Of a stretch of DNA of 64,000 bases, positions 1 through 64,000 are shown piece after piece. The DNA lies in the NCBI GenBank assembly GCA_017795045.1, contig CP051244.1:1873541-1937540 (forward strand), in the 5' to 3' direction. Position 1 is the first letter of the stretch, and each line of letters starts with the position of its first letter. The position numbers and the translations under genes were made by a program. Source of the stretch: Allomuricauda sp. (lineage in GTDB: Bacteria; Bacteroidota; Bacteroidia; Flavobacteriales; Flavobacteriaceae). Below the pieces are notes generated by a model. It searched no databases. It was given only the letters and a program-made list of their open reading frames with translations, and was not told the DNA's origin.

Positions 1-33
1 ACTTTTTAGTTTGATAATCAGGTAAAAAGCAGC

Positions 34-2499
34 TTAGTCCACCATAAAAAGGGCGTTGGCGAAGAACAACTTTCCGTTTTCCCAAAACCCTCTAAAAAGA
101 GGATTGTCTACCATATATATGACCTGGCCCCTGCCAAAATTTTCCACACCATATACCAAAGATTCGCCTATACTTTCCTGGGCTTTGCTTCCTGCGAATC
201 CCGAAAACGGTTTGGTGGATCGGTCAATGTAAACGGCATTGCCATTTTTTAGATAGTTATAACCCGCATTGCCCAATTTTAAGGTAAAATAGTCATTGCC
301 ATACCCATAGGCCAAAGGATGGGTGTTGTCTACCTTGGTCTTGAAAATGGCTCCTGTGATAGCCGTTTTGATCCGCTCCCTTTCCATATTCTTATGGGGG
401 CTGGGTCTATTTCCTGTGGAATCGCCCTCAACTTCTTTTTTTACAATTCCGAATCCATCCTCTCCGTCAATAGCGTCAATGGAACCCCCCATGGCAATGA
501 GTTTCCCTCCTTTTCTAACCCAATCCCGAAGCTTTTTGAGCTGTTTTCCATCAAAATGATCGTTGTACCGTCCACCGGGCAAGATCAAAATATGGTACTC
601 GTCCAAATCCACCGTTTGGGCATAGGAGTCATCAATTACCGTTAGAGGATAGTGTAACTGTTGTTCAAAGAAATGCCAGATTTCCCCAAAGCGAAGGGTA
701 GAGGTGGGCCCTCCGGACAAAATGGCGACCTTTGGTTTGGAGATCATGGTAACATATCCCGAACCAAAATCCTTGCCCGAGTCCACAAAGCCTGTATGGG
801 CAGGGGTAAAGTCCATTTGGTGCTTGGAAGCCGCATCCAATAAGGAAGCGTAAAAATCAGGTTGGTGCTCATTGTCCCCTTTGGTGACAATCAAAGTGCC
901 GCGATCATAGGATTTTCCTTCCATGGTAAAAGGATGGTCAGCTTTCCTGACACGGATGCCTTGGGTCAAAAGCTCGGCCAAAAAACGGGCATCCTTCATG
1001 CTGTTCCAATCAAAAAGATAGGCATAGGCCTGGTCATTGGGTTTTCCAACGGAGGAGCTCACCACAGCATCTTGGGCTTGGTTGGCGGGAGTGGCGTTGA
1101 CCAAGGCAGTAGATGCAATGGCATCCAATCCGTAAGCATAGGGTAGGGACCATGCAGTAATATCATAGGTAAGCGAATCGCTGAGTTTGGCGTTGGGTTC
1201 AAACAATACTTTGACCAAGGTACCCTTGGTTTGATTGGTTGAAACTACCAAACTGTTCCCTGAGGTTGACATACTTCCATTGCTTCCGGTATTGTAGTTA
1301 AAACCTTTTACCGAACTGTTGGAAGGACGGCCATATGCAATCTTGTGCTTGTCCAGCAACGTTTTCAAGGCATCGATTTTGTCCTTGTTTCCATTGAGGA
1401 CGTAACTTTTGTATTTGAAATTCTGATTTTGATAGAACTTTTGGAACTCGGAGTTCAGTTTTTCGGCATTTTGCGAAGAAACCTCCACAGTGGAAAGCCC
1501 AGTGGTAAAGTGATGGGCAATACGGTCTTTCAGGGTCAGGGTGTCCCCGATCCGGGTAATAATGCCCAGTCCGGCACGCCCACTGCCTCCTTGTTCATAG
1601 GTCATGCCAATGGCGCCATTGTAGGTGGGATAGGTATCCCCGTAGCTTGGATAAAAAAGGTCAAAAACCTCCTTGGTGAAATAAAACCAACCATTGGCAT
1701 CAAAATATTTGGCATGGTTTCGCCCCAAAATGGTTTGAAAATTCCGTTGAAAGTCGGTGATCACTTCATGATAAGGTTCTGCCGCCGGGGCAAAATAATA
1801 GGGGTTGTCCACTCCCTGTTCGTGAAAATCCACATGAACGTGGGGCAGCCAATCGTTATAGACTTTAATGCGCTGCTGACTTTCAACCTGCGTCAACCAA
1901 GCCCAATCCCGGTTTAAATCGAACATATAGTGGTTGCTTCTCCCATTCCACCAACCTTCATGATGCTCCTTGCTATTGGGGTCTACCTGGTGCGGTGTAT
2001 TCTTATATTGATTGTACCAATTGCTGTATCGATCACGACCATCTGGGTTGATACATGGATCCATGATCACCACGGTATTTTCCAGATAAGCACTTTTGAC
2101 GGTCAAAAGTTCATAAATGGTCTTCATGGAAGCTTCCGTACTCACACTTTCATTACCGTGTACATTGTAGCTCAACCAAACAATCGCTTTGGAATTGCTA
2201 CCCGAACCTTGGGTGCTCTTTAAGTGTTCTTGTCTGATGTTTTCCAGATCGGCCATGTTCTGGGCCGATGAAACATAGACCAATAATAACGGCCTTCGCT
2301 CATTGGTTTGGCCATAAACGGTGAGTTTTACCCGGTCCGGTGCCTCATTGGCCAGATATTCGTAATAATCCACCACTTCGTGGTGACGGGTAAATTCCGT
2401 GCCCAGTTCATACCCCAAGAATTCCGAAGGGGATTTTAGTTGTTGGGCCGTTACGGAAAAAGTGAATAGTACACTGAGGGAAAATAAAAATCTTGTCAT
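34..2499 (-). CDS. Secreted M14 family zinc carboxypeptidase with C-terminal GATase-like domain
   Basis: 821 aa. A signal peptide (about residues 1-19, ending TAQQ) sends it out of the cytoplasm. The M14 metallocarboxypeptidase signature is visible: HGNE (H114, E117) as zinc ligands, NPDGR at 151-155, an NRDW substrate-binding motif near 196, HVDFHEQG at 222-229 supplying the third ligand, and YEQGG with the catalytic glutamate E302. The C-terminal part (about 590-780) contains KVAILSGGP and ILILPGG, the shape of a class I glutamine amidotransferase-like (DUF4159/ThuA-like) fold, but the nucleophile elbow reads MGGS with no cysteine, so that domain is probably structural or binding. Large secreted M14 proteins of this layout are common in Bacteroidota. 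They are assumed to trim peptides in the periplasm or outside. It is a single gene divergent from bshC. The product class is confident; the substrate is unknown. Confidence 0.9.
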   Translation of the reverse strand: MTRFLFSLSVLFTFSVTAQQLKSPSEFLGYELGTEFTRHHEVVDYYEYLANEAPDRVKLTVYGQTNERRPLLLVYVSSAQNMADLENIRQEHLKSTQGSGSNSKAIVWLSYNVHGNESVSTEASMKTIYELLTVKSAYLENTVVIMDPCINPDGRDRYSNWYNQYKNTPHQVDPNSKEHHEGWWNGRSNHYMFDLNRDWAWLTQVESQQRIKVYNDWLPHVHVDFHEQGVDNPYYFAPAAEPYHEVITDFQRNFQTILGRNHAKYFDANGWFYFTKEVFDLFYPSYGDTYPTYNGAIGMTYEQGGSGRAGLGIITRIGDTLTLKDRIAHHFTTGLSTVEVSSQNAEKLNSEFQKFYQNQNFKYKSYVLNGNKDKIDALKTLLDKHKIAYGRPSNSSVKGFNYNTGSNGSMSTSGNSLVVSTNQTKGTLVKVLFEPNAKLSDSLTYDITAWSLPYAYGLDAIASTALVNATPANQAQDAVVSSSVGKPNDQAYAYLFDWNSMKDARFLAELLTQGIRVRKADHPFTMEGKSYDRGTLIVTKGDNEHQPDFYASLLDAASKHQMDFTPAHTGFVDSGKDFGSGYVTMISKPKVAILSGGPTSTLRFGEIWHFFEQQLHYPLTVIDDSYAQTVDLDEYHILILPGGRYNDHFDGKQLKKLRDWVRKGGKLIAMGGSIDAIDGEDGFGIVKKEVEGDSTGNRPSPHKNMERERIKTAITGAIFKTKVDNTHPLAYGYGNDYFTLKLGNAGYNYLKNGNAVYIDRSTKPFSGFAGSKAQESIGESLVYGVENFGRGQVIYMVDNPLFRGFWENGKLFFANALFMVD

Positions 2500-2632
2500 G
2501 TAAGGGTCAATTAGTCGTAATCAAATCTAACAATAAATTGATTGGCAGTCATATTTTTTTGTTCCTCTGGGGATTTGAAGGGGCAAAAAATGTAATTAAC
2601 GTATTTTTAGGATGAGAAAAAAAGAAGAGGGC

Positions 2633-2640
2633 TATCTTTG
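2633..2640 (+). promoter_or_regulatory. -7 promoter box TATCTTTG for bshC
   Basis: Exact match to the Bacteroidota -7 consensus TAnnTTTG, ending 20 bases before the bshC start. It lies in the 161-base divergent gap shared with the M14 peptidase. No clear -33 element was identified. Confidence 0.6.
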
Positions 2641-2660
2641 ATCACCTCATTTCAGTTTTA

Positions 2661-4262
2661 ATGGAAGTAGATTGTATACCCTTTAAGGAAACCGGTTATT
2701 TCTCCAAGCTCATTTGCGATTATTTGGACCAACGGAAAGACTTGCAGCCATTCTATAACCGATTTCCCCTACCTGAAAATTTTGCGGAACAGATCAAGGA
2801 AAAGGAAGCCAATTATGCTTTTGCCCATAGGGCAACCTTGGTGCAATCCTTGCGCAAGCAGTATAAGGGCATCACAATTTATGAACATACCGATGCCAAT
2901 CTGACCGCTTTGGAAGCGAAAAATACGTTTACCGTGGTGACAGGGCATCAGTTGAACCTGTTTACGGGACCTTTGTACTTTTTGCACAAAATTGTATCTA
3001 CCATTAATCTGACCAAGGAATTGGGTCGGACATATCCCGATCATCAATTTGTCCCGGTGTATTGGATGGCCACCGAGGACCATGATTTTGATGAGATCAA
3101 TTATTTCAACCTGAACGGAAAAAAGGTGCAATGGAACCGCTCCGCATCCGGGGCCGTGGGTATGTTGGACACCAAGGGCTTGGATGTGGTCTTTGAAACT
3201 TTATCGGCCGAATTGGGAAAAACTGGAAATGCGGAAACCTTAAAAGCGCTTTTCAAACAGGCGTATCTGGAGCATTCCAATTTAACGGAGGCTACCCGCT
3301 ATTTGGTGAACGAACTTTTCGGGGAATACGGTTTGGTGATCATTGATGGGGATGATGTTGCCCTGAAGAGGTTACTGGTTCCCTATGCGGAAAAAGATAT
3401 TTTTGAGCAGATTCCCTTTCAAAAGGTAACCGAATCAATCGGGGCTTTGGAACAAGTTTCCACAGCATATAAGGTACAGGTGAATCCGAGGGAGATTAAC
3501 TATTTTTATCTTAAGGAGGGACTCCGCGAGCGAATCGTGGAAGAAGGGGGCACGTACCAAGTACTGAACACCGACTTAAAGTTTTCAGAAGAGGAACTGC
3601 TTGAGGAGCTACACGCACACCCTGAAAGGTTTTCCCCCAATGTGATCGCAAGACCTTTGTACCAAGAAGTAATACTGCCCAACCTTACCTATATTGGAGG
3701 AGGTGGGGAATTGGCCTACTGGTTGGAATTGAAATCCTACTTCAATGCCATGGATATCACTTTTCCCATGTTGTTGCTTCGCAACTCGGCCTTGATCATC
3801 ACAGAAAAGCAAGCGGAGAAGATTAAAAGGTTGGATCTGAAAGTGGCCCACCTTTTTCTAAAACAGAATACGTTCATCAACAAAAAGATCAGGGAAATCT
3901 CCAATATTGATATTGATTTTTCCCCACAGAAAAAGCTCTTGGAAGAACAGTTCCAACACCTGTACCAGTTGGCAGCCGAAACCGATAAAAGTTTTTTGGG
4001 AGCTGTAAAGGCCCAGGAGGTCAAGCAGAAAAAAGGCTTGGACGCTTTGGAAAAAAGACTTTTAAAGGCGCAAAAGCGGAAACTGAAAGATCAGGTCATA
4101 CGCATGACCGATATTCAAAATGAGTTGTTTCCGAATAAGTCCCTACAGGAGCGGCAGCTTAATTTTTCTGAACTATATCTGGAACTAGGTGAAGGTCTCA
4201 TACCAAGCCTTTTGGATTCTCTTGATCCATTTTCTGGAGCATTTTCAATTTTGAAATACTAG
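2661..4262 (+). CDS. bshC: Putative cysteine ligase BshC (bacillithiol biosynthesis)
   Basis: 533 aa, normal BshC length. The family performs the last step of bacillithiol synthesis, adding cysteine to glucosaminyl-malate to give the low-molecular-weight thiol that replaces glutathione in Firmicutes and many Bacteroidota. The recognisable core is VVTGHQLNLFTGPLYF at about 92-107, followed by PVYWMATEDHDFDEI, both hallmarks of BshC, and a lysine-rich coiled coil at about 400-490 before the conserved C-terminal end. It is cytoplasmic. The start follows a TATCTTTG box by 20 bases. bshA and bshB are not in the window, as is usual when the three genes are scattered. The tandem msrB genes and OsmC protein elsewhere in the window would belong to the same redox-defence physiology, but that link is inference. 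Confidence 0.92.
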   Translation: MEVDCIPFKETGYFSKLICDYLDQRKDLQPFYNRFPLPENFAEQIKEKEANYAFAHRATLVQSLRKQYKGITIYEHTDANLTALEAKNTFTVVTGHQLNLFTGPLYFLHKIVSTINLTKELGRTYPDHQFVPVYWMATEDHDFDEINYFNLNGKKVQWNRSASGAVGMLDTKGLDVVFETLSAELGKTGNAETLKALFKQAYLEHSNLTEATRYLVNELFGEYGLVIIDGDDVALKRLLVPYAEKDIFEQIPFQKVTESIGALEQVSTAYKVQVNPREINYFYLKEGLRERIVEEGGTYQVLNTDLKFSEEELLEELHAHPERFSPNVIARPLYQEVILPNLTYIGGGGELAYWLELKSYFNAMDITFPMLLLRNSALIITEKQAEKIKRLDLKVAHLFLKQNTFINKKIREISNIDIDFSPQKKLLEEQFQHLYQLAAETDKSFLGAVKAQEVKQKKGLDALEKRLLKAQKRKLKDQVIRMTDIQNELFPNKSLQERQLNFSELYLELGEGLIPSLLDSLDPFSGAFSILKY

Positions 4263-4370
4263 TGGTTCCCAGAGGGAATCTAGAAATTAGTAAAAAAATC
4301 AAAAAGAGGGTAGGGTATTTTTCTTTGTAGTTGTTTTACTATTGAAAATTGCTATGAAGAATTTAAATAC

Positions 4371-4388
4371 ATGAGTTGGTTAACTCAT
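4371..4388. repeat. Short inverted repeat in the bshC/pgmB gap
   Basis: ATGAGTT, loop GGTT, AACTCAT: a perfect 7-bp inverted repeat about 110 bases after bshC and 28 bases before the terminator hairpin. It could be an RNA hairpin or a protein site; function unknown. Confidence 0.45.
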
Positions 4389-4415
4389 ATGTTTAGGTTG
4401 GTTTTGATTTTATTG

Positions 4416-4445
4416 AAAAGCCCCGGAGTGGTTCCCGGGGCTTTT
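4416..4445. terminator. Bidirectional intrinsic terminator between bshC and pgmB
   Basis: An 11-bp stem AAAAGCCCCGG/CCGGGGCTTTT with a short loop and T-rich flanks on both strands. It sits 24 bases past the pgmB stop on the minus strand and about 155 bases past bshC on the plus strand, so it can end both transcripts. Confidence 0.8.
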
Positions 4446-4468
4446 TGCTTTTCAAAACTTTTGTACGG

Positions 4469-5128
4469 TCAGAACAAGTCTGCAAAGTGTGACTTTATCT
4501 CAAACAAGGTTGCTTCCTTCATGGTGTCAAATCTGAGGTCTGCATGGCCCACACGGTCCTTTGGTCCAATGCCTACGCTATGGAACCCTCCTGTTTTAGC
4601 GGCATCAACACCTTTTTCGGCATCTTCGACCACGATGCAGTTGTTGGGGGGGAGCCGTAGTTTTTCGGCGGCATAAAGGAAAATATCAGGCTCAGGTTTG
4701 CTTTTGGATACACTGTTGCCATCACCGATCACATCAAAATAAGGCATGGCATTCAATTGTTGTAAAACTTTTAGGGCATTTTTGCTGGCACTCCCCAAGG
4801 CAACGCTAAAGCCTTCTGTTCGCAGATGTGTCAATAGCTCCCTGGCCCCCGGCAAATAATCCTCAGGGGTCATATGATCCAGACTTGCTACATAGAGGTC
4901 GTTTTTTTTGGTAGCCAGGCCAATGATGGTTTTCTCGTCCAATGAAACCTTGTTATGGTCCATAATAACTTTGATGGAATCCATTCGCGATATTCCGCGA
5001 AGCTTATCATTGACATCGCGATCAAACTCCCAGCCCATTTCATCGGCTAGTTTTTTCCAAGCTTCAAAATGTAGCTCGGCAGTGTCGGTAATCACGCCAT
5101 CCAAATCGAAAATGAATCCTTTGATCAT
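4469..5128 (-). CDS. pgmB: Beta-phosphoglucomutase (HAD superfamily)
   Basis: 219 aa from the chosen start. A start 24 bases further upstream is possible, but the HAD fold begins directly at MIKGFIFDLDGV. Seen: DxD motif FDLDG (nucleophile D8, acid/base D10), a helical cap containing the LRGISRMD segment typical of beta-PGM, SxS motif GSAS, a lysine in SKPEPD, and the metal-binding VVEDAEKG. The family interconverts beta-glucose-1-phosphate and glucose-6-phosphate after maltose or trehalose phosphorolysis in the cytoplasm. No phosphorylase lies beside it here, though glgB and a GH31 alpha-glucosidase are 45 kb away. The LRGISR cap motif favours beta-PGM over generic HAD phosphatases. It stands alone, with a strong terminator just past its stop. 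Confidence 0.85.
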   Translation of the reverse strand: MIKGFIFDLDGVITDTAELHFEAWKKLADEMGWEFDRDVNDKLRGISRMDSIKVIMDHNKVSLDEKTIIGLATKKNDLYVASLDHMTPEDYLPGARELLTHLRTEGFSVALGSASKNALKVLQQLNAMPYFDVIGDGNSVSKSKPEPDIFLYAAEKLRLPPNNCIVVEDAEKGVDAAKTGGFHSVGIGPKDRVGHADLRFDTMKEATLFEIKSHFADLF

Positions 5129-5202
5129 GGTTTGGTTATTTTGCAAACGCAAAGAAATGACTAAAAGTGTTAAGAAAAAAACTACAAAACGTTATGTTCA
5201 GT

Positions 5203-5373
5203 TCAAAAGATACTCATTTTTTGAGGTACAATAGGTTTGTATTTTAAAAGTAGGTCTCCACTTTCCTGAAAACCTGTAACAAAGGATTCGCTCTGCATAA
5301 CTTTTGAAAAGTTGTCATAAATATCCCTTAAAAGATCCTTTTCCAGAAAAACCAAATTGCTATTTTTGCCCAT
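5203..5373 (-). CDS. Possible 56-aa small protein antisense to the guaA promoter
   Basis: An ATG-initiated frame of 56 codons occupying most of the pgmB-guaA gap on the minus strand. The start codon (5371-5373) overlaps the guaA start (5372-5374) head to head. The translation has ordinary composition: K/E/D/Q-rich with the helix-like stretch [18 protein letters not shown]. No family is recognised. It also covers the guaA -7 box. A chance frame in AT-rich DNA is the main alternative, so this is a low-confidence call kept because the gap is otherwise unexplained. Confidence 0.25.
5299..5313. repeat. Palindrome AACTTTTgAAAAGTT upstream of guaA
   Basis: Perfect 7-bp inverted repeat around one central base, about 48 bases upstream of the guaA -7 box. 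It has the size of a dimeric repressor site; no regulator can be named from the sequence. Confidence 0.4.
5361..5368 (+). promoter_or_regulatory. -7 promoter box TATTTTTG for guaA
   Basis: Exact TAnnTTTG match ending only 3 bases before the guaA ATG at 5372. With the usual start a few bases past the box, the transcript would begin at or beside the start codon. Confidence 0.65.
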
Positions 5374-6904
5374 GCATAACAACGTACTCATCCTAGACTT
5401 TGGTTCCCAGTACACACAATTGATCGCAAGACGCGTTAGGGAACTCAACATTTACTCAGAAATAAAACCCTATAACAAGCTTCCCGAGGATTTATCGGGA
5501 TATAAGGCCGTTATCCTATCGGGATCTCCATCATCCGTGAGGGCAGAGAATGCCCCACACCCTGATTTATCAGCAATCAAGGGCAAAAAACCATTGTTGG
5601 GCATCTGTTATGGGGCCCAATATCTGTCCCATTTCAATGGGGGAAATGTGGCACCTTCCGCTACACGGGAGTACGGCAGGGCCAATCTTTCGTTTGTAAA
5701 ACAAGGGGAAGACTTTTTGGAAGGTCTGGGAGAAGGAAGCCAAGTGTGGATGAGCCATAGTGATACCATTAAGGAACTCCCTGATGGGGCTATCCGATTG
5801 GCCAGTACCCATGATGTGGAGAATGCAGCCTATAAAATTGAAGGGGAGACCACCTACGGAATCCAATTCCATCCTGAGGTATACCATACCACCGATGGGG
5901 CCAAACTGTTGGAAAACTTTTTGGTGAACATCGCCGGATTAAAACAAGATTGGACCCCCGATGCCTTTGTAGAAACCACCGTGGCGGAACTAAAAAAAGA
6001 AATTGGTGACGAAAAGGTGATCCTTGGACTTTCCGGAGGTGTGGATTCCAGCGTAGCGGCCATGTTGTTGCACAAGGCCATTGGTAGTCATCTCCATTGC
6101 ATTTTTGTGAACAACGGATTGTTGCGCAAAAATGAGTTTGAAAGTGTGTTGGACCAATACGAGCACATGGGACTCAATGTGAAGGGAGTGGATGCTTCGG
6201 CACGTTTTTTGGAGGCGTTGAAAGGAGAATCGGACCCAGAGAAGAAACGAAAGATCATCGGAAGGGTCTTTATTGAGGTCTTTGATGATGAATCCCACAA
6301 AGTGGAAAACGCAAAATGGTTGGCCCAAGGGACCATTTATCCCGATCGGATTGAATCTGTTTCGGCCAGTGGTGGACCCTCTGCGGTCATAAAAAGTCAC
6401 CATAATGTTGGGGGGCTGCCGGATTACATGAAGTTGAAGATTGTGGAGCCCTTAAAGATGTTGTTCAAGGATGAGGTAAGAAGAGTGGGGGCAAGCATGG
6501 GAATGGAAGATTTTATTTTGGGGAGACACCCTTTCCCCGGCCCTGGATTGGGAATCCGTATCTTGGGGGACATTACCGCCGAAAAAGTGGCCATTTTACA
6601 GGAAGTGGATGCCATTTTTATTGATGGACTCAAAAAATGGGGACTTTATGATAAAGTCTGGCAGGCCGGAGCCATGCTTTTGCCCGTAGATAGTGTAGGG
6701 GTCATGGGAGATGAGCGCACATATGAAAAATGTGTAGCACTCAGAGCCGTGGAAAGTACCGATGGAATGACGGCAGATTGGGTGAATTTACCCTATGAAT
6801 TTTTACAAAAGACCTCAAATGATATAATAAATAAGGTCAAGGGCGTTAATAGAGTAGTGTATGACATTAGCTCTAAGCCACCTGCAACTATAGAATGGGA
6901 ATGA
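5372..6904 (+). CDS. guaA: GMP synthase (glutamine-hydrolysing)
   Basis: 510 aa. It converts XMP to GMP using ATP and ammonia from glutamine, in cytoplasmic purine synthesis. The N-terminal class I amidotransferase has the nucleophile elbow GICYGAQ (C79) and the QFHPEV catalytic histidine/glutamate. The ATP pyrophosphatase domain opens with the P-loop GLSGGVDSS, followed by the XMP-binding dimerisation domain with [11 protein letters not shown] and the C-terminal end PPATIEWE. The upstream in-frame ATG at 5357 lies before the -7 box and is rejected. The stop TGA overlaps the next gene's ATG (ATGA, 6901-6904), so guaA heads a translationally coupled chain of four genes. Function is very secure. 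Confidence 0.98.
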
Positions 6905-9045
6905 AAAAATATATCTTACAATTGGGCTTGGCGGTCATTTTTATGGCCTCTTTCCAAGCTTTCGCGCAAGAATATGCCACACACGCCGTAAAAGAAGGAG
7001 AGACCTTACAGAGTATCTCCCAGCAATATAGGGTTACGCCCTATAGCATTTTACAGGCCAACAAGGAGATCAAGAGTGCTTCCGATGTAAAACCGAATAC
7101 GATTTTGGTGATACCATTGAAGGGCCCTATTGTTCAAAAAGAAAAACCCAAGGAAGAGGAACAGGAAGAAATTAAACCCATAGGGTTTACCCGCCACCGG
7201 GTACGAAGGAAAGAAACCCTTTTTGGACTCACACAGAAATACGAGATCACAGAGGAACAGTTGAAACGCTACAATCGTGAGCTGTATTCCGAGCCCTTAA
7301 AAAAAGGAATGGTGTTGCAGATTCCTGAGTTTCCAGAAGTGGACCCGGAAGATGAACGCGAATTGGATTTTGAGACCTATACCGTTCAGCCCAAAGAGAC
7401 CCGATGGAGCATTGCCCACAAATACGGAATCACTGTGGACAGTTTATTGGTCCTTAATCCCGATTTGAGCAAGACGTCCAATTATTTGGCTGCCGGGCAA
7501 GAATTAAAGTTGCCCCGCCCCAAAGGGGACAGCCTCAAGGAACAACAAGTGGAACTATTCACATCCTATACCGTACCACCAAAAATGACCTTGTACAGTT
7601 TAGGCAGGGAGTATGGAGTTCCCTCGGATTCCATAGTCAAGTTGAACCCGGAGATCATGGCGCAAGGTGGCTTGAAAGAAGGAATGGTCATCCGACTTCC
7701 CAAAAAACGGGATACTTCTGGGGAGGTGAACACGGATAACTTCATTTTTTATGAAGTAAAACCCAAGCAAAATATTTTCAGACTTACCCAAAACCTAAAG
7801 ATTTCCCGTGAGGAACTGTTCCGTTTGAACCCAGATTTGGAGAACGGTCTAAAGGCCGGGATGGTGCTTAAGCTTCCAAAGGAAAAAGCTGCTGGACTCC
7901 AAGTAAAAAATGCACTGGTATTGGATAAGGTGAACCTGTTGGACAGCATCAACATTGAAAACAAGCCCAAATTGGTCTTTATGTTGCCGTTTCGATTGGA
8001 CCGGGTTGATGTGAACAATAGGGAAAAAACTGAAAGTCAGATTAAGACCAGACGGGATATGGCCCTGAGCTATGGATTTTATACGGGAGCCTTGGTTGCC
8101 TTGGATTCCATTAAAAAGTTGGGGATTTCCGTGGATGTGAAAACCTATGACACCGAACTGAGCCAAGCCAAGGTAAAGGAAATCCTTTTTAGGGAAAACC
8201 TACAGGGCGTAAATGCCATTATAGGTCCAGTGGCCTCTGGTGCCCTGAACGAAGTTGCCGTTGTGGCCGCTGCCAAGAATATACCGGTGATCGCCCCAGT
8301 AGCCTCAGACAGTGAGCTGAGCCATAGTAATGTGTTCTTTTCAGTGCCTAGGGAGGCAATACTTCGAGAGAAGATGCTTTCCTACATGAAGAAAATCCAT
8401 AACAACGAAAATGTCATCATTATCGCGGATGCAGAACATCAGGTAGCCCATGATTCTATTTTGAGCAAGTTTCCAGCGGCCCAGATTGCAAAAATCATCG
8501 ACAATAAATCCTTGCATTTAGATAGGTTTCTATTAAAATTATCTGAAACCAAGGAAAACTGGGTGTTCTTGGAAACCGACCAGCCCAATATGATTTCCAG
8601 TGTGACCTCCATCCTTAACTCGGCCATTACGGAAGACGTTAAGGTGCGTATGTTCACCACGAGCTATAACAACAATGCTTATGAGGACGATGCCGTGTCC
8701 AACACCCATTTGTCCAACCTAAGGTTTACCTACCCCTCATTTTATAGGGAAGCAGGGAACGATTTCTTTACCAAGGCGTATCAGAAACGATACAATGGTT
8801 TACGTCCCGATCGCTATGCGGTCCGTGGGTTTGATGTGACCTATGACGTGTTGTTGAAACTGGCGCACAAGAACAATCTTTTTGAAACCTCCAAGATTAT
8901 AGGCCTAACGGAATATACAGGAAACAGTTTTGATTATATCAATGATTGGTCTTCTGGGTATTTCAACAGGGCCTGTTACATTATGGAGTATGATAATCTA
9001 CAAATCAAAGAAGTAAAGTTGGATGACCTCAAAAGTAACCTATAA
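6901..9045 (+). CDS. Five-LysM periplasmic protein with PBP1-like C-terminal domain
   Basis: 714 aa from the ATG in the ATGA junction with guaA (an ATG 6 bases earlier is the alternative). A signal peptide ends near AFAQE. By eye there are five LysM peptidoglycan-binding repeats, at about residues 28-75, 99-145, 161-208, 223-270 and 284-329, each ending in a VLxIP/LKLP-type strand. From about residue 355 the protein resembles type I periplasmic binding proteins of amino-acid ABC systems ([34 protein letters not shown]). No ABC permease or ATPase is nearby, so a wall-anchored sensor or a peptidoglycan-synthase activator is more likely than transport. LpoA of E. coli also uses a PBP1-fold domain, but that parallel is inference. 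The downstream osmC starts inside this gene. Confidence 0.85.
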
Positions 9046-9427
9046 CGGCAACCTTAGGACCACTTGTACGCACATCAGGTCCGGAAGTGAATATATTACG
9101 GATGCTCCCATAGACAATAACGGGAAGGGAGAAGCTTTTTCCCCAACGGATACCGTGGCCACGGGATTGGCTAATTGCATGATGACCATGATGGGCATCA
9201 AGGCTAGGGATATGGAGGTGGATTTAACAGGTTCCACGGCTGAGGTGACCAAGCATATGGCCGCCAATCCAAGGCGCATTTCAAAGATTGAGGTGAAATT
9301 GGAGCTGCCTGCCCATGTTTCGGAAAAGCATCGGAAAATTTTGGTACATACCGCCAATACATGTCCTGTACATTACAGTCTGCATCCCGATATTGAACGT
9401 GTAATCGATTTTCATTGGGTAAAATAA
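9023..9427 (+). CDS. OsmC family protein
   Basis: 134 aa. Members of the OsmC/Ohr family are small cytoplasmic thiol peroxidases. The two cysteines expected are present: C52 in GLANCMMTMMG (helix start) and C114 in NTCPVHYSL. The YNGNLRT strand at the N-terminus and HPDIERVIDF at the end also fit. It resembles the YhfA-like branch rather than Ohr, so the physiological substrate is uncertain. It begins 23 bases inside the LysM gene and ends 13 bases inside the next gene, so translation of the chain is coupled. Confidence 0.88.
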   Translation: MTSKVTYNGNLRTTCTHIRSGSEYITDAPIDNNGKGEAFSPTDTVATGLANCMMTMMGIKARDMEVDLTGSTAEVTKHMAANPRRISKIEVKLELPAHVSEKHRKILVHTANTCPVHYSLHPDIERVIDFHWVK

Positions 9428-9948
9428 CAGCCATAGGATGTTTGTTGCTCCTTGGTTTTTTGGGTTTTGCACAGGAAATTGAGGAGGGTGTCCCTTGGGA
9501 TGCCAACAAGCGTCTTGTTTGGGCCGATTTTAAGGGGAAAGTGCCCCCGGCAGCCGTTCCTGCGGCCACAACGGCCAGTGGCATTAGTTATACCTACTCT
9601 GCCAATTTAATGCACCATGAGGTAGAACTGGATTATGAAGTAACCGCCTATTTCTATCCCAACGAATCTTGGTATAAGCGTGAGCTGGCCAACGATACCA
9701 TATTGAGCCACGAACAGTTGCATTTTGATATTGCAGAGCTCTTTGCCCGAAAGATGAGAAACCGATTGGACCGCACTTCCTTTTCCGATAATGTAAAGGC
9801 TGAGGTTAGGAAAATCTACCAAGAGATTTTACAGGAACTCAAAGAGTTTCAGGAAGCCTACGATTGGGAGACCAACTTTTCCCGAAACGTTGAAAAGCAA
9901 TTGGAGTGGAACGCCAAAATTGCCAAGGAGCTTCAGGCGGTGGAATAA
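9415..9948 (+). CDS. DUF922-type predicted secreted zinc protease
   Basis: 177 aa with an N-terminal signal sequence (GCLLLLGFLGFAQE). The motif HEQLH (H99, E100, H103) is an HExxH zinc-protease signature, set in LSHEQLHFDIAELFARK, as in DUF922 proteins, which are predicted secreted Zn-dependent proteases. The N-terminal half has the family-like WADFKGKVP segment. The third zinc ligand cannot be assigned by eye. It is the last gene of the guaA-LysM-osmC chain and starts 13 bases inside osmC. An inverted-repeat element follows 14 bases after its stop. Proteolysis of wall or envelope proteins is a guess from the LysM neighbour. Confidence 0.78.
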   Translation: MGKITAIGCLLLLGFLGFAQEIEEGVPWDANKRLVWADFKGKVPPAAVPAATTASGISYTYSANLMHHEVELDYEVTAYFYPNESWYKRELANDTILSHEQLHFDIAELFARKMRNRLDRTSFSDNVKAEVRKIYQEILQELKEFQEAYDWETNFSRNVEKQLEWNAKIAKELQAVE

Positions 9949-9961
9949 TTTCCCAACGAGG

Positions 9962-10049
9962 GTTCGAGTGATTTTTGACGTGAAACGACAAAAATTGTAT
10001 CGAGAACCAAATCAATTCTCGATACGTTTCCTTTGGAAACCACTCGAAC
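9962..10049. repeat. Cloverleaf-like nested inverted repeat (REP-like element)
   Basis: An 88-base element between convergent gene ends. The outer stem is GTTCGAGTG (9962-9970) with CACTCGAAC (10041-10049). Inside are three adjacent hairpins: TTTTTG/CAAAAA (9972-9994), GTATCGAGAA/TTCTCGATAC (9997-10025) and GTTTCC/GGAAAC (10026-10040). All arms are perfect complements, giving a four-way junction. It has no T-run, so it is not a standard terminator. It resembles dispersed intergenic repeats of flavobacterial genomes; no second copy was seen in this window. Confidence 0.75.
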
Positions 10050-10069
10050 TGACGAGCAAACGCCATGTT

Positions 10070-11689
10070 TTATTTCTTGTATTTATCGATAAACTTCTGG
10101 TCCAGTTCCTCAGAATCCTTGTACTTCACCCGCAGGGCCTTTAATTCTTCCTTCAATTTCTCCTGAATTTCGGCATAGGCCGGGTCATCGTATACATTTT
10201 GCATTTCGTGGGGGTCTTTGGCAAGGTCGTACAGCTCCCATTCGTCCACATCATGATAGAAATGAATCAACTTATATTGTTTGTTGGCCATACCATAATG
10301 CCTTTTTACGGCGTGTTCTGCAGGATACTCGTAATAGTGGTAATACACATTTTCCCTATCCCACTGTTCCAAATTTCCGGTCAAGATGGGCATTAGGCTT
10401 TCCCCCTGCATATCATCCGGGATAGCGGCCCCGGCAGCTTCCAAAAAGGTTTGGGCAAAGTCGAGGTTCTGGACCATTTCATCACTGGTGATACCAGGTT
10501 TAATGGTGTTGGGCCAACGAATCAACAAGGGCGTTCCAAAGGATTCTTGGTACATAAACCGCTTATCAAACCAACCGTGTTCACCCAAGTAAAACCCTTG
10601 GTCCGAGGTATAGACCACCAAGGTATTCTCGGCCAAATCGGTTTCATCCAAATAGTCCAGTACCCGACCCACATTGTCATCCACAGAGGCTATGGTAGCC
10701 AGATAATCCTGCATATAGCGTTGGTATTTCCAGCGGGTCTTTTCGGTATCATCCATATTTGGCCACTTGGCCTTGAAATCTTCGGCAATGGCATCCAGAA
10801 TGCGAAGGTACTCCGCTTGTTGTTCCTCGGTGAGGCGCGCCACTTCCCCACGACTGAAAAGCGGTCTGTTCCTAGGGTCGGTGTTCATGCCCAGCTCATC
10901 GGCAAGCTCGGGATAGACCTTGCAATCGTAGCTGAGGAGCATGTGCTTAAAAATGTTCATCTCGGCGGTACGGGCCGCGGTGCCCCTTCCGGAATAATCA
11001 TCAAAAAGGGAGGCAGGTTCAGGGATTTCCTTTTCCAGATAGGCTTTGAACTTGTCCGCTTTGGGCCACCATGGGCGGTGCGGTGCCTTGTGCAGGTACA
11101 TCATCAAAAACGGCTTTTCAGGGTCCCGTTTTTGGTCCAGCCACTCCAAGGTCATATCGGTGATAATGTCCGAGGCATAACCCATTTTTTGTATGGTATC
11201 GCCCTTGGGCGTGATAAAATCCGGGTTCATGTAGCGTCCCTGTCCGGGCACGATCATAAATTCATCAAAACCCTTGGGGCTGTTGCCAAAGTGCAACTTG
11301 CCGAACATGGCCGTTTGATAGCCTGCCTTTTGCAACAACTGCGGAAAAGTGACCTGCGTAGTGTCAAAAGGGGAGATGTTGTCTATTTTTCCATTGATGT
11401 GGGTATGCTTCCCGGTTAAAATAGTGGCCCGCGAAGGCGCACAGATGGAGTTGGTGACCGAGGCATTGGTGAACAACATCCCTTCCTTGGCCAAACGGTC
11501 TATGTTGGGGGTCTGTATCAAGGTGGTGTCATAGGCACTGATGGCTTGGTAGGCATGGTCATCACTCATGATGAACAGGATGTTGGGCCGGGCCTTGGTG
11601 GTTTCTACTTGTTCTTTTGGGGTGTCCTTACATCCAATAAGAAAGGAGATAAGGAGAAGGGGTAACATAAATACAGGTTTAGACCTCAT
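10070..11689 (-). CDS. Sulfatase lipoprotein (type I, Cys-type)
   Basis: 539 aa. A lipobox LIGC (C20) marks it as a lipoprotein anchored in the envelope. The sulfatase signature ICAPSRATILTGKH gives the formylglycine site C83 in CxPSR, which needs an anaerobic or FGE-type maturase encoded elsewhere. Metal ligands are visible as MSDDH (D43, D44) near the start, and YTSDQG plus GEHGWFDKR later. The overall layout is closest to iduronate-2-sulfatase/heparan sulfatase-like members of family S1. The substrate is probably a sulfated algal or host glycan; this cannot be settled by eye. There are no glycoside hydrolases or SusC/D genes beside it, so it is not part of an obvious polysaccharide utilisation locus. 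Confidence 0.92.
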   Translation of the reverse strand: MRSKPVFMLPLLLISFLIGCKDTPKEQVETTKARPNILFIMSDDHAYQAISAYDTTLIQTPNIDRLAKEGMLFTNASVTNSICAPSRATILTGKHTHINGKIDNISPFDTTQVTFPQLLQKAGYQTAMFGKLHFGNSPKGFDEFMIVPGQGRYMNPDFITPKGDTIQKMGYASDIITDMTLEWLDQKRDPEKPFLMMYLHKAPHRPWWPKADKFKAYLEKEIPEPASLFDDYSGRGTAARTAEMNIFKHMLLSYDCKVYPELADELGMNTDPRNRPLFSRGEVARLTEEQQAEYLRILDAIAEDFKAKWPNMDDTEKTRWKYQRYMQDYLATIASVDDNVGRVLDYLDETDLAENTLVVYTSDQGFYLGEHGWFDKRFMYQESFGTPLLIRWPNTIKPGITSDEMVQNLDFAQTFLEAAGAAIPDDMQGESLMPILTGNLEQWDRENVYYHYYEYPAEHAVKRHYGMANKQYKLIHFYHDVDEWELYDLAKDPHEMQNVYDDPAYAEIQEKLKEELKALRVKYKDSEELDQKFIDKYKK

Positions 11690-11791
11690 GGTGTTGGATG
11701 GGTTTAGAGGTTGAAAGGTAACAAAATCAATTGATGTGAAATTCCTTTACTGATTAAACCTGTTTGGATCTTATCATTTGATGGCATATGG

Positions 11792-12451
11792 TTATTCCCA
11801 CATAATAGTTTCGATATCATCAATCACCCATTTTTCCTTTTCCCTTTTTATATAAATTAGAGAAGTCATTCCGCATTGTTGGCCACAACTAACGGCACAT
11901 TGTAATAATCCAAATCTTTTTCCTTTATCAAATTTAATTCTCGAAAAACTGATTAGCCCTTCCAAATAGAAATCCTTTGTTTTTGTCCATTCATTGGTGG
12001 TGTGATCCTTAATTTCACTAAAGTATCTGAAATCATGATTCATTTTTGGCTTGAGTTTCAAAATATTGAACCGATAACCGTTCTTAATCGTTATGGAGTC
12101 AAATACAAGGTTATTCCCTGAAAAGTGACCTGCCAATTTTTTGGTGTAGGATTGGTCAGGCCCATAATAAGATTCGCTAAGTCCTTGAACTGAATCTAAA
12201 ACTCCGATCACAACGTTTACAGAGTCCTCTTTTTCCCAGATATATGAACTGTCTTTTGCATACTCCTGGAGCATATATCCTCTGGAAGTTTCGGGAAATA
12301 TGGAATCAATAATTTTTGGGGCAACTTCGTATAGTACCTTTTGCTCGTATTGTAAATGATCCGTAGGCTGCTTTGAGCAAGCCAACGCGATAAGAATCAG
12401 TAATCCACATAGAAATATTTTTGGGTACATGCACTCTCTGCTTTTATTCAT
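11792..12451 (-). CDS. Orphan predicted lipoprotein
   Basis: About 219 aa from the chosen ATG; a later ATG at 12430 is equally plausible, and the 12499 start is less likely because it precedes the hydrophobic signal by many polar residues. The signal LCGLLILIALACSKQ ends in a lipobox-like ALAC. The mature part has no motif I recognise. It contains a late cysteine cluster, CAVSCGQQC, at about two-thirds to three-quarters of the length, which could form disulfides or bind metal. Local DNA looks more AT-rich than the sulfatase next door, and neighbours on the other side are also small orphans, hinting at an accessory patch. Confidence 0.7.
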   Translation of the reverse strand: MNKSRECMYPKIFLCGLLILIALACSKQPTDHLQYEQKVLYEVAPKIIDSIFPETSRGYMLQEYAKDSSYIWEKEDSVNVVIGVLDSVQGLSESYYGPDQSYTKKLAGHFSGNNLVFDSITIKNGYRFNILKLKPKMNHDFRYFSEIKDHTTNEWTKTKDFYLEGLISFSRIKFDKGKRFGLLQCAVSCGQQCGMTSLIYIKREKEKWVIDDIETIMWE

Positions 12452-12616
12452 GATTTCTTGGAGTATCAAAGAATGAATTGCTTTTTTAAAAATAACCATT
12501 TCCCTTTGGAAGAAAAGCCTTAAAATTCAGTTGTTTTTTGATTAAGGTACGATAGATAGGGCTACTGTTTTGAAAACAATTCGGGAACTTGCGGGAGTAA
12601 ATCAATACATGCCGAT

Positions 12617-12814
12617 ATGTCATCCAACAATCCAATAATCCAACTGTCCGATTTTATACAGGATGCCTATGGTACTCCCGAAGCTTTGGCCCAACAGTTA
12701 GATCTTGCAGTAGAAATGCTGTTTTATGTGGAAGAGGATACCTTTTCCCGTAGGGAACTGCAGGAAGTGGCGTCGGCCCTCAAGGGTGTGGTTAGGGTGT
12801 TGCGGAAATCTTAG
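12617..12814 (+). CDS. Small conserved-looking protein, 65 aa
   Basis: Unrecognised cytoplasmic protein. The sequence is clean and helical with acidic and hydrophobic alternation (LSDFIQDAYG, VASALKGVVRVLRK) and no signal or membrane segment. It lies between two minus-strand genes with an ATG at 12617 and ends 16 bases before the stop of the convergent XRE-DUF4870 gene. Coding looks real from residue composition, but no function can be given. Confidence 0.55.
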   Translation: MSSNNPIIQLSDFIQDAYGTPEALAQQLDLAVEMLFYVEEDTFSRRELQEVASALKGVVRVLRKS

Positions 12815-12829
12815 AATCAGGGGGAGGTG

Positions 12830-13417
12830 CTATCGGATAAATTGCAATGCAATCGGGAAATGGTTTTTCATCCTGTCCTTTAGGGTAATCGCCACGACCA
12901 ATACATAAATGATATTCAACATATAGAGGCTAAGGACATAAATGATCAATACGGTCCAAGGGCTAAGATAGGTGTTGCTGGTTGAAATGGAAAAGTCGAA
13001 AAACCGGTTTATGATGAACCAAACATAGGGGAGCGCAAACACTATGGTCCAAGTGATCTGAAAATTCAATAGGTTTTTGGCGTAAAAATCAATGTGTTTG
13101 ACGTTGTTCTTACGTACCAACCATAAAATCAAGGGGAGAATAATATTTCCCGGAGGCAGTACAACAAAGGCCAAGGTGGAAAAATGCATCGCCTTTATAT
13201 ATCCCATATTGCTTTTGGGCCCATGTTCCATAAGCTCATCCATCGGAACTTCTAGAGCGTCCGCAATTCTTTTGAGGGTTTCACCATGGGGATTGGTATG
13301 CCCTTTTTCTATCCTTTGTAGTGTCCGAAGATTGATTTGGGCACTGTCTGCCAGTTTTTCTTGGGTCAATCCTTTTGATTTTCTGAGCACGCAGATACTC
13401 TGGCCTAGATCATCCAT
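12830..13417 (-). CDS. XRE-family HTH regulator fused to a DUF4870-like membrane domain
   Basis: 195 aa. Residues about 6-62 form an XRE/Cro helix-turn-helix (LRKSKGLTQEKLADSAQ, then LRTLQRIEKG and LKRIADALEV). From about residue 75 the protein becomes membrane-spanning with three or four hydrophobic segments and the DUF4870-like order PPGNIILPLILWLVRK followed by a soluble turn and LLNFQITW. A DNA-binding domain tethered to the inner membrane implies sensing of the membrane state, but the targets are unknown. It is convergent with the 65-aa gene. Such fusions recur in Bacteroidota. Confidence 0.82.
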   Translation of the reverse strand: MDDLGQSICVLRKSKGLTQEKLADSAQINLRTLQRIEKGHTNPHGETLKRIADALEVPMDELMEHGPKSNMGYIKAMHFSTLAFVVLPPGNIILPLILWLVRKNNVKHIDFYAKNLLNFQITWTIVFALPYVWFIINRFFDFSISTSNTYLSPWTVLIIYVLSLYMLNIIYVLVVAITLKDRMKNHFPIALQFIR

Positions 13418-13544
13418 TTTTAAATTTTTGAAGTTCAGGTCAAAAGTATGTCCGCATGCTTAAAAACCAGATGGTCTGTTTGCGACTTTTTTGCGGCATT
13501 TCCACAAAGAAGCTTTTATGGATAGTGTTGAACGTTCACAAGGT

Positions 13545-13979
13545 TCATGGCCAATCATAGGTTTCATCATCTTTAAATGGAACTCCCATTTCCACATCCA
13601 GAACTACACCATACTCACAATTTAGGCTTAGCCAATACGCTTCGTTGAAGTACATGGTCAGAAACTCAAACTCGTCTTTTTCCCATTCCTGTACTTCGGG
13701 GAAACCCTGTTCCATGACAAGTTCAGATTTTGCCCGTATGATCGGATTACCCTTATAATTTAGTTCAGGGTGCATTGTTCGGATATATCCAAGGCGGTCA
13801 TTTTCGTCTTTATAAAAAGTTAAGCGAAGCAATTTTTCATGCCATTCAAAAATCGTTTCACTGTCTCCATGGTCATCCAAATGAAAAATCCGATCAGGGT
13901 TGCCCAAAATTTCAATGACTTCCTTTTGGGTCATTCCAAATTTTAAATTGTCTATCCCAATTTTAGGTTTGAGTTCCAT
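13545..13979 (-). CDS. Uncharacterised cytoplasmic protein, 144 aa
   Basis: No signal peptide or membrane segment. The N-terminal LKFGMTQKEVIEILGNPD is the beta-lactamase-inhibitor/SmpA-like start of small alpha-beta repeats (GMTxxEVxxxLGxP), here in a soluble protein. The rest is acidic (EWEKDEFEF, PFKDDETYDWP). Proteins of this type occur as orphans or beside polymorphic-toxin loci as immunity-like proteins, but no toxin gene is next to it. It ends 128 bases upstream of the XRE-DUF4870 start on the same strand. Confidence 0.65.
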   Translation of the reverse strand: MELKPKIGIDNLKFGMTQKEVIEILGNPDRIFHLDDHGDSETIFEWHEKLLRLTFYKDENDRLGYIRTMHPELNYKGNPIIRAKSELVMEQGFPEVQEWEKDEFEFLTMYFNEAYWLSLNCEYGVVLDVEMGVPFKDDETYDWP

Positions 13980-13999
13980 GTATCGATGAATTGGTATTG

Positions 14000-14863
14000 C
14001 TAAATATCACACCGTAAAAAACCATCTTTCAAGGCAGCGATCTTATCTTCCCAAGTGGTCAGGAACTCTTGGGCCACATAGCCTGTAAACCCGGTTTCAT
14101 GGATGGCCTTGATAATGGCCGGGTAGTAGAGCTCTTGGGTCTCATCGATCTCGTTACGACCCGGAACCCCCGCCGTGTGGTAGTGCCCAAAATAGGGATG
14201 GTAGTTGCGTATGCTGCGGATAATGTCACCCTCTTGGATCTGCATATGGTAAATATCGAACAACAACTTAAAGTTGTCGCTTCCTAGGTGCTTGCAGAGT
14301 TCCACGCCCCAAAGGGAGTTGTCGCACATATAATCCTTATGGTCCACTTGGTTGAACAGTTCCATCTGAATGACCACCCCGTGCTCTTCGGCCAAGGGGA
14401 TGATCTGTGACAGTCCGTCCACACAGTTTTGCAGCCCCACATAATCGTTCATGCCCCTGCGGTTGCCACTAAAGCAGATGAGGTTGGTGTAACCGGCCTC
14501 GGCCACCTTGGGGATCATCTCCGTATAATTTTTAATGAGCTGTTCGTGGTATTTGGGGTCGTTCCATCCTTCGGTAAGACTTATCTCGGCCCCGTTGCAC
14601 ATGGAGCAGTGGATGTCGTATTTTTTCAACAAAGGCCAATCCTTGGGACCGATCAGGTCAACGGCTTTTACGCCCAAACTGTTCAGGGTCTTCAGAAAAT
14701 CCTCCAAGGGAATATCGGAAAAACACCAGTGGCAGACACTGTGGTTGATGTTGTTCTTTAGTTTGAATTCTTTCTGTGGCGTTTGGTCTTGCGCAAGACC
14801 GGAAACCGATGCCAAACCCGCTGAACCAGCGGCCGCCGTGGCAATAAAATTTCTTCGCTTCAT
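14000..14863 (-). CDS. Tat-exported hydroxypyruvate isomerase-like TIM-barrel protein
   Basis: 287 aa from the ATG giving MKRRNFIATAAAGSAG, a twin-arginine-type signal (KRRNF) with a hydrophobic stretch and ALA-type cleavage; the longer frame start would bury this signal. The mature part is an AP-endonuclease-2/xylose-isomerase-like TIM barrel: LICFSGNRRGM, VVIQMELFN, KLLFDIYHMQIQEGD, and GHYHTAGVPGRNEID are the metal-binding strand ends seen in hydroxypyruvate isomerase-like enzymes. The residues E, D, H and E expected for divalent metal binding are present. The physiological sugar or keto acid is unknown. It is divergent from the DUF3820 gene across 47 bases. Confidence 0.85.
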   Translation of the reverse strand: MKRRNFIATAAAGSAGLASVSGLAQDQTPQKEFKLKNNINHSVCHWCFSDIPLEDFLKTLNSLGVKAVDLIGPKDWPLLKKYDIHCSMCNGAEISLTEGWNDPKYHEQLIKNYTEMIPKVAEAGYTNLICFSGNRRGMNDYVGLQNCVDGLSQIIPLAEEHGVVIQMELFNQVDHKDYMCDNSLWGVELCKHLGSDNFKLLFDIYHMQIQEGDIIRSIRNYHPYFGHYHTAGVPGRNEIDETQELYYPAIIKAIHETGFTGYVAQEFLTTWEDKIAALKDGFLRCDI

Positions 14864-14910
14864 GTTTTCGGAGTGATTGTTCCGGGAAAGATAGTACATT
14901 GCCCCTACAA

Positions 14911-16837
<1,927 letters not shown>

Positions 16838-16853
16838 ACTGCGGTTTTGGGCA

Positions 16854-16861
16854 TATATTTG
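16854..16861 (+). promoter_or_regulatory. -7 promoter box TATATTTG for yidC
   Basis: Exact TAnnTTTG match in the pyrG-yidC gap, 43 bases before the yidC ATG. It leaves a leader of roughly 40 bases. Confidence 0.6.
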
Positions 16862-16904
16862 CGAGCTGAATACCGATAAAGAAGATTTCTACTAAATAAT
16901 TTTC

Positions 16905-18788
16905 ATGGAAGAAAAGAAGCTGGATATCAATTCCATAATTGGATTTGTATTGATTTTTGGGATATTGATTTTTATGTTTTACCAAAATCAGCCTACCCCA
17001 GAAGAGCTGGAAGCGCAGAAAGCAGAGCAAGAACAGATTGAAGCTGCGGCAAAACAAGCCGAAGAGGCCGAAACCACCACAACCCCGGTACAGCAAGCCC
17101 AGACCTTGGATTTGAACGATTCCACCGCAGTGGCCAATTACAAGGGCTCTGTTGGGGCGTTTGGATTTACCCAAGCTGCCGAAGGGACCACCAAGCTGGA
17201 GAATGAAGTGCTTTACTTGGAGGTATCCAATAAAGGGGGACAAATCGTGGAGGCCAGAATGAAGAACTTTGTCACATATGACTCCGTTCCCGTTTATCTG
17301 GTAAAGGATGGCAATGCCAGTTTTGCGCTCAACTTTTCGGCCAATGACAATAGGGTGCTCAACACCGCAGACCTGTATTTTGAGCCTTCCCTTTCCAATA
17401 GTGGGGACAACCAAGTGCTTTCCATGAAGGCCAAGGTTGCCGAGAACCGCTTTTTGGAATATCGGTATGAAATAAAGCCCAATGATTATTTGGTGGATTT
17501 TACCATCCGTTCCCAAGGGTTGAATGGGGTGATCAACAGCAGTAAACCGGTTACCTTGGATTGGGACATGAAGGGGATTCGGCACAATAAGAGTGTTAAA
17601 TACGAGAACCGTTACACCCGTTTGACGTACAACCATGAAGATGGTAAGATCAGTAAACTTTCCGAAAGCAGCGACTTGGATGAAGAGACCGAGGAAGATA
17701 TCAAGTGGCTTTCCTACCGTCAACACTTTTTCAGCTCCATTTTAGCGACAAAGGACCATTTTAAGACCGCGGAACTCAGCTCCAAAAATTTAGTGGAGGA
17801 AGAGGGCAAGGATGTAATGTTCACCAAGGCATACAGTACCAAGGCTCCTTTGGAGTTGCAAGGTGGTGAGCTTTCACAGAACATGTATTGGTATTATGGT
17901 CCAACAGATGTAAAGGTGTTGGATAATTATAAGGAGTTGGGCTTGGTGGATTCCATACCCTTTGGTTGGGGAATTTTTGGATGGATCAACCGATATGTCT
18001 TTACACCTTTCTATGACTTTTTAAGCTCGTTCCTTCCATTTGGAATCGCGATAATCGTAATGACCATTTTGGTGCGTTTGGCTCTATCGCCCGTTACCTA
18101 TAAGTCCTACCTCTCTCAGGCCAAGATGAAGGTTTTGAAACCAGAGATCACGGAGATCAATGAGAAGTACAAGGACAATGCCATGAAAAAGCAGCAAGAG
18201 ACCATGAAGCTCTACAACAAGGCAGGGGTCAGCCCAATGAGTGGCTGTATTCCAGCGTTGCTGCAGTTGCCTATTTTCTATGCGTTGTTCATGTTTTTCC
18301 CGACCTCATTTACCTTGAGACAAAAATCTTTCCTATGGGCAGAGGATTTATCGTCCTATGATTCCATTTTTGAATGGACCACGAATATTCCGGTCATATC
18401 CAGTTTTTATGGAAACCACGTGAGTCTGTTCCCGATTTTGGCCTCGATTGCCATCTTCTTCTATATGATGATGACCACGGGACAGAGCATGCAGATGCAG
18501 CAGCAGCCCGGTATGCCCAACATGAAGTTCATTATGTACCTGTCTCCACTGATCATGTTGATTTTCTTCAACAACTACGCTAGTGGTTTGAGTTTGTATT
18601 ACTTTATTTCCAACCTGATCACCATCTTTATCATGTTGGCCATTAAGAACTACATCTTGGACGAGGACAAGATCCATGCGCAGATTCAGGAAAACAAAAA
18701 GAAGCCGAAAAAAGAAAACAAGTTCCAACGCAAGATGCGTGAGATGATGGAACAGGCCGAAGAGCAGAAAAAGGCAGGAAAGCGATAG
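16905..18788 (+). CDS. yidC: Membrane protein insertase YidC
   Basis: 627 aa. Inner-membrane insertase that places proteins into the membrane with or after SecYEG. Seen: an N-terminal membrane anchor (about 7-25, SIIGFVLIFGILIFMFY), an acidic Q/A/E-rich linker, a large periplasmic beta domain (about 70-355), and the C-terminal 60KD_IMP core with the conserved order SSFLPFGIAIIVMTILVRLALSPVTYKS, the cytoplasmic hairpin with AKMKVLKPEI, and then four more membrane segments. The end is strongly basic (KKPKKENKFQRKMRE), which is the ribosome-contacting tail of this branch. Length and layout fit Bacteroidota YidC. Confidence 0.97.
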   Translation: MEEKKLDINSIIGFVLIFGILIFMFYQNQPTPEELEAQKAEQEQIEAAAKQAEEAETTTTPVQQAQTLDLNDSTAVANYKGSVGAFGFTQAAEGTTKLENEVLYLEVSNKGGQIVEARMKNFVTYDSVPVYLVKDGNASFALNFSANDNRVLNTADLYFEPSLSNSGDNQVLSMKAKVAENRFLEYRYEIKPNDYLVDFTIRSQGLNGVINSSKPVTLDWDMKGIRHNKSVKYENRYTRLTYNHEDGKISKLSESSDLDEETEEDIKWLSYRQHFFSSILATKDHFKTAELSSKNLVEEEGKDVMFTKAYSTKAPLELQGGELSQNMYWYYGPTDVKVLDNYKELGLVDSIPFGWGIFGWINRYVFTPFYDFLSSFLPFGIAIIVMTILVRLALSPVTYKSYLSQAKMKVLKPEITEINEKYKDNAMKKQQETMKLYNKAGVSPMSGCIPALLQLPIFYALFMFFPTSFTLRQKSFLWAEDLSSYDSIFEWTTNIPVISSFYGNHVSLFPILASIAIFFYMMMTTGQSMQMQQQPGMPNMKFIMYLSPLIMLIFFNNYASGLSLYYFISNLITIFIMLAIKNYILDEDKIHAQIQENKKKPKKENKFQRKMREMMEQAEEQKKAGKR

Positions 18789-18877
18789 ATATCCGTATTG
18801 AAGTTTATGGGGTGGCCCGTTAAACCTTTTGGGTTTAGGGAAGTCATAAAGGCATCTAACCATAAACTTTAGTACGT

Positions 18878-19426
18878 ATGAAACATTTTCGAGTAGCTCT
18901 GTTCTTCTTGGCATTGTTCTCCTTGGGTTCTGTGGAATATGCAGAGGCCCAGGTTCGAAGAACCCATCAGGAAAGGAGTGTCATCAAACGAAAGATTCGT
19001 AGGCATAACCGCAGGGTCGTCCGAAGGACTTTGAGGCGTTTGCCCGCCAACACTCGCCCCATTGTATTTAGAAAGGTTGCCTATTATCCCGTTCGGGGCA
19101 TGTACTACATCCAGCGAAAAGGAGTGTATGTAAGGGCTTTTCCTCCCCGTGGATTTCGCTTACGGTTGTTGCCCGCAACCGCTGTGGCCCTTACCGTGAG
19201 AGGTATGGCGTACAGTTATGCGGATGGGGTCTATTACCGCAAGGTCGAGGATGAATATGAGGTGACGCAACCTCCCATTGGTGCCGTTTTGGAAGAATTA
19301 CCCGAAGATGCCCGGGAAATAGATTTTGATGGGGTATCGGCCTATGAACTTAACGAGGCTGTTTATAAGGCCATTGAAGATGGCTATGAAGTAATCGATG
19401 TTCTGGAAGAGGAGCGCCAAGATTAG
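18878..19426 (+). CDS. DUF6515 family exported protein
   Basis: 182 aa with a signal peptide (ALFFLALFSLGSVEYAEAQ). Just after cleavage comes an extremely basic segment with many RR pairs (residues about 25-62), then repeated LPxxxxxIxFxGxxYxxxxGVYY units: LRRLPANTRPIVFRKVAYY, LLPATAVALTVRGMAYSY, LEELPEDAREIDFDGVSAY. These are the short tandem beta-repeats of DUF6515, a Bacteroidota family of unknown function, probably periplasmic. The arginine-rich head could bind phosphates of lipopolysaccharide or nucleic acid; that is inference. It sits 89 bases after yidC and is followed by a hairpin. Confidence 0.82.
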   Translation: MKHFRVALFFLALFSLGSVEYAEAQVRRTHQERSVIKRKIRRHNRRVVRRTLRRLPANTRPIVFRKVAYYPVRGMYYIQRKGVYVRAFPPRGFRLRLLPATAVALTVRGMAYSYADGVYYRKVEDEYEVTQPPIGAVLEELPEDAREIDFDGVSAYELNEAVYKAIEDGYEVIDVLEEERQD

Positions 19427-19454
19427 TTTTGGAGCTTTGGAGAAAGTCAAAAAA

Positions 19455-19483
19455 AAACTCCCTCAAAAACTTTGGGGGAGTTT
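19455..19483. terminator. Hairpin terminator after the DUF6515 gene
   Basis: AAACTCCC/GGGAGTTT stem, 29 bases after the plus-strand stop. The better T-run is on the minus strand (nine Ts), so it also backs up termination of the fasciclin gene. Confidence 0.65.
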
Positions 19484-19633
19484 CCACTTGTAGGTGTAGT
19501 TTGGAAAGATTTGGGACTTCAAAGATGCGGCATTGCTATCGGGAAAAAAATAAATAGTTGTAAAAACGGGGGTTTTGTATGGTAAAAGAATCCCTTTTGA
19601 TGTGTCATCGATGAACGGTATATATGTATCGAT

Positions 19634-19669
19634 AAAAAGCTCCCAAGAACAGTTCCTTGGGAGCTTTTT
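19634..19669. terminator. Intrinsic terminator of the fasciclin gene
   Basis: A perfect 14-bp stem AAAAAGCTCCCAAG/CTTGGGAGCTTTTT located 25 bases past the fasciclin stop, symmetric enough to act on both strands. Confidence 0.85.
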
Positions 19670-19693
19670 CGTAGTAACCAGCCTGCTTGAATA

Positions 19694-21565
19694 TTAGTTG
19701 CTCGTATCTGGGACAAGTACGCCGTCCAAGACATGGATCACACCATTGATGGCCTGTACGTCAACGGCATCAATACCTATGCCCATATTTCCTGAACCAT
19801 CGGTCACATCGGCTATATTGTCTCCTGTTCCAGGCAGGTTGATGGTAATGGCATCCCCTTCCAGGGTTGTGGCCATGATACCATCGGTTAAATCCCCGGA
19901 ACGTACATTAGCGCCTGCAACAACGTGGTGCTGTAGAATTGGAATCAAATCCGCTTCGGCCGGAATCGCTGGTAGTGCGGCAAAAGCATCATTGGTTGGG
20001 GCAAATACGGTGAAGGGGTCATCTCCAGCTCCATCTTGTGCCGAGAGAACACTCACAAAATCCGTACTGGGAGTAAGCTCGGTCAGTGCCTGTACCAAAG
20101 TAGAGAAATTAGGGTCTGCCACGGCAAAAGTCACCACAGTTGGAAGGTCGATTACCGCATCCACGGCATGGATTACCCCGTTGGTGGCCACAATGTCGGC
20201 GATAGCAACATTACTCACTCCATTTAAGGTCACCCCATCATCCGTATTGATGTACAAGCTTAAATTTTCATCCGTATCAAATTCTGCAGCGGTGTTCACA
20301 TAGGAGTTGGTCAATCCGGAAGAGAAGGCCGAAGCTCCCACAATCACGTGATTGGAAAGAATAGCGTTCAAATCGTTGGAGTTGGGATTGGTAAATGCTG
20401 CAAAAGCATCATTGACCGGTGCAAAAACGGTAAATTCTTCTTCTTCGTCGGACAGCAAATCCGTAAAGGTGGTGTTTCCACCATCCGTTAGGGCGGCCAA
20501 AAGAGAAGTAAGGTTTGGATTGGCCACGGCATGGTCTACAATATTGGGTAGATCAATAACGGCATCCACTACATGAACCACTCCGTTCAAGGCTTTCACA
20601 TCTGGAGTGACCACGGAGGATACCCCATTAAAGGTTACACCATCCGATGTGTCAAAGAAAATACTGATATTGGCATCTTGGGCTCCTCTTGCCAAGGTGG
20701 TGGTGTATCCAGAACCAAGACCTGTGAGGTCTGTACTGTACAAAGTACCCTCAATAACGTGGTTCAATAATATCTGGGTAAGTACTTCCACAGGGACATC
20801 TTCCAATGAAGCGCCATCCAAGAAAGTTTCAAAGGCCTCATCGGTTGGGGCGAGTACGGTAAAAGGACCGTCTCCCCTAAGCGCATTGGGCAAATCACCA
20901 TCTGCCGCCATAAGGGCAGCCACAAGATTTTCAAGATTTTCATTGCCTATGGCCAAATCCGTGATGGGAACCAAAATAATGTCCGCCAATTCGTCCAAGA
21001 TGGCTTGAGGCAGTAATACCTTATCTATAATATGTACCACTCCATTGGAAGTCTCCACATCTGCAGTAGTCACTTGGGCAGCTGTGCTGGTGGCATCGGA
21101 GATGAACACACCTCCATCGGTGCTTACGGTCAAGGTAGAGCCTTGAAGCGTGGTAATGGTCTGTCCATTGCTCAGGTCGGTGGACATTGCTGCGGTTCCA
21201 CTTACTACATGATAAGTAAGAATCACTGCCAATAAGTCTTGGAGCTGCTCTGAGCTAAAGTCATCCAAGGAATCAAAGCCGTCCAGTTGGGCCAGCAAAT
21301 CTGAAAAAGCAGCATTGGTAGGTGCAAAGACCGTGAAAGGCCCTTCACCACTCAAAGCACTAACCAAGTCATTGTTGGCGCTTTCATCGGCTTTTTGTAG
21401 GGCACTTACCAAGCTGCTCAGTTCTGCGGTGGCTTGTGCGGCTTCCACAATGGTTGTTGTGGTTTCTTCAGGAGGGGTCATTCCATTATCATCGTCCGAA
21501 CAGGATACGAACAATAAGGTAAGAATCATTAAGGGTAGTCGAATACATCTAATTAGTGCTTTCAT
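19694..21565 (-). CDS. Fasciclin (FAS1) lipoprotein with four FAS1 domains
   Basis: 623 aa. The lipobox FVSC followed by SDDD (acidic residues after the cysteine, as in surface-exposed flavobacterial lipoproteins) ends the signal peptide. Four FAS1 domains follow, at about 38-190, 195-335, 340-475 and 478-620. Each carries the H1 box as FTVFAPTNAAF, FTVLAPTDEAF, FTVFAPVNDAF or FTVFAPTNDAF, and the H2 box as GVVHIIDKVL, GVVHVVDAV, GVIHAVDAV or GVIHVLDGVL. FAS1 domains mediate adhesion at cell surfaces. In many bacteria such genes are linked to light or stress regulons, but nothing in this neighbourhood proves that. The gene is single, with two terminators behind it and a striking array of phased repeats in front. 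Confidence 0.93.
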   Translation of the reverse strand: MKALIRCIRLPLMILTLLFVSCSDDDNGMTPPEETTTTIVEAAQATAELSSLVSALQKADESANNDLVSALSGEGPFTVFAPTNAAFSDLLAQLDGFDSLDDFSSEQLQDLLAVILTYHVVSGTAAMSTDLSNGQTITTLQGSTLTVSTDGGVFISDATSTAAQVTTADVETSNGVVHIIDKVLLPQAILDELADIILVPITDLAIGNENLENLVAALMAADGDLPNALRGDGPFTVLAPTDEAFETFLDGASLEDVPVEVLTQILLNHVIEGTLYSTDLTGLGSGYTTTLARGAQDANISIFFDTSDGVTFNGVSSVVTPDVKALNGVVHVVDAVIDLPNIVDHAVANPNLTSLLAALTDGGNTTFTDLLSDEEEEFTVFAPVNDAFAAFTNPNSNDLNAILSNHVIVGASAFSSGLTNSYVNTAAEFDTDENLSLYINTDDGVTLNGVSNVAIADIVATNGVIHAVDAVIDLPTVVTFAVADPNFSTLVQALTELTPSTDFVSVLSAQDGAGDDPFTVFAPTNDAFAALPAIPAEADLIPILQHHVVAGANVRSGDLTDGIMATTLEGDAITINLPGTGDNIADVTDGSGNMGIGIDAVDVQAINGVIHVLDGVLVPDTSN

Positions 21566-21585
21566 GGGATTGTTGTTTTAAAAGT

Positions 21586-21658
21586 GTTTAACATTACGAA
21601 TATAAAGTTAAACAAAATAAATTAATTCTGTTTAACAATATTTATAAAAAGTTTAACA
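21586..21658. promoter_or_regulatory. Phased GTTTAACA repeat array upstream of the fasciclin gene
   Basis: Four octamers, GTTTAACA (21586), GTTAAACA (21607), GTTTAACA (21630) and GTTTAACA (21651), start 21, 23 and 21 bases apart, i.e. two helical turns. They surround a minus-strand -7-like element CGAATATA (21597-21604; TATATTCG on the gene strand). This placement covers the transcription start, the -10 to -30 zone and the upstream region, as expected for a cooperatively bound regulator. Confidence 0.65.
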
Positions 21659-21741
21659 AAATGGATTTTGATTTTGTGCTGAAGGTTACGATTCCAATTT
21701 TGTGGGCATGTCCCACAGTAGTTTAAATGCCTGTTATTTTG

Positions 21742-21749
21742 TAATTTTG
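21742..21749 (+). promoter_or_regulatory. -7 promoter box TAATTTTG for mnmA
   Basis: Exact TAnnTTTG match 18 bases before the mnmA ATG at 21768. It rules out the longer upstream frame start, which precedes it. Confidence 0.6.
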
Positions 21750-21767
21750 CATCTTATTGATCATGCT

Positions 21768-22958
21768 ATGAAAAAGGTGGTTATCGGACTTTCCGGAGGA
21801 GTGGATTCAAGTGTCTCAGCCTATCTCTTAAAAGAACAGGGTTACGAGGTTATTGGCCTTTTTATGAAGAATTGGGTAGATGATTCCGTAATCCTATCTG
21901 AGGAATGCCCATGGGTAGAGGATAGCAATGATGCACTCATTGTTGCTGAAAAGTTGGGGATTCCATTTCAAACGGTAGATTTGAGTGCAGAGTACAAAGA
22001 GCGTATTGTGGATTATATGTTCAGTGAATATGAAAAGGGAAGAACTCCTAATCCCGATGTGCTGTGCAATCGCGAGATAAAGTTTGATGTCTTCCTGAAA
22101 ATTGCACTACAGTTGGGTGCCGACTATGTGGCCACGGGCCATTATTGCAGAAAGGGCACTCTAAAAAATGCGGATGGTACCGAAACTTACCAATTATTGG
22201 CAGGGAAGGACGCAAACAAGGACCAGTCCTATTTTTTGTGTCAACTTTCGCAGGAACAACTTTCCAAAACCCTGTTTCCCATTGGGGAACTGACCAAGCC
22301 CGAGGTGCGAAAAATTGCCACTGAGAACGATTTGATCACGGCAGATAAAAAAGATTCCCAAGGCCTTTGCTTTGTGGGTAAGGTGCATCTGCCCGAATTT
22401 CTACAACAAAAACTCAAACCCAAAAAAGGGGTAATCGTTGAGGTCCCCCATACGGCCTCACAGTTTTCGGTAACGGCCCCAAGCTTTCAAAACAAGCAAG
22501 AAGAGCTGGCATTTAATGCGGAAAAGCCCATATATGCCCAAACTGATGGAAAGGTGGTAGGAGAACATCAAGGCGCCCATTATTTTACCATTGGGCAACG
22601 GAAAGGTTTAAATGTAGGAGGTACCAAGGAACCTTTGTTTGTGATTGAGACCGATGTGGACAAGAACATTATTTACACCGGGCAGGGGAAAACCCATCCC
22701 GGATTGTATCGCCATACCTTATTTGTTAAAGAGGACGAATTGCATTGGGTACGCCCAGATTTGGCCTTGGAGGAAGATGGGACCATGGAAGTCATGGCAA
22801 GGATACGGTACCGGCAACCCTTGCAAAAAGCCACCTTGTACAAAACAGAAACAGGGTTATACGTGGATTTTGAAGAAAAACAATCCGCCATTACCGAAGG
22901 TCAGTTTGTGGCTTGGTACATTGATGATGAATTGGTGGGGTCAGGAGTGATTTCATAG
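21768..22958 (+). CDS. mnmA: tRNA-specific 2-thiouridylase MnmA
   Basis: 396 aa from the ATG at [11 protein letters not shown]. It thiolates the wobble uridine U34 of Glu, Lys and Gln tRNAs. Seen: the PP-loop GLSGGVDSS at residues 7-15, the catalytic cysteines in [12 protein letters not shown] and in GLCFVGKVH, the tRNA-binding YVATGHYCR, and the beta-barrel end with [12 protein letters not shown]. The longer 418-aa reading starts upstream of the promoter box and adds a stretch with no family similarity, so it is rejected. It is divergent from the fasciclin gene. Very secure. Confidence 0.96.
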
Positions 22959-23035
22959 ATTTGAATTTCTTGTATATTCGCCTTCTATTGATTTTATTTG
23001 ATTGACTGGAAAAGAGCCCTAATACCGAATATTGG

Positions 23036-23977
23036 ATGAGCAACAGAATCACTGAACTTTTCGGAATTGAATATCCAATCGTCCAAGCAGGGATGGTCTG
23101 GGCCAGCGGTTGGCGTTTGGCCTCCGCGGTTTCCAATGCAGGAGGTCTGGGGTTATTGGGGGCCGGGAGTATGTACCCTGATGTTTTGGAAGAGCACATC
23201 ATAAAATGTAAGAAGGCAACAGATAAACCTTTTGGGGTCAATGTTCCCATGCTGTACCCCGATATCGACAGATTGATGCAGATCATTGTGGACCATGGGG
23301 TGAAAATTGTGTTCACTTCCGCAGGAAACCCAAAGACATGGACCAGTTTTCTCAAAGAAAAAGGAATTACAGTGGTACATGTGGTGAGCAGTGTGAAGTT
23401 TGCCCTCAAGGCACAAGAAGCTGGCGTGGACGTCATAGTGGCCGAAGGCTTTGAAGCAGGAGGCCACAACGGTAGGGACGAGACCACGACCATGGTACTG
23501 ATTCCTTCGGTCAAGGAGAAAATAGAGATCCCAATCATTGCTGCCGGAGGTATTGCTAGCGGAAAAGCCATGTTGGCGGCCATGGTTTTGGGTGCGGATG
23601 GGGTCCAGATAGGCAGTCGTTTTGTAGCCAGTCCTGAAGCCTCATCCCATGAACTTTTTAAACAATGGGTGGTAAAGGCGCAGGAAGGTGATACCCAACT
23701 GACCTTGAAGGAATTGGCCCCGGTACGACTGTTGAAGAACAAATTTTTCCAAGATGTACAACAAGCGTATGCCCAAGGGGCTTCGGTAGAGGAATTAAAA
23801 ATACTGTTGGGCAGGGCTAGGGCCAAACGGGGCATGTTTGAAGGCGATATGGAGGAAGGGGAGTTGGAAATAGGCCAAGTGTCCGGTTTGATACATGACA
23901 TTACCCCCGCTGCGGAAATTGTCCGGGAAATGATGGCGGAATTCAACCTTGCCAAACAAAAAACACAAGAGTATTAG
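23036..23977 (+). CDS. NAD(P)H-dependent flavin oxidoreductase (nitronate monooxygenase family)
   Basis: 313 aa, TIM-barrel FMN enzyme of the 2-nitropropane dioxygenase/FabK-like family. Seen: the N-terminal GIEYPIVQAGMVWASG, GGLGLLGAG, VDVIVAEGFEAGGHNG (with the active-site histidine region) and the phosphate-binding IPIIAAGGIASG followed by GADGVQIGSRFVAS. The family oxidises alkyl nitronates or acts as an enoyl-ACP reductase; the distinction needs phylogeny. The sequence resembles the Bacteroidota nitronate monooxygenases rather than true FabK. It follows mnmA with a 77-base gap containing a TATATTCG element. Confidence 0.9.
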   Translation: MSNRITELFGIEYPIVQAGMVWASGWRLASAVSNAGGLGLLGAGSMYPDVLEEHIIKCKKATDKPFGVNVPMLYPDIDRLMQIIVDHGVKIVFTSAGNPKTWTSFLKEKGITVVHVVSSVKFALKAQEAGVDVIVAEGFEAGGHNGRDETTTMVLIPSVKEKIEIPIIAAGGIASGKAMLAAMVLGADGVQIGSRFVASPEASSHELFKQWVVKAQEGDTQLTLKELAPVRLLKNKFFQDVQQAYAQGASVEELKILLGRARAKRGMFEGDMEEGELEIGQVSGLIHDITPAAEIVREMMAEFNLAKQKTQEY

Positions 23978-24008
23978 AAGTTTAGCGGCTTAAATGCGCA
24001 ACTTTTCA

Positions 24009-24016
24009 TACTTTTA
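24009..24016 (+). promoter_or_regulatory. -7-like box TACTTTTA before the DUF2279-like gene
   Basis: One mismatch to TAnnTTTG, 7 bases before the ATG at 24024, in a 46-base gap. Confidence 0.4.
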
Positions 24017-24023
24017 ACCGCTC

Positions 24024-24494
24024 ATGAGAACACTAATCCCCACATTGGTCCTTTTTATGCTCGTTTCGCATGGATATAGTCAAGTGGAGCGAGACAAAGC
24101 ACTTCATTTTTTAGGAGGTAACCTATTTGGTCTGGCTGGAGCCGGTATAGCCAAACAAATGTCTGAGGGCAGCAGGGTGTGGACCTTTGTCGGTTCCGTA
24201 GCCGGAAGCGCCCTCGTTGGGGTGGCCAAAGAAGCTGTGGATGCTGGACAGCGCGAGAACGGTTGGGACAATGACGACTTGGCCGCCACCGTACTCGGAG
24301 GGGTCACGGTAGGGGTTACCATCGACCTTTTTTCCAAGAAGAGTGACAAGAAAAGGCTAAGGGGCAATTATGCATCCGCTCCCAAAAGAAAGTTGAGTTT
24401 CCCCAGCCGTAAAAAGAATTCCGAGGCATTGGTGTTACAGACCATGCCACTATCCCTGAACTCCCTGACACTTTTTCCAGCTATGGAAGAGTAA
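24024..24494 (+). CDS. YfiM/DUF2279-like exported protein
   Basis: 156 aa with a signal peptide ending VSHGYSQ. The mature start VERDKALHFLGGNLFGLAGAG, then KEAVDAGQRENGWDNDDLAATVLGG, matches the small YfiM-like proteins (DKxxHF ... KExxD ... DxxA). These carry two or three glycine-rich hydrophobic helices and may be envelope-associated; their function is not established. The last third is basic and disordered. It ends 11 bases before the stop of the convergent DUF58 gene. Confidence 0.75.
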   Translation: MRTLIPTLVLFMLVSHGYSQVERDKALHFLGGNLFGLAGAGIAKQMSEGSRVWTFVGSVAGSALVGVAKEAVDAGQRENGWDNDDLAATVLGGVTVGVTIDLFSKKSDKKRLRGNYASAPKRKLSFPSRKKNSEALVLQTMPLSLNSLTLFPAMEE

Positions 24495-24505
24495 GGAATT
24501 TGAAA

Positions 24506-25840
24506 TTAAATAAGTCCCCGAGCTTTTATTTCCAAGTATTTGTTGATGGTGCTGATGGTCAAATTTTCAGGCTTGGTCAAAATGGTTTGGATACCGTGTT
24601 TGCGCAGCTCGTTCACGATCAGCTTTTTTTCGTAGATAAACTTTTCTGCCATGGTCTGATCAAAAATTTGACGGACGGTTTCCGCCTTTTTATCTGCAAA
24701 TTCGTTAAGCTCCGTATTTTCAAAGAAAATGACCACTAATAAATGTTGCTTGGCCATGGCCAACAAATAGGGCAATTGTCGATGCAGGGCATCCAGCGTT
24801 TCAAAATTGGTGTAAAGTAAGAGTAGGCTACGCTGGTTCAGGTTCCGCTTCACATCAATATACAATCGGCTAAAATCACTTTCAATAAAATTGGTTTCCA
24901 GATTGTAAAGCGTTTCCAGGATGAGGTTCATCTGTGAGCTTCTCCGTTCGGCCACAACTCGATTTTCTATCTTGTTGCTAAAAGAGAACATGCCTGCCTT
25001 ATCCTGTTTTTTGAGTGCAATATTGCTGATGACCAAGGTGGCGTTGATGGCATAATCCAAAAGACTCAATCCATTGAAGGGCATTTTCATTACCCTTCCC
25101 TTATCGATAACCGAATAAATGGGCTGCGACTTTTCATCCTGGAACTGGTTCACCATCAACTGTCCCCGTTTCGCAGTGGCTTTCCAATTGATGTTGCGTA
25201 TATCATCACCCAAGACATAATCCTTGATCTGTTCAAACTCCATGGTGTGGCCGATACGTCTTATTTTTTTCAACCCATACTCATGAAGTCGATTGGTAAA
25301 TGCAATAAGGTCGTATTTCTGTAATTGCAAAAAAGAGGGATAAACCGGTACCTCTTGGGCTTGGTCAAAGCCATATTTTCTGGCCAGCAACCCAATGGGG
25401 GAGCTGGCAAAGAGGTTCAGGCTCCCAAAGGCATATACGCCCCTTTCGGTAGGCCGTAGTTGGTAATCGTATGTCTTGCTATTGCCCGAAGCTATTTTGC
25501 TGACAAGCCCAAAATCCCTTTTCTGGAACTGAAAGGGAATTTCATCAATGATTTTTACCACTACCTGAAAAAGATAGGTGTTGGTGACTTTCAAAAGAAT
25601 GGGGTTTTCGTCCCCATTGGAAAGTTTATCGGGGAGCACACGTTTCCCTTCAATTCTTCCTTTGGAAGCGAACAGTAACAATACATCAACAATAACAAAG
25701 AGAACCAATAGATAGAACAAAACCTTTACGGCGCCATACAGATTGGGTACCATGAAGGATACCAAAAAACCAACGATGATAGCGGTCAAGGCTATAAAGA
25801 ATCGTTTTTGCAGGTATATGGGCCTAAAAAGTTTCCTCAC
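24506..25840 (-). CDS. DUF58 domain membrane protein
   Basis: 444 aa. Two N-terminal membrane segments (about 14-31 and 36-55) are followed by a soluble domain. The DUF58 signature is clear: EFEQIKDYVLGDDIRNINWKATAKRG at about 202-227, then YSVIDKGRVMKM, and a von Willebrand A-like fold behind it. DUF58 proteins are nearly always partnered with MoxR ATPases, as here, where MoxR ends 7 bases upstream. The pair is thought to remodel or activate envelope proteins, but the client is unproven. It is the last gene of a six-gene minus-strand operon. The plus-strand gene on its other side converges on it. Confidence 0.92.
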   Translation of the reverse strand: MRKLFRPIYLQKRFFIALTAIIVGFLVSFMVPNLYGAVKVLFYLLVLFVIVDVLLLFASKGRIEGKRVLPDKLSNGDENPILLKVTNTYLFQVVVKIIDEIPFQFQKRDFGLVSKIASGNSKTYDYQLRPTERGVYAFGSLNLFASSPIGLLARKYGFDQAQEVPVYPSFLQLQKYDLIAFTNRLHEYGLKKIRRIGHTMEFEQIKDYVLGDDIRNINWKATAKRGQLMVNQFQDEKSQPIYSVIDKGRVMKMPFNGLSLLDYAINATLVISNIALKKQDKAGMFSFSNKIENRVVAERRSSQMNLILETLYNLETNFIESDFSRLYIDVKRNLNQRSLLLLYTNFETLDALHRQLPYLLAMAKQHLLVVIFFENTELNEFADKKAETVRQIFDQTMAEKFIYEKKLIVNELRKHGIQTILTKPENLTISTINKYLEIKARGLI

Positions 25841-25847
25841 AATTCGT

Positions 25848-26846
25848 CTATCTGGGGATTTCTATACTGTCCACAATTTGTTTCACCACCTGTTCCGAAG
25901 TCAGGCCCTCCATTTCCCGCTCCGGGGTGAGCATAATACGGTGCCCCAATACAGGACCAGCCACTTTTTTGATGTCGTCCGGGGTAATAAAATCCCTGCC
26001 GTTGATAGCGGCCAAGGCCTTGGAGGCATCCATAATGGCAATGGAAGCCCGTGGCGATGCCCCTAAATAGAGGTTGGCATTGGTCCGGGTATTGTCCACA
26101 ATTGAAGCGATATATTTTAATAGGTTCTTTTCCACCACAATCTCTTTGATGGTGCTCTGGTAACCCGCTATCTGTTGGGCCGATAGCAAGGCACTGACCA
26201 AGTCTTCCTCAATTCGGGTCTTTTGCTCGTGCTTGCTTTCCAAAATCTGTATTTCTTCCTCAAGGGATGGGTAGTTGACCTTGATCTTGAACAGGAAACG
26301 GTCCAATTGGGCTTCGGGCAGGCGATAGGTGCCTTCCTGCTCAATGGGGTTTTGTGTGGCGAATACCAAAAAGGGCGGTTCCATGGCATATTCCACCCCG
26401 TCCATGGTGATCTGTCGCTCCGCCATGGCCTCAAAAAGTGCCGCTTGGGTCTTGGCCGGGGCACGGTTGATTTCATCGATCAAGATGATGTTGGAGAACA
26501 AAGGCCCTTTTTTAAACTCAAACTCCGAGGATTTGAGGTTAAAGATGGAAGTCCCCAAAATATCACTGGGCATAAGGTCCGGCGTAAACTGTATCCGGCT
26601 AAAATCCACATCCATGGTCTTGGCCAGCAGTTTTGCGGTAACGGTCTTGGCCACGCCGGGAACCCCCTCGATCAGGGAATGCCCATTGGCCAAAATGGAA
26701 ATGATGAGCAGTTCGATCATGTCCTGTTGTCCGATGATGACCTTACCCAATTCGGATTTTATGCCAGAAACGGCTTCCTGCAGCTGGGTAAGATCTACCC
26801 GATTGCTGAATTGTAAGGCGTCGTCTTGTTGTTCGTTTTCTTCCAT
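25848..26846 (-). CDS. MoxR family AAA+ ATPase
   Basis: 332 aa. Walker A GVPGVAKT, Walker B IILIDEINRAPAK, sensor-1 FATQNPIEQEGTYRLPEAQLDRF, and the C-terminal lid with GASPRASIAIMDASKALA are all present, as in MoxR chaperone-like ATPases. It is cytoplasmic and works with membrane-tethered VWA/DUF58 partners. It starts 2 bases after the DUF4350 gene ends and stops 7 bases before DUF58 starts, so the three are co-transcribed. Confidence 0.95.
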   Translation of the reverse strand: MEENEQQDDALQFSNRVDLTQLQEAVSGIKSELGKVIIGQQDMIELLIISILANGHSLIEGVPGVAKTVTAKLLAKTMDVDFSRIQFTPDLMPSDILGTSIFNLKSSEFEFKKGPLFSNIILIDEINRAPAKTQAALFEAMAERQITMDGVEYAMEPPFLVFATQNPIEQEGTYRLPEAQLDRFLFKIKVNYPSLEEEIQILESKHEQKTRIEEDLVSALLSAQQIAGYQSTIKEIVVEKNLLKYIASIVDNTRTNANLYLGASPRASIAIMDASKALAAINGRDFITPDDIKKVAGPVLGHRIMLTPEREMEGLTSEQVVKQIVDSIEIPR

Positions 26847-26848
26847 GG

Positions 26849-28066
26849 TTACAGCTTAAATGCGTTTATTTTTTTATTGAGTTCTATGCTATCTTGCTCA
26901 GTATGGGTTTTCTTTTGTTTCAGATGGAGGATAAATTCAATCAAACCCTTGGTCTCCTCCATATTTTTTCCGGCCCGGGATGCCAAAACCTGAATGGTTT
27001 TTTCGCTGAGTGTACTTGTATCGATATGGTATCGACTTCTCAAATGGGCTAGAAAATAGTTTATTTTTTTGTGGACCAGGTCCGTGTAATCCTTGTTTTG
27101 ATGATATAATGACCCAATCGCTTGGGCAAACTCCACCGAGGAATTTTTTAAAGGTTCAATGACCGGAATGATGCGTTGTTCCCGTTTTCCGCGAAACAGT
27201 ACAAAAACCAAAATGCCCAAAATGGACAAATAGTAGGCCCATTTTAGCGAGGCCTGTGTCAGCACAAAGCGCATGGGGGAATCAATGATGATACGGCCTG
27301 CTTTTTTATAGTTGTCCCAAAAGAGTTGCTGGTTATCCTCCAAATAAGAGAAGGTGTAGGAGGCATAGTCTTGGTTCCCTTTTAGCATATAGTAATTGGA
27401 GTAGGCCTGTGGGGTGGTATTGATGATAAAGTTACCCTTCCCAAATCGGGTTTTGATGAAATTGGGCTTGGTGACCTTTTCATCGGGTTGTCCTTCCAAA
27501 AAGTTTTCCTTGGTGTAGGTGATATGCCCCAAGATGGTGGTGTTGATGGAATCCACACTGGTAAAATGGGAATTGAAGATACCTCTGGACAATTCAAATT
27601 TCTTGGTGTTGAAGTTGGAATGGGTCAAATTGAGCACAGCGGTTCCCTCTTTGAGGGAGTAATCGGAACCAATGCCAATATTCAGGGTATCCATCAAGGG
27701 CCAACCAAAACCCGTGGCTGCCATAAACACCGTATTCCCTTGGTGTACGTAGTCCAAAAGTTGATGGGTTTCCTGTTCGTCCAAGTCCACATATTCGTTG
27801 ATGAGGATATAATTGGACGACAATAGGGTATCCCTTTCCACTAAGGCATCATACACACTTTCCTGAACGGTTTCAATGCTGCTGTTGGGGAAAATGTTGG
27901 GCAGTTCGGAATAAAGGACGTAGCACCCAAAAGGAATTTTGTCCACCGCCGTGTAGGAAGGCCTCCAGTTGATGGGTTTGGGCCGTACCATTTCCGTGAT
28001 GATGATGCCCAGAACCACCAAGGCAAATAGAGCAATGACTATTTTTGATTTCCGGTCCATGGTCAT
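26849..28066 (-). CDS. DUF4350 domain membrane protein
   Basis: 405 aa (403 if the second ATG is used). One N-terminal membrane anchor (IVIALFALVVLGIIITEMV) is followed by an extracytoplasmic domain (about 30-270) with YVDLDEQETHQLLDYVHQGN and GFGWPLMD, which is the GATase-like DUF4350 fold. A second membrane segment (YLSILGILVFVLFRG, about 280-295) leads to a cytoplasmic tail of about 110 residues. Function is unknown. DUF4350 proteins travel with MoxR, DUF4129 and SpoIIM-like genes. It overlaps the previous gene by ATGA (28063-28066). Confidence 0.85.
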   Translation of the reverse strand: MTMDRKSKIVIALFALVVLGIIITEMVRPKPINWRPSYTAVDKIPFGCYVLYSELPNIFPNSSIETVQESVYDALVERDTLLSSNYILINEYVDLDEQETHQLLDYVHQGNTVFMAATGFGWPLMDTLNIGIGSDYSLKEGTAVLNLTHSNFNTKKFELSRGIFNSHFTSVDSINTTILGHITYTKENFLEGQPDEKVTKPNFIKTRFGKGNFIINTTPQAYSNYYMLKGNQDYASYTFSYLEDNQQLFWDNYKKAGRIIIDSPMRFVLTQASLKWAYYLSILGILVFVLFRGKREQRIIPVIEPLKNSSVEFAQAIGSLYHQNKDYTDLVHKKINYFLAHLRSRYHIDTSTLSEKTIQVLASRAGKNMEETKGLIEFILHLKQKKTHTEQDSIELNKKINAFKL

Positions 28067-28782
28067 TGCGGGATTAAAAGGTTCAGGGTGTCAAATCGGG
28101 AACTGGTCTTGGTGTAACCGTGTTCATCAATGGGTTGCTCGCCATACCAAATATTTTCATAGAGATAGGATGCTTTTTTGAACTCTTCTTGCAGTCGGGC
28201 TTCCTTGATTTCCTTGCCATAGTCCACATTGGTCTTGTCAAAGTGCCACTCAATTATACTCTTTTGGGAGAGGAGTTTCAGGACTCTCAGGAATTGGTAG
28301 CGCACCGCCAATCGGTAATCTTTTTGTTTTAGGGCAGCATCCATGAGGGCGTCCAAATCTATGGTCTCGATATGGTGTTCGGAAAGGTCTATATCCACAA
28401 TGGATTTGGCCTTTTTCGAAAAAATGGCATTGAACTTCTCGTTGATGAACATACGGACAAGCAGATAAATGGCCAAAAGGCCCATCAGGGCATAGATGAT
28501 ATACTCCAAAATCAATAGGGTTTCTGGAGGAATATCAAGACCAAAGGTTTCCCCAAGGCTGTTAAGGACCCATCGGATGAATCGGGCCAATAAATTGGAT
28601 GATTCCCCTGTTTTGACTTCGTAGTTGAACTCATCACCCGTATATTTTTGGGAAAGGTTTTCGCCGATTTGCCGGTCGGTGAGTACCGATGCCTCATCAA
28701 CAGGAATGGGAATACTGTCGTTTTGGGCCATGGAAAACATGGTCCATATCAAGAAAAATATGGTGGCAATGCGCTGGATCAC
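28063..28782 (-). CDS. DUF4129 domain protein
   Basis: 239 aa. A signal-like N-terminus (IATIFFLIWTMFSMAQ) precedes an extracytoplasmic stretch, a membrane helix at about 88-109 (LILEYIIYALMGLLAIYLLV) and a cytoplasmic domain in which DYRLAVRYQFLRVLKLL and IEWHFDKTNVDYGKE are the DUF4129 signature. The domain normally sits at the end of transglutaminase-like membrane proteins, but here it stands alone. It overlaps both neighbours by ATGA junctions. Role unknown; membership of the MoxR module is the main clue. Confidence 0.85.
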   Translation of the reverse strand: MIQRIATIFFLIWTMFSMAQNDSIPIPVDEASVLTDRQIGENLSQKYTGDEFNYEVKTGESSNLLARFIRWVLNSLGETFGLDIPPETLLILEYIIYALMGLLAIYLLVRMFINEKFNAIFSKKAKSIVDIDLSEHHIETIDLDALMDAALKQKDYRLAVRYQFLRVLKLLSQKSIIEWHFDKTNVDYGKEIKEARLQEEFKKASYLYENIWYGEQPIDEHGYTKTSSRFDTLNLLIPQ

Positions 28783-29720
28783 TGATCGGATTGTCCTATT
28801 TGTTCAATTTTACTTCGGGTATTCACATTATAGGTCTTCTCGTGTAGGGCATAAAAAAGGATGCCATTCACGAATTGCGATAGGCATTGCGCATAGATCA
28901 TAAGGATGAGCAATAGGCAAAGCCCCAAGGTGTACACTACGGTCGAAACTATGGAAGCTCCCACATCAACATTGTTTTCCACCACATGGAAGGTATATAC
29001 CCCAATTATGATCATGGGAATCAACAAAATGATGAAAAACAATAGACCGTTGAGCAGTCCCAGAATAAAGTTGACCCCTATAGCCCTCCAAAAGTTTTTG
29101 CTGATGAGGTTCCAACCCTCACCAAAACCTTCCGTGACCCCTTTGTTTTCTGAAAGCATGCTGAAATAGGAGACCCCCACCCAAGCAGCGATAAAAAACT
29201 GAAGGATATACTGGGCAAACATTCCCAACAGCGGAATAAAGGCAAAGATTACCGAGGCAATCATAAAGCCCAAGTAAATGGGAATGAGTAACAAAATGAA
29301 TAATAGGGTATTGCCCAATTTGTCTTTGGTGAGTTCCCAGACCGCGGTCTTGTCAAAATGCATTCCCTTGTTTTCCTCGTACTTGATCAAGTAAGAAGAA
29401 CTTAAACTAAAGTTTAGCCCCCCCACCACTAAAAAAATCAAAAAGAACAGGATACCTCCGGCAATGATATAATACCAGTAGGTGTCGTCAGAACTTTGAC
29501 CACTGCTGATTCCATACATACCGGAACTTTCAGAAATCAATCCCACAAAACCCGAAACCAATAGATAACTGGTAATCAAGAGACCGATAAGAAACACGCC
29601 ATTATAACTGAGAAAAACATTGGTGAATTTCTTGATATTCTGCCGTAAAAATTCAAAGTAGGTGGTAAGGATGTCCCCAAAATCACGGTTGATCCTAAGT
29701 TCTATGTATTTGTCTTTCAT
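28779..29720 (-). CDS. Polytopic membrane protein of the MoxR/SpoIIM operon
   Basis: 313 aa from the ATG at MKDKYIELRINRDFGD; the longer frame would add an unlikely N-terminal stretch inside the upstream gene. About six hydrophobic segments are visible (LIGLLITSYLLVSG, YIIAGGILFFLIFLVVGG, LLFILLLIPIYLGFMIASVIF, YILQFFIAAWVGV, LGLLNGLLFFIILLIPMIIIG, TLGLCLLLILMIY), and the layout resembles DUF4013-type or glycerophosphodiester-like membrane domains. It overlaps the SpoIIM-like gene by 26 bases and the DUF4129 gene by 4. No catalytic motif was seen. Confidence 0.78.
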   Translation of the reverse strand: MKDKYIELRINRDFGDILTTYFEFLRQNIKKFTNVFLSYNGVFLIGLLITSYLLVSGFVGLISESSGMYGISSGQSSDDTYWYYIIAGGILFFLIFLVVGGLNFSLSSSYLIKYEENKGMHFDKTAVWELTKDKLGNTLLFILLLIPIYLGFMIASVIFAFIPLLGMFAQYILQFFIAAWVGVSYFSMLSENKGVTEGFGEGWNLISKNFWRAIGVNFILGLLNGLLFFIILLIPMIIIGVYTFHVVENNVDVGASIVSTVVYTLGLCLLLILMIYAQCLSQFVNGILFYALHEKTYNVNTRSKIEQIGQSDQ

Positions 29721-30669
29721 ATGTTCGGTTAAGTACAATTGGATAAATGATATAGTAATACACAATGAGGAACAACGATCCCCCAATGATCAAAAACACC
29801 AGCCAGTCGGGCATATGGGCGTAGCGGGTAATAAAGCCTTCAATGAAACCAGCAATGATAAAGAAGGGAATGGTACTCACCACCACCTTTAAACCATCTT
29901 TGGCCCCTTTCATAAAGGAAACCCGCCTGGAAAATGTTTTGGGAAACAAAATACTGTTGCCCATAATGAGTCCGGCACAACCTGCAATAATGATAACCGA
30001 AATCTCAATGGTGCCATGTAGCCAAATTTGTCGGTTGGCCTCAAAAAACACCCCTTTGGTATAAAAAAAGGTGACAAAGGCCCCCAACATAACTCCATTG
30101 CTGAATAAAATATAGGCCGTCCCAATACTGGTGATCACCCCAAAAGCAAAGGCCAAAAACGCAACCCGGATATTATTGATGGTAATCCCTAAAAAAGTTC
30201 CGATTTCACTTCCGCTTTTATAAATGGCGGTTGGCTCCCCTTTGGCAATATTGTTCAAGGTTTCGTTCACGTAGGCATCGCCTAAAATGAGCCGTAGAAA
30301 GGAAGAATCATTGATGGCGGAAATACATCCAATGGCCGTGGCCACGGCAAAAATCAAGAAAGCGACCCCTAAAGTGCCATGATATTGTTTAAAGAACAGC
30401 GGAAATTCCTTGGCCCAAAATTCGATGATGCGGTTGCCGGATTCCTTTTTGTTCCTATAAATTTTTTGATGCGCCTGTGAGGCCAGGGAATTCAAGTACA
30501 ATAAAGTCTTGCTTTCAGCGTAATACGTTTGTGCGTAGGCCAAATCGTTTGTGAGTTGGATGTAGCCATCCACTAGGGCATCGGGGTCGGTATGGGAACC
30601 CATGGAAATTGCTTTTTCAAAAGCAATCCATTTTTCCTTATTTTGTTTCACAAAAGCAGCCTCGCGCAT
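29695..30669 (-). CDS. Stage II sporulation protein M-like (DUF95) membrane protein
   Basis: 324 aa from MREAAFVKQNKEKW. The N-terminal cytoplasmic region (about 1-95) has LANDLAYAQTYY-like and FWAKEFPLFF elements, followed by at least four to five membrane segments, with the SpoIIM/DUF95 hallmark stretch IGTFLGITINNIRVAFLAFAFG and HGTIEISVIIIAGCAGL. Bacillus SpoIIM is part of the engulfment machinery, but this organism does not sporulate, so the family must serve another envelope role. It heads the six-gene operon and is divergent from RDD across 36 bases, a pairing seen in many bacteria. Confidence 0.88.
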   Translation of the reverse strand: MREAAFVKQNKEKWIAFEKAISMGSHTDPDALVDGYIQLTNDLAYAQTYYAESKTLLYLNSLASQAHQKIYRNKKESGNRIIEFWAKEFPLFFKQYHGTLGVAFLIFAVATAIGCISAINDSSFLRLILGDAYVNETLNNIAKGEPTAIYKSGSEIGTFLGITINNIRVAFLAFAFGVITSIGTAYILFSNGVMLGAFVTFFYTKGVFFEANRQIWLHGTIEISVIIIAGCAGLIMGNSILFPKTFSRRVSFMKGAKDGLKVVVSTIPFFIIAGFIEGFITRYAHMPDWLVFLIIGGSLFLIVYYYIIYPIVLNRTYERQIHRT

Positions 30670-30705
30670 ACGTGGAAAATTCCTATCAGTTAAAATTACG
30701 GTTAT
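30670..30705. promoter_or_regulatory. 36-base divergent promoter region between spoIIM-like and RDD genes
   Basis: Contains TAAAATTA on the plus strand, which reads TAATTTTA on the minus strand; both resemble the -7 box TAnnTTTG. With so little space, the two directions must share or compete for one element. Confidence 0.45.
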
Positions 30706-31431
30706 ATGGATAACCTCCAAATCAATACAACGCAAAATGTCAACTTAGATTATAAAATCGTTGGTATTGGAGAGCGAATCGTGGCTTTCCTCATCGATGG
30801 ACTCATCCTGTACATGTATGCGTTTCTGGTGAACCTTGTAAGTGATGCCTTGGGTTATATCTATGAGGATACCTGGACCCAGCGTGGGTTGGCCGCCCTT
30901 ATTTTTTTACCGGCCATGTTTTATTCGTTGTTGATGCACAGTCTGTTCAACGGACAGACCGTAGGCAAAATGTTGATGAAAATGCGGGTGGTCCGTTTGG
31001 ATGGCACCCCGGTACATTGGAGTAATCTTTTGGTGCGATGGATGCTACGATTGGTGGATATTTGGATTTTCTTGGGATCCATTGGTATATTGAGCATCCT
31101 ATTTTCAGAAAAAAGACAACGGGTGGGGGATGCCGCAGCGGGCACGGTGGTCATCAGTACCAAAAAGAAGACCAAGGTCTCCCATACCATTTTAGAGGAG
31201 GTCCATGACGAGTACATTCCACAGTTTACCAATGTTACCTTGCTTACGGACAAAGATGTGCGTTTGATCAAGGAAACCTTTTACATCGCTAAAAAGAGTG
31301 GGGATTTTAAGACCTTGACGGCGCTTCGGGTAAAAGTGGAAAGCATCCTCCAAACCAATTCGCAGCTCTATGATGTTCCGTATTTGGATACAGTGCTAAA
31401 AGATTACAACTACTATACCCAAAACATGTAA
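30706..31431 (+). CDS. RDD family membrane protein
   Basis: 241 aa. The RDD domain appears as GIGERIVAFLIDGLILYMYAF (Arg and Asp in the first helix), FNGQTVGKMLMKMRVV and the third helix IWIFLGSIGILSILFSEKRQRVGDAAAGTVV. The last 85 residues are a cytoplasmic helical tail. RDD proteins are small inner-membrane proteins suggested to take part in ion or osmolyte transport; none of this is proven for the flavobacterial form. It is divergent from the SpoIIM-like gene and 2 bases from the next gene, so it forms a bicistron with the TRIC-like channel. Confidence 0.9.
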   Translation: MDNLQINTTQNVNLDYKIVGIGERIVAFLIDGLILYMYAFLVNLVSDALGYIYEDTWTQRGLAALIFLPAMFYSLLMHSLFNGQTVGKMLMKMRVVRLDGTPVHWSNLLVRWMLRLVDIWIFLGSIGILSILFSEKRQRVGDAAAGTVVISTKKKTKVSHTILEEVHDEYIPQFTNVTLLTDKDVRLIKETFYIAKKSGDFKTLTALRVKVESILQTNSQLYDVPYLDTVLKDYNYYTQNM

Positions 31432-31433
31432 GT

Positions 31434-32048
31434 ATGCTGTATCAGATGATAGATATTTTGGGTACGGTGGCCTTTGCCATATCTGGGGTCTTGGTGGCCA
31501 TGGAAAAGAAATTGGACCTTTTTGGGGTACTCATCATAGCATTTGTAACCTCCATAGGCGGAGGGACCTTGCGCGACCTTCTCATTGGAAACACGCCAGT
31601 GGTCTGGATGCGTGACCTCACCTATGTGACCACCATATTTATCACGGTGGTCTTGGCCATTATTTTTGTGAATCAACTTAAATATTTAAGGCGTTCCTTG
31701 TTTTTGTTTGATACCATTGGTATTGGGCTTTACACCATGTTGGGTATAGAAAAAGGGCTGCAAGCTGAACTTTTACCGGTAATGTGCATTGCCTTGGGAA
31801 CCATGACCGCCTGTTTTGGGGGAGTTATCAGGGATATGCTTTGTAACGAGATTCCCATCATCTTTAGACGAAAGGAAATTTATGCCACTACCTGTATTTT
31901 GGGTGGGGCAAGTTATTTTTTATTTGTTGGTATTCCCATTCCAGAAGACTATGCCTATATCGCGGCCATCTTGGTCGTGATAGGCCTACGGCTCTTGGCC
32001 GTTAAGTTTGATATACGTTTGCCCAACATCTATGGCAAGGAAGCATAG
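31434..32048 (+). CDS. TRIC-type cation channel family protein (UPF0126/YicG-like)
   Basis: 204 aa with seven predicted membrane segments in two similar halves, as in prokaryotic trimeric intracellular cation channels: FAISGVLVAMEKKLDLFGVLIIAFVTSIGGGTLRD in the first half and GTMTACFGGVIRDML in the second, with the paired GGG/GG-x-x-RD kinks that line the pore. Earlier annotations call the family YicG. K+ or Na+ conductance is known for some members. An ATG 12 bases further in is the alternative start. It directly follows RDD. Confidence 0.88.
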   Translation: MLYQMIDILGTVAFAISGVLVAMEKKLDLFGVLIIAFVTSIGGGTLRDLLIGNTPVVWMRDLTYVTTIFITVVLAIIFVNQLKYLRRSLFLFDTIGIGLYTMLGIEKGLQAELLPVMCIALGTMTACFGGVIRDMLCNEIPIIFRRKEIYATTCILGGASYFLFVGIPIPEDYAYIAAILVVIGLRLLAVKFDIRLPNIYGKEA

Positions 32049-32091
32049 TTCCAATACATTTCTTTGGATTGATGTACCATCGTCTGCCGGC

Positions 32092-32148
32092 ATTAACCTT
32101 TGGTTAATGGAATTAACCCTTTGTTAAGCTTTCTTACTTTCTTGTTAA
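32092..32148. repeat. Phased TTAACC/GTTAA repeats in the leader region of the OM/TonB operon
   Basis: ATTAACC TTT GGTTAAT (32092-32108) is a perfect 7-bp inverted repeat; ATTAACC recurs at 32112-32118, and GTTAA is found at 32103, 32123 and 32144, giving 20- and 21-base steps. Likely protein-binding sites; the regulator is unknown. Confidence 0.5.
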
Positions 32149-32211
32149 TCCTCCCTTGTGCCATATAGTTCTACTTTGGTGCCAAGTTTAGTTGTCTTTA
32201 TAAATACTAGC

Positions 32212-32240
32212 AAGGCCGTCCTACTTAGGTCGGCCTTTTT
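32212..32240 (+). terminator. Terminator-like hairpin just ahead of the OM/TonB operon
   Basis: AAGGCCG/CGGCCTT stem followed by TTTTT, ending 30 bases before the ATG at 32271. It may terminate the RDD-TRIC transcript. There is no room for a promoter after it, so if the next operon has its own promoter, the hairpin lies inside that leader and would act as an attenuator. Confidence 0.65.
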
Positions 32241-32270
32241 AGCTAAACCATCAACCAATCAATCAGTATT

Positions 32271-33416
32271 ATGAAATCTCAAAAACTACTTTACATCCTA
32301 TGTGGTTCGGTCCTTTTCTTTTTTGGAGTTAAAAGCGTTCAAGCGCAAGGATGCGTGGCCATTAGGCACTTTTCCTCATGTGTGGGCAATACTTTGGAAA
32401 GCAATTTATTGGGCCCGGGTGATATCCAAATAGGAAGTAACTATCGCTATTTTAAATCGTTCAGGCATTTTAGGGGAACAGAGGAAGAACCGGATAGGGT
32501 GGCCAACGGGTCCGAGGTGATCAACCATTCCCATTCATGGGATTTTTTCCTCACGTATGGCATTACGGATCGGTTGTATACCAGCATCACCATTCCTACG
32601 GTGATCAATACAAGGTCTTCTTTGTACGAACATGGCAGGGAGGAACGGAACACCACATATTCCAGAGGTCTGGCAGACATAAGGGTCGGTGTGGGCTATT
32701 GGTTGTTCGATTTGGAAAAAAACCAGAACGGAAACTTGGCTTTGGGATTGGGATTGAAATTGCCCACCGGAAATTACAACGCTTCGGATATATTTTACAA
32801 TGTGGGCCCAGAAGAAAGTCCACAAGTAAGACCGGTAGATCAAAGTATCCAACCCGGCGATGGTGGCTTTGGGATTACCTTGGATTTTCAATTTTACCAA
32901 AAGATAGCCGAAAAACTTTTTGCCTATGGGGGAGGGTTTTACTTGCTCAACCCTAGGGAAACCAACGGAACCCGAACGTTTCGGGAAACCTTGAGCCCCA
33001 TTCTTGAAAATGAGGCCATCATGGCGGTTCCAGACCAATTCTCGGTACGGGCCGGTGTGAGCCAGAGCTTCTCCAACACCATCTCTGGGTCTTTGGGAGC
33101 CCGATATGAAGGCGTTCCCGTAAAAGACCTTATAGGTGGCAATGAAGGGTTCAGGAGACCAGGGAATGTACTTTCCATTGACCCAGGAATTGCTTTCATG
33201 AAGGATAATTTCTCATTGAATCTGAATGTACCCTTTGCAGTACGGAGAGATCGTCCCCAAAGTGTCACCGATCAACAAACCGAGGAAGCCACAGGAAACC
33301 CGAGGAATGGGGACGCCGCTTTTGCGGACTATTTGATCAATGTTGGGGTGTCCTACCGGTTTTCCAACAAAAAAGTAAAGGTAGATCCAGCCTTAATGAA
33401 TGAATTCAAAAATTAG
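32271..33416 (+). CDS. Outer-membrane beta-barrel protein (phenol MetA-pathway-like transporter)
   Basis: 381 aa with a signal peptide ending SVQAQ. The mature N-terminus carries CVAIRHFSSC (C28, H33, C37), followed by amphipathic beta-strand alternation to the end, closing with YLINVGVSYRFSN, as in outer-membrane transporters of the PF13557-like class. The two cysteines and a histidine look like a metal or disulfide site exposed near the barrel entrance. It is the first gene of a three-gene operon with a DoxX-like protein and a FecA-like receptor, which suggests metal or chelate handling; the substrate is not evident. Confidence 0.78.
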   Translation: MKSQKLLYILCGSVLFFFGVKSVQAQGCVAIRHFSSCVGNTLESNLLGPGDIQIGSNYRYFKSFRHFRGTEEEPDRVANGSEVINHSHSWDFFLTYGITDRLYTSITIPTVINTRSSLYEHGREERNTTYSRGLADIRVGVGYWLFDLEKNQNGNLALGLGLKLPTGNYNASDIFYNVGPEESPQVRPVDQSIQPGDGGFGITLDFQFYQKIAEKLFAYGGGFYLLNPRETNGTRTFRETLSPILENEAIMAVPDQFSVRAGVSQSFSNTISGSLGARYEGVPVKDLIGGNEGFRRPGNVLSIDPGIAFMKDNFSLNLNVPFAVRRDRPQSVTDQQTEEATGNPRNGDAAFADYLINVGVSYRFSNKKVKVDPALMNEFKN

Positions 33417-33424
33417 GAGATATT

Positions 33425-33934
33425 ATGAAGCAGACCACAAAGCACAATGTTCTGGCAATTGCCATAGGGGTGGTATATCTGTGGTTTGGTGCCCTGAAGT
33501 TTTTTCCGGATCTCAGTCCGGCCGAAGGCTTGGCCAAGAGTACCATCCATATGCTCACATTTGGGCTTATTCCAGATGCCGTATCCATAATAGTATTGGC
33601 CCTTTGGGAAACCATTGTTGGGGTATTTCTAATTTTCAACCTATGGCGCAGAACCATAGTGGTATTGGCCTTGGTGCATATGGTATTCACCTTTTCGCCC
33701 TTGCTTTTCTTTCCTGATCAAGCCTTTGGTGAGGGGCCACTCTACCTAACCTTGGTGGGCCAGTACATTATTAAGAACCTCATCATCATCGCGGCACTTT
33801 TAAATCTTGTTGATTTTAGTGCGGAGAACATCAAAAACAAACTTAAATATCCCATTCTATCACCTGTAGGTCTACACCGATTAGGCTTGATCGGTGAAAG
33901 GATCCATCAAAAAAATCTGAAAAAAAATAAATGA
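33425..33934 (+). CDS. DoxX/YkgB-like small membrane protein
   Basis: 169 aa with four hydrophobic segments (NVLAIAIGVVYLWFGALKFF, LIPDAVSIIVLALWETIVGVFLIF, TIVVLALVHMVFTFSPLLFF, LVGQYIIKNLIIIAALL) and the DoxX-family opening WFGALKFFP. Such proteins sit in the inner membrane and often accompany redox or uptake systems. A GGAG-like sequence precedes the ATG, 8 bases after the previous stop. Its stop overlaps the TonB receptor start (ATGA, 33931-33934). Confidence 0.8.
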   Translation: MKQTTKHNVLAIAIGVVYLWFGALKFFPDLSPAEGLAKSTIHMLTFGLIPDAVSIIVLALWETIVGVFLIFNLWRRTIVVLALVHMVFTFSPLLFFPDQAFGEGPLYLTLVGQYIIKNLIIIAALLNLVDFSAENIKNKLKYPILSPVGLHRLGLIGERIHQKNLKKNK

Positions 33935-36582
33935 TACAACAAAGGCCATCCCAGGTTTTGGGAACCCTCCTGTGCTTTCTATTCATAAGTATTTCATCTT
34001 TTTCACAAACCAAACTCACCGGTAGGGTGGTCGATGCTACCGATTCACAACCCTTGATTGGCGCCCAGATTATTTTACAGGATGGTCAACTGGGAGGGGT
34101 GACCAACGAGACTGGATTCTTCGAATTCAATATCAACACCGATAAACAGAGCGTCCGGATAAAGTATTTGGGATATGAAGAAAAGCAGATTACCATAACC
34201 TCTACCACCAGTGATTTGGGAACCTTGGAACTCAAAAGGGCCAATACCACTTTGGATGAGGTCATTGTGAGCGCTTCGCCCCAAAACTTTAAAAAGGAGT
34301 TTAAAGGCAGTAATTTTAGGATCAATCCAGTTGTGTTAAAAAGAATCAACCCATTGAGTACGGAAGAGGTATTGCGTACCATTCCCGGGGTCAATATTGT
34401 TGGGGACATGGGATTGTCCAATAGACCCAACATCAGTATTCGAGGATCTTGGGGGCGAAGATCAAAAAAGGTATTGCTCATGGAGGACGGGACGCCATCT
34501 GCCCCGGCACCGTATATAGCTCCAGGGGCTTATTATAATCCTGTGAGTGACCGAATCGCTTCCATAGAGGTATACAAGGGTGCGGATATGCTCAAGTATG
34601 GACCCAATAACATGTACGGTGCGGTAAACTACATTACCGCATTGCCGCCACAAAAACCCACATTGCGGTTAAAGCTTACGGGCGGCCAACGCAATTATAC
34701 CTCAGGACTGTTCTCCTACGGAGGTACTTGGAACAATATTAGCGGACTGGTGGAAGGTGTTTATAAGAAGTTCGATGGATTTACGGACAATTCCTCTGTG
34801 GAGATATTAAATCTTAATGCCAAGATTTTTGCCAAATTATCCGAAAGTCAATCCCTGTATTTTAAGGTGAGCGGGCAATTTGAAGATAACCAGGCGTCTT
34901 TGAGCTCACAAACCCCATTTACCTTTGAAACCGACCCCACCCAAAATCCATTGGACGCCGATCAGTTTACCATGAGGCGGTATGGGGTGGACATCATCCA
35001 CAAATGGCTGCCCACGGAGCAGTCCAGTTTTACGACCAAGGTGTATGCTTCCGATTTTGAAAGGGATTGGTGGCGACAGGTCACGACCAAGGTCAGGGCC
35101 TCTGAGGTGCAAGATTATGTGGGCCCGGATATTTTTAACCAACGGTATGGCTATCTAAATGGAAAATCCTTTGATGATGAAGATTATGTCATCGTGGGCC
35201 GTGTGGTGGACGGATTGGAAAGTACTACCGATAGCCGTTGGATTTACAAGGTATCCGGAATTAAGGAAACCTTCAAGACTGCGTGGGAGGCATTCAATGC
35301 CCCGAGTCATTTTGAAGCTGGTATCAACCTGCACAGGGAAACCTTTAAAGATGTGTTCCTAGAGGCTGATAATACCCGTTGGGCACGCTACGGCACCGCA
35401 ACCAAGGACCTTTGGTACCGTCTATGGTCGGTCAATGGCTATGTTCGGAATGAGTTTCATATAGGTAAAATAGGCATCACTCCCATTTTGCGCTTTGAGC
35501 ATGTAGACATGTACCGTCAAGATTTGATTGCTCAGGCCCAGGACCCAACCCTTCAAGGTACAACGGAAGGTAGGGAACCCAATGTGTATGATCAGTTTTT
35601 ACCGGGACTCACCATCAATCATCAGTATGAAAATGGAGAGTTCTTCGGGAGCATCTATCAGGGAATGATCGCCCCATCCAAAGTATTTGGTTTTTTGGTG
35701 GAGCAGGATGGCGTAGTGACCAACCCGCTTGAGGGACAGAGCATAAACATTGACCCGGAATTGAGTTGGAACAAGGAAGTGGGATGGCGTGGCAGTCTTT
35801 TTGATAATTGTATCAATGGGCAACTGACCTATTTCCACAATGCCAGTCGAAATTTTTATGCCGGGGGACGTAATGAGGTGTTCCAAGAGTTGGGCAAGAT
35901 CAATGTGCAAGGAGTTGAGATGGCCTTTAATGCCGAAGTTCTCAATAAGGATGGACATCAACTCCATTTGTTGGGTAACCTTACCTATATGCATTCCAAG
36001 GTAAAAGAAGGTAGGTTGGAAGACAAGGATCTTTTTTCCCAAGTGGTGCATAGCACGGCGACCCAAAATGAGTATATCCAAAAAGTGAATGCGAAACGGA
36101 ATGCCTATGAGGTTTATGTGGATAATGGGGGAGGGGAGACCTTACTGACGGATGCAACTTTGGAGGCTTCGGATTTCCCCAACATTACCAAGAGCATCAT
36201 CACTTTTGGGGATGGGGGCATTACAAATGCTGAGGCGCCTTACACACCCAAAATCAACATGAGCATTGGCCTAAACCATGATTGGAAGGGATGGTCAAGC
36301 GGTATCAACATGCATTATGTGGGCGAACAGTTTACCGAATTCCACAATTTTGAGCGGGAATCGGCAGATGGCGCCATAGGAAAATTACTGTCGTTTACCA
36401 CAGTGGACGCCTTTGTCAACTACGATTTTAAGATAGGCGACAAAACGGACGCCACAGTTTTTGTGAACGGGAAGAACATCACGGATCGGGTGTACCGGGC
36501 ATCACGGCTGAACAGGGCTACTTCAGGGGTTTTTGCAGGAGGATTCCGGCAGATCATATTCGGAATCAACCTAAAAATATAA
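33931..36582 (+). CDS. FecA-like TonB-dependent receptor with CarboxypepD_reg N-terminal domain
   Basis: 883 aa. Signal peptide (LCFLFISISSFSQ), then a carboxypeptidase-like regulatory domain (about 25-105; LTGRVVDATDSQPLIGAQIILQ), plug domain (about 110-230) and 22-strand barrel ending FRQIIFGINLKI. The plug segment LLMEDGTPSAPAPYIAPGAYYNPVSDR followed by IEVYKGADMLKYGPNNMYGAVNYIT closely follows the plug of iron-citrate receptor FecA, so a ferric chelate or similar ligand is the best guess. It is translationally coupled to the DoxX-like gene. Confidence 0.92.
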   Translation: MIQQRPSQVLGTLLCFLFISISSFSQTKLTGRVVDATDSQPLIGAQIILQDGQLGGVTNETGFFEFNINTDKQSVRIKYLGYEEKQITITSTTSDLGTLELKRANTTLDEVIVSASPQNFKKEFKGSNFRINPVVLKRINPLSTEEVLRTIPGVNIVGDMGLSNRPNISIRGSWGRRSKKVLLMEDGTPSAPAPYIAPGAYYNPVSDRIASIEVYKGADMLKYGPNNMYGAVNYITALPPQKPTLRLKLTGGQRNYTSGLFSYGGTWNNISGLVEGVYKKFDGFTDNSSVEILNLNAKIFAKLSESQSLYFKVSGQFEDNQASLSSQTPFTFETDPTQNPLDADQFTMRRYGVDIIHKWLPTEQSSFTTKVYASDFERDWWRQVTTKVRASEVQDYVGPDIFNQRYGYLNGKSFDDEDYVIVGRVVDGLESTTDSRWIYKVSGIKETFKTAWEAFNAPSHFEAGINLHRETFKDVFLEADNTRWARYGTATKDLWYRLWSVNGYVRNEFHIGKIGITPILRFEHVDMYRQDLIAQAQDPTLQGTTEGREPNVYDQFLPGLTINHQYENGEFFGSIYQGMIAPSKVFGFLVEQDGVVTNPLEGQSINIDPELSWNKEVGWRGSLFDNCINGQLTYFHNASRNFYAGGRNEVFQELGKINVQGVEMAFNAEVLNKDGHQLHLLGNLTYMHSKVKEGRLEDKDLFSQVVHSTATQNEYIQKVNAKRNAYEVYVDNGGGETLLTDATLEASDFPNITKSIITFGDGGITNAEAPYTPKINMSIGLNHDWKGWSSGINMHYVGEQFTEFHNFERESADGAIGKLLSFTTVDAFVNYDFKIGDKTDATVFVNGKNITDRVYRASRLNRATSGVFAGGFRQIIFGINLKI

Positions 36583-36611
36583 GCCAGCCTTTTAATCTTT
36601 CCAGTGTAGGG

Positions 36612-37334
36612 TTACAGCACTTCCGCTTTTAGGATATACACACTTTTCCAAGGCCAGTCCCCATCTCCAACTGGGACTTGGTTTATGGCGTCCACTACAT
36701 CCATTCCTTCAATGACGTGGCCAAATGGCGTGTAGGAACCATCCAAATGGTACGATCCCGGTTTGGTGACCACAATAAAAAACTCATATGGGGAGGCCAG
36801 TTTGTGGGGATTGTCCCGCTCGCTACTGGGCATGGATATGGTACCTCTATGGTGCCTGTGCCCTTTTTGGGTATCGGGCGGAAGCAGGTATCTTCCTATT
36901 TTTCCTCGCTTTTGGGCCGTTTTTTTATCATCGGAATTTCCTCCTTGGATAATAAAATCCTTCACGACTCTATGAAATTGGGTGCTGTCAAAGTACTTCA
37001 TTTGGGCCAAATAAATAAAGTTTGCCCTATGGTAGGGCACATTGTCATAGAGCTCTATGGTAAAGCTTCCCATGTTGGTGGTGAGTTTCACCTTGTTCTT
37101 TTTGAGTTCTTTGGCATAGTCAAAAAAGAAGTCGATGGCATTTTCCTCATCCAGTACAAAGGCTTCTTCTTTTTCCTCTTCGGGCTCAGGGAGTTTGTTG
37201 CTTTCAGCAGGGATGGAATCCTTCTTTAAGACGGTTTCCGTTGTTTTTGTGGTTTCTTTTTTAGGGTTTTCTCCACAGGATACCAGAAAAAATAATAGTA
37301 TACTTGTGGCCAAAGCCGATGCTTTCAATACCAT
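36612..37334 (-). CDS. Peptidyl-prolyl cis-trans isomerase, cyclophilin type, lipoprotein
   Basis: 240 aa. The signal ends in a lipobox LVSC (C20), followed by a charged Lys/Glu linker to about residue 60. The cyclophilin domain (about 82-238) shows MGSFTIELYDNVPYHRANFI, FHRVVKDFIIQGG (with the catalytic arginine), HHRGTISMPSS, and FFIVVTKPGSYHLDGSYTPFGHVIEGMDVV. It is a periplasmic or surface-anchored folding helper. It is convergent with the TonB receptor. Its start codon overlaps the Nudix start on the other strand by two bases. Confidence 0.93.
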   Translation of the reverse strand: MVLKASALATSILLFFLVSCGENPKKETTKTTETVLKKDSIPAESNKLPEPEEEKEEAFVLDEENAIDFFFDYAKELKKNKVKLTTNMGSFTIELYDNVPYHRANFIYLAQMKYFDSTQFHRVVKDFIIQGGNSDDKKTAQKRGKIGRYLLPPDTQKGHRHHRGTISMPSSERDNPHKLASPYEFFIVVTKPGSYHLDGSYTPFGHVIEGMDVVDAINQVPVGDGDWPWKSVYILKAEVL

Positions 37335-37974
37335 GAATTTTATCGATTTTAGTGAAATAGCCCTAAAAATAAAAGATCTTCCCCTTCCCGGAGAGGAATC
37401 CCACTATAAAATGTCCCCAGAGCTTCGGGTGCAATGGTTAAAATCCAATAGGGTAGAGGAAAGAAAAGCTAAGAAGGCGGGGGTCATGGCCTTGTTTTAC
37501 CCGGATATGGAACAAGAGACAAGGCTGTTGCTCATTCTTCGAAAAGCCTATGAAGGAGTGCATTCCAACCAAATAGGATTCCCGGGAGGCAAGGTAGAAC
37601 AGGCAGACAGGGACCTTTTGGACACAGCGCTTCGCGAGACCAATGAGGAGGTTGGGGTGGTCCCCACGGCAGTTGAAGTGATCAAGGAGCTCAGCAATGT
37701 GTACATTCCCCCAAGCAATTTTATGGTAACACCTTTCATGGGGATCTATCCAGAGCCTGAACCGTTTGTGCTTCAGGAAACCGAAGTGGAACGTTTGGTG
37801 GAGGTGTATGTAAAGGATTTTTTGGACGATGCCAACCTGATTGAGGAAATCCTCACCACTTCCTACGCAAAAAACATACGTGTACCCGCTTATAAATTAA
37901 ATGGTTATACCGTATGGGGCGCCACAGCCATGATGCTGAGCGAGATTAGGGAACTTTTACGGCAAGTGCTTTGA
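37333..37974 (+). CDS. Nudix hydrolase, CoA pyrophosphatase (NudL)-like
   Basis: 213 aa from MNFIDFSEIALKI. The frame is open further upstream, but that part is antisense to the cyclophilin and is rejected. The Nudix box is GFPGGKVEQADRDLLDTALRETNEEVGV (G-x5-E-x7-REUxEExGU with E in place), and the NudL-type signature LLILRKAYEGVHSNQIGFPGG precedes it. The family splits coenzyme A and its derivatives in the cytoplasm. ATG overlaps the cyclophilin start as CATG. A TATACTTG element inside the cyclophilin 5' end could be its promoter. Confidence 0.9.
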   Translation: MNFIDFSEIALKIKDLPLPGEESHYKMSPELRVQWLKSNRVEERKAKKAGVMALFYPDMEQETRLLLILRKAYEGVHSNQIGFPGGKVEQADRDLLDTALRETNEEVGVVPTAVEVIKELSNVYIPPSNFMVTPFMGIYPEPEPFVLQETEVERLVEVYVKDFLDDANLIEEILTTSYAKNIRVPAYKLNGYTVWGATAMMLSEIRELLRQVL

Positions 37975-37985
37975 CCGCGATTTTG

Positions 37986-37993
37986 TAAATTTG
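37986..37993 (+). promoter_or_regulatory. -7 promoter box TAAATTTG for the acyltransferase gene
   Basis: Exact TAnnTTTG match, 17 bases before the ATG at 38011 and 12 bases after the Nudix stop. Confidence 0.6.
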
Positions 37994-38010
37994 CCCCCAA
38001 GAATTGTACT

Positions 38011-38823
38011 ATGGGTCTATTCAAGAAAAATCCTTTTGGTCATATCCTGTTTTTAAAACGCTGGTTGATACGCGTTGCAGGTGCCATGACCCATCAACGC
38101 TATAAAGGATTCAATACCCTTGAAATAGAAGGGTCCCAGGTGATACGTGACCTTCCAGAGACCAATGTGCTTTTTGTGAGCAATCACCAGACCTATTTTG
38201 CCGATGTTGTGGCGATGTTCCATGTGTTCAATGCAAGTTTGAAGGGGAGGGACGATTCCATTAAAAATTTGGCCTATCTCTGGAACCCCAAGCTCAATAT
38301 CTACTATGTGGCGGCCAAGGAAACCATGAAGAAAAGCCTACTCACCAAGATTCTGGCCTATGCGGGATCCATTAGCATTGAGCGTACATGGCGTGCCGAT
38401 GGTCAGGATGTGAACCGTCAGGTGAAGTTCAGTGACATTAGCAATATAGCCAAGGCCCTGGACGATGGGTGGGTGATCACATTCCCCCAAGGTACCACAA
38501 CCCCTTGGAAACCCTTGCGAAAGGGAACAGCCCATATTATAAAGCGGTACAAACCTGTAGTAGTGCCCGTGGTCATCGATGGGTTTAGACGTTCGTTTGA
38601 TAAAAAAGGACTTCGGGTGAAAAAGAAAGGCATTTTGCAGTCCATGCAAATCAAACCGCCTTTGGATATCGATTATGACAACGAATCGATTGATTCCATT
38701 TTGGAAAAATTGGAATATGCCATTGAGCAACATCCTTCATTTCTAAAGGTCATCTCCAAAGAAGAGCTGGCAGCCTATGAGGCCGAAAATGAAAAAAGAA
38801 GATACAGCTACCGAGGCGATTAG
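38011..38823 (+). CDS. 1-acyl-sn-glycerol-3-phosphate acyltransferase-like (PlsC family)
   Basis: 270 aa. The PlsC domain has LFVSNHQTYFADV as motif I and ITFPQGTTTPW in the place of motif III (FPEGTR in E. coli). Between His and Asp there are five residues (HX5D) rather than the four of the classic HX4D, a spacing that should be checked against relatives. GIPxxx-type motif IV is represented by VVPVVIDGFRRSF. It is an inner-membrane-associated enzyme of phosphatidic acid synthesis or a lipid-modifying relative. Its stop overlaps the convergent gene's stop by 4 bases. Confidence 0.85.
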   Translation: MGLFKKNPFGHILFLKRWLIRVAGAMTHQRYKGFNTLEIEGSQVIRDLPETNVLFVSNHQTYFADVVAMFHVFNASLKGRDDSIKNLAYLWNPKLNIYYVAAKETMKKSLLTKILAYAGSISIERTWRADGQDVNRQVKFSDISNIAKALDDGWVITFPQGTTTPWKPLRKGTAHIIKRYKPVVVPVVIDGFRRSFDKKGLRVKKKGILQSMQIKPPLDIDYDNESIDSILEKLEYAIEQHPSFLKVISKEELAAYEAENEKRRYSYRGD

Positions 38824-39464
38824 ACTTCCAATTGCTCCAGTTCCCTATAATTTTGTTTGAGTCGTTTTAAAAGAATGCCATAGAGCAGTCTGTAGAATAA
38901 CCATATCAATAGTAAGAGTAGTGCAATGAGCACTATGGATATGATCACTACCATGACCCAAAAAATGGTGGTGTCCCCATTTTGCACGGCATTTTGAACA
39001 ATTTGTTGCCCCTTTGAGTCATAGATGAGGACTCCGTAAATACTGATGATCATGGATATGGTAAAAATGGCCAGGTTGAACCAGACATACTGGGTAACGG
39101 TTCTTTTGACATCCAGGATGGTCTTCATCAGTTTTTTGGAAGAGTCGGTGAAGGATATTTTACGGTAGTTGGTATAGAACTTATAGATGAAATATAAAAT
39201 GATGCCGTAATTGATCAGGTTAAGTACGATGATGGCAGTATGGATGTGCATTGCCTTGAGTTCCTCCATGGACTCGGCATCACTGAACATGATATTGAGC
39301 CCGGCCCAGAATACAAATTCTATTAGGCTGATGTAAAAAATCCATTTTACGATGGAAGATGATTTTTTCCATATCATCTTGTAGATTTCGTCATAGGTAA
39401 GTTTAGGAAGCTGAGCCTCCTTCTTCTGCCAATCTTTTTTCAAGAGTTCCAATTCATCCACCAT
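38820..39464 (-). CDS. Four-helix membrane protein paired with an ECF sigma factor
   Basis: 214 aa. A short charged N-terminal cytoplasmic part (about 1-38, LKKDWQKKEAQLPKLTYDEIYKMI) precedes four membrane segments: IFYISLIEFVFWAGLNIMF, IIVLNLINYGIILYFIYKF, FNLAIFTISMIISIYGVLIY and a long FWVMVVIISIVLIALLLLLIWLFYRLL. It ends in a basic amphipathic tail. It starts 3 bases after the sigma factor gene ends, the position where an anti-sigma factor normally sits. No zinc-binding anti-sigma motif was seen, so the role is inference. Confidence 0.75.
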   Translation of the reverse strand: MVDELELLKKDWQKKEAQLPKLTYDEIYKMIWKKSSSIVKWIFYISLIEFVFWAGLNIMFSDAESMEELKAMHIHTAIIVLNLINYGIILYFIYKFYTNYRKISFTDSSKKLMKTILDVKRTVTQYVWFNLAIFTISMIISIYGVLIYDSKGQQIVQNAVQNGDTTIFWVMVVIISIVLIALLLLLIWLFYRLLYGILLKRLKQNYRELEQLEV

Positions 39465-39467
39465 GGT

Positions 39468-39962
39468 CTACGGATTTAATATGGTTCTTAATTTGTTTTT
39501 CACCCGGTTCATTTTAACCCTTGCATTTACCTCGGTAATCCCCAAGGTTTCCGCTATTTCGGAATAATCTTTGTCTTCAAGGTACAGAAATACCAACGCT
39601 TTGTCAATATCCCCAAGCTGTTTCACGGCATCATACATCAATTTCAACTGTCGTTCTTCCGTATCATCATAGGCATCGGCCTTGATTTTGTGTACGACCG
39701 AATCATAATCTTGGGTCTGTACCCTTCTTTTTGATTTTCGATACACGGTAATGGCCGTGTTCAGGGCCACTCGGTACATCCATGTGCTGAATTTGGAGTC
39801 TCCCCTAAACTTCGGATAGGCTTTCCACAGTTGTATGGTAATCTCTTGAAAGAGGTCATTGTGGGAGTCCCTGTCGTTGGTATAGAGGCTGCATACTTTG
39901 TGGACAATATTCTGATTGTCCTCAAGCTCCGTCACAAAACGATGTTCCAGTTCTTTGTTCAA
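39468..39962 (-). CDS. RNA polymerase ECF-type sigma factor
   Basis: 164 aa. Region 2 is DRDSHNDLFQEITIQLWKAYPKFRGDSKFSTWMYRVALNTAITVYRK (core-binding and -10 recognition, about 31-78) and region 4 is LEDKDYSEIAETLGITEVNARVKMNRVKNKL (helix-turn-helix, about 127-158). It should direct RNA polymerase to a small regulon in response to an envelope signal. The downstream four-helix membrane protein is the likely sensor or anti-sigma partner. No autoregulatory promoter motif was identified in the 68-base upstream gap. Confidence 0.93.
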   Translation of the reverse strand: MNKELEHRFVTELEDNQNIVHKVCSLYTNDRDSHNDLFQEITIQLWKAYPKFRGDSKFSTWMYRVALNTAITVYRKSKRRVQTQDYDSVVHKIKADAYDDTEERQLKLMYDAVKQLGDIDKALVFLYLEDKDYSEIAETLGITEVNARVKMNRVKNKLRTILNP

Positions 39963-40030
39963 TGGTTGGTAAGTGATTTGCTTATATGTAGCAATAAAAC
40001 CGATTTTGTTACACTACCCCAAAAATGAGT

Positions 40031-41458
40031 TTATTTTCGGTAATCCAATGCTGGGGGTCTGTTGCCCAATAAAGGGATGTATTTAAAATCTTCCCCGCGT
40101 CTTTCAATAAGCTCGGCCTTGGCGGTTTCAACGGTTTTTGGGTTTTTAAAAATATCCATGGCGGTCAGGGTAAGGGTTTTTGCAGCGACCATCATTCCTT
40201 TGGTACCTATGGAAGTTCCCCCTGCCGCAACGGCTTGCCAGCTGTGCGCTGGGGTTCCAGGAACCCAAGTGGCGGTCCCCAGACCTGCAGTGGGTACGGT
40301 AAAACTCACATCGCCCACATCCGTAGAGCCATAGGCCCTGGCTTCTTCTTGGTAAGGCTGTATGGCTTCCGCCGTCTTCATATCCAAAGTTTTTGCTCCC
40401 AAGGTCTCGGAAATTTTTTCGGCAAAAGCTTTTTCTTCATCCGTATAGGTTACCCCGCCAACTTTGGTGAGGTTGTCATACATCATTTTTTGAAGGGTCA
40501 GATTGGGCAAAAGCTCGTGGGTACCCCCGATCATCTCATAATCCATAGTAGTACCCGTTCCCAATGCAGCTCCTTCGGCAGCCTTTACAATCCGATCGAA
40601 AATATCAATGACCACATCTCTTTTACCATGCCGGGCGTAATAATAGACTTCGGCAAAGTCCGGTACCACGTTGGGTGCCTTTCCACCATTGGTGATTACG
40701 TAATGGATACGGGCATCTTGGGGAATGTGTTCCCGCATCATATTGACCATATGGTCCATGGCTTCAACACCATCCAATGCGGACCGACCTCTTTCCGGGG
40801 CTCCTGCGGCATGGGCCGAAATTCCATGAAACCTGAATTTGGCCGACTTATTGGCCAAGGCAGCTCCGGCACTGGCGGCATTCTGTGATCCTGGATGCCA
40901 GTGAAGGGCAATATCCACATCATTAAAGACCCCTTCCCGTACCATATATACTTTTCCTGATCCGCCTTCCTCGGCAGGACATCCATAAAACCGAATGGTT
41001 CCTTGTATCTTGTTGGATTGCAACCAGTCCTTTACGGCAATGGCAGCCGCTGTTGAAGCGGTTCCAAAAAGGTGGTGTCCGCAAGCATGCCCTGCGGCTT
41101 TATCGGCTGATTTTTTCTCTGGAACGGCCTGTTGGGACAATCCAGGGAGGGCATCATACTCCCCTAAAATGGCAATTACTGGATAACCGGAGCCATATTC
41201 TGCCTTAAAGGCCGTGGGAATGCCAGCGATTCCTTTCTCAATGGAAAAACCGGCATCGGATAACGTTTTTTGCAGTAAAGCGGAACTTTTCTCTTCCAAA
41301 TACCCCATCTCGGCAAGGTCCCAGATTTGATGGGCGATATCACCGTATTCCTCGGTTTTTGTGTCCAGTTCGTTCAATATGGTCTTTTGGCTTTTCTGGG
41401 AAAAGCCCATGGCAGCACAAAGAACAAGTGCCATGCCGATAAGGAGCGCATTTTTCAT
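40031..41458 (-). CDS. Secreted M20/amidohydrolase family peptidase (AbgB-like)
   Basis: 475 aa with a signal peptide (GMALVLCAAMGFSQ). The M20D/amidohydrolase core shows GEYDALPGL (metal-binding Asp), AGHACGHHLFGT (Cys/His metal site), YGCPAEEGGSGK (catalytic and metal Glu), ALHWHPGS and the dimerisation domain RFHGISAHAAGAPERGRSALDGVEAM. The layout is that of p-aminobenzoyl-glutamate hydrolase subunit B-like proteins. The substrate is probably an N-acyl or aryl amide of an amino acid; not resolved. It is a stand-alone gene. Confidence 0.9.
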   Translation of the reverse strand: MKNALLIGMALVLCAAMGFSQKSQKTILNELDTKTEEYGDIAHQIWDLAEMGYLEEKSSALLQKTLSDAGFSIEKGIAGIPTAFKAEYGSGYPVIAILGEYDALPGLSQQAVPEKKSADKAAGHACGHHLFGTASTAAAIAVKDWLQSNKIQGTIRFYGCPAEEGGSGKVYMVREGVFNDVDIALHWHPGSQNAASAGAALANKSAKFRFHGISAHAAGAPERGRSALDGVEAMDHMVNMMREHIPQDARIHYVITNGGKAPNVVPDFAEVYYYARHGKRDVVIDIFDRIVKAAEGAALGTGTTMDYEMIGGTHELLPNLTLQKMMYDNLTKVGGVTYTDEEKAFAEKISETLGAKTLDMKTAEAIQPYQEEARAYGSTDVGDVSFTVPTAGLGTATWVPGTPAHSWQAVAAGGTSIGTKGMMVAAKTLTLTAMDIFKNPKTVETAKAELIERRGEDFKYIPLLGNRPPALDYRK

Positions 41459-41536
41459 TTTGTTGAAGTTTTTGGTCAGGCTTTAAATATACTAAAAAAA
41501 GCCTCTTTTATGGAGAGTTGCCTGCAGGGGAATGTG

Positions 41537-41544
41537 TACATTTA
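41537..41544 (+). promoter_or_regulatory. -7-like box TACATTTA for the NADH dehydrogenase gene
   Basis: One mismatch to TAnnTTTG, 5 bases before the ATG at 41550. It overlaps the earlier in-frame ATG at 41532, which therefore cannot be the start. Confidence 0.5.
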
Positions 41545-41549
41545 CATCC

Positions 41550-42869
41550 ATGTCCACAATGAATATTCCACAATCCAGTTTCCCAAGGGTCGTAATCATT
41601 GGCGGCGGTTTTGGGGGCATCGCGCTAGCTAAAAAACTCAGTAAAAAGGAAATGCAGGTAGTTTTGCTTGACAAGCACAATTACCACAACTTTCAACCTT
41701 TGTTGTATCAGGTTTCCACAGGAGGACTGGAGCCGGATTCCATTGCCTACCCCATTCGAAAAGTATTGCAGGGCTATCCCAATTTTTACTTCCGCTTGGC
41801 CAAGGTCATGGCCATAGACCCTACGTCACGCAAGGTAAAGACCAATATTGGCGAGATCAATTTTGATTATTTGGTAGTGGCTGCGGGTTCCGAGACCAAT
41901 TTTTTTGGAAATGAGAATATCGAGACCAAGGGTATGGCCATGAAAACCATTCCACAGTCATTGAATCTCAGGAGCCTTATCTTGGAAAATTTTGAACAGG
42001 CCTTGCTTACGGATGACCTTCATGAAAGGGATGCCCTTATGAACTTTGTGATAGTGGGAGGAGGACCTACAGGGGTTGAGCTGGCCGGGGCACTGGCCGA
42101 GATAAAAAAAGGGATTTTGCCCAAGGATTATCCAGATTTGGATACGCGAAGGGCCCAAATAAACCTGATCCAGAGTGGGGAGCGTATTTTACCGGCCATG
42201 AGTGGGCAGGCCTCACGAAAGGCGGAGCATTTTTTGGAACGCTTGGGCGTAAATGTGTGGAAGAACATCAGGGTAACCGATTATGATGGAAATAAGGTAA
42301 CCACCAACACGGAAACATCCTTTGAATCGGCCACATTGGTCTGGGCAGCAGGTGTTCAGGCAGTCAGTATCAAAGGGCTGGATGCCAAAGAGGTATTGTG
42401 TAGGGGAAATAGACTTAAAGTGAATGAGTTCCACCAGTTGGAAGGGTTCCAGAACATATTTGCCATTGGTGATGTGGCCCAGATGGAGACCGAAACCTTT
42501 CCCCATGGCCACCCTATGATGGCCCAGCCCGCTATACAACAAGGCAGGAACTTAGGGGATAATTTAGTGAGGTTGATTGATGGGAAGCCTATGAAACCCT
42601 TTGTCTACAAGGACAAGGGTAGTATGGCCACAGTTGGACGGAATAAAGCTGTGGTAGACCTTCCAAAGTTCAGGTTCCAAGGTGTGTTTGCTTGGTTTGT
42701 GTGGATGTTCGTGCATCTGTATTTCCTCATTGGCTTTAGGAATAGGGTAGTGGTGTTCATCAACTGGGTCTATAATTATATCCGGTTCGACCGCGAAGCT
42801 CGATTGATCATCAGGCCCTATAAAAAGCAAAACCAAGGATTGAAAAATCAGCTAAAAAAGGGGAGTTGA
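41550..42869 (+). CDS. ndh: Type II NADH dehydrogenase (NDH-2)-like FAD oxidoreductase
   Basis: 439 aa from MSTMNIPQ; the next ATG, 9 bases on, is possible. First Rossmann motif VVIIGGGFGGIALAKKL (FAD), second NADH-binding motif FVIVGGGPTGVELAGALAE, and FAIGDVAQME late in the FAD site. The C-terminal part has FVYKDKGSMATVGRNKAVVDLPKF and a hydrophobic stretch FAWFVWMFVHLYFLIGF that anchors NDH-2 to the membrane. It transfers electrons from NADH to quinone without pumping protons. The symbol ndh follows the E. coli family. It is divergent from the M20 gene. Confidence 0.9.
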   Translation: MSTMNIPQSSFPRVVIIGGGFGGIALAKKLSKKEMQVVLLDKHNYHNFQPLLYQVSTGGLEPDSIAYPIRKVLQGYPNFYFRLAKVMAIDPTSRKVKTNIGEINFDYLVVAAGSETNFFGNENIETKGMAMKTIPQSLNLRSLILENFEQALLTDDLHERDALMNFVIVGGGPTGVELAGALAEIKKGILPKDYPDLDTRRAQINLIQSGERILPAMSGQASRKAEHFLERLGVNVWKNIRVTDYDGNKVTTNTETSFESATLVWAAGVQAVSIKGLDAKEVLCRGNRLKVNEFHQLEGFQNIFAIGDVAQMETETFPHGHPMMAQPAIQQGRNLGDNLVRLIDGKPMKPFVYKDKGSMATVGRNKAVVDLPKFRFQGVFAWFVWMFVHLYFLIGFRNRVVVFINWVYNYIRFDREARLIIRPYKKQNQGLKNQLKKGS

Positions 42870-42898
42870 TACCAACGATTGTCTTGTTCTTTTAAACC

Positions 42899-43795
42899 CT
42901 ATTTTCTAGGGTGATACTCATTCAGTACCTTGGCCAAATGGGCACGGTTCACGTGCATATACACTTCTGTGGTGGTAATGCTTTCATGACCCAACATTTG
43001 CTGTATGGCCCTTAAATCAGCCCCATTTTCCAAAAGATGGGTGGCAAAGGAATGTCTAAAGGTGTGCGGACTGATGCTCTTTTTCAGTCCGGTTTTTTCT
43101 GCCAAACGTTTAATTATGGTAAAGACCATGGCCCGGGTAAGTTGCTTTCCCCTTCGGTTTAAAAAAAGAATGTCCTCATGCTCTTTTTGAATGGGTAGAT
43201 GCACCCGTATTTCGTTCCGGTAAATATTTATGTATTTTTTGTTGATATCACTGATGGGCACGAACCGCTGTTTGTTGCCCTTCCCTGTGACCTTGATAAA
43301 GTCCTCATCAAAATAAAGGTCGGAAAGTTTTAGATTCAACAATTCTGAAACCCGTAGGCCGCATCCATAAAGGGTCTCGAGGATGGCACGGTTCCGTTCC
43401 CCTTCAGGTTTGGACAGGTCTATGTTGGAGATAAGGGTGTTGATTTCATCAATGGATAAGGTGTCCGGGAGTTTACGGCCTATTTTGGGAGTCTCGATGA
43501 GGTCCATGGGATTGTCTGTCCTGTAATCCTCAAAAATAAGGTAGTTAAAAAAACCTTTTAAGCCCGAAAGGACCCTGGCCTGAGTCCTTGGATTTACCGT
43601 TTTGGCAATGGCGTAGACAAAACCTTGGACGGTCTCCATATCAATCTGGATAGGGGATATTTCCATATCATGGTCAAGAAGATAGTTGGCCAGCTTTTGG
43701 AGGTCAAGGGAATAATTGGTTATGGAATTTTTACTGAGACCACGCTCAATCTTCAGATAGTTTTGGTAATCCTGTATTGCCTGTTGCCAGTTCAT
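42899..43795 (-). CDS. xerD: Tyrosine recombinase XerD
   Basis: 298 aa. The N-terminal SAM-like domain (about 1-90) is followed by the tyrosine recombinase core with catalytic R148 (LYGCGLRVSELL), K172 (VTGKGNKQR), H244/R247 (SPHTFRHSFATHLLENGADL), H270 (MLGHESITTTEVY) and nucleophile Y279. It resolves chromosome dimers at dif together with XerC. Length and sequence are typical of the core-genome XerD, not of an integron or phage integrase, and no attachment sites are nearby. Confidence 0.95.
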   Translation of the reverse strand: MNWQQAIQDYQNYLKIERGLSKNSITNYSLDLQKLANYLLDHDMEISPIQIDMETVQGFVYAIAKTVNPRTQARVLSGLKGFFNYLIFEDYRTDNPMDLIETPKIGRKLPDTLSIDEINTLISNIDLSKPEGERNRAILETLYGCGLRVSELLNLKLSDLYFDEDFIKVTGKGNKQRFVPISDINKKYINIYRNEIRVHLPIQKEHEDILFLNRRGKQLTRAMVFTIIKRLAEKTGLKKSISPHTFRHSFATHLLENGADLRAIQQMLGHESITTTEVYMHVNRAHLAKVLNEYHPRK

Positions 43796-43940
43796 GGTCT
43801 AAATATAAAAACAATAATCAGTGGAAATATGGATGCTATTGGACGATTGGTCAATTGAAAAGGGCCTTTGATAAAATGGGAGGCATGTGTTACCGCAAGT
43901 TTGGATATTTTTCACAAAGAATTTTTGTTTGATATAAAAA

Positions 43941-43948
43941 TATTTTTG
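43941..43948 (+). promoter_or_regulatory. -7 promoter box TATTTTTG upstream of the first beta-barrel gene
   Basis: Exact TAnnTTTG match 72 bases before the ATG at 44021, in the 225-base gap after xerD. The rest of the gap shows nothing else recognisable. Confidence 0.45.
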
Positions 43949-44020
43949 TAGGGTTTTTACTACGCAAATACACTATATCCCGTATTGCTACGTTTTAGCC
44001 AGTACAAAAAAATAACCATA

Positions 44021-44539
44021 ATGAAGAAAACATTTTTATTGACACTTGGGCTATTGGTGTTGACTTTTTCAGCAATGGCACAACAGGTAGACCGAAGTAG
44101 GATTAAAGCAGGATTGCATGCGGGTATTCCCGTTGCGGACGCTGCTGATATATCAAAGTTCAGCATTGGTTTGGATATAGCCCACCATTGGGGTGTATCG
44201 GAACTTATTGATGCAGGATTGGCAACTGGGTTTTTTAATGCCTTTGGGGAAACCACTACGGTTACCGTGGGCAATGTTGTCGTAGAAAACGAGTTTGAAG
44301 ATTTTCAGTTTGTCCCTTTGGCCGGGGCATTACGACTTTATCCTACATATGATTTTAATTTTGGTGCCGATGTGGGCTATGCCGTGGGCATTAATGAAGG
44401 GAACGAAGGAGGGTTTTATGTAAGACCTTCAATGGGATATAACATTACCGGGAACACGGAACTCAATGTATCCTATATCAATATCAGCAATGACGGGAAT
44501 TTTTCCATAGTGGCCCTCGGGGTGCTATTCCTGTTCTGA
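44021..44539 (+). CDS. Small outer-membrane beta-barrel protein
   Basis: 172 aa from MKKTFLLTLGLLVLTFSAMAQ; the frame opens earlier but the signal peptide fixes the start. The mature part has alternating beta-strands with aromatic ends (FSIGLDIAHHW, LRLYPTYDFNFGADVGYAVGI, FYVRPSMGYNITGNTELNVSYINIS) and a C-terminal ALGVLFLF, as in eight-stranded OmpA-like/outer-membrane beta-barrel porins. Function unknown. It is the first of three unrelated-looking small barrel genes in a row. Confidence 0.75.
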   Translation: MKKTFLLTLGLLVLTFSAMAQQVDRSRIKAGLHAGIPVADAADISKFSIGLDIAHHWGVSELIDAGLATGFFNAFGETTTVTVGNVVVENEFEDFQFVPLAGALRLYPTYDFNFGADVGYAVGINEGNEGGFYVRPSMGYNITGNTELNVSYINISNDGNFSIVALGVLFLF

Positions 44540-44620
44540 TACAAAAAGAGATCAAAAGAAAAACTGGGCACAGCCTCAAAATCGCACAGTTGAATTAGTA
44601 TGAACCATAAACTTAAAAAA

Positions 44621-45079
44621 ATGAAAAAATTACTAGTTGTTTTTGGCCTTGCCCTTTTGGGTACGGTGACTGTGAAATCCCAAACGAGTTACAAAGCGGC
44701 TTTGGGGCTTGGTGTTGATGCGGTTGATAGTGCAACCTTTATTGGGGCCACTGGAAAGTATTTCTTTACCAGCCACCATGTGGGTCAGGCCGATTTGGGA
44801 TTTGAAGATGGGGCAACCATGATCACCATCCTGTATTCCTACCACAAAAGATTCGTTGGGGCTGGAGGCTTGCGCTGGTATGCAGGAGCAGGTCCCAGTA
44901 TTATCCTAGTGGACAATGTGGACAATGTTTTTGCGCTGCGTCCCCACTTAGGACTGGATTTTAAAGTGAACGGAGTGCCCTTTGTGGCCAATTTTGATTG
45001 GAGACCGGCCATTGTGCTCAGTGATGGGGACAATGAAGTGGGTGCCTTCGGATTTGGATTGCAATTCGCATTCAACTGA
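44621..45079 (+). CDS. Small outer-membrane beta-barrel protein
   Basis: 152 aa from MKKLLVVFGLALLG; the longer frame adds a lysine-rich 7-residue head. The signal peptide ends VKSQ. The rest is glycine-rich beta-strand alternation (YKAALGLGVDAVDS, GAGGLRWYAGAGPSIILVD, LRPHLGLDFKVNG, AFGFGLQFAFN) ending in phenylalanine, an outer-membrane insertion signal. It is 81 bases after the previous gene and followed by its own terminator. Confidence 0.75.
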   Translation: MKKLLVVFGLALLGTVTVKSQTSYKAALGLGVDAVDSATFIGATGKYFFTSHHVGQADLGFEDGATMITILYSYHKRFVGAGGLRWYAGAGPSIILVDNVDNVFALRPHLGLDFKVNGVPFVANFDWRPAIVLSDGDNEVGAFGFGLQFAFN

Positions 45080-45104
45080 TTGATATTCAATTTTTTATAA
45101 TTAA

Positions 45105-45137
45105 ACAAAAGGAACGGGGTTTCACTGTTCCTTTTGT
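45105..45137 (+). terminator. Intrinsic terminator after the second beta-barrel gene
   Basis: An 11-bp stem ACAAAAGGAAC/GTTCCTTTTGT, 26 bases past the stop at 45079. Confidence 0.8.
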
Positions 45138-45214
45138 AATAAAATGTAGGATTTCAATGTTCATATAACAAAAACATTCTAAATTTCCTACTATTCTTAA
45201 CCTTGTGGCATTGC

Positions 45215-45222
45215 TATATTTG
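45215..45222 (+). promoter_or_regulatory. -7 promoter box TATATTTG for the third beta-barrel gene
   Basis: Exact TAnnTTTG match 25 bases before the GTG start at 45248. Confidence 0.6.
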
Positions 45223-45247
45223 TGCCCTCAACTAAAATTTATACATC

Positions 45248-45757
45248 GTGAGAAAATTAATTGTTTTAGCAGTATTTTTTACTAGTGTAATCGTTTCAAA
45301 CACCTACGGGCAAGAAGGGTTCGCGGTCAAGGCAGGTCTTAACAATGTATCCATGAAAGTGGATACGGGAGATGATTTCTTTGGAAGTGTAAGCGACAGT
45401 GAACTTGGATTTTATCTAGGGGGTAGCTATAATTTTGTGGCATCCGAAGAGTTTGACATTGAGCCTTCCGTCCTTTTTAGTTTTGTAGATGATTTGACCT
45501 CTTTGTACATTCCTATTATGGCGAAGTACAAAATAAACAACTTCAACATTCAGGCTGGCCCACAGATCAATTATCTGTTGGAAGATATTCCTGATGGTGA
45601 GTTTGGTCTCGATATCGCCTTTGGTGGTGGATACCAAATCGATGACAACTGGTTTGTTGAAGCAAGATATGGTCTTCAAGTATCCAGGGGAGGAGATTTT
45701 GGTGATGTCGTGGACATCAACACCCTAACTTTTGGAGCTGGATATAGATTTAACTAG
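45248..45757 (+). CDS. Small outer-membrane beta-barrel protein (GTG start)
   Basis: 169 aa beginning with GTG; the start is fixed by the signal peptide KLIVLAVFFTSVIVSNTYGQ. The mature protein has the small porin-like barrel pattern (FAVKAGLNNVSMKVDTG, LGFYLGGSYNF, IEPSVLFSFVD, IDDNWFVEARYGLQVSRGG, LTFGAGYRFN), consistent with the outer-membrane beta-barrel (PF13568-like) class. It has its own -7 box and terminator, so it is monocistronic. Function unknown. Confidence 0.8.
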   Translation: MRKLIVLAVFFTSVIVSNTYGQEGFAVKAGLNNVSMKVDTGDDFFGSVSDSELGFYLGGSYNFVASEEFDIEPSVLFSFVDDLTSLYIPIMAKYKINNFNIQAGPQINYLLEDIPDGEFGLDIAFGGGYQIDDNWFVEARYGLQVSRGGDFGDVVDINTLTFGAGYRFN

Positions 45758-45775
45758 TCAAGTCTAACAAAGCAC

Positions 45776-45807
45776 AAAAAGCGGGAGTCTTCACTTCCGC
45801 TTTTTTT
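45776..45807 (+). terminator. Intrinsic terminator after the third beta-barrel gene
   Basis: AAAAAGCGG stem with CCGCTTTTT and a seven-T tail, 19 bases past the stop. Confidence 0.85.
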
Positions 45808-45825
45808 ATGCCTTAAAATAATTGG

Positions 45826-45833
45826 TACTTTTA
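45826..45833 (+). promoter_or_regulatory. -7-like box TACTTTTA for aroQ
   Basis: One mismatch to TAnnTTTG, ending 4 bases before the aroQ ATG, which predicts transcription starting at or next to the start codon. Confidence 0.5.
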
Positions 45834-45837
45834 CATT

Positions 45838-46254
45838 ATGAAACTAATGATCATCAATGGGCCCAATCTAAACCTGTTGGGAAAACGGGAGCCCGAAGTG
45901 TATGGCAGCACCACTTTTGAAGACTATTTCGCCGAATTACAACAAAAATTTCCGCAAGTGGAACTGGAATATTTTCAGTCCAATATTGAAGGGGAGCTTA
46001 TTGGCAAAATACAGGAAGTGGGTTTTGATTATGATGGAATTGTCCTAAATGCTGCGGCATATACCCATACTTCGGTGGGAATGGGGGATGCGGTAAAAGC
46101 GGTTTCCACCCCAGTGGTCGAAGTACATATATCCAATACCCATCAACGGGAGGAATACAGGCATGTCTCCTACATATCACCGGGAGCTAAAGGGGTTATC
46201 CTTGGTTTTGGATTACAAAGCTATGATTTGGCCATCCAGAGTTTCCTAGGCTAG
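45838..46254 (+). CDS. aroQ: 3-dehydroquinate dehydratase, type II
   Basis: 138 aa. Dodecameric cytoplasmic enzyme of the shikimate pathway. Seen: MIINGPNLNLLGKREPEVYG with R17 and catalytic Y22, NAAAYTHTS (substrate-binding Asn), EVHISNTHQREEYRH with catalytic H97, and GFGLQSYDLA. The closing nine bases overlap the stop of the convergent DUF3817 gene. The promoter box is just ahead of ATG. Very secure. Confidence 0.97.
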   Translation: MKLMIINGPNLNLLGKREPEVYGSTTFEDYFAELQQKFPQVELEYFQSNIEGELIGKIQEVGFDYDGIVLNAAAYTHTSVGMGDAVKAVSTPVVEVHISNTHQREEYRHVSYISPGAKGVILGFGLQSYDLAIQSFLG

Positions 46255-46527
46255 TTCCTTCAGATACTTTTCATCCGCATAAAAAGTCCCAAAAGGCAAT
46301 AGGGAGGCAATAAAGAGCATCACAAACTTTTTGATGCCCCATTTGCGCTGCCAGCAAAATGCTACGGCCAAGACTACATACAGAATAAAGAGAACCCCAT
46401 GGGCATATCCTACAATTTTATTGGGTTCCATGATATCGGCCCAATACTTCAAGGGCATGGTCATCCCAAATAAAGCGATATAGGAAATGCCCTCCAGAAT
46501 GGCCGTGGCCCTAAAAAGTTTAAGCAT
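46246..46527 (-). CDS. DUF3817 family membrane protein
   Basis: 93 aa with three hydrophobic segments (ILEGISYIALFGMTMPLKYW, VGYAHGVLFILYVVLAVAFCW, KKFVMLFIASLLPFGTFY). The glutamate/serine opening RATAILEGISY and the HGVLF motif are characteristic of DUF3817, a small membrane family of unknown function. It starts 10 bases after lpdA ends and is probably carried on the same transcript. Confidence 0.85.
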   Translation of the reverse strand: MLKLFRATAILEGISYIALFGMTMPLKYWADIMEPNKIVGYAHGVLFILYVVLAVAFCWQRKWGIKKFVMLFIASLLPFGTFYADEKYLKELA

Positions 46528-46537
46528 ATTCTTTGGA

Positions 46538-47929
46538 TTAAATGTGGATCACTTCATCATAGGCGGCCGCTACAGCTTCCATAACGGCTTCACTCATGGT
46601 GGGGTGAGGGTGAACGGCCTTAAGGATTTCATGGCCTGTGGTTTCCAGTTTTCGGGCCACGACCGCTTCGGCGATCATATCGGTAACGCCGACCCCGATC
46701 ATATGGCAACCCAACCATTCACCATATTTGGCGTCAAAAATGACTTTTACAAAACCATCTGCATTTCCACTGGCCTTGGCTTTACCACTGGCAGAAAATG
46801 GGAATTTTCCAATTTTGATGTCGTACCCTTGTTCCTTGGCCTGCTTTTCGGTCAGACCCACTGAGGCCACTTCGGGGATACAGTAGGTACATCCAGGGAT
46901 GTTTCCATAATCCAAAGGCTCTACATGCATTCCCGCAATCTTTTCAACACAAAGAATACCTTCGGCAGAGGCTACGTGGGCCAATGCCTGGCCGGGAGTT
47001 ACATCGCCAATGGCATAATATCCTGGAATATTGGTCTGGTAATAATCGTTCACCAAGATTTTATCTCGGTCCACAGCAATACCTACATCCTCCAAGCCAA
47101 TGTTTTCAATGTTCGTTTTGATACCCACGGCCGAAAGAACGATATCGGCTTCCAAAACCTCTTCACCTTTGGACGTTTTTACGGTGGCTTTTACACCATC
47201 GCCTGAAGTGTCCACTTTGGTCACTTCCGCGGAAGTCTTGATTTTCACCCCGGCTTTTTTGAAGCTGCGCTCCAACTGCTTGGATACGTCCTCGTCCTCT
47301 ACAGGGACAATATTGGGCAAGTACTCCACTACGGTCACTTCCGTGCCCAAGGAGTTATAGAAATAGGCAAATTCGATACCAATGGCACCACTACCTACTA
47401 CAATCATTTTTTTAGGTTGTTTTTCCAAGGACATGGCCTCACGGTAACCGATCACCTTTTTGCCATCTTGGGGTAGGCTGGGCAATTCGCGGCTTCTGGC
47501 TCCTGTGGCGATGATGATATGGTCTGCGGAGTATTCGGCAGTATCACCGTGTTCGCCTTTTACCAAGACTTTCTTGCCAGGTTGCACCTTGCCATATCCG
47601 TTAAGGACCTCGATTTTATTTTTTTTCATCAAGAACTGGATGCCTTTGCTCATGCCTTCGGCTACGCCACGGCTTCGCTTTACCACGGCACCAAAATCGT
47701 AATCCACATCCTTTGCGCTAAGTCCGTAGTCTTCGGCATGCTTCAGATACTCAAAGACCTGGGCGGACTTTAAAAGGGCTTTGGTGGGGATACAGCCCCA
47801 ATTGAGACAAACGCCTCCCAAACTTTCCTTTTCCACAATGGCGGTTTTGAATCCTAGCTGTGAGGCCCTGATTGCGGTAACATATCCACCGGGACCACTG
47901 CCCAGAACAATTACATCGAACTTGCTCAT
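46538..47929 (-). CDS. lpdA: Dihydrolipoyl dehydrogenase (E3)
   Basis: 463 aa. The E3 subunit re-oxidises lipoamide in pyruvate, 2-oxoglutarate or branched-chain dehydrogenase complexes and in glycine cleavage. FAD motif VIVLGSGPGGYVTAIRA, redox-active pair GGVCLNWGCIPTKALL (C41, C46), NAD motif IVVGSGAIGIEFAYF, YAIGDVTPGQALAHVASAEG, and the C-terminal catalytic HPHPTMSE. All are intact. No E1 or E2 gene is adjacent, so it probably serves several complexes. It has its own minus-strand -7 box. Confidence 0.97.
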   Translation of the reverse strand: MSKFDVIVLGSGPGGYVTAIRASQLGFKTAIVEKESLGGVCLNWGCIPTKALLKSAQVFEYLKHAEDYGLSAKDVDYDFGAVVKRSRGVAEGMSKGIQFLMKKNKIEVLNGYGKVQPGKKVLVKGEHGDTAEYSADHIIIATGARSRELPSLPQDGKKVIGYREAMSLEKQPKKMIVVGSGAIGIEFAYFYNSLGTEVTVVEYLPNIVPVEDEDVSKQLERSFKKAGVKIKTSAEVTKVDTSGDGVKATVKTSKGEEVLEADIVLSAVGIKTNIENIGLEDVGIAVDRDKILVNDYYQTNIPGYYAIGDVTPGQALAHVASAEGILCVEKIAGMHVEPLDYGNIPGCTYCIPEVASVGLTEKQAKEQGYDIKIGKFPFSASGKAKASGNADGFVKVIFDAKYGEWLGCHMIGVGVTDMIAEAVVARKLETTGHEILKAVHPHPTMSEAVMEAVAAAYDEVIHI

Positions 47930-47982
47930 TAGATCTTGATTTTAGTTGTTAAATTGGAAGCCAGCCTTTGGGCGGGCAGGTG

Positions 47983-47990
47983 CAAAAGTA
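47983..47990 (-). promoter_or_regulatory. -7 promoter box TACTTTTG for lpdA
   Basis: Minus-strand exact match to TAnnTTTG (CAAAAGTA on the plus strand), 53 bases before the lpdA start, in the 120-base gap after the DinB-like gene. Confidence 0.55.
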
Positions 47991-48049
47991 CGGAATTCAA
48001 TCCCCAAATCCCAAGCTTGAAAAAGGCAAAATTGGCTTTGTTTGTGAAA

Positions 48050-48586
48050 TCAGTTCGGGTCCTTGCCGAACATCTTTTGATTGAAGGCTTGGGAGCCCCC
48101 TTTTGGGATGGAAAGTGACACCCATTCGTCTCCTTTTATCATTCTTCCCACAAAGACAATCTGTCCTACATGACTGGCATAATGGGCCAATTGTCGGTTA
48201 ATGGCCGCTGGAATGGAATGCTCTTCGTCACGGATCTTTATTTTACTGTTGAAATTGGAAGTGTTGATGCTTTCCAGGGCTTGGAACAAACACTGCCATC
48301 CTTTTTCCCAGGCGGCCAATAGTTCAGCTTTGGAGGTGTAGGGCTCTTCAAACTCCAGTTCCCTGTTACGCCAAGTTTTCTCACCATCCTCGGTAAGGAA
48401 ATTGGTCCATCTACTCAACATATTGCCCACCATATGCTTTACAATGATGGCAATGGAGTTGTCCGTTTCGCTATACTTCCACAGAATGTCACTGTCGGAA
48501 AGTTGGGCAAAGGTTTTGTCGCCCATGGTTTTGTATCGATGGAATTCGAACAACACGCTTGAGATATAGTTTTCTTGAAAATCCAT
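48050..48586 (-). CDS. DUF1572/DinB-like superfamily protein
   Basis: 178 aa, four-helix-bundle DinB fold. Histidines in the expected metal positions are visible: IVKHMVGNMLSRWTNFL (first His) and RQLAHYASHVGQIVFVGRMI (second and third), as in DUF1572 members. These bind a divalent metal; the reaction is unknown, with thiol transfer (bacillithiol S-transferases share the fold) a reasonable thought given bshC in this genome. Its start codon overlaps the msrB stop by one base (TAATG), so the two are coupled. Confidence 0.82.
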   Translation of the reverse strand: MDFQENYISSVLFEFHRYKTMGDKTFAQLSDSDILWKYSETDNSIAIIVKHMVGNMLSRWTNFLTEDGEKTWRNRELEFEEPYTSKAELLAAWEKGWQCLFQALESINTSNFNSKIKIRDEEHSIPAAINRQLAHYASHVGQIVFVGRMIKGDEWVSLSIPKGGSQAFNQKMFGKDPN

Positions 48587-48993
48587 TATTCTTCAGAAGG
48601 ATTGAAACCAATGCTCACGGAATTGATACAGTACCGCTGCCCCGTGGTCTCTTGGGGGCCGTCATTGAACACATGCCCCAAATGGCCACCACAATTGGCG
48701 CAGATGGTTTCGGTGCGGATCATACCATGGGAAGTGTCACGGATATATTCAATGGCCCCTTCCACCGCTTGGTCAAAAGAGGGCCATCCACAGCCGCTTT
48801 CAAACTTGTGTTCGCTCTCGAACAGCTTAGCATGGCATGCTTTGCAATGGTAGTCCCCATTTTCAAAATGGAGATTGTATTGCCCAGTAAATGGGCGTTC
48901 GGTGCCTTTCTGCCGTAAAACATAATATTCTTCAGGGGAAAGGGATTGTTGCCATTCCTCTTCGGTTTTTTCCATGCCGTATTTCTGGTCCAT
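48586..48993 (-). CDS. msrB: Peptide-methionine (R)-S-oxide reductase MsrB, cytoplasmic
   Basis: 135 aa from MDQKYGMEKTEEEW; an ATG at 49017 would overlap the previous gene by 11 bases and is the alternative. The longer frame above that is antisense noise. Zinc cysteines CKAC and CANC, GCGWPSFD, GHLGHVFNDGP and RYCINS with the catalytic cysteine. It repairs oxidised methionine (R form). It lacks a signal peptide, so it acts in the cytoplasm, complementing the exported paralogue immediately upstream. Confidence 0.94.
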   Translation of the reverse strand: MDQKYGMEKTEEEWQQSLSPEEYYVLRQKGTERPFTGQYNLHFENGDYHCKACHAKLFESEHKFESGCGWPSFDQAVEGAIEYIRDTSHGMIRTETICANCGGHLGHVFNDGPQETTGQRYCINSVSIGFNPSEE

Positions 48994-49006
48994 AGGATAA
49001 GGTTGA

Positions 49007-49498
49007 TTACTTGCCATCAGGAATAAAATCCAAGGCAATTCCATTGATACAGTGTCTTTTTCCCGTGGTCTTTTTAGGTCCATCATTAAAAACATGGCCT
49101 AAATGTCCGCCACAGGTGGCACAATGTTCCTCAATACGGGTAACACCATATGAATTGTCTTCTTCATAGGCCACATTTCCTTCAATCTCACGGTCAAAAC
49201 TGGGCCAACCGGTGCCAGACCTATATTTGTTTTCGCTTCGGAAAACCGGGGTGCCGCAACCTGCGCAGACATAAGTCCCTTTTTCTTTGTTTTCCAGAAG
49301 ATCACTGGTAAACGGATTTTCGGTAGCCGCTTTGCGAAGAACGTAATATTCCACTTCAGTAAGTTCTGCTTTCCACTCCTCATCGGTTTTGGTCACCTTA
49401 TAGGCCACCTCTTTTTCAGATTCATTTTTCTTTTCCTGCGATATGCCATTACACCCTATACAGGCAAGAAAGGCCATCAAAAACAATTTTTTTCCCAT
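49007..49498 (-). CDS. msrB: Exported MsrB methionine-(R)-sulfoxide reductase, predicted lipoprotein
   Basis: 163 aa. A signal peptide with a lipobox-like CIGC (LMAFLACIGC, C16) makes it a membrane-anchored protein outside the cytoplasm. The MsrB domain follows with all landmarks: CAGC and CATC zinc cysteines, GTGWPSFDR, GHLGHVFNDGP and the catalytic RHCING. Sequence differs enough from the downstream copy to be an old duplication, not a recent one. Location suggests repair of envelope proteins after oxidative damage. Confidence 0.93.
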   Translation of the reverse strand: MGKKLFLMAFLACIGCNGISQEKKNESEKEVAYKVTKTDEEWKAELTEVEYYVLRKAATENPFTSDLLENKEKGTYVCAGCGTPVFRSENKYRSGTGWPSFDREIEGNVAYEEDNSYGVTRIEEHCATCGGHLGHVFNDGPKKTTGKRHCINGIALDFIPDGK

Positions 49499-49563
49499 TG
49501 TTCGACTCTTTTTATGAATAGACGCAGTTTTGGCAGTATCCTTTCAAAAATACCATAAAAACA

Positions 49564-49591
49564 AAAAGTCCCTTCAGGGAAAGGGACTTTT
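49564..49591. terminator. Bidirectional terminator between the collagen-like gene and msrB
   Basis: An 11-bp perfect stem AAAAGTCCCTT/AAGGGACTTTT, 23 bases past the collagen-like gene's stop on the minus strand. Confidence 0.85.
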
Positions 49592-49613
49592 GTTCATATT
49601 GTGTACTGGAAAA

Positions 49614-50192
49614 TTATTGTAGTTCCAATTTCTTCACCTGGTCTTCGCCAATACCCAAAGAAGACATTACGTTTTCAATGTTGGAGGTATCCTTTTTTGA
49701 GGCATCTGCATATTCACTGGGGATAAAGACAATCCTGAAAAGTTGGTTGTCCGTAAAATCGGTGCTCAGGGTGGAAAGGTCAAAATTTCCATCGATGAAC
49801 AGTTCCACATCTACATAGGTATGTTCAAAAACATATTGGATGGTACCTTCGGGTAAAAAGTAATTTTGAGGGATTTGGCTCCAAACATCGGCAGTGCTGC
49901 CATCATCCAAATCCACGGTTCCAGTATATCGATAGACCAAAACAGCATCTTCAGGAATGGTCTCAAAATCGGTAACATCGCCATAGTTGATCAAGGTGCT
50001 GAAGAGATTGGCATCGCCATCATAGTCAAAATTTATTCCATCTACTTCCACTACCTGTCCTTGGATGCCATCAAGGCCGTCCAAACCGTCCAGTCCATCA
50101 AATCCATCCCGTCCAGGAGGGCCTTCCGGGCCTTCGCAGGCAACGGTGAACAAGACTATAAAAGCGCCGATAATTGTGTTGAATTTATTCAT
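49614..50192 (-). CDS. Lipoprotein with a short collagen-like repeat
   Basis: 192 aa from MNKFNTIIGAFIVLF; the upstream ATGs would leave the signal internal. The lipobox is TVAC. It is followed immediately by GPEGPPGRDGFDGLDGLDGLDG, seven or eight G-X-Y triplets with alternating Asp, then an acidic beta-rich domain with no recognised motif. Such short collagen-like lipoproteins are common in Bacteroidota and may trimerise at the surface. Function unknown. It is a single gene divergent from glgB. Confidence 0.8.
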   Translation of the reverse strand: MNKFNTIIGAFIVLFTVACEGPEGPPGRDGFDGLDGLDGLDGIQGQVVEVDGINFDYDGDANLFSTLINYGDVTDFETIPEDAVLVYRYTGTVDLDDGSTADVWSQIPQNYFLPEGTIQYVFEHTYVDVELFIDGNFDLSTLSTDFTDNQLFRIVFIPSEYADASKKDTSNIENVMSSLGIGEDQVKKLELQ

Positions 50193-50349
50193 GATTCTTG
50201 GTTTTTGATTTGTATTCATCAGGTTTCTTTTCTCATCAAAATCAAAAAGCATTCCATTTTTTTACCAAGTACAATTTTCTTTGAAAGGATTTGATGAAAA
50301 TCGTAATCTTGGCCAAGAAGTATTATATTGTGAATACTAAAACACAAAT

Positions 50350-52245
50350 ATGTCCAAGGTAGTTGCCCATAGTTTGTTCACGGAGTTTGATATTGACCTT
50401 TTTAAGGCGGGAAAACATTTTCGATTGTATGAAAAATTAGGATCTCGCCTTACCGAGGTGGGTGGTGAAAGGGGGACTTACTTTGCGGTTTGGGCACCTT
50501 CGGCAAAATCAGTATCCGTAATCGGGGATTTCAACCATTGGAATGCCGATGAGCATAAACTCAATGTCCGCTGGGATTCCAGTGGTATTTGGGAAGGGTT
50601 TATTCCCGGGGTTGACCAAGGCAGCAAATACAAATACAAAATACAATCGCACAGCAATGACATTTCGACCGAAAAGGCCGATCCTTTTGCCCGGTATTGT
50701 GAGCAACCACCCAAAACGGCTTCCATGGTCTGGAATGCAGAACACAGCTGGAAGGATAAAAAATGGATGGACGAACGGGAAAGACACAATGGGGTGGACA
50801 GACCTTATTCCGTGTATGAAGTGCATTTGGGCTCATGGCGGAAAAAAAATGGCTGGGAGTATCTTTCCTATATGGAATTGGCCGATGAGCTTGTGGAGTA
50901 CGTGGACGAGATGGGTTTTACCCATGTAGAGTTCATGCCAATTATGGAATATCCCTATGATCCCTCTTGGGGGTATCAATTAACGGGGTATTTTGCCCCG
51001 ACCTCCCGATTTGGAAAACCAGAGGATTTTAAGCTGTTGGTAGATAAATTCCATCAGAAGGGCATTGGGGTAATCTTGGATTGGGTACCGTCCCATTTTC
51101 CGGAAGATGCGCACGGGCTTGGCTTCTTTGACGGTTCCCACCTATACGAACACCCAGACCGTAGACGGGGCTATCACCCAGATTGGAAGAGCCTTATTTT
51201 CAATTACGGAAGGAATGAGGTCAGGGCCTTCTTGATCAGTAATGCCGTTTTTTGGTTGGATCAATACCATGTGGACGGGCTCCGGGTGGATGCCGTGGCC
51301 TCAATGCTGTATTTGGACTATTCCCGCGAAGATGGGGAGTGGGAGCCCAATATCTATGGCAACAATGAAAATTTGGAGGCGATTTCCTTTTTACGGGAAA
51401 TGAACCAAGAAGTATACGGAAGTTTTAAAGGTGTGCAGACCATAGCCGAGGAGTCCACAGCCTTTTCCGGAGTGACCAAACCGGTGCATTTTGGTGGACT
51501 TGGTTTTGGTATGAAATGGATGATGGGTTGGATGCACGATACCTTGGAGTTTTTTAAAAAAGACCCCATCCACCGTTCCTATGATCTTAACGAGATTACG
51601 TTTAGTTTGACCTATGCCTTCACCGAAAATTTTATGCTTCCCTTTTCCCATGATGAGGTGGTCTATGGCAAGCAGTCCCTATTGTACCGTATGCCGGGGG
51701 ACGAATGGCAGCGTTTTGCCAATTTGAGGCTGCTATTTGGATACATGTTCACCCACCCGGGAGGAAATCTCCTGTTTATGGGGGGTGAGTTTGGGCAATC
51801 TTCGGAGTGGAATTTTCAGGAAAGTCTGGATTGGCACCTTACACAATACGATTTCCACTCTGGAATACAGAAAGTTATCAAGGATTTGAACAAAATGTAC
51901 AAAACCAACCCTGCACTGTACGATAAACAGTTCAGCAGTGATGGATTTCAATGGATAGAATACAATGATCAGGAGAATACGGTGGTCAGCTACATCCGAA
52001 AGGGGAACGACCCCAAGGACGATATGATCGTGGTCTGCAATTTTACCCCTGTTCCCCGTGAAAACTATAGGGTTGGGGTTCCCAAGAACTCCCAATTGAA
52101 ATTGGTTTTCAATAGCGATGATACCAAGTATTCGGGCAGTGGAATGGGCAAGAAAACACTCAAGCCGGGAAAAACATCATGGAATGGACATTTGCAATCC
52201 GTTTTGATGACACTTCCGCCCTTATCAATCGTTGTCTACAAATAG
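50350..52245 (+). CDS. glgB: 1,4-alpha-glucan branching enzyme
   Basis: 631 aa. GH13 enzyme forming alpha-1,6 branches in glycogen. A carbohydrate-binding N-terminal module (FAVWAPSAKSVSVIGDFNHW) is followed by the GH13 regions: region I VILDWVPSHFP, region II GLRVDAVASMLYLDYSR (nucleophile Asp), region III TIAEEST (acid/base Glu) and region IV PFSHDEVVYGK. All are intact, with the C-terminal beta domain ending in LPPLSIVVYK. Cytoplasmic. A TAATCTTG box lies 38 bases before the ATG. The GH31 gene follows after 96 bases, containing a 24-base hairpin. Confidence 0.97.
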   Translation: MSKVVAHSLFTEFDIDLFKAGKHFRLYEKLGSRLTEVGGERGTYFAVWAPSAKSVSVIGDFNHWNADEHKLNVRWDSSGIWEGFIPGVDQGSKYKYKIQSHSNDISTEKADPFARYCEQPPKTASMVWNAEHSWKDKKWMDERERHNGVDRPYSVYEVHLGSWRKKNGWEYLSYMELADELVEYVDEMGFTHVEFMPIMEYPYDPSWGYQLTGYFAPTSRFGKPEDFKLLVDKFHQKGIGVILDWVPSHFPEDAHGLGFFDGSHLYEHPDRRRGYHPDWKSLIFNYGRNEVRAFLISNAVFWLDQYHVDGLRVDAVASMLYLDYSREDGEWEPNIYGNNENLEAISFLREMNQEVYGSFKGVQTIAEESTAFSGVTKPVHFGGLGFGMKWMMGWMHDTLEFFKKDPIHRSYDLNEITFSLTYAFTENFMLPFSHDEVVYGKQSLLYRMPGDEWQRFANLRLLFGYMFTHPGGNLLFMGGEFGQSSEWNFQESLDWHLTQYDFHSGIQKVIKDLNKMYKTNPALYDKQFSSDGFQWIEYNDQENTVVSYIRKGNDPKDDMIVVCNFTPVPRENYRVGVPKNSQLKLVFNSDDTKYSGSGMGKKTLKPGKTSWNGHLQSVLMTLPPLSIVVYK

Positions 52246-52247
52246 CG

Positions 52248-52271
52248 GCCAAACTATAACGATATAGTGGC
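52248..52271. repeat. Short hairpin between glgB and GH31
   Basis: GCC AA ACTATA, loop ACGA, TATAGT GGC. It lies 2 bases after the glgB stop with no T-run directly after, so termination is uncertain. Confidence 0.4.
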
Positions 52272-52341
52272 GTGTTGTTCAAAACATCTTTTTATTTTGT
52301 CCGCTTAAAGTATTTCTTTTGTTAGTCTCAACAAACTGAAG

Positions 52342-54741
52342 ATGATAACCAACACGGAAATAGAGAAACGGGGCAATCAGCACCCCAATCATATAGTAGA
52401 CTTTAAACAGGAGAACCGAAAACTTCTTTTTACCACCCAGAACGGGGTTATTTTGGAAGTATCCATTTTACGGGATAGTGTGGTACGGTTTCGGTATGCC
52501 ACGGAGCATGTTTTTGAACCGGATTTTTCATACGCCATTAGCGATGATGTAAACACGGGATTCAATCAACTTGAGGTACAGGACGAGATTCCTGAATATG
52601 TGGTCACCACCAATAAAATCAAAATCTACATCAACAAATCCAATCTCAAGGTCCAGATAACAGATTTGGAAGACAATGTGCTCAACGAGGATGAGCTGGG
52701 ATTTCATTGGGAAGAGAACTATGATTACGGAGGTAACGTGGTCAAAATGAGTAAAATATGTCATTCCGGTGAAAGCTATTACGGCATGGGGGACAAGGCC
52801 TCGCATACCAATTTAAAGGGCAAGCGGTTGAACAATTGGGTAACGGATTCCTATGCCTATGGTAAGGACCAAGAGCCTTTGTACAAAGCCATTCCCTTTT
52901 ATGTGGGACTCAAGGAAAGCATGGCTTACGGTATCTTTTTTGATAACTCCTTCAGTACCTATTTTGATTTTGCCAATGAAAAAAGGAGCGTGACCAGTTT
53001 TTGGGCCGATGGGGGAGAGATGAACTATTACTTTTTCTACGGTCCCAAAATGAGCCAAGTGGTGGAAGCCTATACCGACTTGACCGGTGTTCCAGAACTA
53101 CCTCCCCTTTGGGCCTTGGGTTTCCATCAATCCAAATGGAGCTATTATCCGGAACGAAACGTAAAAAAAATAGCCTCTACCTTTAGAAAACTCAATATTC
53201 CCTGCGATGCCATTTATCTGGATATTGATTATATGGAAGGATTCAGGTGCTTCACTTGGAACAACCGATATTTCCCCAATCCCAAAAAAATGGTACAAGA
53301 CTTGGAAAAGGATGGTTTCAAGGTAGTTACCATGATAGATCCCGGAATCAAGATTGATCGGGATTATTGGGTGTACCAACAGGCCATGGACCATGGCTTT
53401 TTCTGCCGAAGGGCAGATGGTCCCCACTTTAAGGGGAAAGTATGGCCGGGGGAATGTAAATTTCCCGATTTCACCAATCCAGAAGTTAGGGAATGGTGGG
53501 CAGGTCTGTACAAGGAAATGATTTCTGAAATAGGGGTTCGAGGGGTTTGGAACGATATGAACGAACCTGCCATTATGGAAGTTCCTTCCAAAACGGCCAA
53601 TTTGGATGTACGCCACGATTATGATGGCCATCCCTGTAGTCATAGAAAGGCACACAATGTGTATGGTATGCAAATGGTGAGGGCCACCTATGAAGGTATC
53701 AAGAAATATACCTTTCCAAGAAGACCTTTTGTATTGACGCGGGCCGCATATTCTGGAACACAGCGTTACTGTGCTACATGGACCGGGGACAATGTGGCGA
53801 CTTGGGAACACTTATGGATCGCCAACGTGCAAATGCAACGGATGTGTATGAGCGGGTATTCCTTTGTAGGGTCGGATATTGGAGGTTTTGCGGAACAACC
53901 CAATGGAGAATTGTTTGCCCGATGGGTACAGTTGGCCATTTTCCATCCCTTCTGTCGGGTGCATTCAAGCGGGGACCACGGAGACCAGGAACCTTGGTCC
54001 TTTGGAGAGGAAATCACCAATATTGTTAGAAAGTATATAGAGCTTCGCTATCAATTGTTGCCCTATCTCTATACCATGTTCTATAAGTATATCAATAATG
54101 GTATGCCCATGCTGCAATCCTTGGTTTTTTATGATCAAGAGGATTCCCAGACCCATTTTAGAACCGATGAGTTCCTGTTTGGGGAACATATGTTGGTATG
54201 TCCGGTACAGGAACCCAATGCACAAGGTAGAAGAATGTACTTCCCAAGGGGAAATTGGTACAGCTACTGGACAGATGAAATGATTGAAGGGGGCGTTGAA
54301 AGATGGGTACCTGCAGAAATCTATAAGATTCCTCTTTACGTAAAAGAAGGGGCCATGATTCCAAAATATCCGGTGCAGCAATATGTGGGCGAAAAGGAAA
54401 TCAAAGAATTGAGGATTGATGTCTATTACAAGGAAGGGATAGAGAATTCCAGTGTGTATGAGGACCAGCAAGACGGATATGATTACAAGAAAGGACGGTT
54501 CAGTCTTAGAAAGTTCAGGTTGAGGGGCAAAGAGAACGAGTTGATCATTCAACAGTTCAAGGATGGAAACTTTACGACCTCCTACGATACCTTTAAACTG
54601 AATTTTCACGGTCTGCCCTTTACCATTGGAACCGTAGAGGTGGATAATGAGGAAGTTGACTTTTCAGAAATAAAATTGAACGGCAACAACTCCATAGAAG
54701 TGACCAAGGATTTCACGGAACTCCACCTGATCGGAAAATAA
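52342..54741 (+). CDS. Glycoside hydrolase family 31 alpha-glucosidase
   Basis: 799 aa. The galactose-mutarotase-like N-terminal domain (about 25-230; CHSGESYYGMGDKASHTNLKG) precedes the GH31 barrel. Seen: LWALGFHQSKWSYYPERNV, the IYLDIDYMEGFRCFTW segment, nucleophile region GVWNDMNEPAIM, acid/base area FVLTRAAYSGTQRYCATWTGDN, and SGYSFVGSDIGGF. No signal peptide, so it is cytoplasmic and probably releases glucose from maltodextrins formed from glycogen or imported starch. Follows glgB on the same strand and may share its transcript. Confidence 0.95.
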   Translation: MITNTEIEKRGNQHPNHIVDFKQENRKLLFTTQNGVILEVSILRDSVVRFRYATEHVFEPDFSYAISDDVNTGFNQLEVQDEIPEYVVTTNKIKIYINKSNLKVQITDLEDNVLNEDELGFHWEENYDYGGNVVKMSKICHSGESYYGMGDKASHTNLKGKRLNNWVTDSYAYGKDQEPLYKAIPFYVGLKESMAYGIFFDNSFSTYFDFANEKRSVTSFWADGGEMNYYFFYGPKMSQVVEAYTDLTGVPELPPLWALGFHQSKWSYYPERNVKKIASTFRKLNIPCDAIYLDIDYMEGFRCFTWNNRYFPNPKKMVQDLEKDGFKVVTMIDPGIKIDRDYWVYQQAMDHGFFCRRADGPHFKGKVWPGECKFPDFTNPEVREWWAGLYKEMISEIGVRGVWNDMNEPAIMEVPSKTANLDVRHDYDGHPCSHRKAHNVYGMQMVRATYEGIKKYTFPRRPFVLTRAAYSGTQRYCATWTGDNVATWEHLWIANVQMQRMCMSGYSFVGSDIGGFAEQPNGELFARWVQLAIFHPFCRVHSSGDHGDQEPWSFGEEITNIVRKYIELRYQLLPYLYTMFYKYINNGMPMLQSLVFYDQEDSQTHFRTDEFLFGEHMLVCPVQEPNAQGRRMYFPRGNWYSYWTDEMIEGGVERWVPAEIYKIPLYVKEGAMIPKYPVQQYVGEKEIKELRIDVYYKEGIENSSVYEDQQDGYDYKKGRFSLRKFRLRGKENELIIQQFKDGNFTTSYDTFKLNFHGLPFTIGTVEVDNEEVDFSEIKLNGNNSIEVTKDFTELHLIGK

Positions 54742-54780
54742 TTTTTTGTAATTTCCCTAGACTAAACACTATCATATATT

Positions 54781-55590
54781 ATGAAACGATTTATTCTTAC
54801 CGCCTCCATTTTTTTAGCGGTAGCAGCATGTAAGACAAATCCATTTACGGGAAAAAGCACATTGAACTTTTATCCCAATAGTCAAATATTTCCCATGGCC
54901 TTTGCCCAGTACGATCAGTTTCTGGGAGAGAACAAAGTGATTACGGGAACATCGGATGCCCAAATGATCACTAGGGTAGGGCAGCGGATAGCTTCGGCTG
55001 CAGAGCGCTGGTTGGATGCCAATGGCCATCCGGGATACCTTAAAGACTATAAATGGGAATACAATTTAGTACAGGATGAAACCGTCAATGCCTGGTGTAT
55101 GCCTGGAGGCAAAATTGTATTCTATACCGGAATTTTGCCCATAGCCCAAGGGGAAACCGGAGTGGCGGTGGTGATGGGTCACGAAGTGGCGCATGCCTTG
55201 GCAGACCATGGGGCTCAACGGATGAGTGCCGGTATGTTACAGCAAATTGGAGCTGTGGCTGGGAATGTGGCCATACAGGACCCCGAAAAACGAAACATGT
55301 TCAACCAGGCCTATGGGTTGGGGTCTACCTTGGGGGTTATGCTCCCCTTTAGTAGAGGCCATGAAACCGAAGCCGATAGGATTGGACTACAGATTATGGC
55401 CATTGCGGGTTATAATCCTGATGAGGCTGCCAATCTTTGGAGACGGATGAAGGCAAAATCAGGTGGACAGGCCCCTCCGGAATTTATGAGTACACACCCC
55501 TCCAACGATACCAGAATCCAAAATTTGACCGCTTGGGCACCAGCAGCCAAGCAAGAAGCAAGGAAGTTTGGGGTAACATCATTTAAGTAA
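54781..55590 (+). CDS. M48 family metalloprotease lipoprotein
   Basis: 269 aa with a lipobox VAAC (C17). The gluzincin motif is MGHEVAHAL (H134, E135, H138) and the third zinc ligand lies in GHETEADRIGL. VNAWCMPGGKIVFYTGIL is the substrate-edge strand common to the Oma1/BepA-like M48 proteins, which quality-control outer-membrane proteins in the periplasm. No TPR repeats follow, so it matches the short LoiP/YcaL-like form. It lies 39 bases after the GH31 gene. Confidence 0.92.
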   Translation: MKRFILTASIFLAVAACKTNPFTGKSTLNFYPNSQIFPMAFAQYDQFLGENKVITGTSDAQMITRVGQRIASAAERWLDANGHPGYLKDYKWEYNLVQDETVNAWCMPGGKIVFYTGILPIAQGETGVAVVMGHEVAHALADHGAQRMSAGMLQQIGAVAGNVAIQDPEKRNMFNQAYGLGSTLGVMLPFSRGHETEADRIGLQIMAIAGYNPDEAANLWRRMKAKSGGQAPPEFMSTHPSNDTRIQNLTAWAPAAKQEARKFGVTSFK

Positions 55591-55606
55591 ATTGATTGAT
55601 AACATA

Positions 55607-55688
55607 AAGATGTCATTTCGAATTCGTTAAAAGACCTATTTTTATCTGCGATGGGTCTCTTAACCCTCGGGATGACATCTTCTTTTTT
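55607..55688. repeat. Long imperfect palindrome acting as terminator between M48 and UMF1 genes
   Basis: Outer arms AAGATGTCAT (55607-55616) and ATGACATCTT (55672-55681) continue inward with G-U pairs, and an inner stem GTTAAAAGACC pairs with GGTCTCTTAAC around one mismatch. Seven Ts follow the outer arm. The TGTCATTTCG start resembles dispersed intergenic repeats of flavobacterial genomes. Confidence 0.7.
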
Positions 55689-55702
55689 TAGACACACTAT
55701 AC

Positions 55703-57028
55703 ATGGCACAAGCATTGGCATTAAAAGGAAGTAAAAAACTATTGAACGCTTGGGCTTTCTACGATTGGGCCAATTCGGTATACAGTTTGGTCATTTCCTC
55801 GGCCATTTTTCCCATTTTCTACGGAGCCCTGTTTCGAGTGGCAGGCATAGAGAGAGTGGTCATATTCGGTGGAGAGATAGCCAGAGCCCCCTTGATCAGT
55901 TATGTGACCTCCCTCGCTTTTGTGTTCATTGCTATTGTAACCCCATTGGTTTCGGGAATTGCGGATTATTTGGGGAACAAGCGATTGTTCCTAAAATTTT
56001 TCTGTTACCTCGGTGCCTTGTCGTGTATCGGATTGTACTGGTTTTCCTTGGAGAACATCTATTTCGGACTGGTATGCTATTTCTTTGGCTTGGTCGGATT
56101 TTGGGTGAGTTTTGCCATCAACAATTCCTACTTGCCAGATATTGCCTTTCCTGAACAACAGGATGGAATCAGTGCCAAGGGATTTTCATTGGGGTATGTG
56201 GGCAGTGTTATTTTGTTGATCTTCAATTTGGCCATGGTAATGCAACCCGATGTGTTCGGTATTACGGACAATGGTGGCGAAGTGGCCGAAATCAAGGCGA
56301 TGAAATATTCCTTCATTTCTGTAGGGATATGGTGGATACTTTTCAGTCAGTACACCTTTGCCCACCTGCCAAAAGGATATAAACGGGAAGGGGAACGAAA
56401 AAATATAGTACTCAACGGTTTTAGGGAATTGAAGAGTGTTTGGCACCAATTGGGTGAGAATGTAAGGCTAAAGCGGTATTTGGGTGCTTTTTTTGTCTAT
56501 AGCATGGCCGTTCAGACCATTATGCTCATCGCTACCTATTTTGGGGAAGAGGAAATCAACTGGGGGACCGATAGTGAGCGTACCACAGGGTTGATCATCA
56601 GTATTCTGGTGATTCAAATTGTGGCCATTTTTGGGGCTACCATCACGGCGAGGGTATCAAAAAAGTATGGAAACATCAATACCCTTATGGTGATCAATTG
56701 CATTTGGGTGGCCTTGTGTGTGTATGCCTATTTCCTGCAAACACCGATGGATTTTTACATAGCGGCAAGTTTTGTAGGGGTGGTCATGGGAGGAATCCAA
56801 GCCCTGTCCCGATCCACCTATTCCAAGTTTTTGCCCGAAACCACCGATACCACTTCCTTTTTCAGTTTTTATGACGTGGCCGAAAAAATAGGGATCATCA
56901 TAGGTACTTTTTTATACGGGGCCGTGGCCCAACTCACGGGGAGTATGCGGAACAGTACCATCTTTTTGGGCTTGTTCTTTTTGATCGGGATTTACTTGCT
57001 GACCCGGGTCAATAGTATCAAAAAATAG
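55703..57028 (+). CDS. MFS transporter, UMF1/Atg22-like
   Basis: 441 aa with about 12 membrane segments. The UMF1 family opening NAWAFYDWANSVYSLVISSAIFPIFY is unmistakable, followed by DYLGNKRLFLKFF between helices 2 and 3, LPDIAFPEQQDGISAKGFSLGYVGSVILL, and GGIQALSRSTYSKFLPE. The yeast Atg22 members export amino acids from the vacuole; the bacterial substrate is unknown. It stands alone, 112 bases after the M48 gene, with a terminator behind. Confidence 0.88.
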   Translation: MAQALALKGSKKLLNAWAFYDWANSVYSLVISSAIFPIFYGALFRVAGIERVVIFGGEIARAPLISYVTSLAFVFIAIVTPLVSGIADYLGNKRLFLKFFCYLGALSCIGLYWFSLENIYFGLVCYFFGLVGFWVSFAINNSYLPDIAFPEQQDGISAKGFSLGYVGSVILLIFNLAMVMQPDVFGITDNGGEVAEIKAMKYSFISVGIWWILFSQYTFAHLPKGYKREGERKNIVLNGFRELKSVWHQLGENVRLKRYLGAFFVYSMAVQTIMLIATYFGEEEINWGTDSERTTGLIISILVIQIVAIFGATITARVSKKYGNINTLMVINCIWVALCVYAYFLQTPMDFYIAASFVGVVMGGIQALSRSTYSKFLPETTDTTSFFSFYDVAEKIGIIIGTFLYGAVAQLTGSMRNSTIFLGLFFLIGIYLLTRVNSIKK

Positions 57029-57049
57029 AAAACAGTATATACCATACAC

Positions 57050-57079
57050 AAAAGACCCTGATCAATGTCAGGGCCTTTT
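57050..57079 (+). terminator. Intrinsic terminator after the UMF1 gene
   Basis: AAAAGACCCTG/CAGGGCCTTTT stem (one mismatch) with a T-rich tail, 21 bases past the stop. It also faces the stop of the convergent DUF2807 gene. Confidence 0.75.
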
Positions 57080-57106
57080 GGTTTCTTGATTGATGGCTAA
57101 ACTCCG

Positions 57107-57832
57107 TTATCCTTTTGAAATATCTCCGGAGCCTGATGATTTGCTATTGATTTTCTTGGGATTGCCTCGGTAACTGATATCCCCAGAGCCCGATACCCGG
57201 GCATCAATGGACTGATTGGCGGTAACCCTCACATCGGCAGAACCTGATACGGCAATGGTTACAAAATCGGCATCAAGTTCATAAGCCTTTACATCCCCCG
57301 AACCCGATACTTGAATGTCCAGATCAGTGGTTTTACCGGATAGGTTGATGTCCCCAGAACCGGATAGGGCAGCGTTCACGCTTTTGGCGTCAACAGTCAG
57401 TGAAACATCACCAGACCCCGAAATTCTAGTACTGAAATCATTGGCGACCAAAGTGGTTTTACCCGAAATATCCCCAGAACCGGATAGGGATACCGAGCTT
57501 ATGGATTCAACGGGTACGGTGATACGAATTCCCTTGCCCCAGGAAGATGGCTTAAGATTGACTCCTTTTTCCACTTTGATCAGTAAAGTTCCGTTCTTGA
57601 CTTCGGTTTTAATGTGTTCCAATAGATTGGATTCTCCTTCAAGGGTAAGTTCCCCCTCATTTCCGGATACCAGGTCCACATCGAACCAACCGGCCAAGGC
57701 CACTTCGTCATAATCGCCCACGGAACGTTCAATGGTTACGATATTGCCATCCCCATGGATGCGTTTTCCCCATTGGGCGTTGGTGGTGATTACGGCACAA
57801 AATGCCAGTGTTAGTGTGATTAGTTTTTTCAT
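57107..57832 (-). CDS. DUF2807 (head GIN domain) exported beta-helix protein
   Basis: 241 aa with a signal peptide ending TTNAQ. The C-terminal half has seven SGSGD or SGSAD repeats with the aspartates near residues 121, 142, 161, 180, 200, 218 and 237, i.e. a step of 18 to 21 residues, one coil of a right-handed beta-helix. The N-terminal part (VDLVSGNEGELTLEGE) is the DUF2807 opening. These proteins are exported and are thought to act as adhesins or scaffolds; function unproven. Last gene of the sigma operon. Confidence 0.88.
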   Translation of the reverse strand: MKKLITLTLAFCAVITTNAQWGKRIHGDGNIVTIERSVGDYDEVALAGWFDVDLVSGNEGELTLEGESNLLEHIKTEVKNGTLLIKVEKGVNLKPSSWGKGIRITVPVESISSVSLSGSGDISGKTTLVANDFSTRISGSGDVSLTVDAKSVNAALSGSGDINLSGKTTDLDIQVSGSGDVKAYELDADFVTIAVSGSADVRVTANQSIDARVSGSGDISYRGNPKKINSKSSGSGDISKG

Positions 57833-57868
57833 GATCGTGTTTTTAGTTTTGTTTTTTGATTCGATTTA

Positions 57869-58963
57869 TTAATTCTGATAGAAAGTGATACCTCCATAGT
57901 CACTGGTAATGTTTACCATGTTACCGGAGTTTTCTTTTCCGTAATATCCCTTGAAATATTTTTCATGTGATTTTTCTATGCTGATGTTCAGTTCAAAATC
58001 ATCCTTGCCGCTTACACCGGCATATTCCGTCCTGATCTCAAAATCAAAAGCATACTCGGGATGGTATCCTATTTTTATTCCGGTGTAGTCCGTTCTGATG
58101 GTTACATCACCGGCATCAGGGGCCAGTTGATTTATTTTTAAGGAGCCATAATCCCCGGTTATGGAAACGTTGCCATGGATTTCTCCTAATTTAACGCCAA
58201 TATAATCCCCGTTTCCGGTTATGTTTTTGGCATTGTTCACTTCTATGGAGCCATAATCACTGGAATAGTCCAAATCTCCCATTTCTTCTATGATGGCGTT
58301 GGTGTAATCGGCCCTGACACGCAAGTTACCGGCTTTTTGGATGGTGAACCCTGAGTAATCGGCCACAATTTCACCGCTGTTGATGTAGTCAAAGGTAGAT
58401 CTAGAAGTATAGTCGAACTTGAGTTCGTTGTTCCTACCGCGCAGTTCACCCACATCGATTTTTCCATAATCACATTTTATCTTGGCGTGCCCATCTATGC
58501 GGTCCAAGAAGATGTTTCCATAGTCATTGCTCAGGTTTACGCTGTTCTTTACAGGGAGCTTGATCGTATAGTTCACTTGGACATTTACATTTCTGCGCTT
58601 GCCCCAGTTCCATCCCCAGCTGCTGCCACGATCCCCAAAAAGGGTGCGGGCCGATACCATGCTGGAGCTATTCTCAAAATCCACATCAATCTCGTCCAAG
58701 CGCTCCTGTACGCGGTCCTCATCATTGCCATTGGTCTTGATGTTGACCTCAATGACCACCCGGTTTTCATTCCATGAGGTAATGTTGAGGTTGCCATAAC
58801 TGTTGTTCACTTTAAAGAGCGCATCGGAGTTTACGTTGAACTCTTTTTTAATGGTCTTTTCCTTGGTGTATTTGCCTCCCATCTTCCCCGTACCTGCACT
58901 TAGTGCAAAGGGAAGTAGGGCCAAGGCCAAAAGGGTGATTTTATATCGTAATGTTTTCATCAT
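57869..58963 (-). CDS. DUF4097-like exported repeat protein
   Basis: 364 aa (363 from the second ATG). Signal peptide LLALALLPFALSAG. The body is a beta-helix-like array of about ten DYG/DYT/DYS turns, for example NLSNDYGNIFLD, KCDYGKIDVG, VADYSGFTIQ, SSDYGSIEVN, TGDYGSLKIN and TSDYGGITF, at roughly 18-residue steps. DUF4097-like proteins are exported and often follow ECF sigma and anti-sigma genes. It overlaps the anti-sigma gene by about 20 bases and is followed after 36 bases by the DUF2807 gene. Confidence 0.85.
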   Translation of the reverse strand: MMKTLRYKITLLALALLPFALSAGTGKMGGKYTKEKTIKKEFNVNSDALFKVNNSYGNLNITSWNENRVVIEVNIKTNGNDEDRVQERLDEIDVDFENSSSMVSARTLFGDRGSSWGWNWGKRRNVNVQVNYTIKLPVKNSVNLSNDYGNIFLDRIDGHAKIKCDYGKIDVGELRGRNNELKFDYTSRSTFDYINSGEIVADYSGFTIQKAGNLRVRADYTNAIIEEMGDLDYSSDYGSIEVNNAKNITGNGDYIGVKLGEIHGNVSITGDYGSLKINQLAPDAGDVTIRTDYTGIKIGYHPEYAFDFEIRTEYAGVSGKDDFELNISIEKSHEKYFKGYYGKENSGNMVNITSDYGGITFYQN

Positions 58964-59501
58964 TGAATGATTTTAAGTTTTTGATGTTTTCTATTTGGTT
59001 CAATACCTCTTTTAATAAATCTATTCGGGTCTGGAAGTTGGTGATCATGGCATTCAAAATAATTTTACTGTCACCGCCGTTGACCAAATCCTCTTCTAGG
59101 GATTCATAGTCGTTTTTTAGTTTTTGCAACTGAAATAGGGTGTCATCCACCAATTGTGCCGTTTCGGGCGATTTTTCACTCTCCAATTGCTGTACCTGTT
59201 GCTCAATAAGGTTGGCAAAGTAAAACTCGGTCTGGGAAACCTCTGGAGCGATCTTGACCACTTGTTCTTTCAAGCTGGGTTTTGGTCCCAATGCCTGGAA
59301 GGACAGTACGCCGATCAGCGCAATGGATGCTGCAATGGATAAGGGCTTCCACCAGTTCATCTTCTTTTTGTTGAGGGAAATTGTGCCTTTTTCTTGGTTC
59401 AATTTCTCCAAAAAGCGCCCTTGGTGCCCACTTTGAGGCTCTTCAAGGTCAAATTGTCCGTGCAGCCTCTCAAACAGTTGGTCTAAATTATCCTCTTTCA
59501 T
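58941..59501 (-). CDS. Predicted membrane anti-sigma factor
   Basis: 186 aa from MKEDNLDQLFERLHGQFD. A cytoplasmic N-terminal helical domain (about 1-46) resembles the short sigma-binding heads of flavobacterial anti-sigma factors. A single membrane helix (KPLSIAASIALIGVLSFQAL, about 51-70) leads to an extracytoplasmic helical domain rich in coiled-coil heptads (LIEQQVQQLESE, LFQLQKLKNDYESLEEDL). It overlaps the sigma factor gene by ATGA (59498-59501), as partners do. No HCC-type zinc motif, so the assignment rests on layout and position. Confidence 0.8.
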   Translation of the reverse strand: MKEDNLDQLFERLHGQFDLEEPQSGHQGRFLEKLNQEKGTISLNKKKMNWWKPLSIAASIALIGVLSFQALGPKPSLKEQVVKIAPEVSQTEFYFANLIEQQVQQLESEKSPETAQLVDDTLFQLQKLKNDYESLEEDLVNGGDSKIILNAMITNFQTRIDLLKEVLNQIENIKNLKSFNDENITI

Positions 59502-60061
59502 GGCAAAACGTTTTGGTTCAATTTTTTTCGTAAGCTTTCCTTGGCCCGTGATATGGTGGTCCTGCAATTAGCGTAGCTTATATTCATAATATCACTGATT
59601 TCTTCGTAATCGTAACCTTCAATTAAATGTAAGGTCAAAGAAACTCTGTAATTGTCTTTCAAACTTTTCATGGTCTCCATCACTTTTTGAGCCTTCAGTT
59701 CTGTGTAACCATTGTGGTCTGGAGCAACTTCATCATTATCTTCGACCTTGTACATTATGTCATCCAAGTCCACAGCCCTTGTTTTCTGCTGCTTTTTGTA
59801 CTGATAAATGCTGTTATTGATCACGATCCGCTTTAACCATGCGCCAAAAGTGACCTCCCCTTTAAATGTGTGCAGTTTCGTGAACGCGCTCAAGAACGAT
59901 TCCTGCATTACATCTTCCGCTTCGGCCGAGTCTTTTACAATTCGGTAGGCCGTGTTGAACATGGCCCTGTAATACCGATTGTAAACCTCCATTTGTGCAC
60001 TTTGTTTGCCTTTTAGGCACAGCTCCAGCAGTGCGTCAATATGTTCATTTTGGTGGCTCAA
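59498..60061 (-). CDS. RNA polymerase ECF-type sigma factor (TTG start)
   Basis: 187 aa. Region 2: YYRAMFNTAYRIVKDSAEAEDVMQESFLSAFTKL then FGAWLKRIVINNSIYQYKKQ. Region 4: LIEGYDYEEISDIMNISYANCRTTISRAKESLRKKL. The start is TTG at 60059-60061; an in-frame stop lies at 60095-60097 with no ATG or GTG between, and the next ATG (residue 24) would cut region 2, so TTG is required. It heads a four-gene operon with the anti-sigma and two repeat proteins. The start suggests weak, tightly limited translation. Confidence 0.92.
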   Translation of the reverse strand: MSHQNEHIDALLELCLKGKQSAQMEVYNRYYRAMFNTAYRIVKDSAEAEDVMQESFLSAFTKLHTFKGEVTFGAWLKRIVINNSIYQYKKQQKTRAVDLDDIMYKVEDNDEVAPDHNGYTELKAQKVMETMKSLKDNYRVSLTLHLIEGYDYEEISDIMNISYANCRTTISRAKESLRKKLNQNVLP

Positions 60062-60239
60062 AAAATGAATGGTTTGTCTTATAGAGGTATGAATTTATCA
60101 ATTGTTACACTTTTTTTGGAATTTTTAATTTTTAATGGCACAGGAATTGCCTTTTAACAAATACAAAAAAGCTGTTTGTTGGCTATAAGTATTGATTTTA
60201 AAAGAGTTAAAACAGTTTTGCAAAAGAATAAAAGACATT

Positions 60240-60267
60240 GTCATTTTGTTGATTATGACAAAATGAC
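60240..60267. promoter_or_regulatory. Perfect inverted repeat upstream of lon
   Basis: GTCATTTTGT, 8-base spacer TGATTATG, ACAAAATGAC: a perfect 10-bp inverted repeat ending 12 bases before the lon ATG. It lies where a repressor would block transcription or where an RNA hairpin would hide the start. No regulator can be assigned. Confidence 0.7.
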
Positions 60268-60279
60268 CGAAAAGATGAT

Positions 60280-62730
60280 ATGGGAGAGATGAAAATTTCA
60301 AATTTTGACAATATAGACTTTCAAGGCTTGGATGAGGATGCGGAATTGATTCCATTGCTCACCCCAGAGGACGAGGAGCAGATGAACCGGGAGAGCCTAC
60401 CGGAAACCTTACCGGTGTTGCCGCTTCGGAACACTGTGCTGTTCCCTGGTGTGGTCATTCCAATAACGGCCGGTAGGGATAAATCCATTAGCCTCATCCG
60501 CGATGCCAACAATGGCTCCAAGACCATAGGGGTGGTTTCCCAAAAAGATGAGGAAACCGAAAACCCAGGGGTGGACGACATCAATACCTTGGGAACGGTC
60601 GCGCGCATATTGCGTGTACTACAAATGCCCGATGGCAACACCACGGTGATCATTCAAGGGAAAAAACGTTTTCAGATAGAGCAGGTCATTTCTGAAAAGC
60701 CCTATATGACCGCAACGGTAAAGGAGGCTGAGGAAGTGCGGCCCGAAGAGGGCAATAAGGAGTTTGGGGCCATCATTGATTCCATCAAGGAGTTGGCCTT
60801 TAAGATCATTAAGGACAACCCCAATATTCCCAGCGAGGCCACTTTTGCGATCAAGAACATCCAGAGCAATTCGTTCTTGATCAATTTTGTATCGTCCAAC
60901 CTTAATTTAACTGTTGCCGAAAAACAACAACTTCTGGAAATCCCGAATTTGCAGGATAGGGCCTTGGCCACCTTGCGCTATATGAACATGGAGCTTCAAA
61001 AACTGGAGCTGAAGAACGATATCCAGTCCAAGGTTCGTAGCGATATGGACCAACAGCAGCGCGAATATTTCCTTCACCAACAAATGAAGACCATTCAAGA
61101 AGAGTTGGGCGGCATGTCCTATGAAGAGGAAGTGGAGGAAATGCGGGTTAAGGCCAAAAAGAAAAAATGGAGCAAAAAGGTCAAGGAGCATTTTGAGAAG
61201 GAATTGGCCAAAATGCAACGCATGAACCCTCAGGTAGCCGAGTATTCCATCCAGCGCAATTATCTGGATTTGATATTGGACCTGCCTTGGAACGAATTCT
61301 CCAAGGATAAGTTCGACCTAAAACGTGCCCAGCAGATTTTGGACCGTGACCATTACGGCCTTGAGGATGTAAAACGTAGGATCATCGAATATTTGGCGGT
61401 GTTGAAACTCAGAAACGATATGAAATCGCCCATCCTTTGTCTATACGGCCCTCCCGGGGTAGGGAAGACCTCCTTGGGCAAATCCGTGGCCGAGGCTTTG
61501 GGTAGGGTATATGTGCGCATGTCCTTAGGCGGACTTCGGGACGAAGCGGAGATCCGTGGTCACCGAAAAACCTATATCGGGGCCATGCCCGGTCGTATCA
61601 TCCAAAGCTTGAAGAAAGCTGGGACATCGAACCCTGTTTTTATATTGGATGAGATCGATAAGCTTTCCAATAGTCATCAGGGGGACCCGTCCTCTGCCAT
61701 GTTGGAGGTATTGGACCCGGAGCAGAACGCCGAGTTCCACGATAATTTCTTGGAGATGGGGTATGACCTATCCAAAGTGATGTTCATTGCCACGGCGAAC
61801 AACTTGTCCACCATTCAGCCTGCGTTGCGCGACCGAATGGAGATCATCAACGTGACAGGCTATACCATTGAAGAAAAGGTGGAAATCGCCAAAAGGCATT
61901 TGCTACCCAAACAGTTAAAGGAACATGGGTTATCCACCAACGATTTGAAAATCGGCAAACGCCAATTGGAAAAGATTGTGGAAGGGTATACCCGCGAATC
62001 CGGGGTGCGTGGATTGGAAAAACAACTGGCCAAAATGGTACGGTATGCCGCAAAGTCCATCGCCATAGAGGAAGAATACAACGTGAAGGTCACCAGTGAG
62101 GATGTGGAAAAAATTCTGGGTCCTGCACGATTGGAGCGCGATAAATATGAGAACAACGATGTGGCCGGGGTGGTCACAGGATTGGCATGGACCAGTGTTG
62201 GGGGCGATATCCTTTTCATAGAATCCATTTTGTCCAAAGGAAAAGGTGCCTTGAACATAACAGGGAACTTGGGCAAGGTGATGAAGGAATCGGCCACCAT
62301 TGCCATGGAATACATAAAATCCAATGCCGAGGCCTTTGGTATAGATCCCAATGTATTTGAAAAGTACAATGTGCACATCCACGTTCCCGAAGGGGCAACC
62401 CCAAAGGATGGCCCCAGTGCGGGGATTACCATGTTAACATCCTTGGTGTCGCTGTTCACCCAACGCAAGGTGAAGAAAAGCTTGGCCATGACCGGGGAGA
62501 TTACCCTGAGGGGCAAAGTATTGCCCGTAGGTGGAATCAAAGAGAAAATCTTGGCGGCGAAGCGGGCACGGATCAAGGAAATCATTCTTTGCGCCGATAA
62601 CCGAAAGGATATCGAGGAAATCAAAGCCGACTATCTCAAGGGATTGACATTCCATTACGTAACCGATATGAGCGAGGTGATCGACATTGCCATCACTAAG
62701 CAAAAGGTAAAAAATGCCAAAACCCTGTAA
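60280..62730 (+). CDS. lon: ATP-dependent protease Lon (LonA)
   Basis: 816 aa. Cytoplasmic AAA+ protease for misfolded and regulatory proteins. The N-terminal substrate-binding domain begins [19 protein letters not shown], then a coiled coil, the AAA+ module with Walker [13 protein letters not shown] and Walker [11 protein letters not shown], and the protease domain with the catalytic serine S713 ([11 protein letters not shown]) and lysine K756 ([13 protein letters not shown]), 43 residues apart as in E. coli Lon. A second in-frame ATG, 9 bases on, is possible. A perfect palindrome lies just ahead of it. Confidence 0.98.
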
Positions 62731-62771
62731 TGGAATGACGGATGTCATGATCCCATAAAACCTTTTCTACC

Positions 62772-62779
62772 TATTTTTG
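62772..62779 (+). promoter_or_regulatory. -7 promoter box TATTTTTG for cmk
   Basis: Exact TAnnTTTG match ending 4 bases before the cmk ATG, which predicts a leaderless or nearly leaderless transcript. Confidence 0.65.
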
Positions 62780-62783
62780 CGGC

Positions 62784-63476
62784 ATGAAAAAAATCACCAT
62801 AGCCATTGATGGTTATTCTTCCACGGGAAAAAGTACCCTAGCCAAGCGTTTGGCCAAAGCCTTGAACTATATTTATGTGGATACCGGTGCCATGTACCGG
62901 GCCGTGGCCTTGTTTGCCCTTGACCATGGATTTGTGGATGGGGAGGACAATATCCCGGAATTGATCGCGCATTTGCCCGAAATGGAGTTGAAGTTTGTGC
63001 CCAACCCGGATTCTGGAAAATCTGATATGTACTTGAACGGCCAAAATGTGGAAGAGGAAATCCGGACCATGAGGGTATCCGGGCAGGTAAGCAAAGTGGC
63101 CGCCATTGGTGAGGTACGTGCCAAGTTGGTGGAAATGCAACAGCAGATGGGCAAGGACAAGGGCATTGTTATGGATGGCCGTGATATTGGTACCGTGGTC
63201 TTCCCGGATGCCGAGCTAAAACTGTTTATGACCGCCTCTCCAGAGATCAGGGCCACCCGACGCTACAAGGAATTATTGGACAAAGGGGAGCAGGTAACCT
63301 TTGAGGAGGTATTGAAAAACGTACAGGAACGGGACCGGATAGACTCTACCCGGAGCATATCCCCACTACAAAAGGCCAAGGATGCCATTGAGTTTGACAA
63401 CAGCGATATGGGCTTGGAAGAACAGTTTGAACGTATTTACGACTTTTCCCAACGCGTGATCGCGAAGCAGGGGTAA
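62784..63476 (+). CDS. cmk: Cytidylate kinase
   Basis: 230 aa. It phosphorylates CMP and dCMP to the diphosphates. P-loop IDGYSSTGKSTLAKRLAK, the IYVDTGAMYRAVALFAL segment with the nucleotide-binding Asp and Arg, MDGRDIGTVVFPDAELKLFMTAS, and RDRIDSTRSISPLQKAKDAIEFDNS are the CMP kinase landmarks. Length and motifs are complete. It follows lon by 53 bases but has its own box. Confidence 0.96.
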   Translation: MKKITIAIDGYSSTGKSTLAKRLAKALNYIYVDTGAMYRAVALFALDHGFVDGEDNIPELIAHLPEMELKFVPNPDSGKSDMYLNGQNVEEEIRTMRVSGQVSKVAAIGEVRAKLVEMQQQMGKDKGIVMDGRDIGTVVFPDAELKLFMTASPEIRATRRYKELLDKGEQVTFEEVLKNVQERDRIDSTRSISPLQKAKDAIEFDNSDMGLEEQFERIYDFSQRVIAKQG

Positions 63477-63525
63477 GAAAGCAATTTTTTGAGGGGCACT
63501 TATAGCCATTTTTGTAAAACGTTTT

Positions 63526-63960
63526 TTAATACCATTTAATAATTCGAGTAATATTTTCAATTTCTCCACTCCAAAGCCCCCTATGTCCTCTTTGTTCCAT
63601 ATTGAAAGTTCCTTCAATTAGGACGTAACTTTTATTTAGCTTGTCGTCAGCTATTGTTTTTCCGGTTTTTGGGTCAATAGAAATCCAAAATCCGTTGCTA
63701 TAAATTTCGTGTTCATAGTCATCCTTATGCAGATAAATTCCATGCCCCTCAAATTCAATGTTTAAAAACCCGATTATTTGAACCTTCTTTCCGTGGTATT
63801 TTTCTGGTGTTGCAATTAAATTTACTAGTGAAAGTCTATAACTTGAAGCATATCCCATTTCAGGTTCGTTATTAGTGTTTGCGTTTTCGGACTTTTCTGA
63901 TTTTTGGGCACAACTCATTTGTGTCAACGTCAAAAAGGCGAATATTAAATATATTCTCAT
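63526..63960 (-). CDS. Small predicted lipoprotein, 144 aa
   Basis: The signal IFAFLTLTQMSC ends with a lipobox-like QMSC and AQKSEKSENANT, a flexible linker. The mature domain (about 35-144) has LVNLIATPEKYHGKKVQIIGFLNIEFEG, then GIYLHKDDYEHEIYSNGFWI and SYVLIEGTFNMEQRGHRG, a pattern that resembles an OB-like or DUF-type soluble domain often seen in small uncharacterised proteins. No catalytic motif. The DNA is more AT-rich than cmk beside it. It converges on cmk across 49 bases. Confidence 0.72.
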   Translation of the reverse strand: MRIYLIFAFLTLTQMSCAQKSEKSENANTNNEPEMGYASSYRLSLVNLIATPEKYHGKKVQIIGFLNIEFEGHGIYLHKDDYEHEIYSNGFWISIDPKTGKTIADDKLNKSYVLIEGTFNMEQRGHRGLWSGEIENITRIIKWY

Positions 63961-64000
63961 TTTTTGGTCAAATGTTTTACAACGTTTAAGATAGGATTCG

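Follow-up and report, generated by a model that had tools for sequence, protein, structure and literature searches.

A conserved inverted-repeat dyad over fasciclin promoters of marine Flavobacteriaceae is a candidate operator of a CarH-like MerR-family repressor

Results

The fasciclin locus and its array of GTTWAAC boxes

In the window (the whole stretch of 64,000 nucleotides that was analysed), a fasciclin gene and a divergent mnmA gene are separated by an intergenic region that carries a repeat array. The features of the locus are as follows.

19694..21565, minus strand: fasciclin gene; its 623-aa product has a lipoprotein-like signal and four FAS1 domains (Pfam PF02469 matched in 4 stretches, E 1.8e-92)
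21585..21614, no strand: proximal candidate operator dyad TGTTTAA-N16-TTAAACA, an exact match to TGTYTAA-N16-TTARACA
21597..21604, minus strand: -7-like promoter box TATATTCG, read from the sequence, within the gap of the proximal dyad
21629..21658, no strand: distal candidate operator dyad, formed by boxes A and B and departing from the motif at one position
21768..22958, plus strand: mnmA (tRNA 2-thiouridylase), divergent neighbour (Pfam PF03054/PF20259/PF20258 on ORF 21702-22958; ATG assigned by eye)

The fasciclin product, which is 96% identical to its F. olearia counterpart and so places the window in a Flagellimonas/Allomuricauda (Muricauda) relative, matches the four-domain FAS1 lipoprotein named in a preliminary description of this DNA, its signal (LLFVSCSDDD) being assigned by eye. 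The ATG lies at 21565 on the minus strand, and the first box of the array lies 20 bases upstream of it. The divergent gene is an unlikely target of the array, its start being about 110 bases away; an mnmA-like ORF also lies beside the fasciclin gene and array in two other genera (loci L141 and L018).

The preliminary description had reported four near-identical octamers beginning 21, 23 and 21 bases apart, and the same spacing was obtained here for four GTTWAAC boxes centered at 21589, 21610, 21633 and 21654. The octamer GTTTAACA starts at 21586, 21630 and 21651, and GTTAAACA, with one mismatch, starts at 21607. Because GTTWAAC equals its own reverse complement except at W, no true direction can be assigned to the octamers. 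The array is real and beyond chance: four of the five GTTWAAC matches in the window fall within 21566-21768, and none of 200,000 simulated sequences (first-order Markov model from that same stretch) contained four boxes, while 14 contained three. Across the whole window, octamers with up to one mismatch were below expectation (47 versus a mean of 71.5).

Bacteroidetes promoters have a -7 consensus of TAnnTTTG. In the consensus of 43 Muricauda-type fasciclin promoters, a TATnTTTA-like stretch occupies the -7 position between the proximal arms, and no good -33 box was identified at the fasciclin promoter. All four boxes lie about two helical turns from one another, and the proximal dyad straddles the -7-like box; the preliminary description had one octamer abutting this box, which at 21597-21604 is enclosed by the two arms of the proximal dyad.

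In the 3.755-Mb genome, GTTWAAC pairs separated by 11-19 bases comprised three overlapping pairs, all at the fasciclin array, and one further pair of 18-base period inside an ORF; since the backward pattern used as a control gave five matches per strand, a lone pair is not rare. An exact triple (12-18 bases between boxes) was found in five of 397 family genomes compared with one of 397 for the control, which gave none in our own genome. The carriers were our own genome, a relative in the same genus (L016) and a member of another genus (L018), both with the triple before a fasciclin gene (beside mnmA in L018), together with L015, where it precedes an unrelated gene, and G077, where it belongs to a dispersed repeat. 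The L015 triple (positions 546-593, genome G207) lies 30 bases upstream of a secreted-protein-like gene. In G077, arrays of 22-base period with up to five copies occur at several places (L019, L021 and L023) and have the look of a dispersed repeat; no fasciclin-like ORF lies beside the arrays at these three of its five loci. Across the family, arrays of the exact octamer are thus uncommon, and the unit that is conserved is a dyad.

A dyad is conserved at fasciclin promoters

To score conservation, 77 fasciclin loci were obtained from the best 80 of 461 candidates, and 76 were scored because one (L079) was cut by a contig end. With ORF starts recomputed, a dyad with at most one mismatch and a gap of 16 or 17 bases was present within 170 bases upstream of the gene at 65 of 76 loci. 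The boxes are therefore conserved in orthologous promoters, the opposite of what the preliminary description had named as counter-evidence. Among the 11 loci lacking such a dyad, two have one with two mismatches and nine have none. Counted by gap across the 76 loci, a gap of 16 occurred in 62, of 17 in seven, of 18 in one, of 20 in two and of 21 in one, and no dyad with a gap of 10-15, 19 or 22 was found upstream of fasciclin at up to one mismatch. In the same 729,408 bases, gap-16 dyads with up to one mismatch were concentrated near the fasciclin start (100, versus 18 elsewhere). The corresponding numbers were eight versus six for gap 17, ten versus three for gap 8 and five versus four for gap 9; gaps of 10-15 and 18-28 gave at most four matches in either place.

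On the fasciclin gene strand, promoters of Muricauda-type species read TTTTGTTAAA / TTAAACA / TTTTGTTTAA / TTAAACAA, and those of Cellulophaga, Arenibacter and Sediminicola read TTTGTCTAA ... TTAGACA. The GTCTAA/TTAGAC versions of the Cellulophaga type indicate that the arms are inverted. In a pile-up of 43 Muricauda, Allomuricauda and Flagellimonas promoters, the most conserved stretch is the proximal dyad (arms at 21585-21591 and 21608-21614, lettered C and D along the gene strand), and the A and B boxes are likewise conserved. These alignments favor reading the array as a pair of inverted-repeat dyads, TGTYTAA-N16-TTARACA, over four equal octamers; the octamers of the preliminary description are real boxes, and it is their standing as equal units with an orientation that was not borne out.

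Dyads precede photoprotection and stress genes

A search for exact dyads with gaps of 14-18 bases in 14 genomes, selected for their fasciclin loci, yielded 47 matches versus 26 for the backward control. In our own genome there were three versus four for the control; thus, number alone is no proof of this genome's sites, and gap, place and conservation count instead. By gap, 33 of the 47 had 16 bases, eight had 17, five had 14, one had 18 and none had 15. Eleven of the 41 gap-16/17 dyads are fasciclin promoters, the source of the motif itself; with these removed, a hand count gave 26 of 36 with gap 16, four with gap 17, five with gap 14 and one with gap 18. Flanking sequence was examined for 35 gap-16/17 dyads (the 41 minus six fasciclin promoters already examined), of which 34 were intergenic, the sole in-gene case being in L150, and 33 overlapped an ORF start slightly or had one no more than 160 bases away. 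Both of the gap-14 dyads checked (two of five) lie inside ORFs, and the gap-18 dyad is intergenic, before a 175-aa ORF.

The three exact dyads of our own genome all have gap 16 and precede the fasciclin gene, an SRPBCC-photolyase operon (L118:3501-3530) and the bcp/nth pair, where the dyad lies between nth and bcp (L119:3501-3530). The two other FAS1 genes of this genome have no exact dyad. Among the 14 genomes, an exact dyad was found at the SRPBCC-(SDR)-photolyase operon in six (SRPBCC being assigned by eye, with no Pfam match), at the divergent bcp/nth pair in seven and at TetR-ABC1 in four; in relatives, dyads precede carH-crtI, TetR-ABC1, photolyase and peroxidase genes. Further targets include genes for a GHMP kinase, glutathione peroxidase, 6-pyruvoyl tetrahydropterin synthase, FAD monooxygenases, a DoxX-like protein and a second TetR. 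A genome-wide search for such company had been proposed earlier, and it was found: our own genome has dyads before its photolyase operon and before a peroxidase/DNA-repair pair, and relatives have them before carotenoid and stress genes as well. Dyads lie directly upstream of the starts of carH-crtI, the photolyase operon and bcp, and the -7-like box lies inside the fasciclin dyad, so that overlap with the promoter is predicted.

CarH-like MerR genes accompany the dyad

Of the 14 dyad-bearing genomes, 13 have a CarH-like gene, the exception being our own assembly, and a dyad precedes or flanks this gene in 16 of 17 cases examined. In all seven subtype-II loci (Cellulophaga, Arenibacter and kin), a CarH-like MerR gene points away from fasciclin, and the space between the two genes holds dyads. 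The subtype-I gene lies before crtI in Flagellimonas, Maribacter and Ulvibacterium, and, at loci that extend far enough, before crtB too (names assigned by eye). A gap-16 dyad with two mismatches was found at nine of ten subtype-I carH-crtI promoters examined, a scoring that left out those of Arenibacter, and no dyad was found at the Sediminicola promoter (L198). The distal arm is exact in these dyads, and the two mismatches arise because the proximal arm, ATGAACA, overlaps the start codon. At L181:5109-5138 and homologous carH starts, this arm encodes Met-Asn, fusing operator and coding start. Together, these comparisons show that a conserved double dyad covers the fasciclin promoter region and that photoprotection genes and CarH-like genes have the dyad in common with it.

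The fourth base of the arm follows the MerR subtype. It is T in 46 of 48 arms from genomes with only subtype I and C in eight of eight from genomes with only subtype II, and genomes with both subtypes have nine T-type and nine C-type arms; these counts cover gap-16/17 dyads outside our own genome, with one in-gene gap-17 match of G405 dropped, and arms that come from one genome or from related species do not count as independent. A tree of 22 proteins groups the seven of subtype II in one clade with support of 1.000.

PF13411 (MerR_1) and PF02607 (B12-binding_2) were above cut-off in all three CarH-like proteins scanned, and T. thermophilus CarH chains were among the best PDB matches for both queries. 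The key CarH residues given in PMC11796333 are W131, E141, H142 and H177. The W-x9-EH and E-x-H-x2-G motifs are present in 22 of 22 CarH-like proteins. The full motif E-x-H-x2-G-x41-SxV/T-x22-27-GG, as named in PMC8156234 (E-x-H-x2-G ... SxV/T ... GG), was found in none of the 22 with spacings of 39-43 and 20-29 allowed, and B12 dependence is unsure because the SxV/T...GG half is complete in none of them. NCBIfam NF052513 (CarH equivalog) was the best family match for both proteins compared, at 67.2 and 97.6 bits, far below its cut-off of 400. Because of the incomplete motif and the score under the cut-off, we refer to these proteins as CarH-like rather than CarH.

The presumed regulator gene was not found in the assembly

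As the preliminary description had noted for the window, no regulator gene was found there, nor was one found in the assembly: searches with PF02310, PF13411 and three CarH-like protein queries (two of them with a positive control and one without; PF02607 left out) did not find a CarH-like gene, and the only MerR_1 match over cut-off is an ordinary 109-aa protein. Within the genus, 69 of 71 genomes have the gene, and the other genome that lacks it is 79% complete; our own assembly is one contig of 3.755 Mb and is 92.5% complete. A 12.7-kb block, in which carH, crtI, crtB and an aconitase-like gene were recognized by eye among others, is kept in all four relatives searched, and in our own genome it gave just short or paralogue-like matches among the 40 of 51 candidates scored. 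The TetR gene, which lies 35-39 kb from carH in four relatives, was also not found.

Weighing the alternatives

Two other kinds of binder were considered. A TetR-type protein (TetR_C_23) whose gene accompanies that of an ABC1/UbiB kinase might read the dyad, with the CarH-like MerR gene merely another of its targets. TetR proteins usually bind palindromes, and all 11 TetR promoters scored have a gap-16 dyad with at most two mismatches. We nevertheless regard this as rather improbable: the TetR gene was not found in three of the 14 genomes, including the dyad-keeping G406 and G409 (both possibly incomplete), whereas the CarH-like gene is missing from our assembly alone and the C/T change in the arm tracks the MerR subtype. 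Less probable again is an unlinked factor such as a LytTR-type response regulator. LytTR-type regulators bind direct repeats about 21-22 bases apart, a value that the 21-23-base spacing fits, and an unlinked reader would agree with an assembly that keeps the sites without a CarH-like gene; however, the targets and neighboring genes point to the CarH-like protein, and the direct-repeat form of this explanation was dropped when the GTCTAA/TTAGAC versions showed inversion. That the boxes are chance matches in AT-rich DNA, or belong to a mobile or intergenic repeat family that has no part in regulation, has a negligible probability. The arrays of G077 do resemble such a family, but the preference for gap 16, the location at promoters, the conservation beside the same genes and the simulations all argue otherwise.

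A separate question, which concerns this strain only, is whether the CarH-like gene was truly lost, leaving the array an orphan operator and fasciclin no longer under light control. The joint lack of the CarH-like gene, TetR and the 12.7-kb block in a one-contig assembly is what true loss would produce, but the block also carries aconitase-like and other core-looking genes (by eye) and is kept in the relatives, the assembly is incomplete, and the three dyads of this genome are still exact. True loss is thus unlikely, though of all these alternatives it is the one we would least readily dismiss, and a sizeable stretch is probably missing from the assembly instead.

Discussion

The reading that we favor, at a probability of roughly 80%, is that the array is a candidate double operator of a CarH-like MerR-family repressor that has a winged-helix DNA-binding domain and a B12-binding domain, with binding predicted from the motif and its gene neighborhoods, and that light would relieve the repression. 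A MerR-type regulator had been suggested in the preliminary description; such a protein, refined here to a CarH-like one with a predicted B12 domain, is the best-supported binder. In the dark, the CarH-like repressor with adenosylcobalamin would bind both dyads cooperatively and would block RNA polymerase at the fasciclin promoter. Light would break the cobalt-carbon bond and the repressor would release the DNA, after which the cell would produce the fasciclin lipoprotein along with carotenoids, photolyase, thiol peroxidase (Bcp) and endonuclease III. Expression of the surface fasciclin is thus probably induced by light. In Flavobacteriia, such control is plausible given that Chryseobacterium lacus is yellow in the light and white in the dark, the regulator being only guessed at in PMC7064467.

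We also lean, with less assurance, towards a wider proposal: that marine Flavobacteriaceae have a CarH-like lineage that recognizes half-sites set as inverted repeats at a distance of two helical turns, in place of tandem 11-bp repeats, that its light-defence regulon (carotenoids, photolyase, Bcp/Nth, TetR-ABC1) includes the fasciclin lipoprotein, and that the half-site (GTTTAA or GTCTAA) and the recognition helix (HTIRIWEKRY or HTLRKWESRY) co-vary. No title or abstract naming this operator or a flavobacterial CarH regulon was found in a search whose coverage excluded most subscription papers, and the main text of PMC11796333 contains neither "bacteroid" nor "flavobacter". An unexplained repeat would thereby become a light-regulation operator code that can be put to the test in a group of non-phototrophic marine bacteria, a surface adhesion protein would be tied to light, and the two natural operator/regulator pairs (GTTTAA, GTCTAA) could be used to study DNA choice by CarH-like proteins.

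Comparison with known systems

Fasciclin has been tied to photooxidative stress in Azospirillum brasilense (PMC10949492, citing Dubey 2021), where control is by the RpoE-ChrR sigma/anti-sigma pair rather than by a candidate MerR-type operator as here. A MerR-like protein also takes part in the photooxidative (blue-light) response of the MerR/ChrR system of Vibrio cholerae (PMC5241685), although this is a different phylum and the likeness concerns the protein. For the Myxococcus CarA operator, two inverted repeats, one over the -35 and bound cooperatively by two dimers, were once proposed according to PMC9304148, which itself favors direct repeats; CarA lacks W-x9-EH (PMC8156234), and its operator is likened to ours by description, not by sequence.

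The closest comparison is with CarH/LitR of Thermus thermophilus, Bacillus megaterium and Myxococcus xanthus. The known CarH operators, as PMC9304148 describes them, consist of 11-bp direct repeats in tandem. Tandem repeats of the form nnnnTnnACAn were not found at the fasciclin promoters: an 11-base same-strand TnnACA spacing occurred once in 43 promoters, in which spacings of 44-45 bases occurred 82 times, of 21 bases 36 times and of 24 bases 19 times. The flavobacterial candidate instead has an inverted repeat with a 16-base gap and arms about two helical turns apart, its proteins have an incomplete SxV/T...GG half, and its dyads also precede fasciclin, photolyase, bcp/nth and TetR-ABC1 genes. 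Shared with CarH/LitR are the MerR_1 and B12-binding_2 domains, the W-x9-EH and E-x-H-x2-G motifs, a gene that lies beside carotenoid genes in many of these genomes, and a putative operator that overlaps the promoter.
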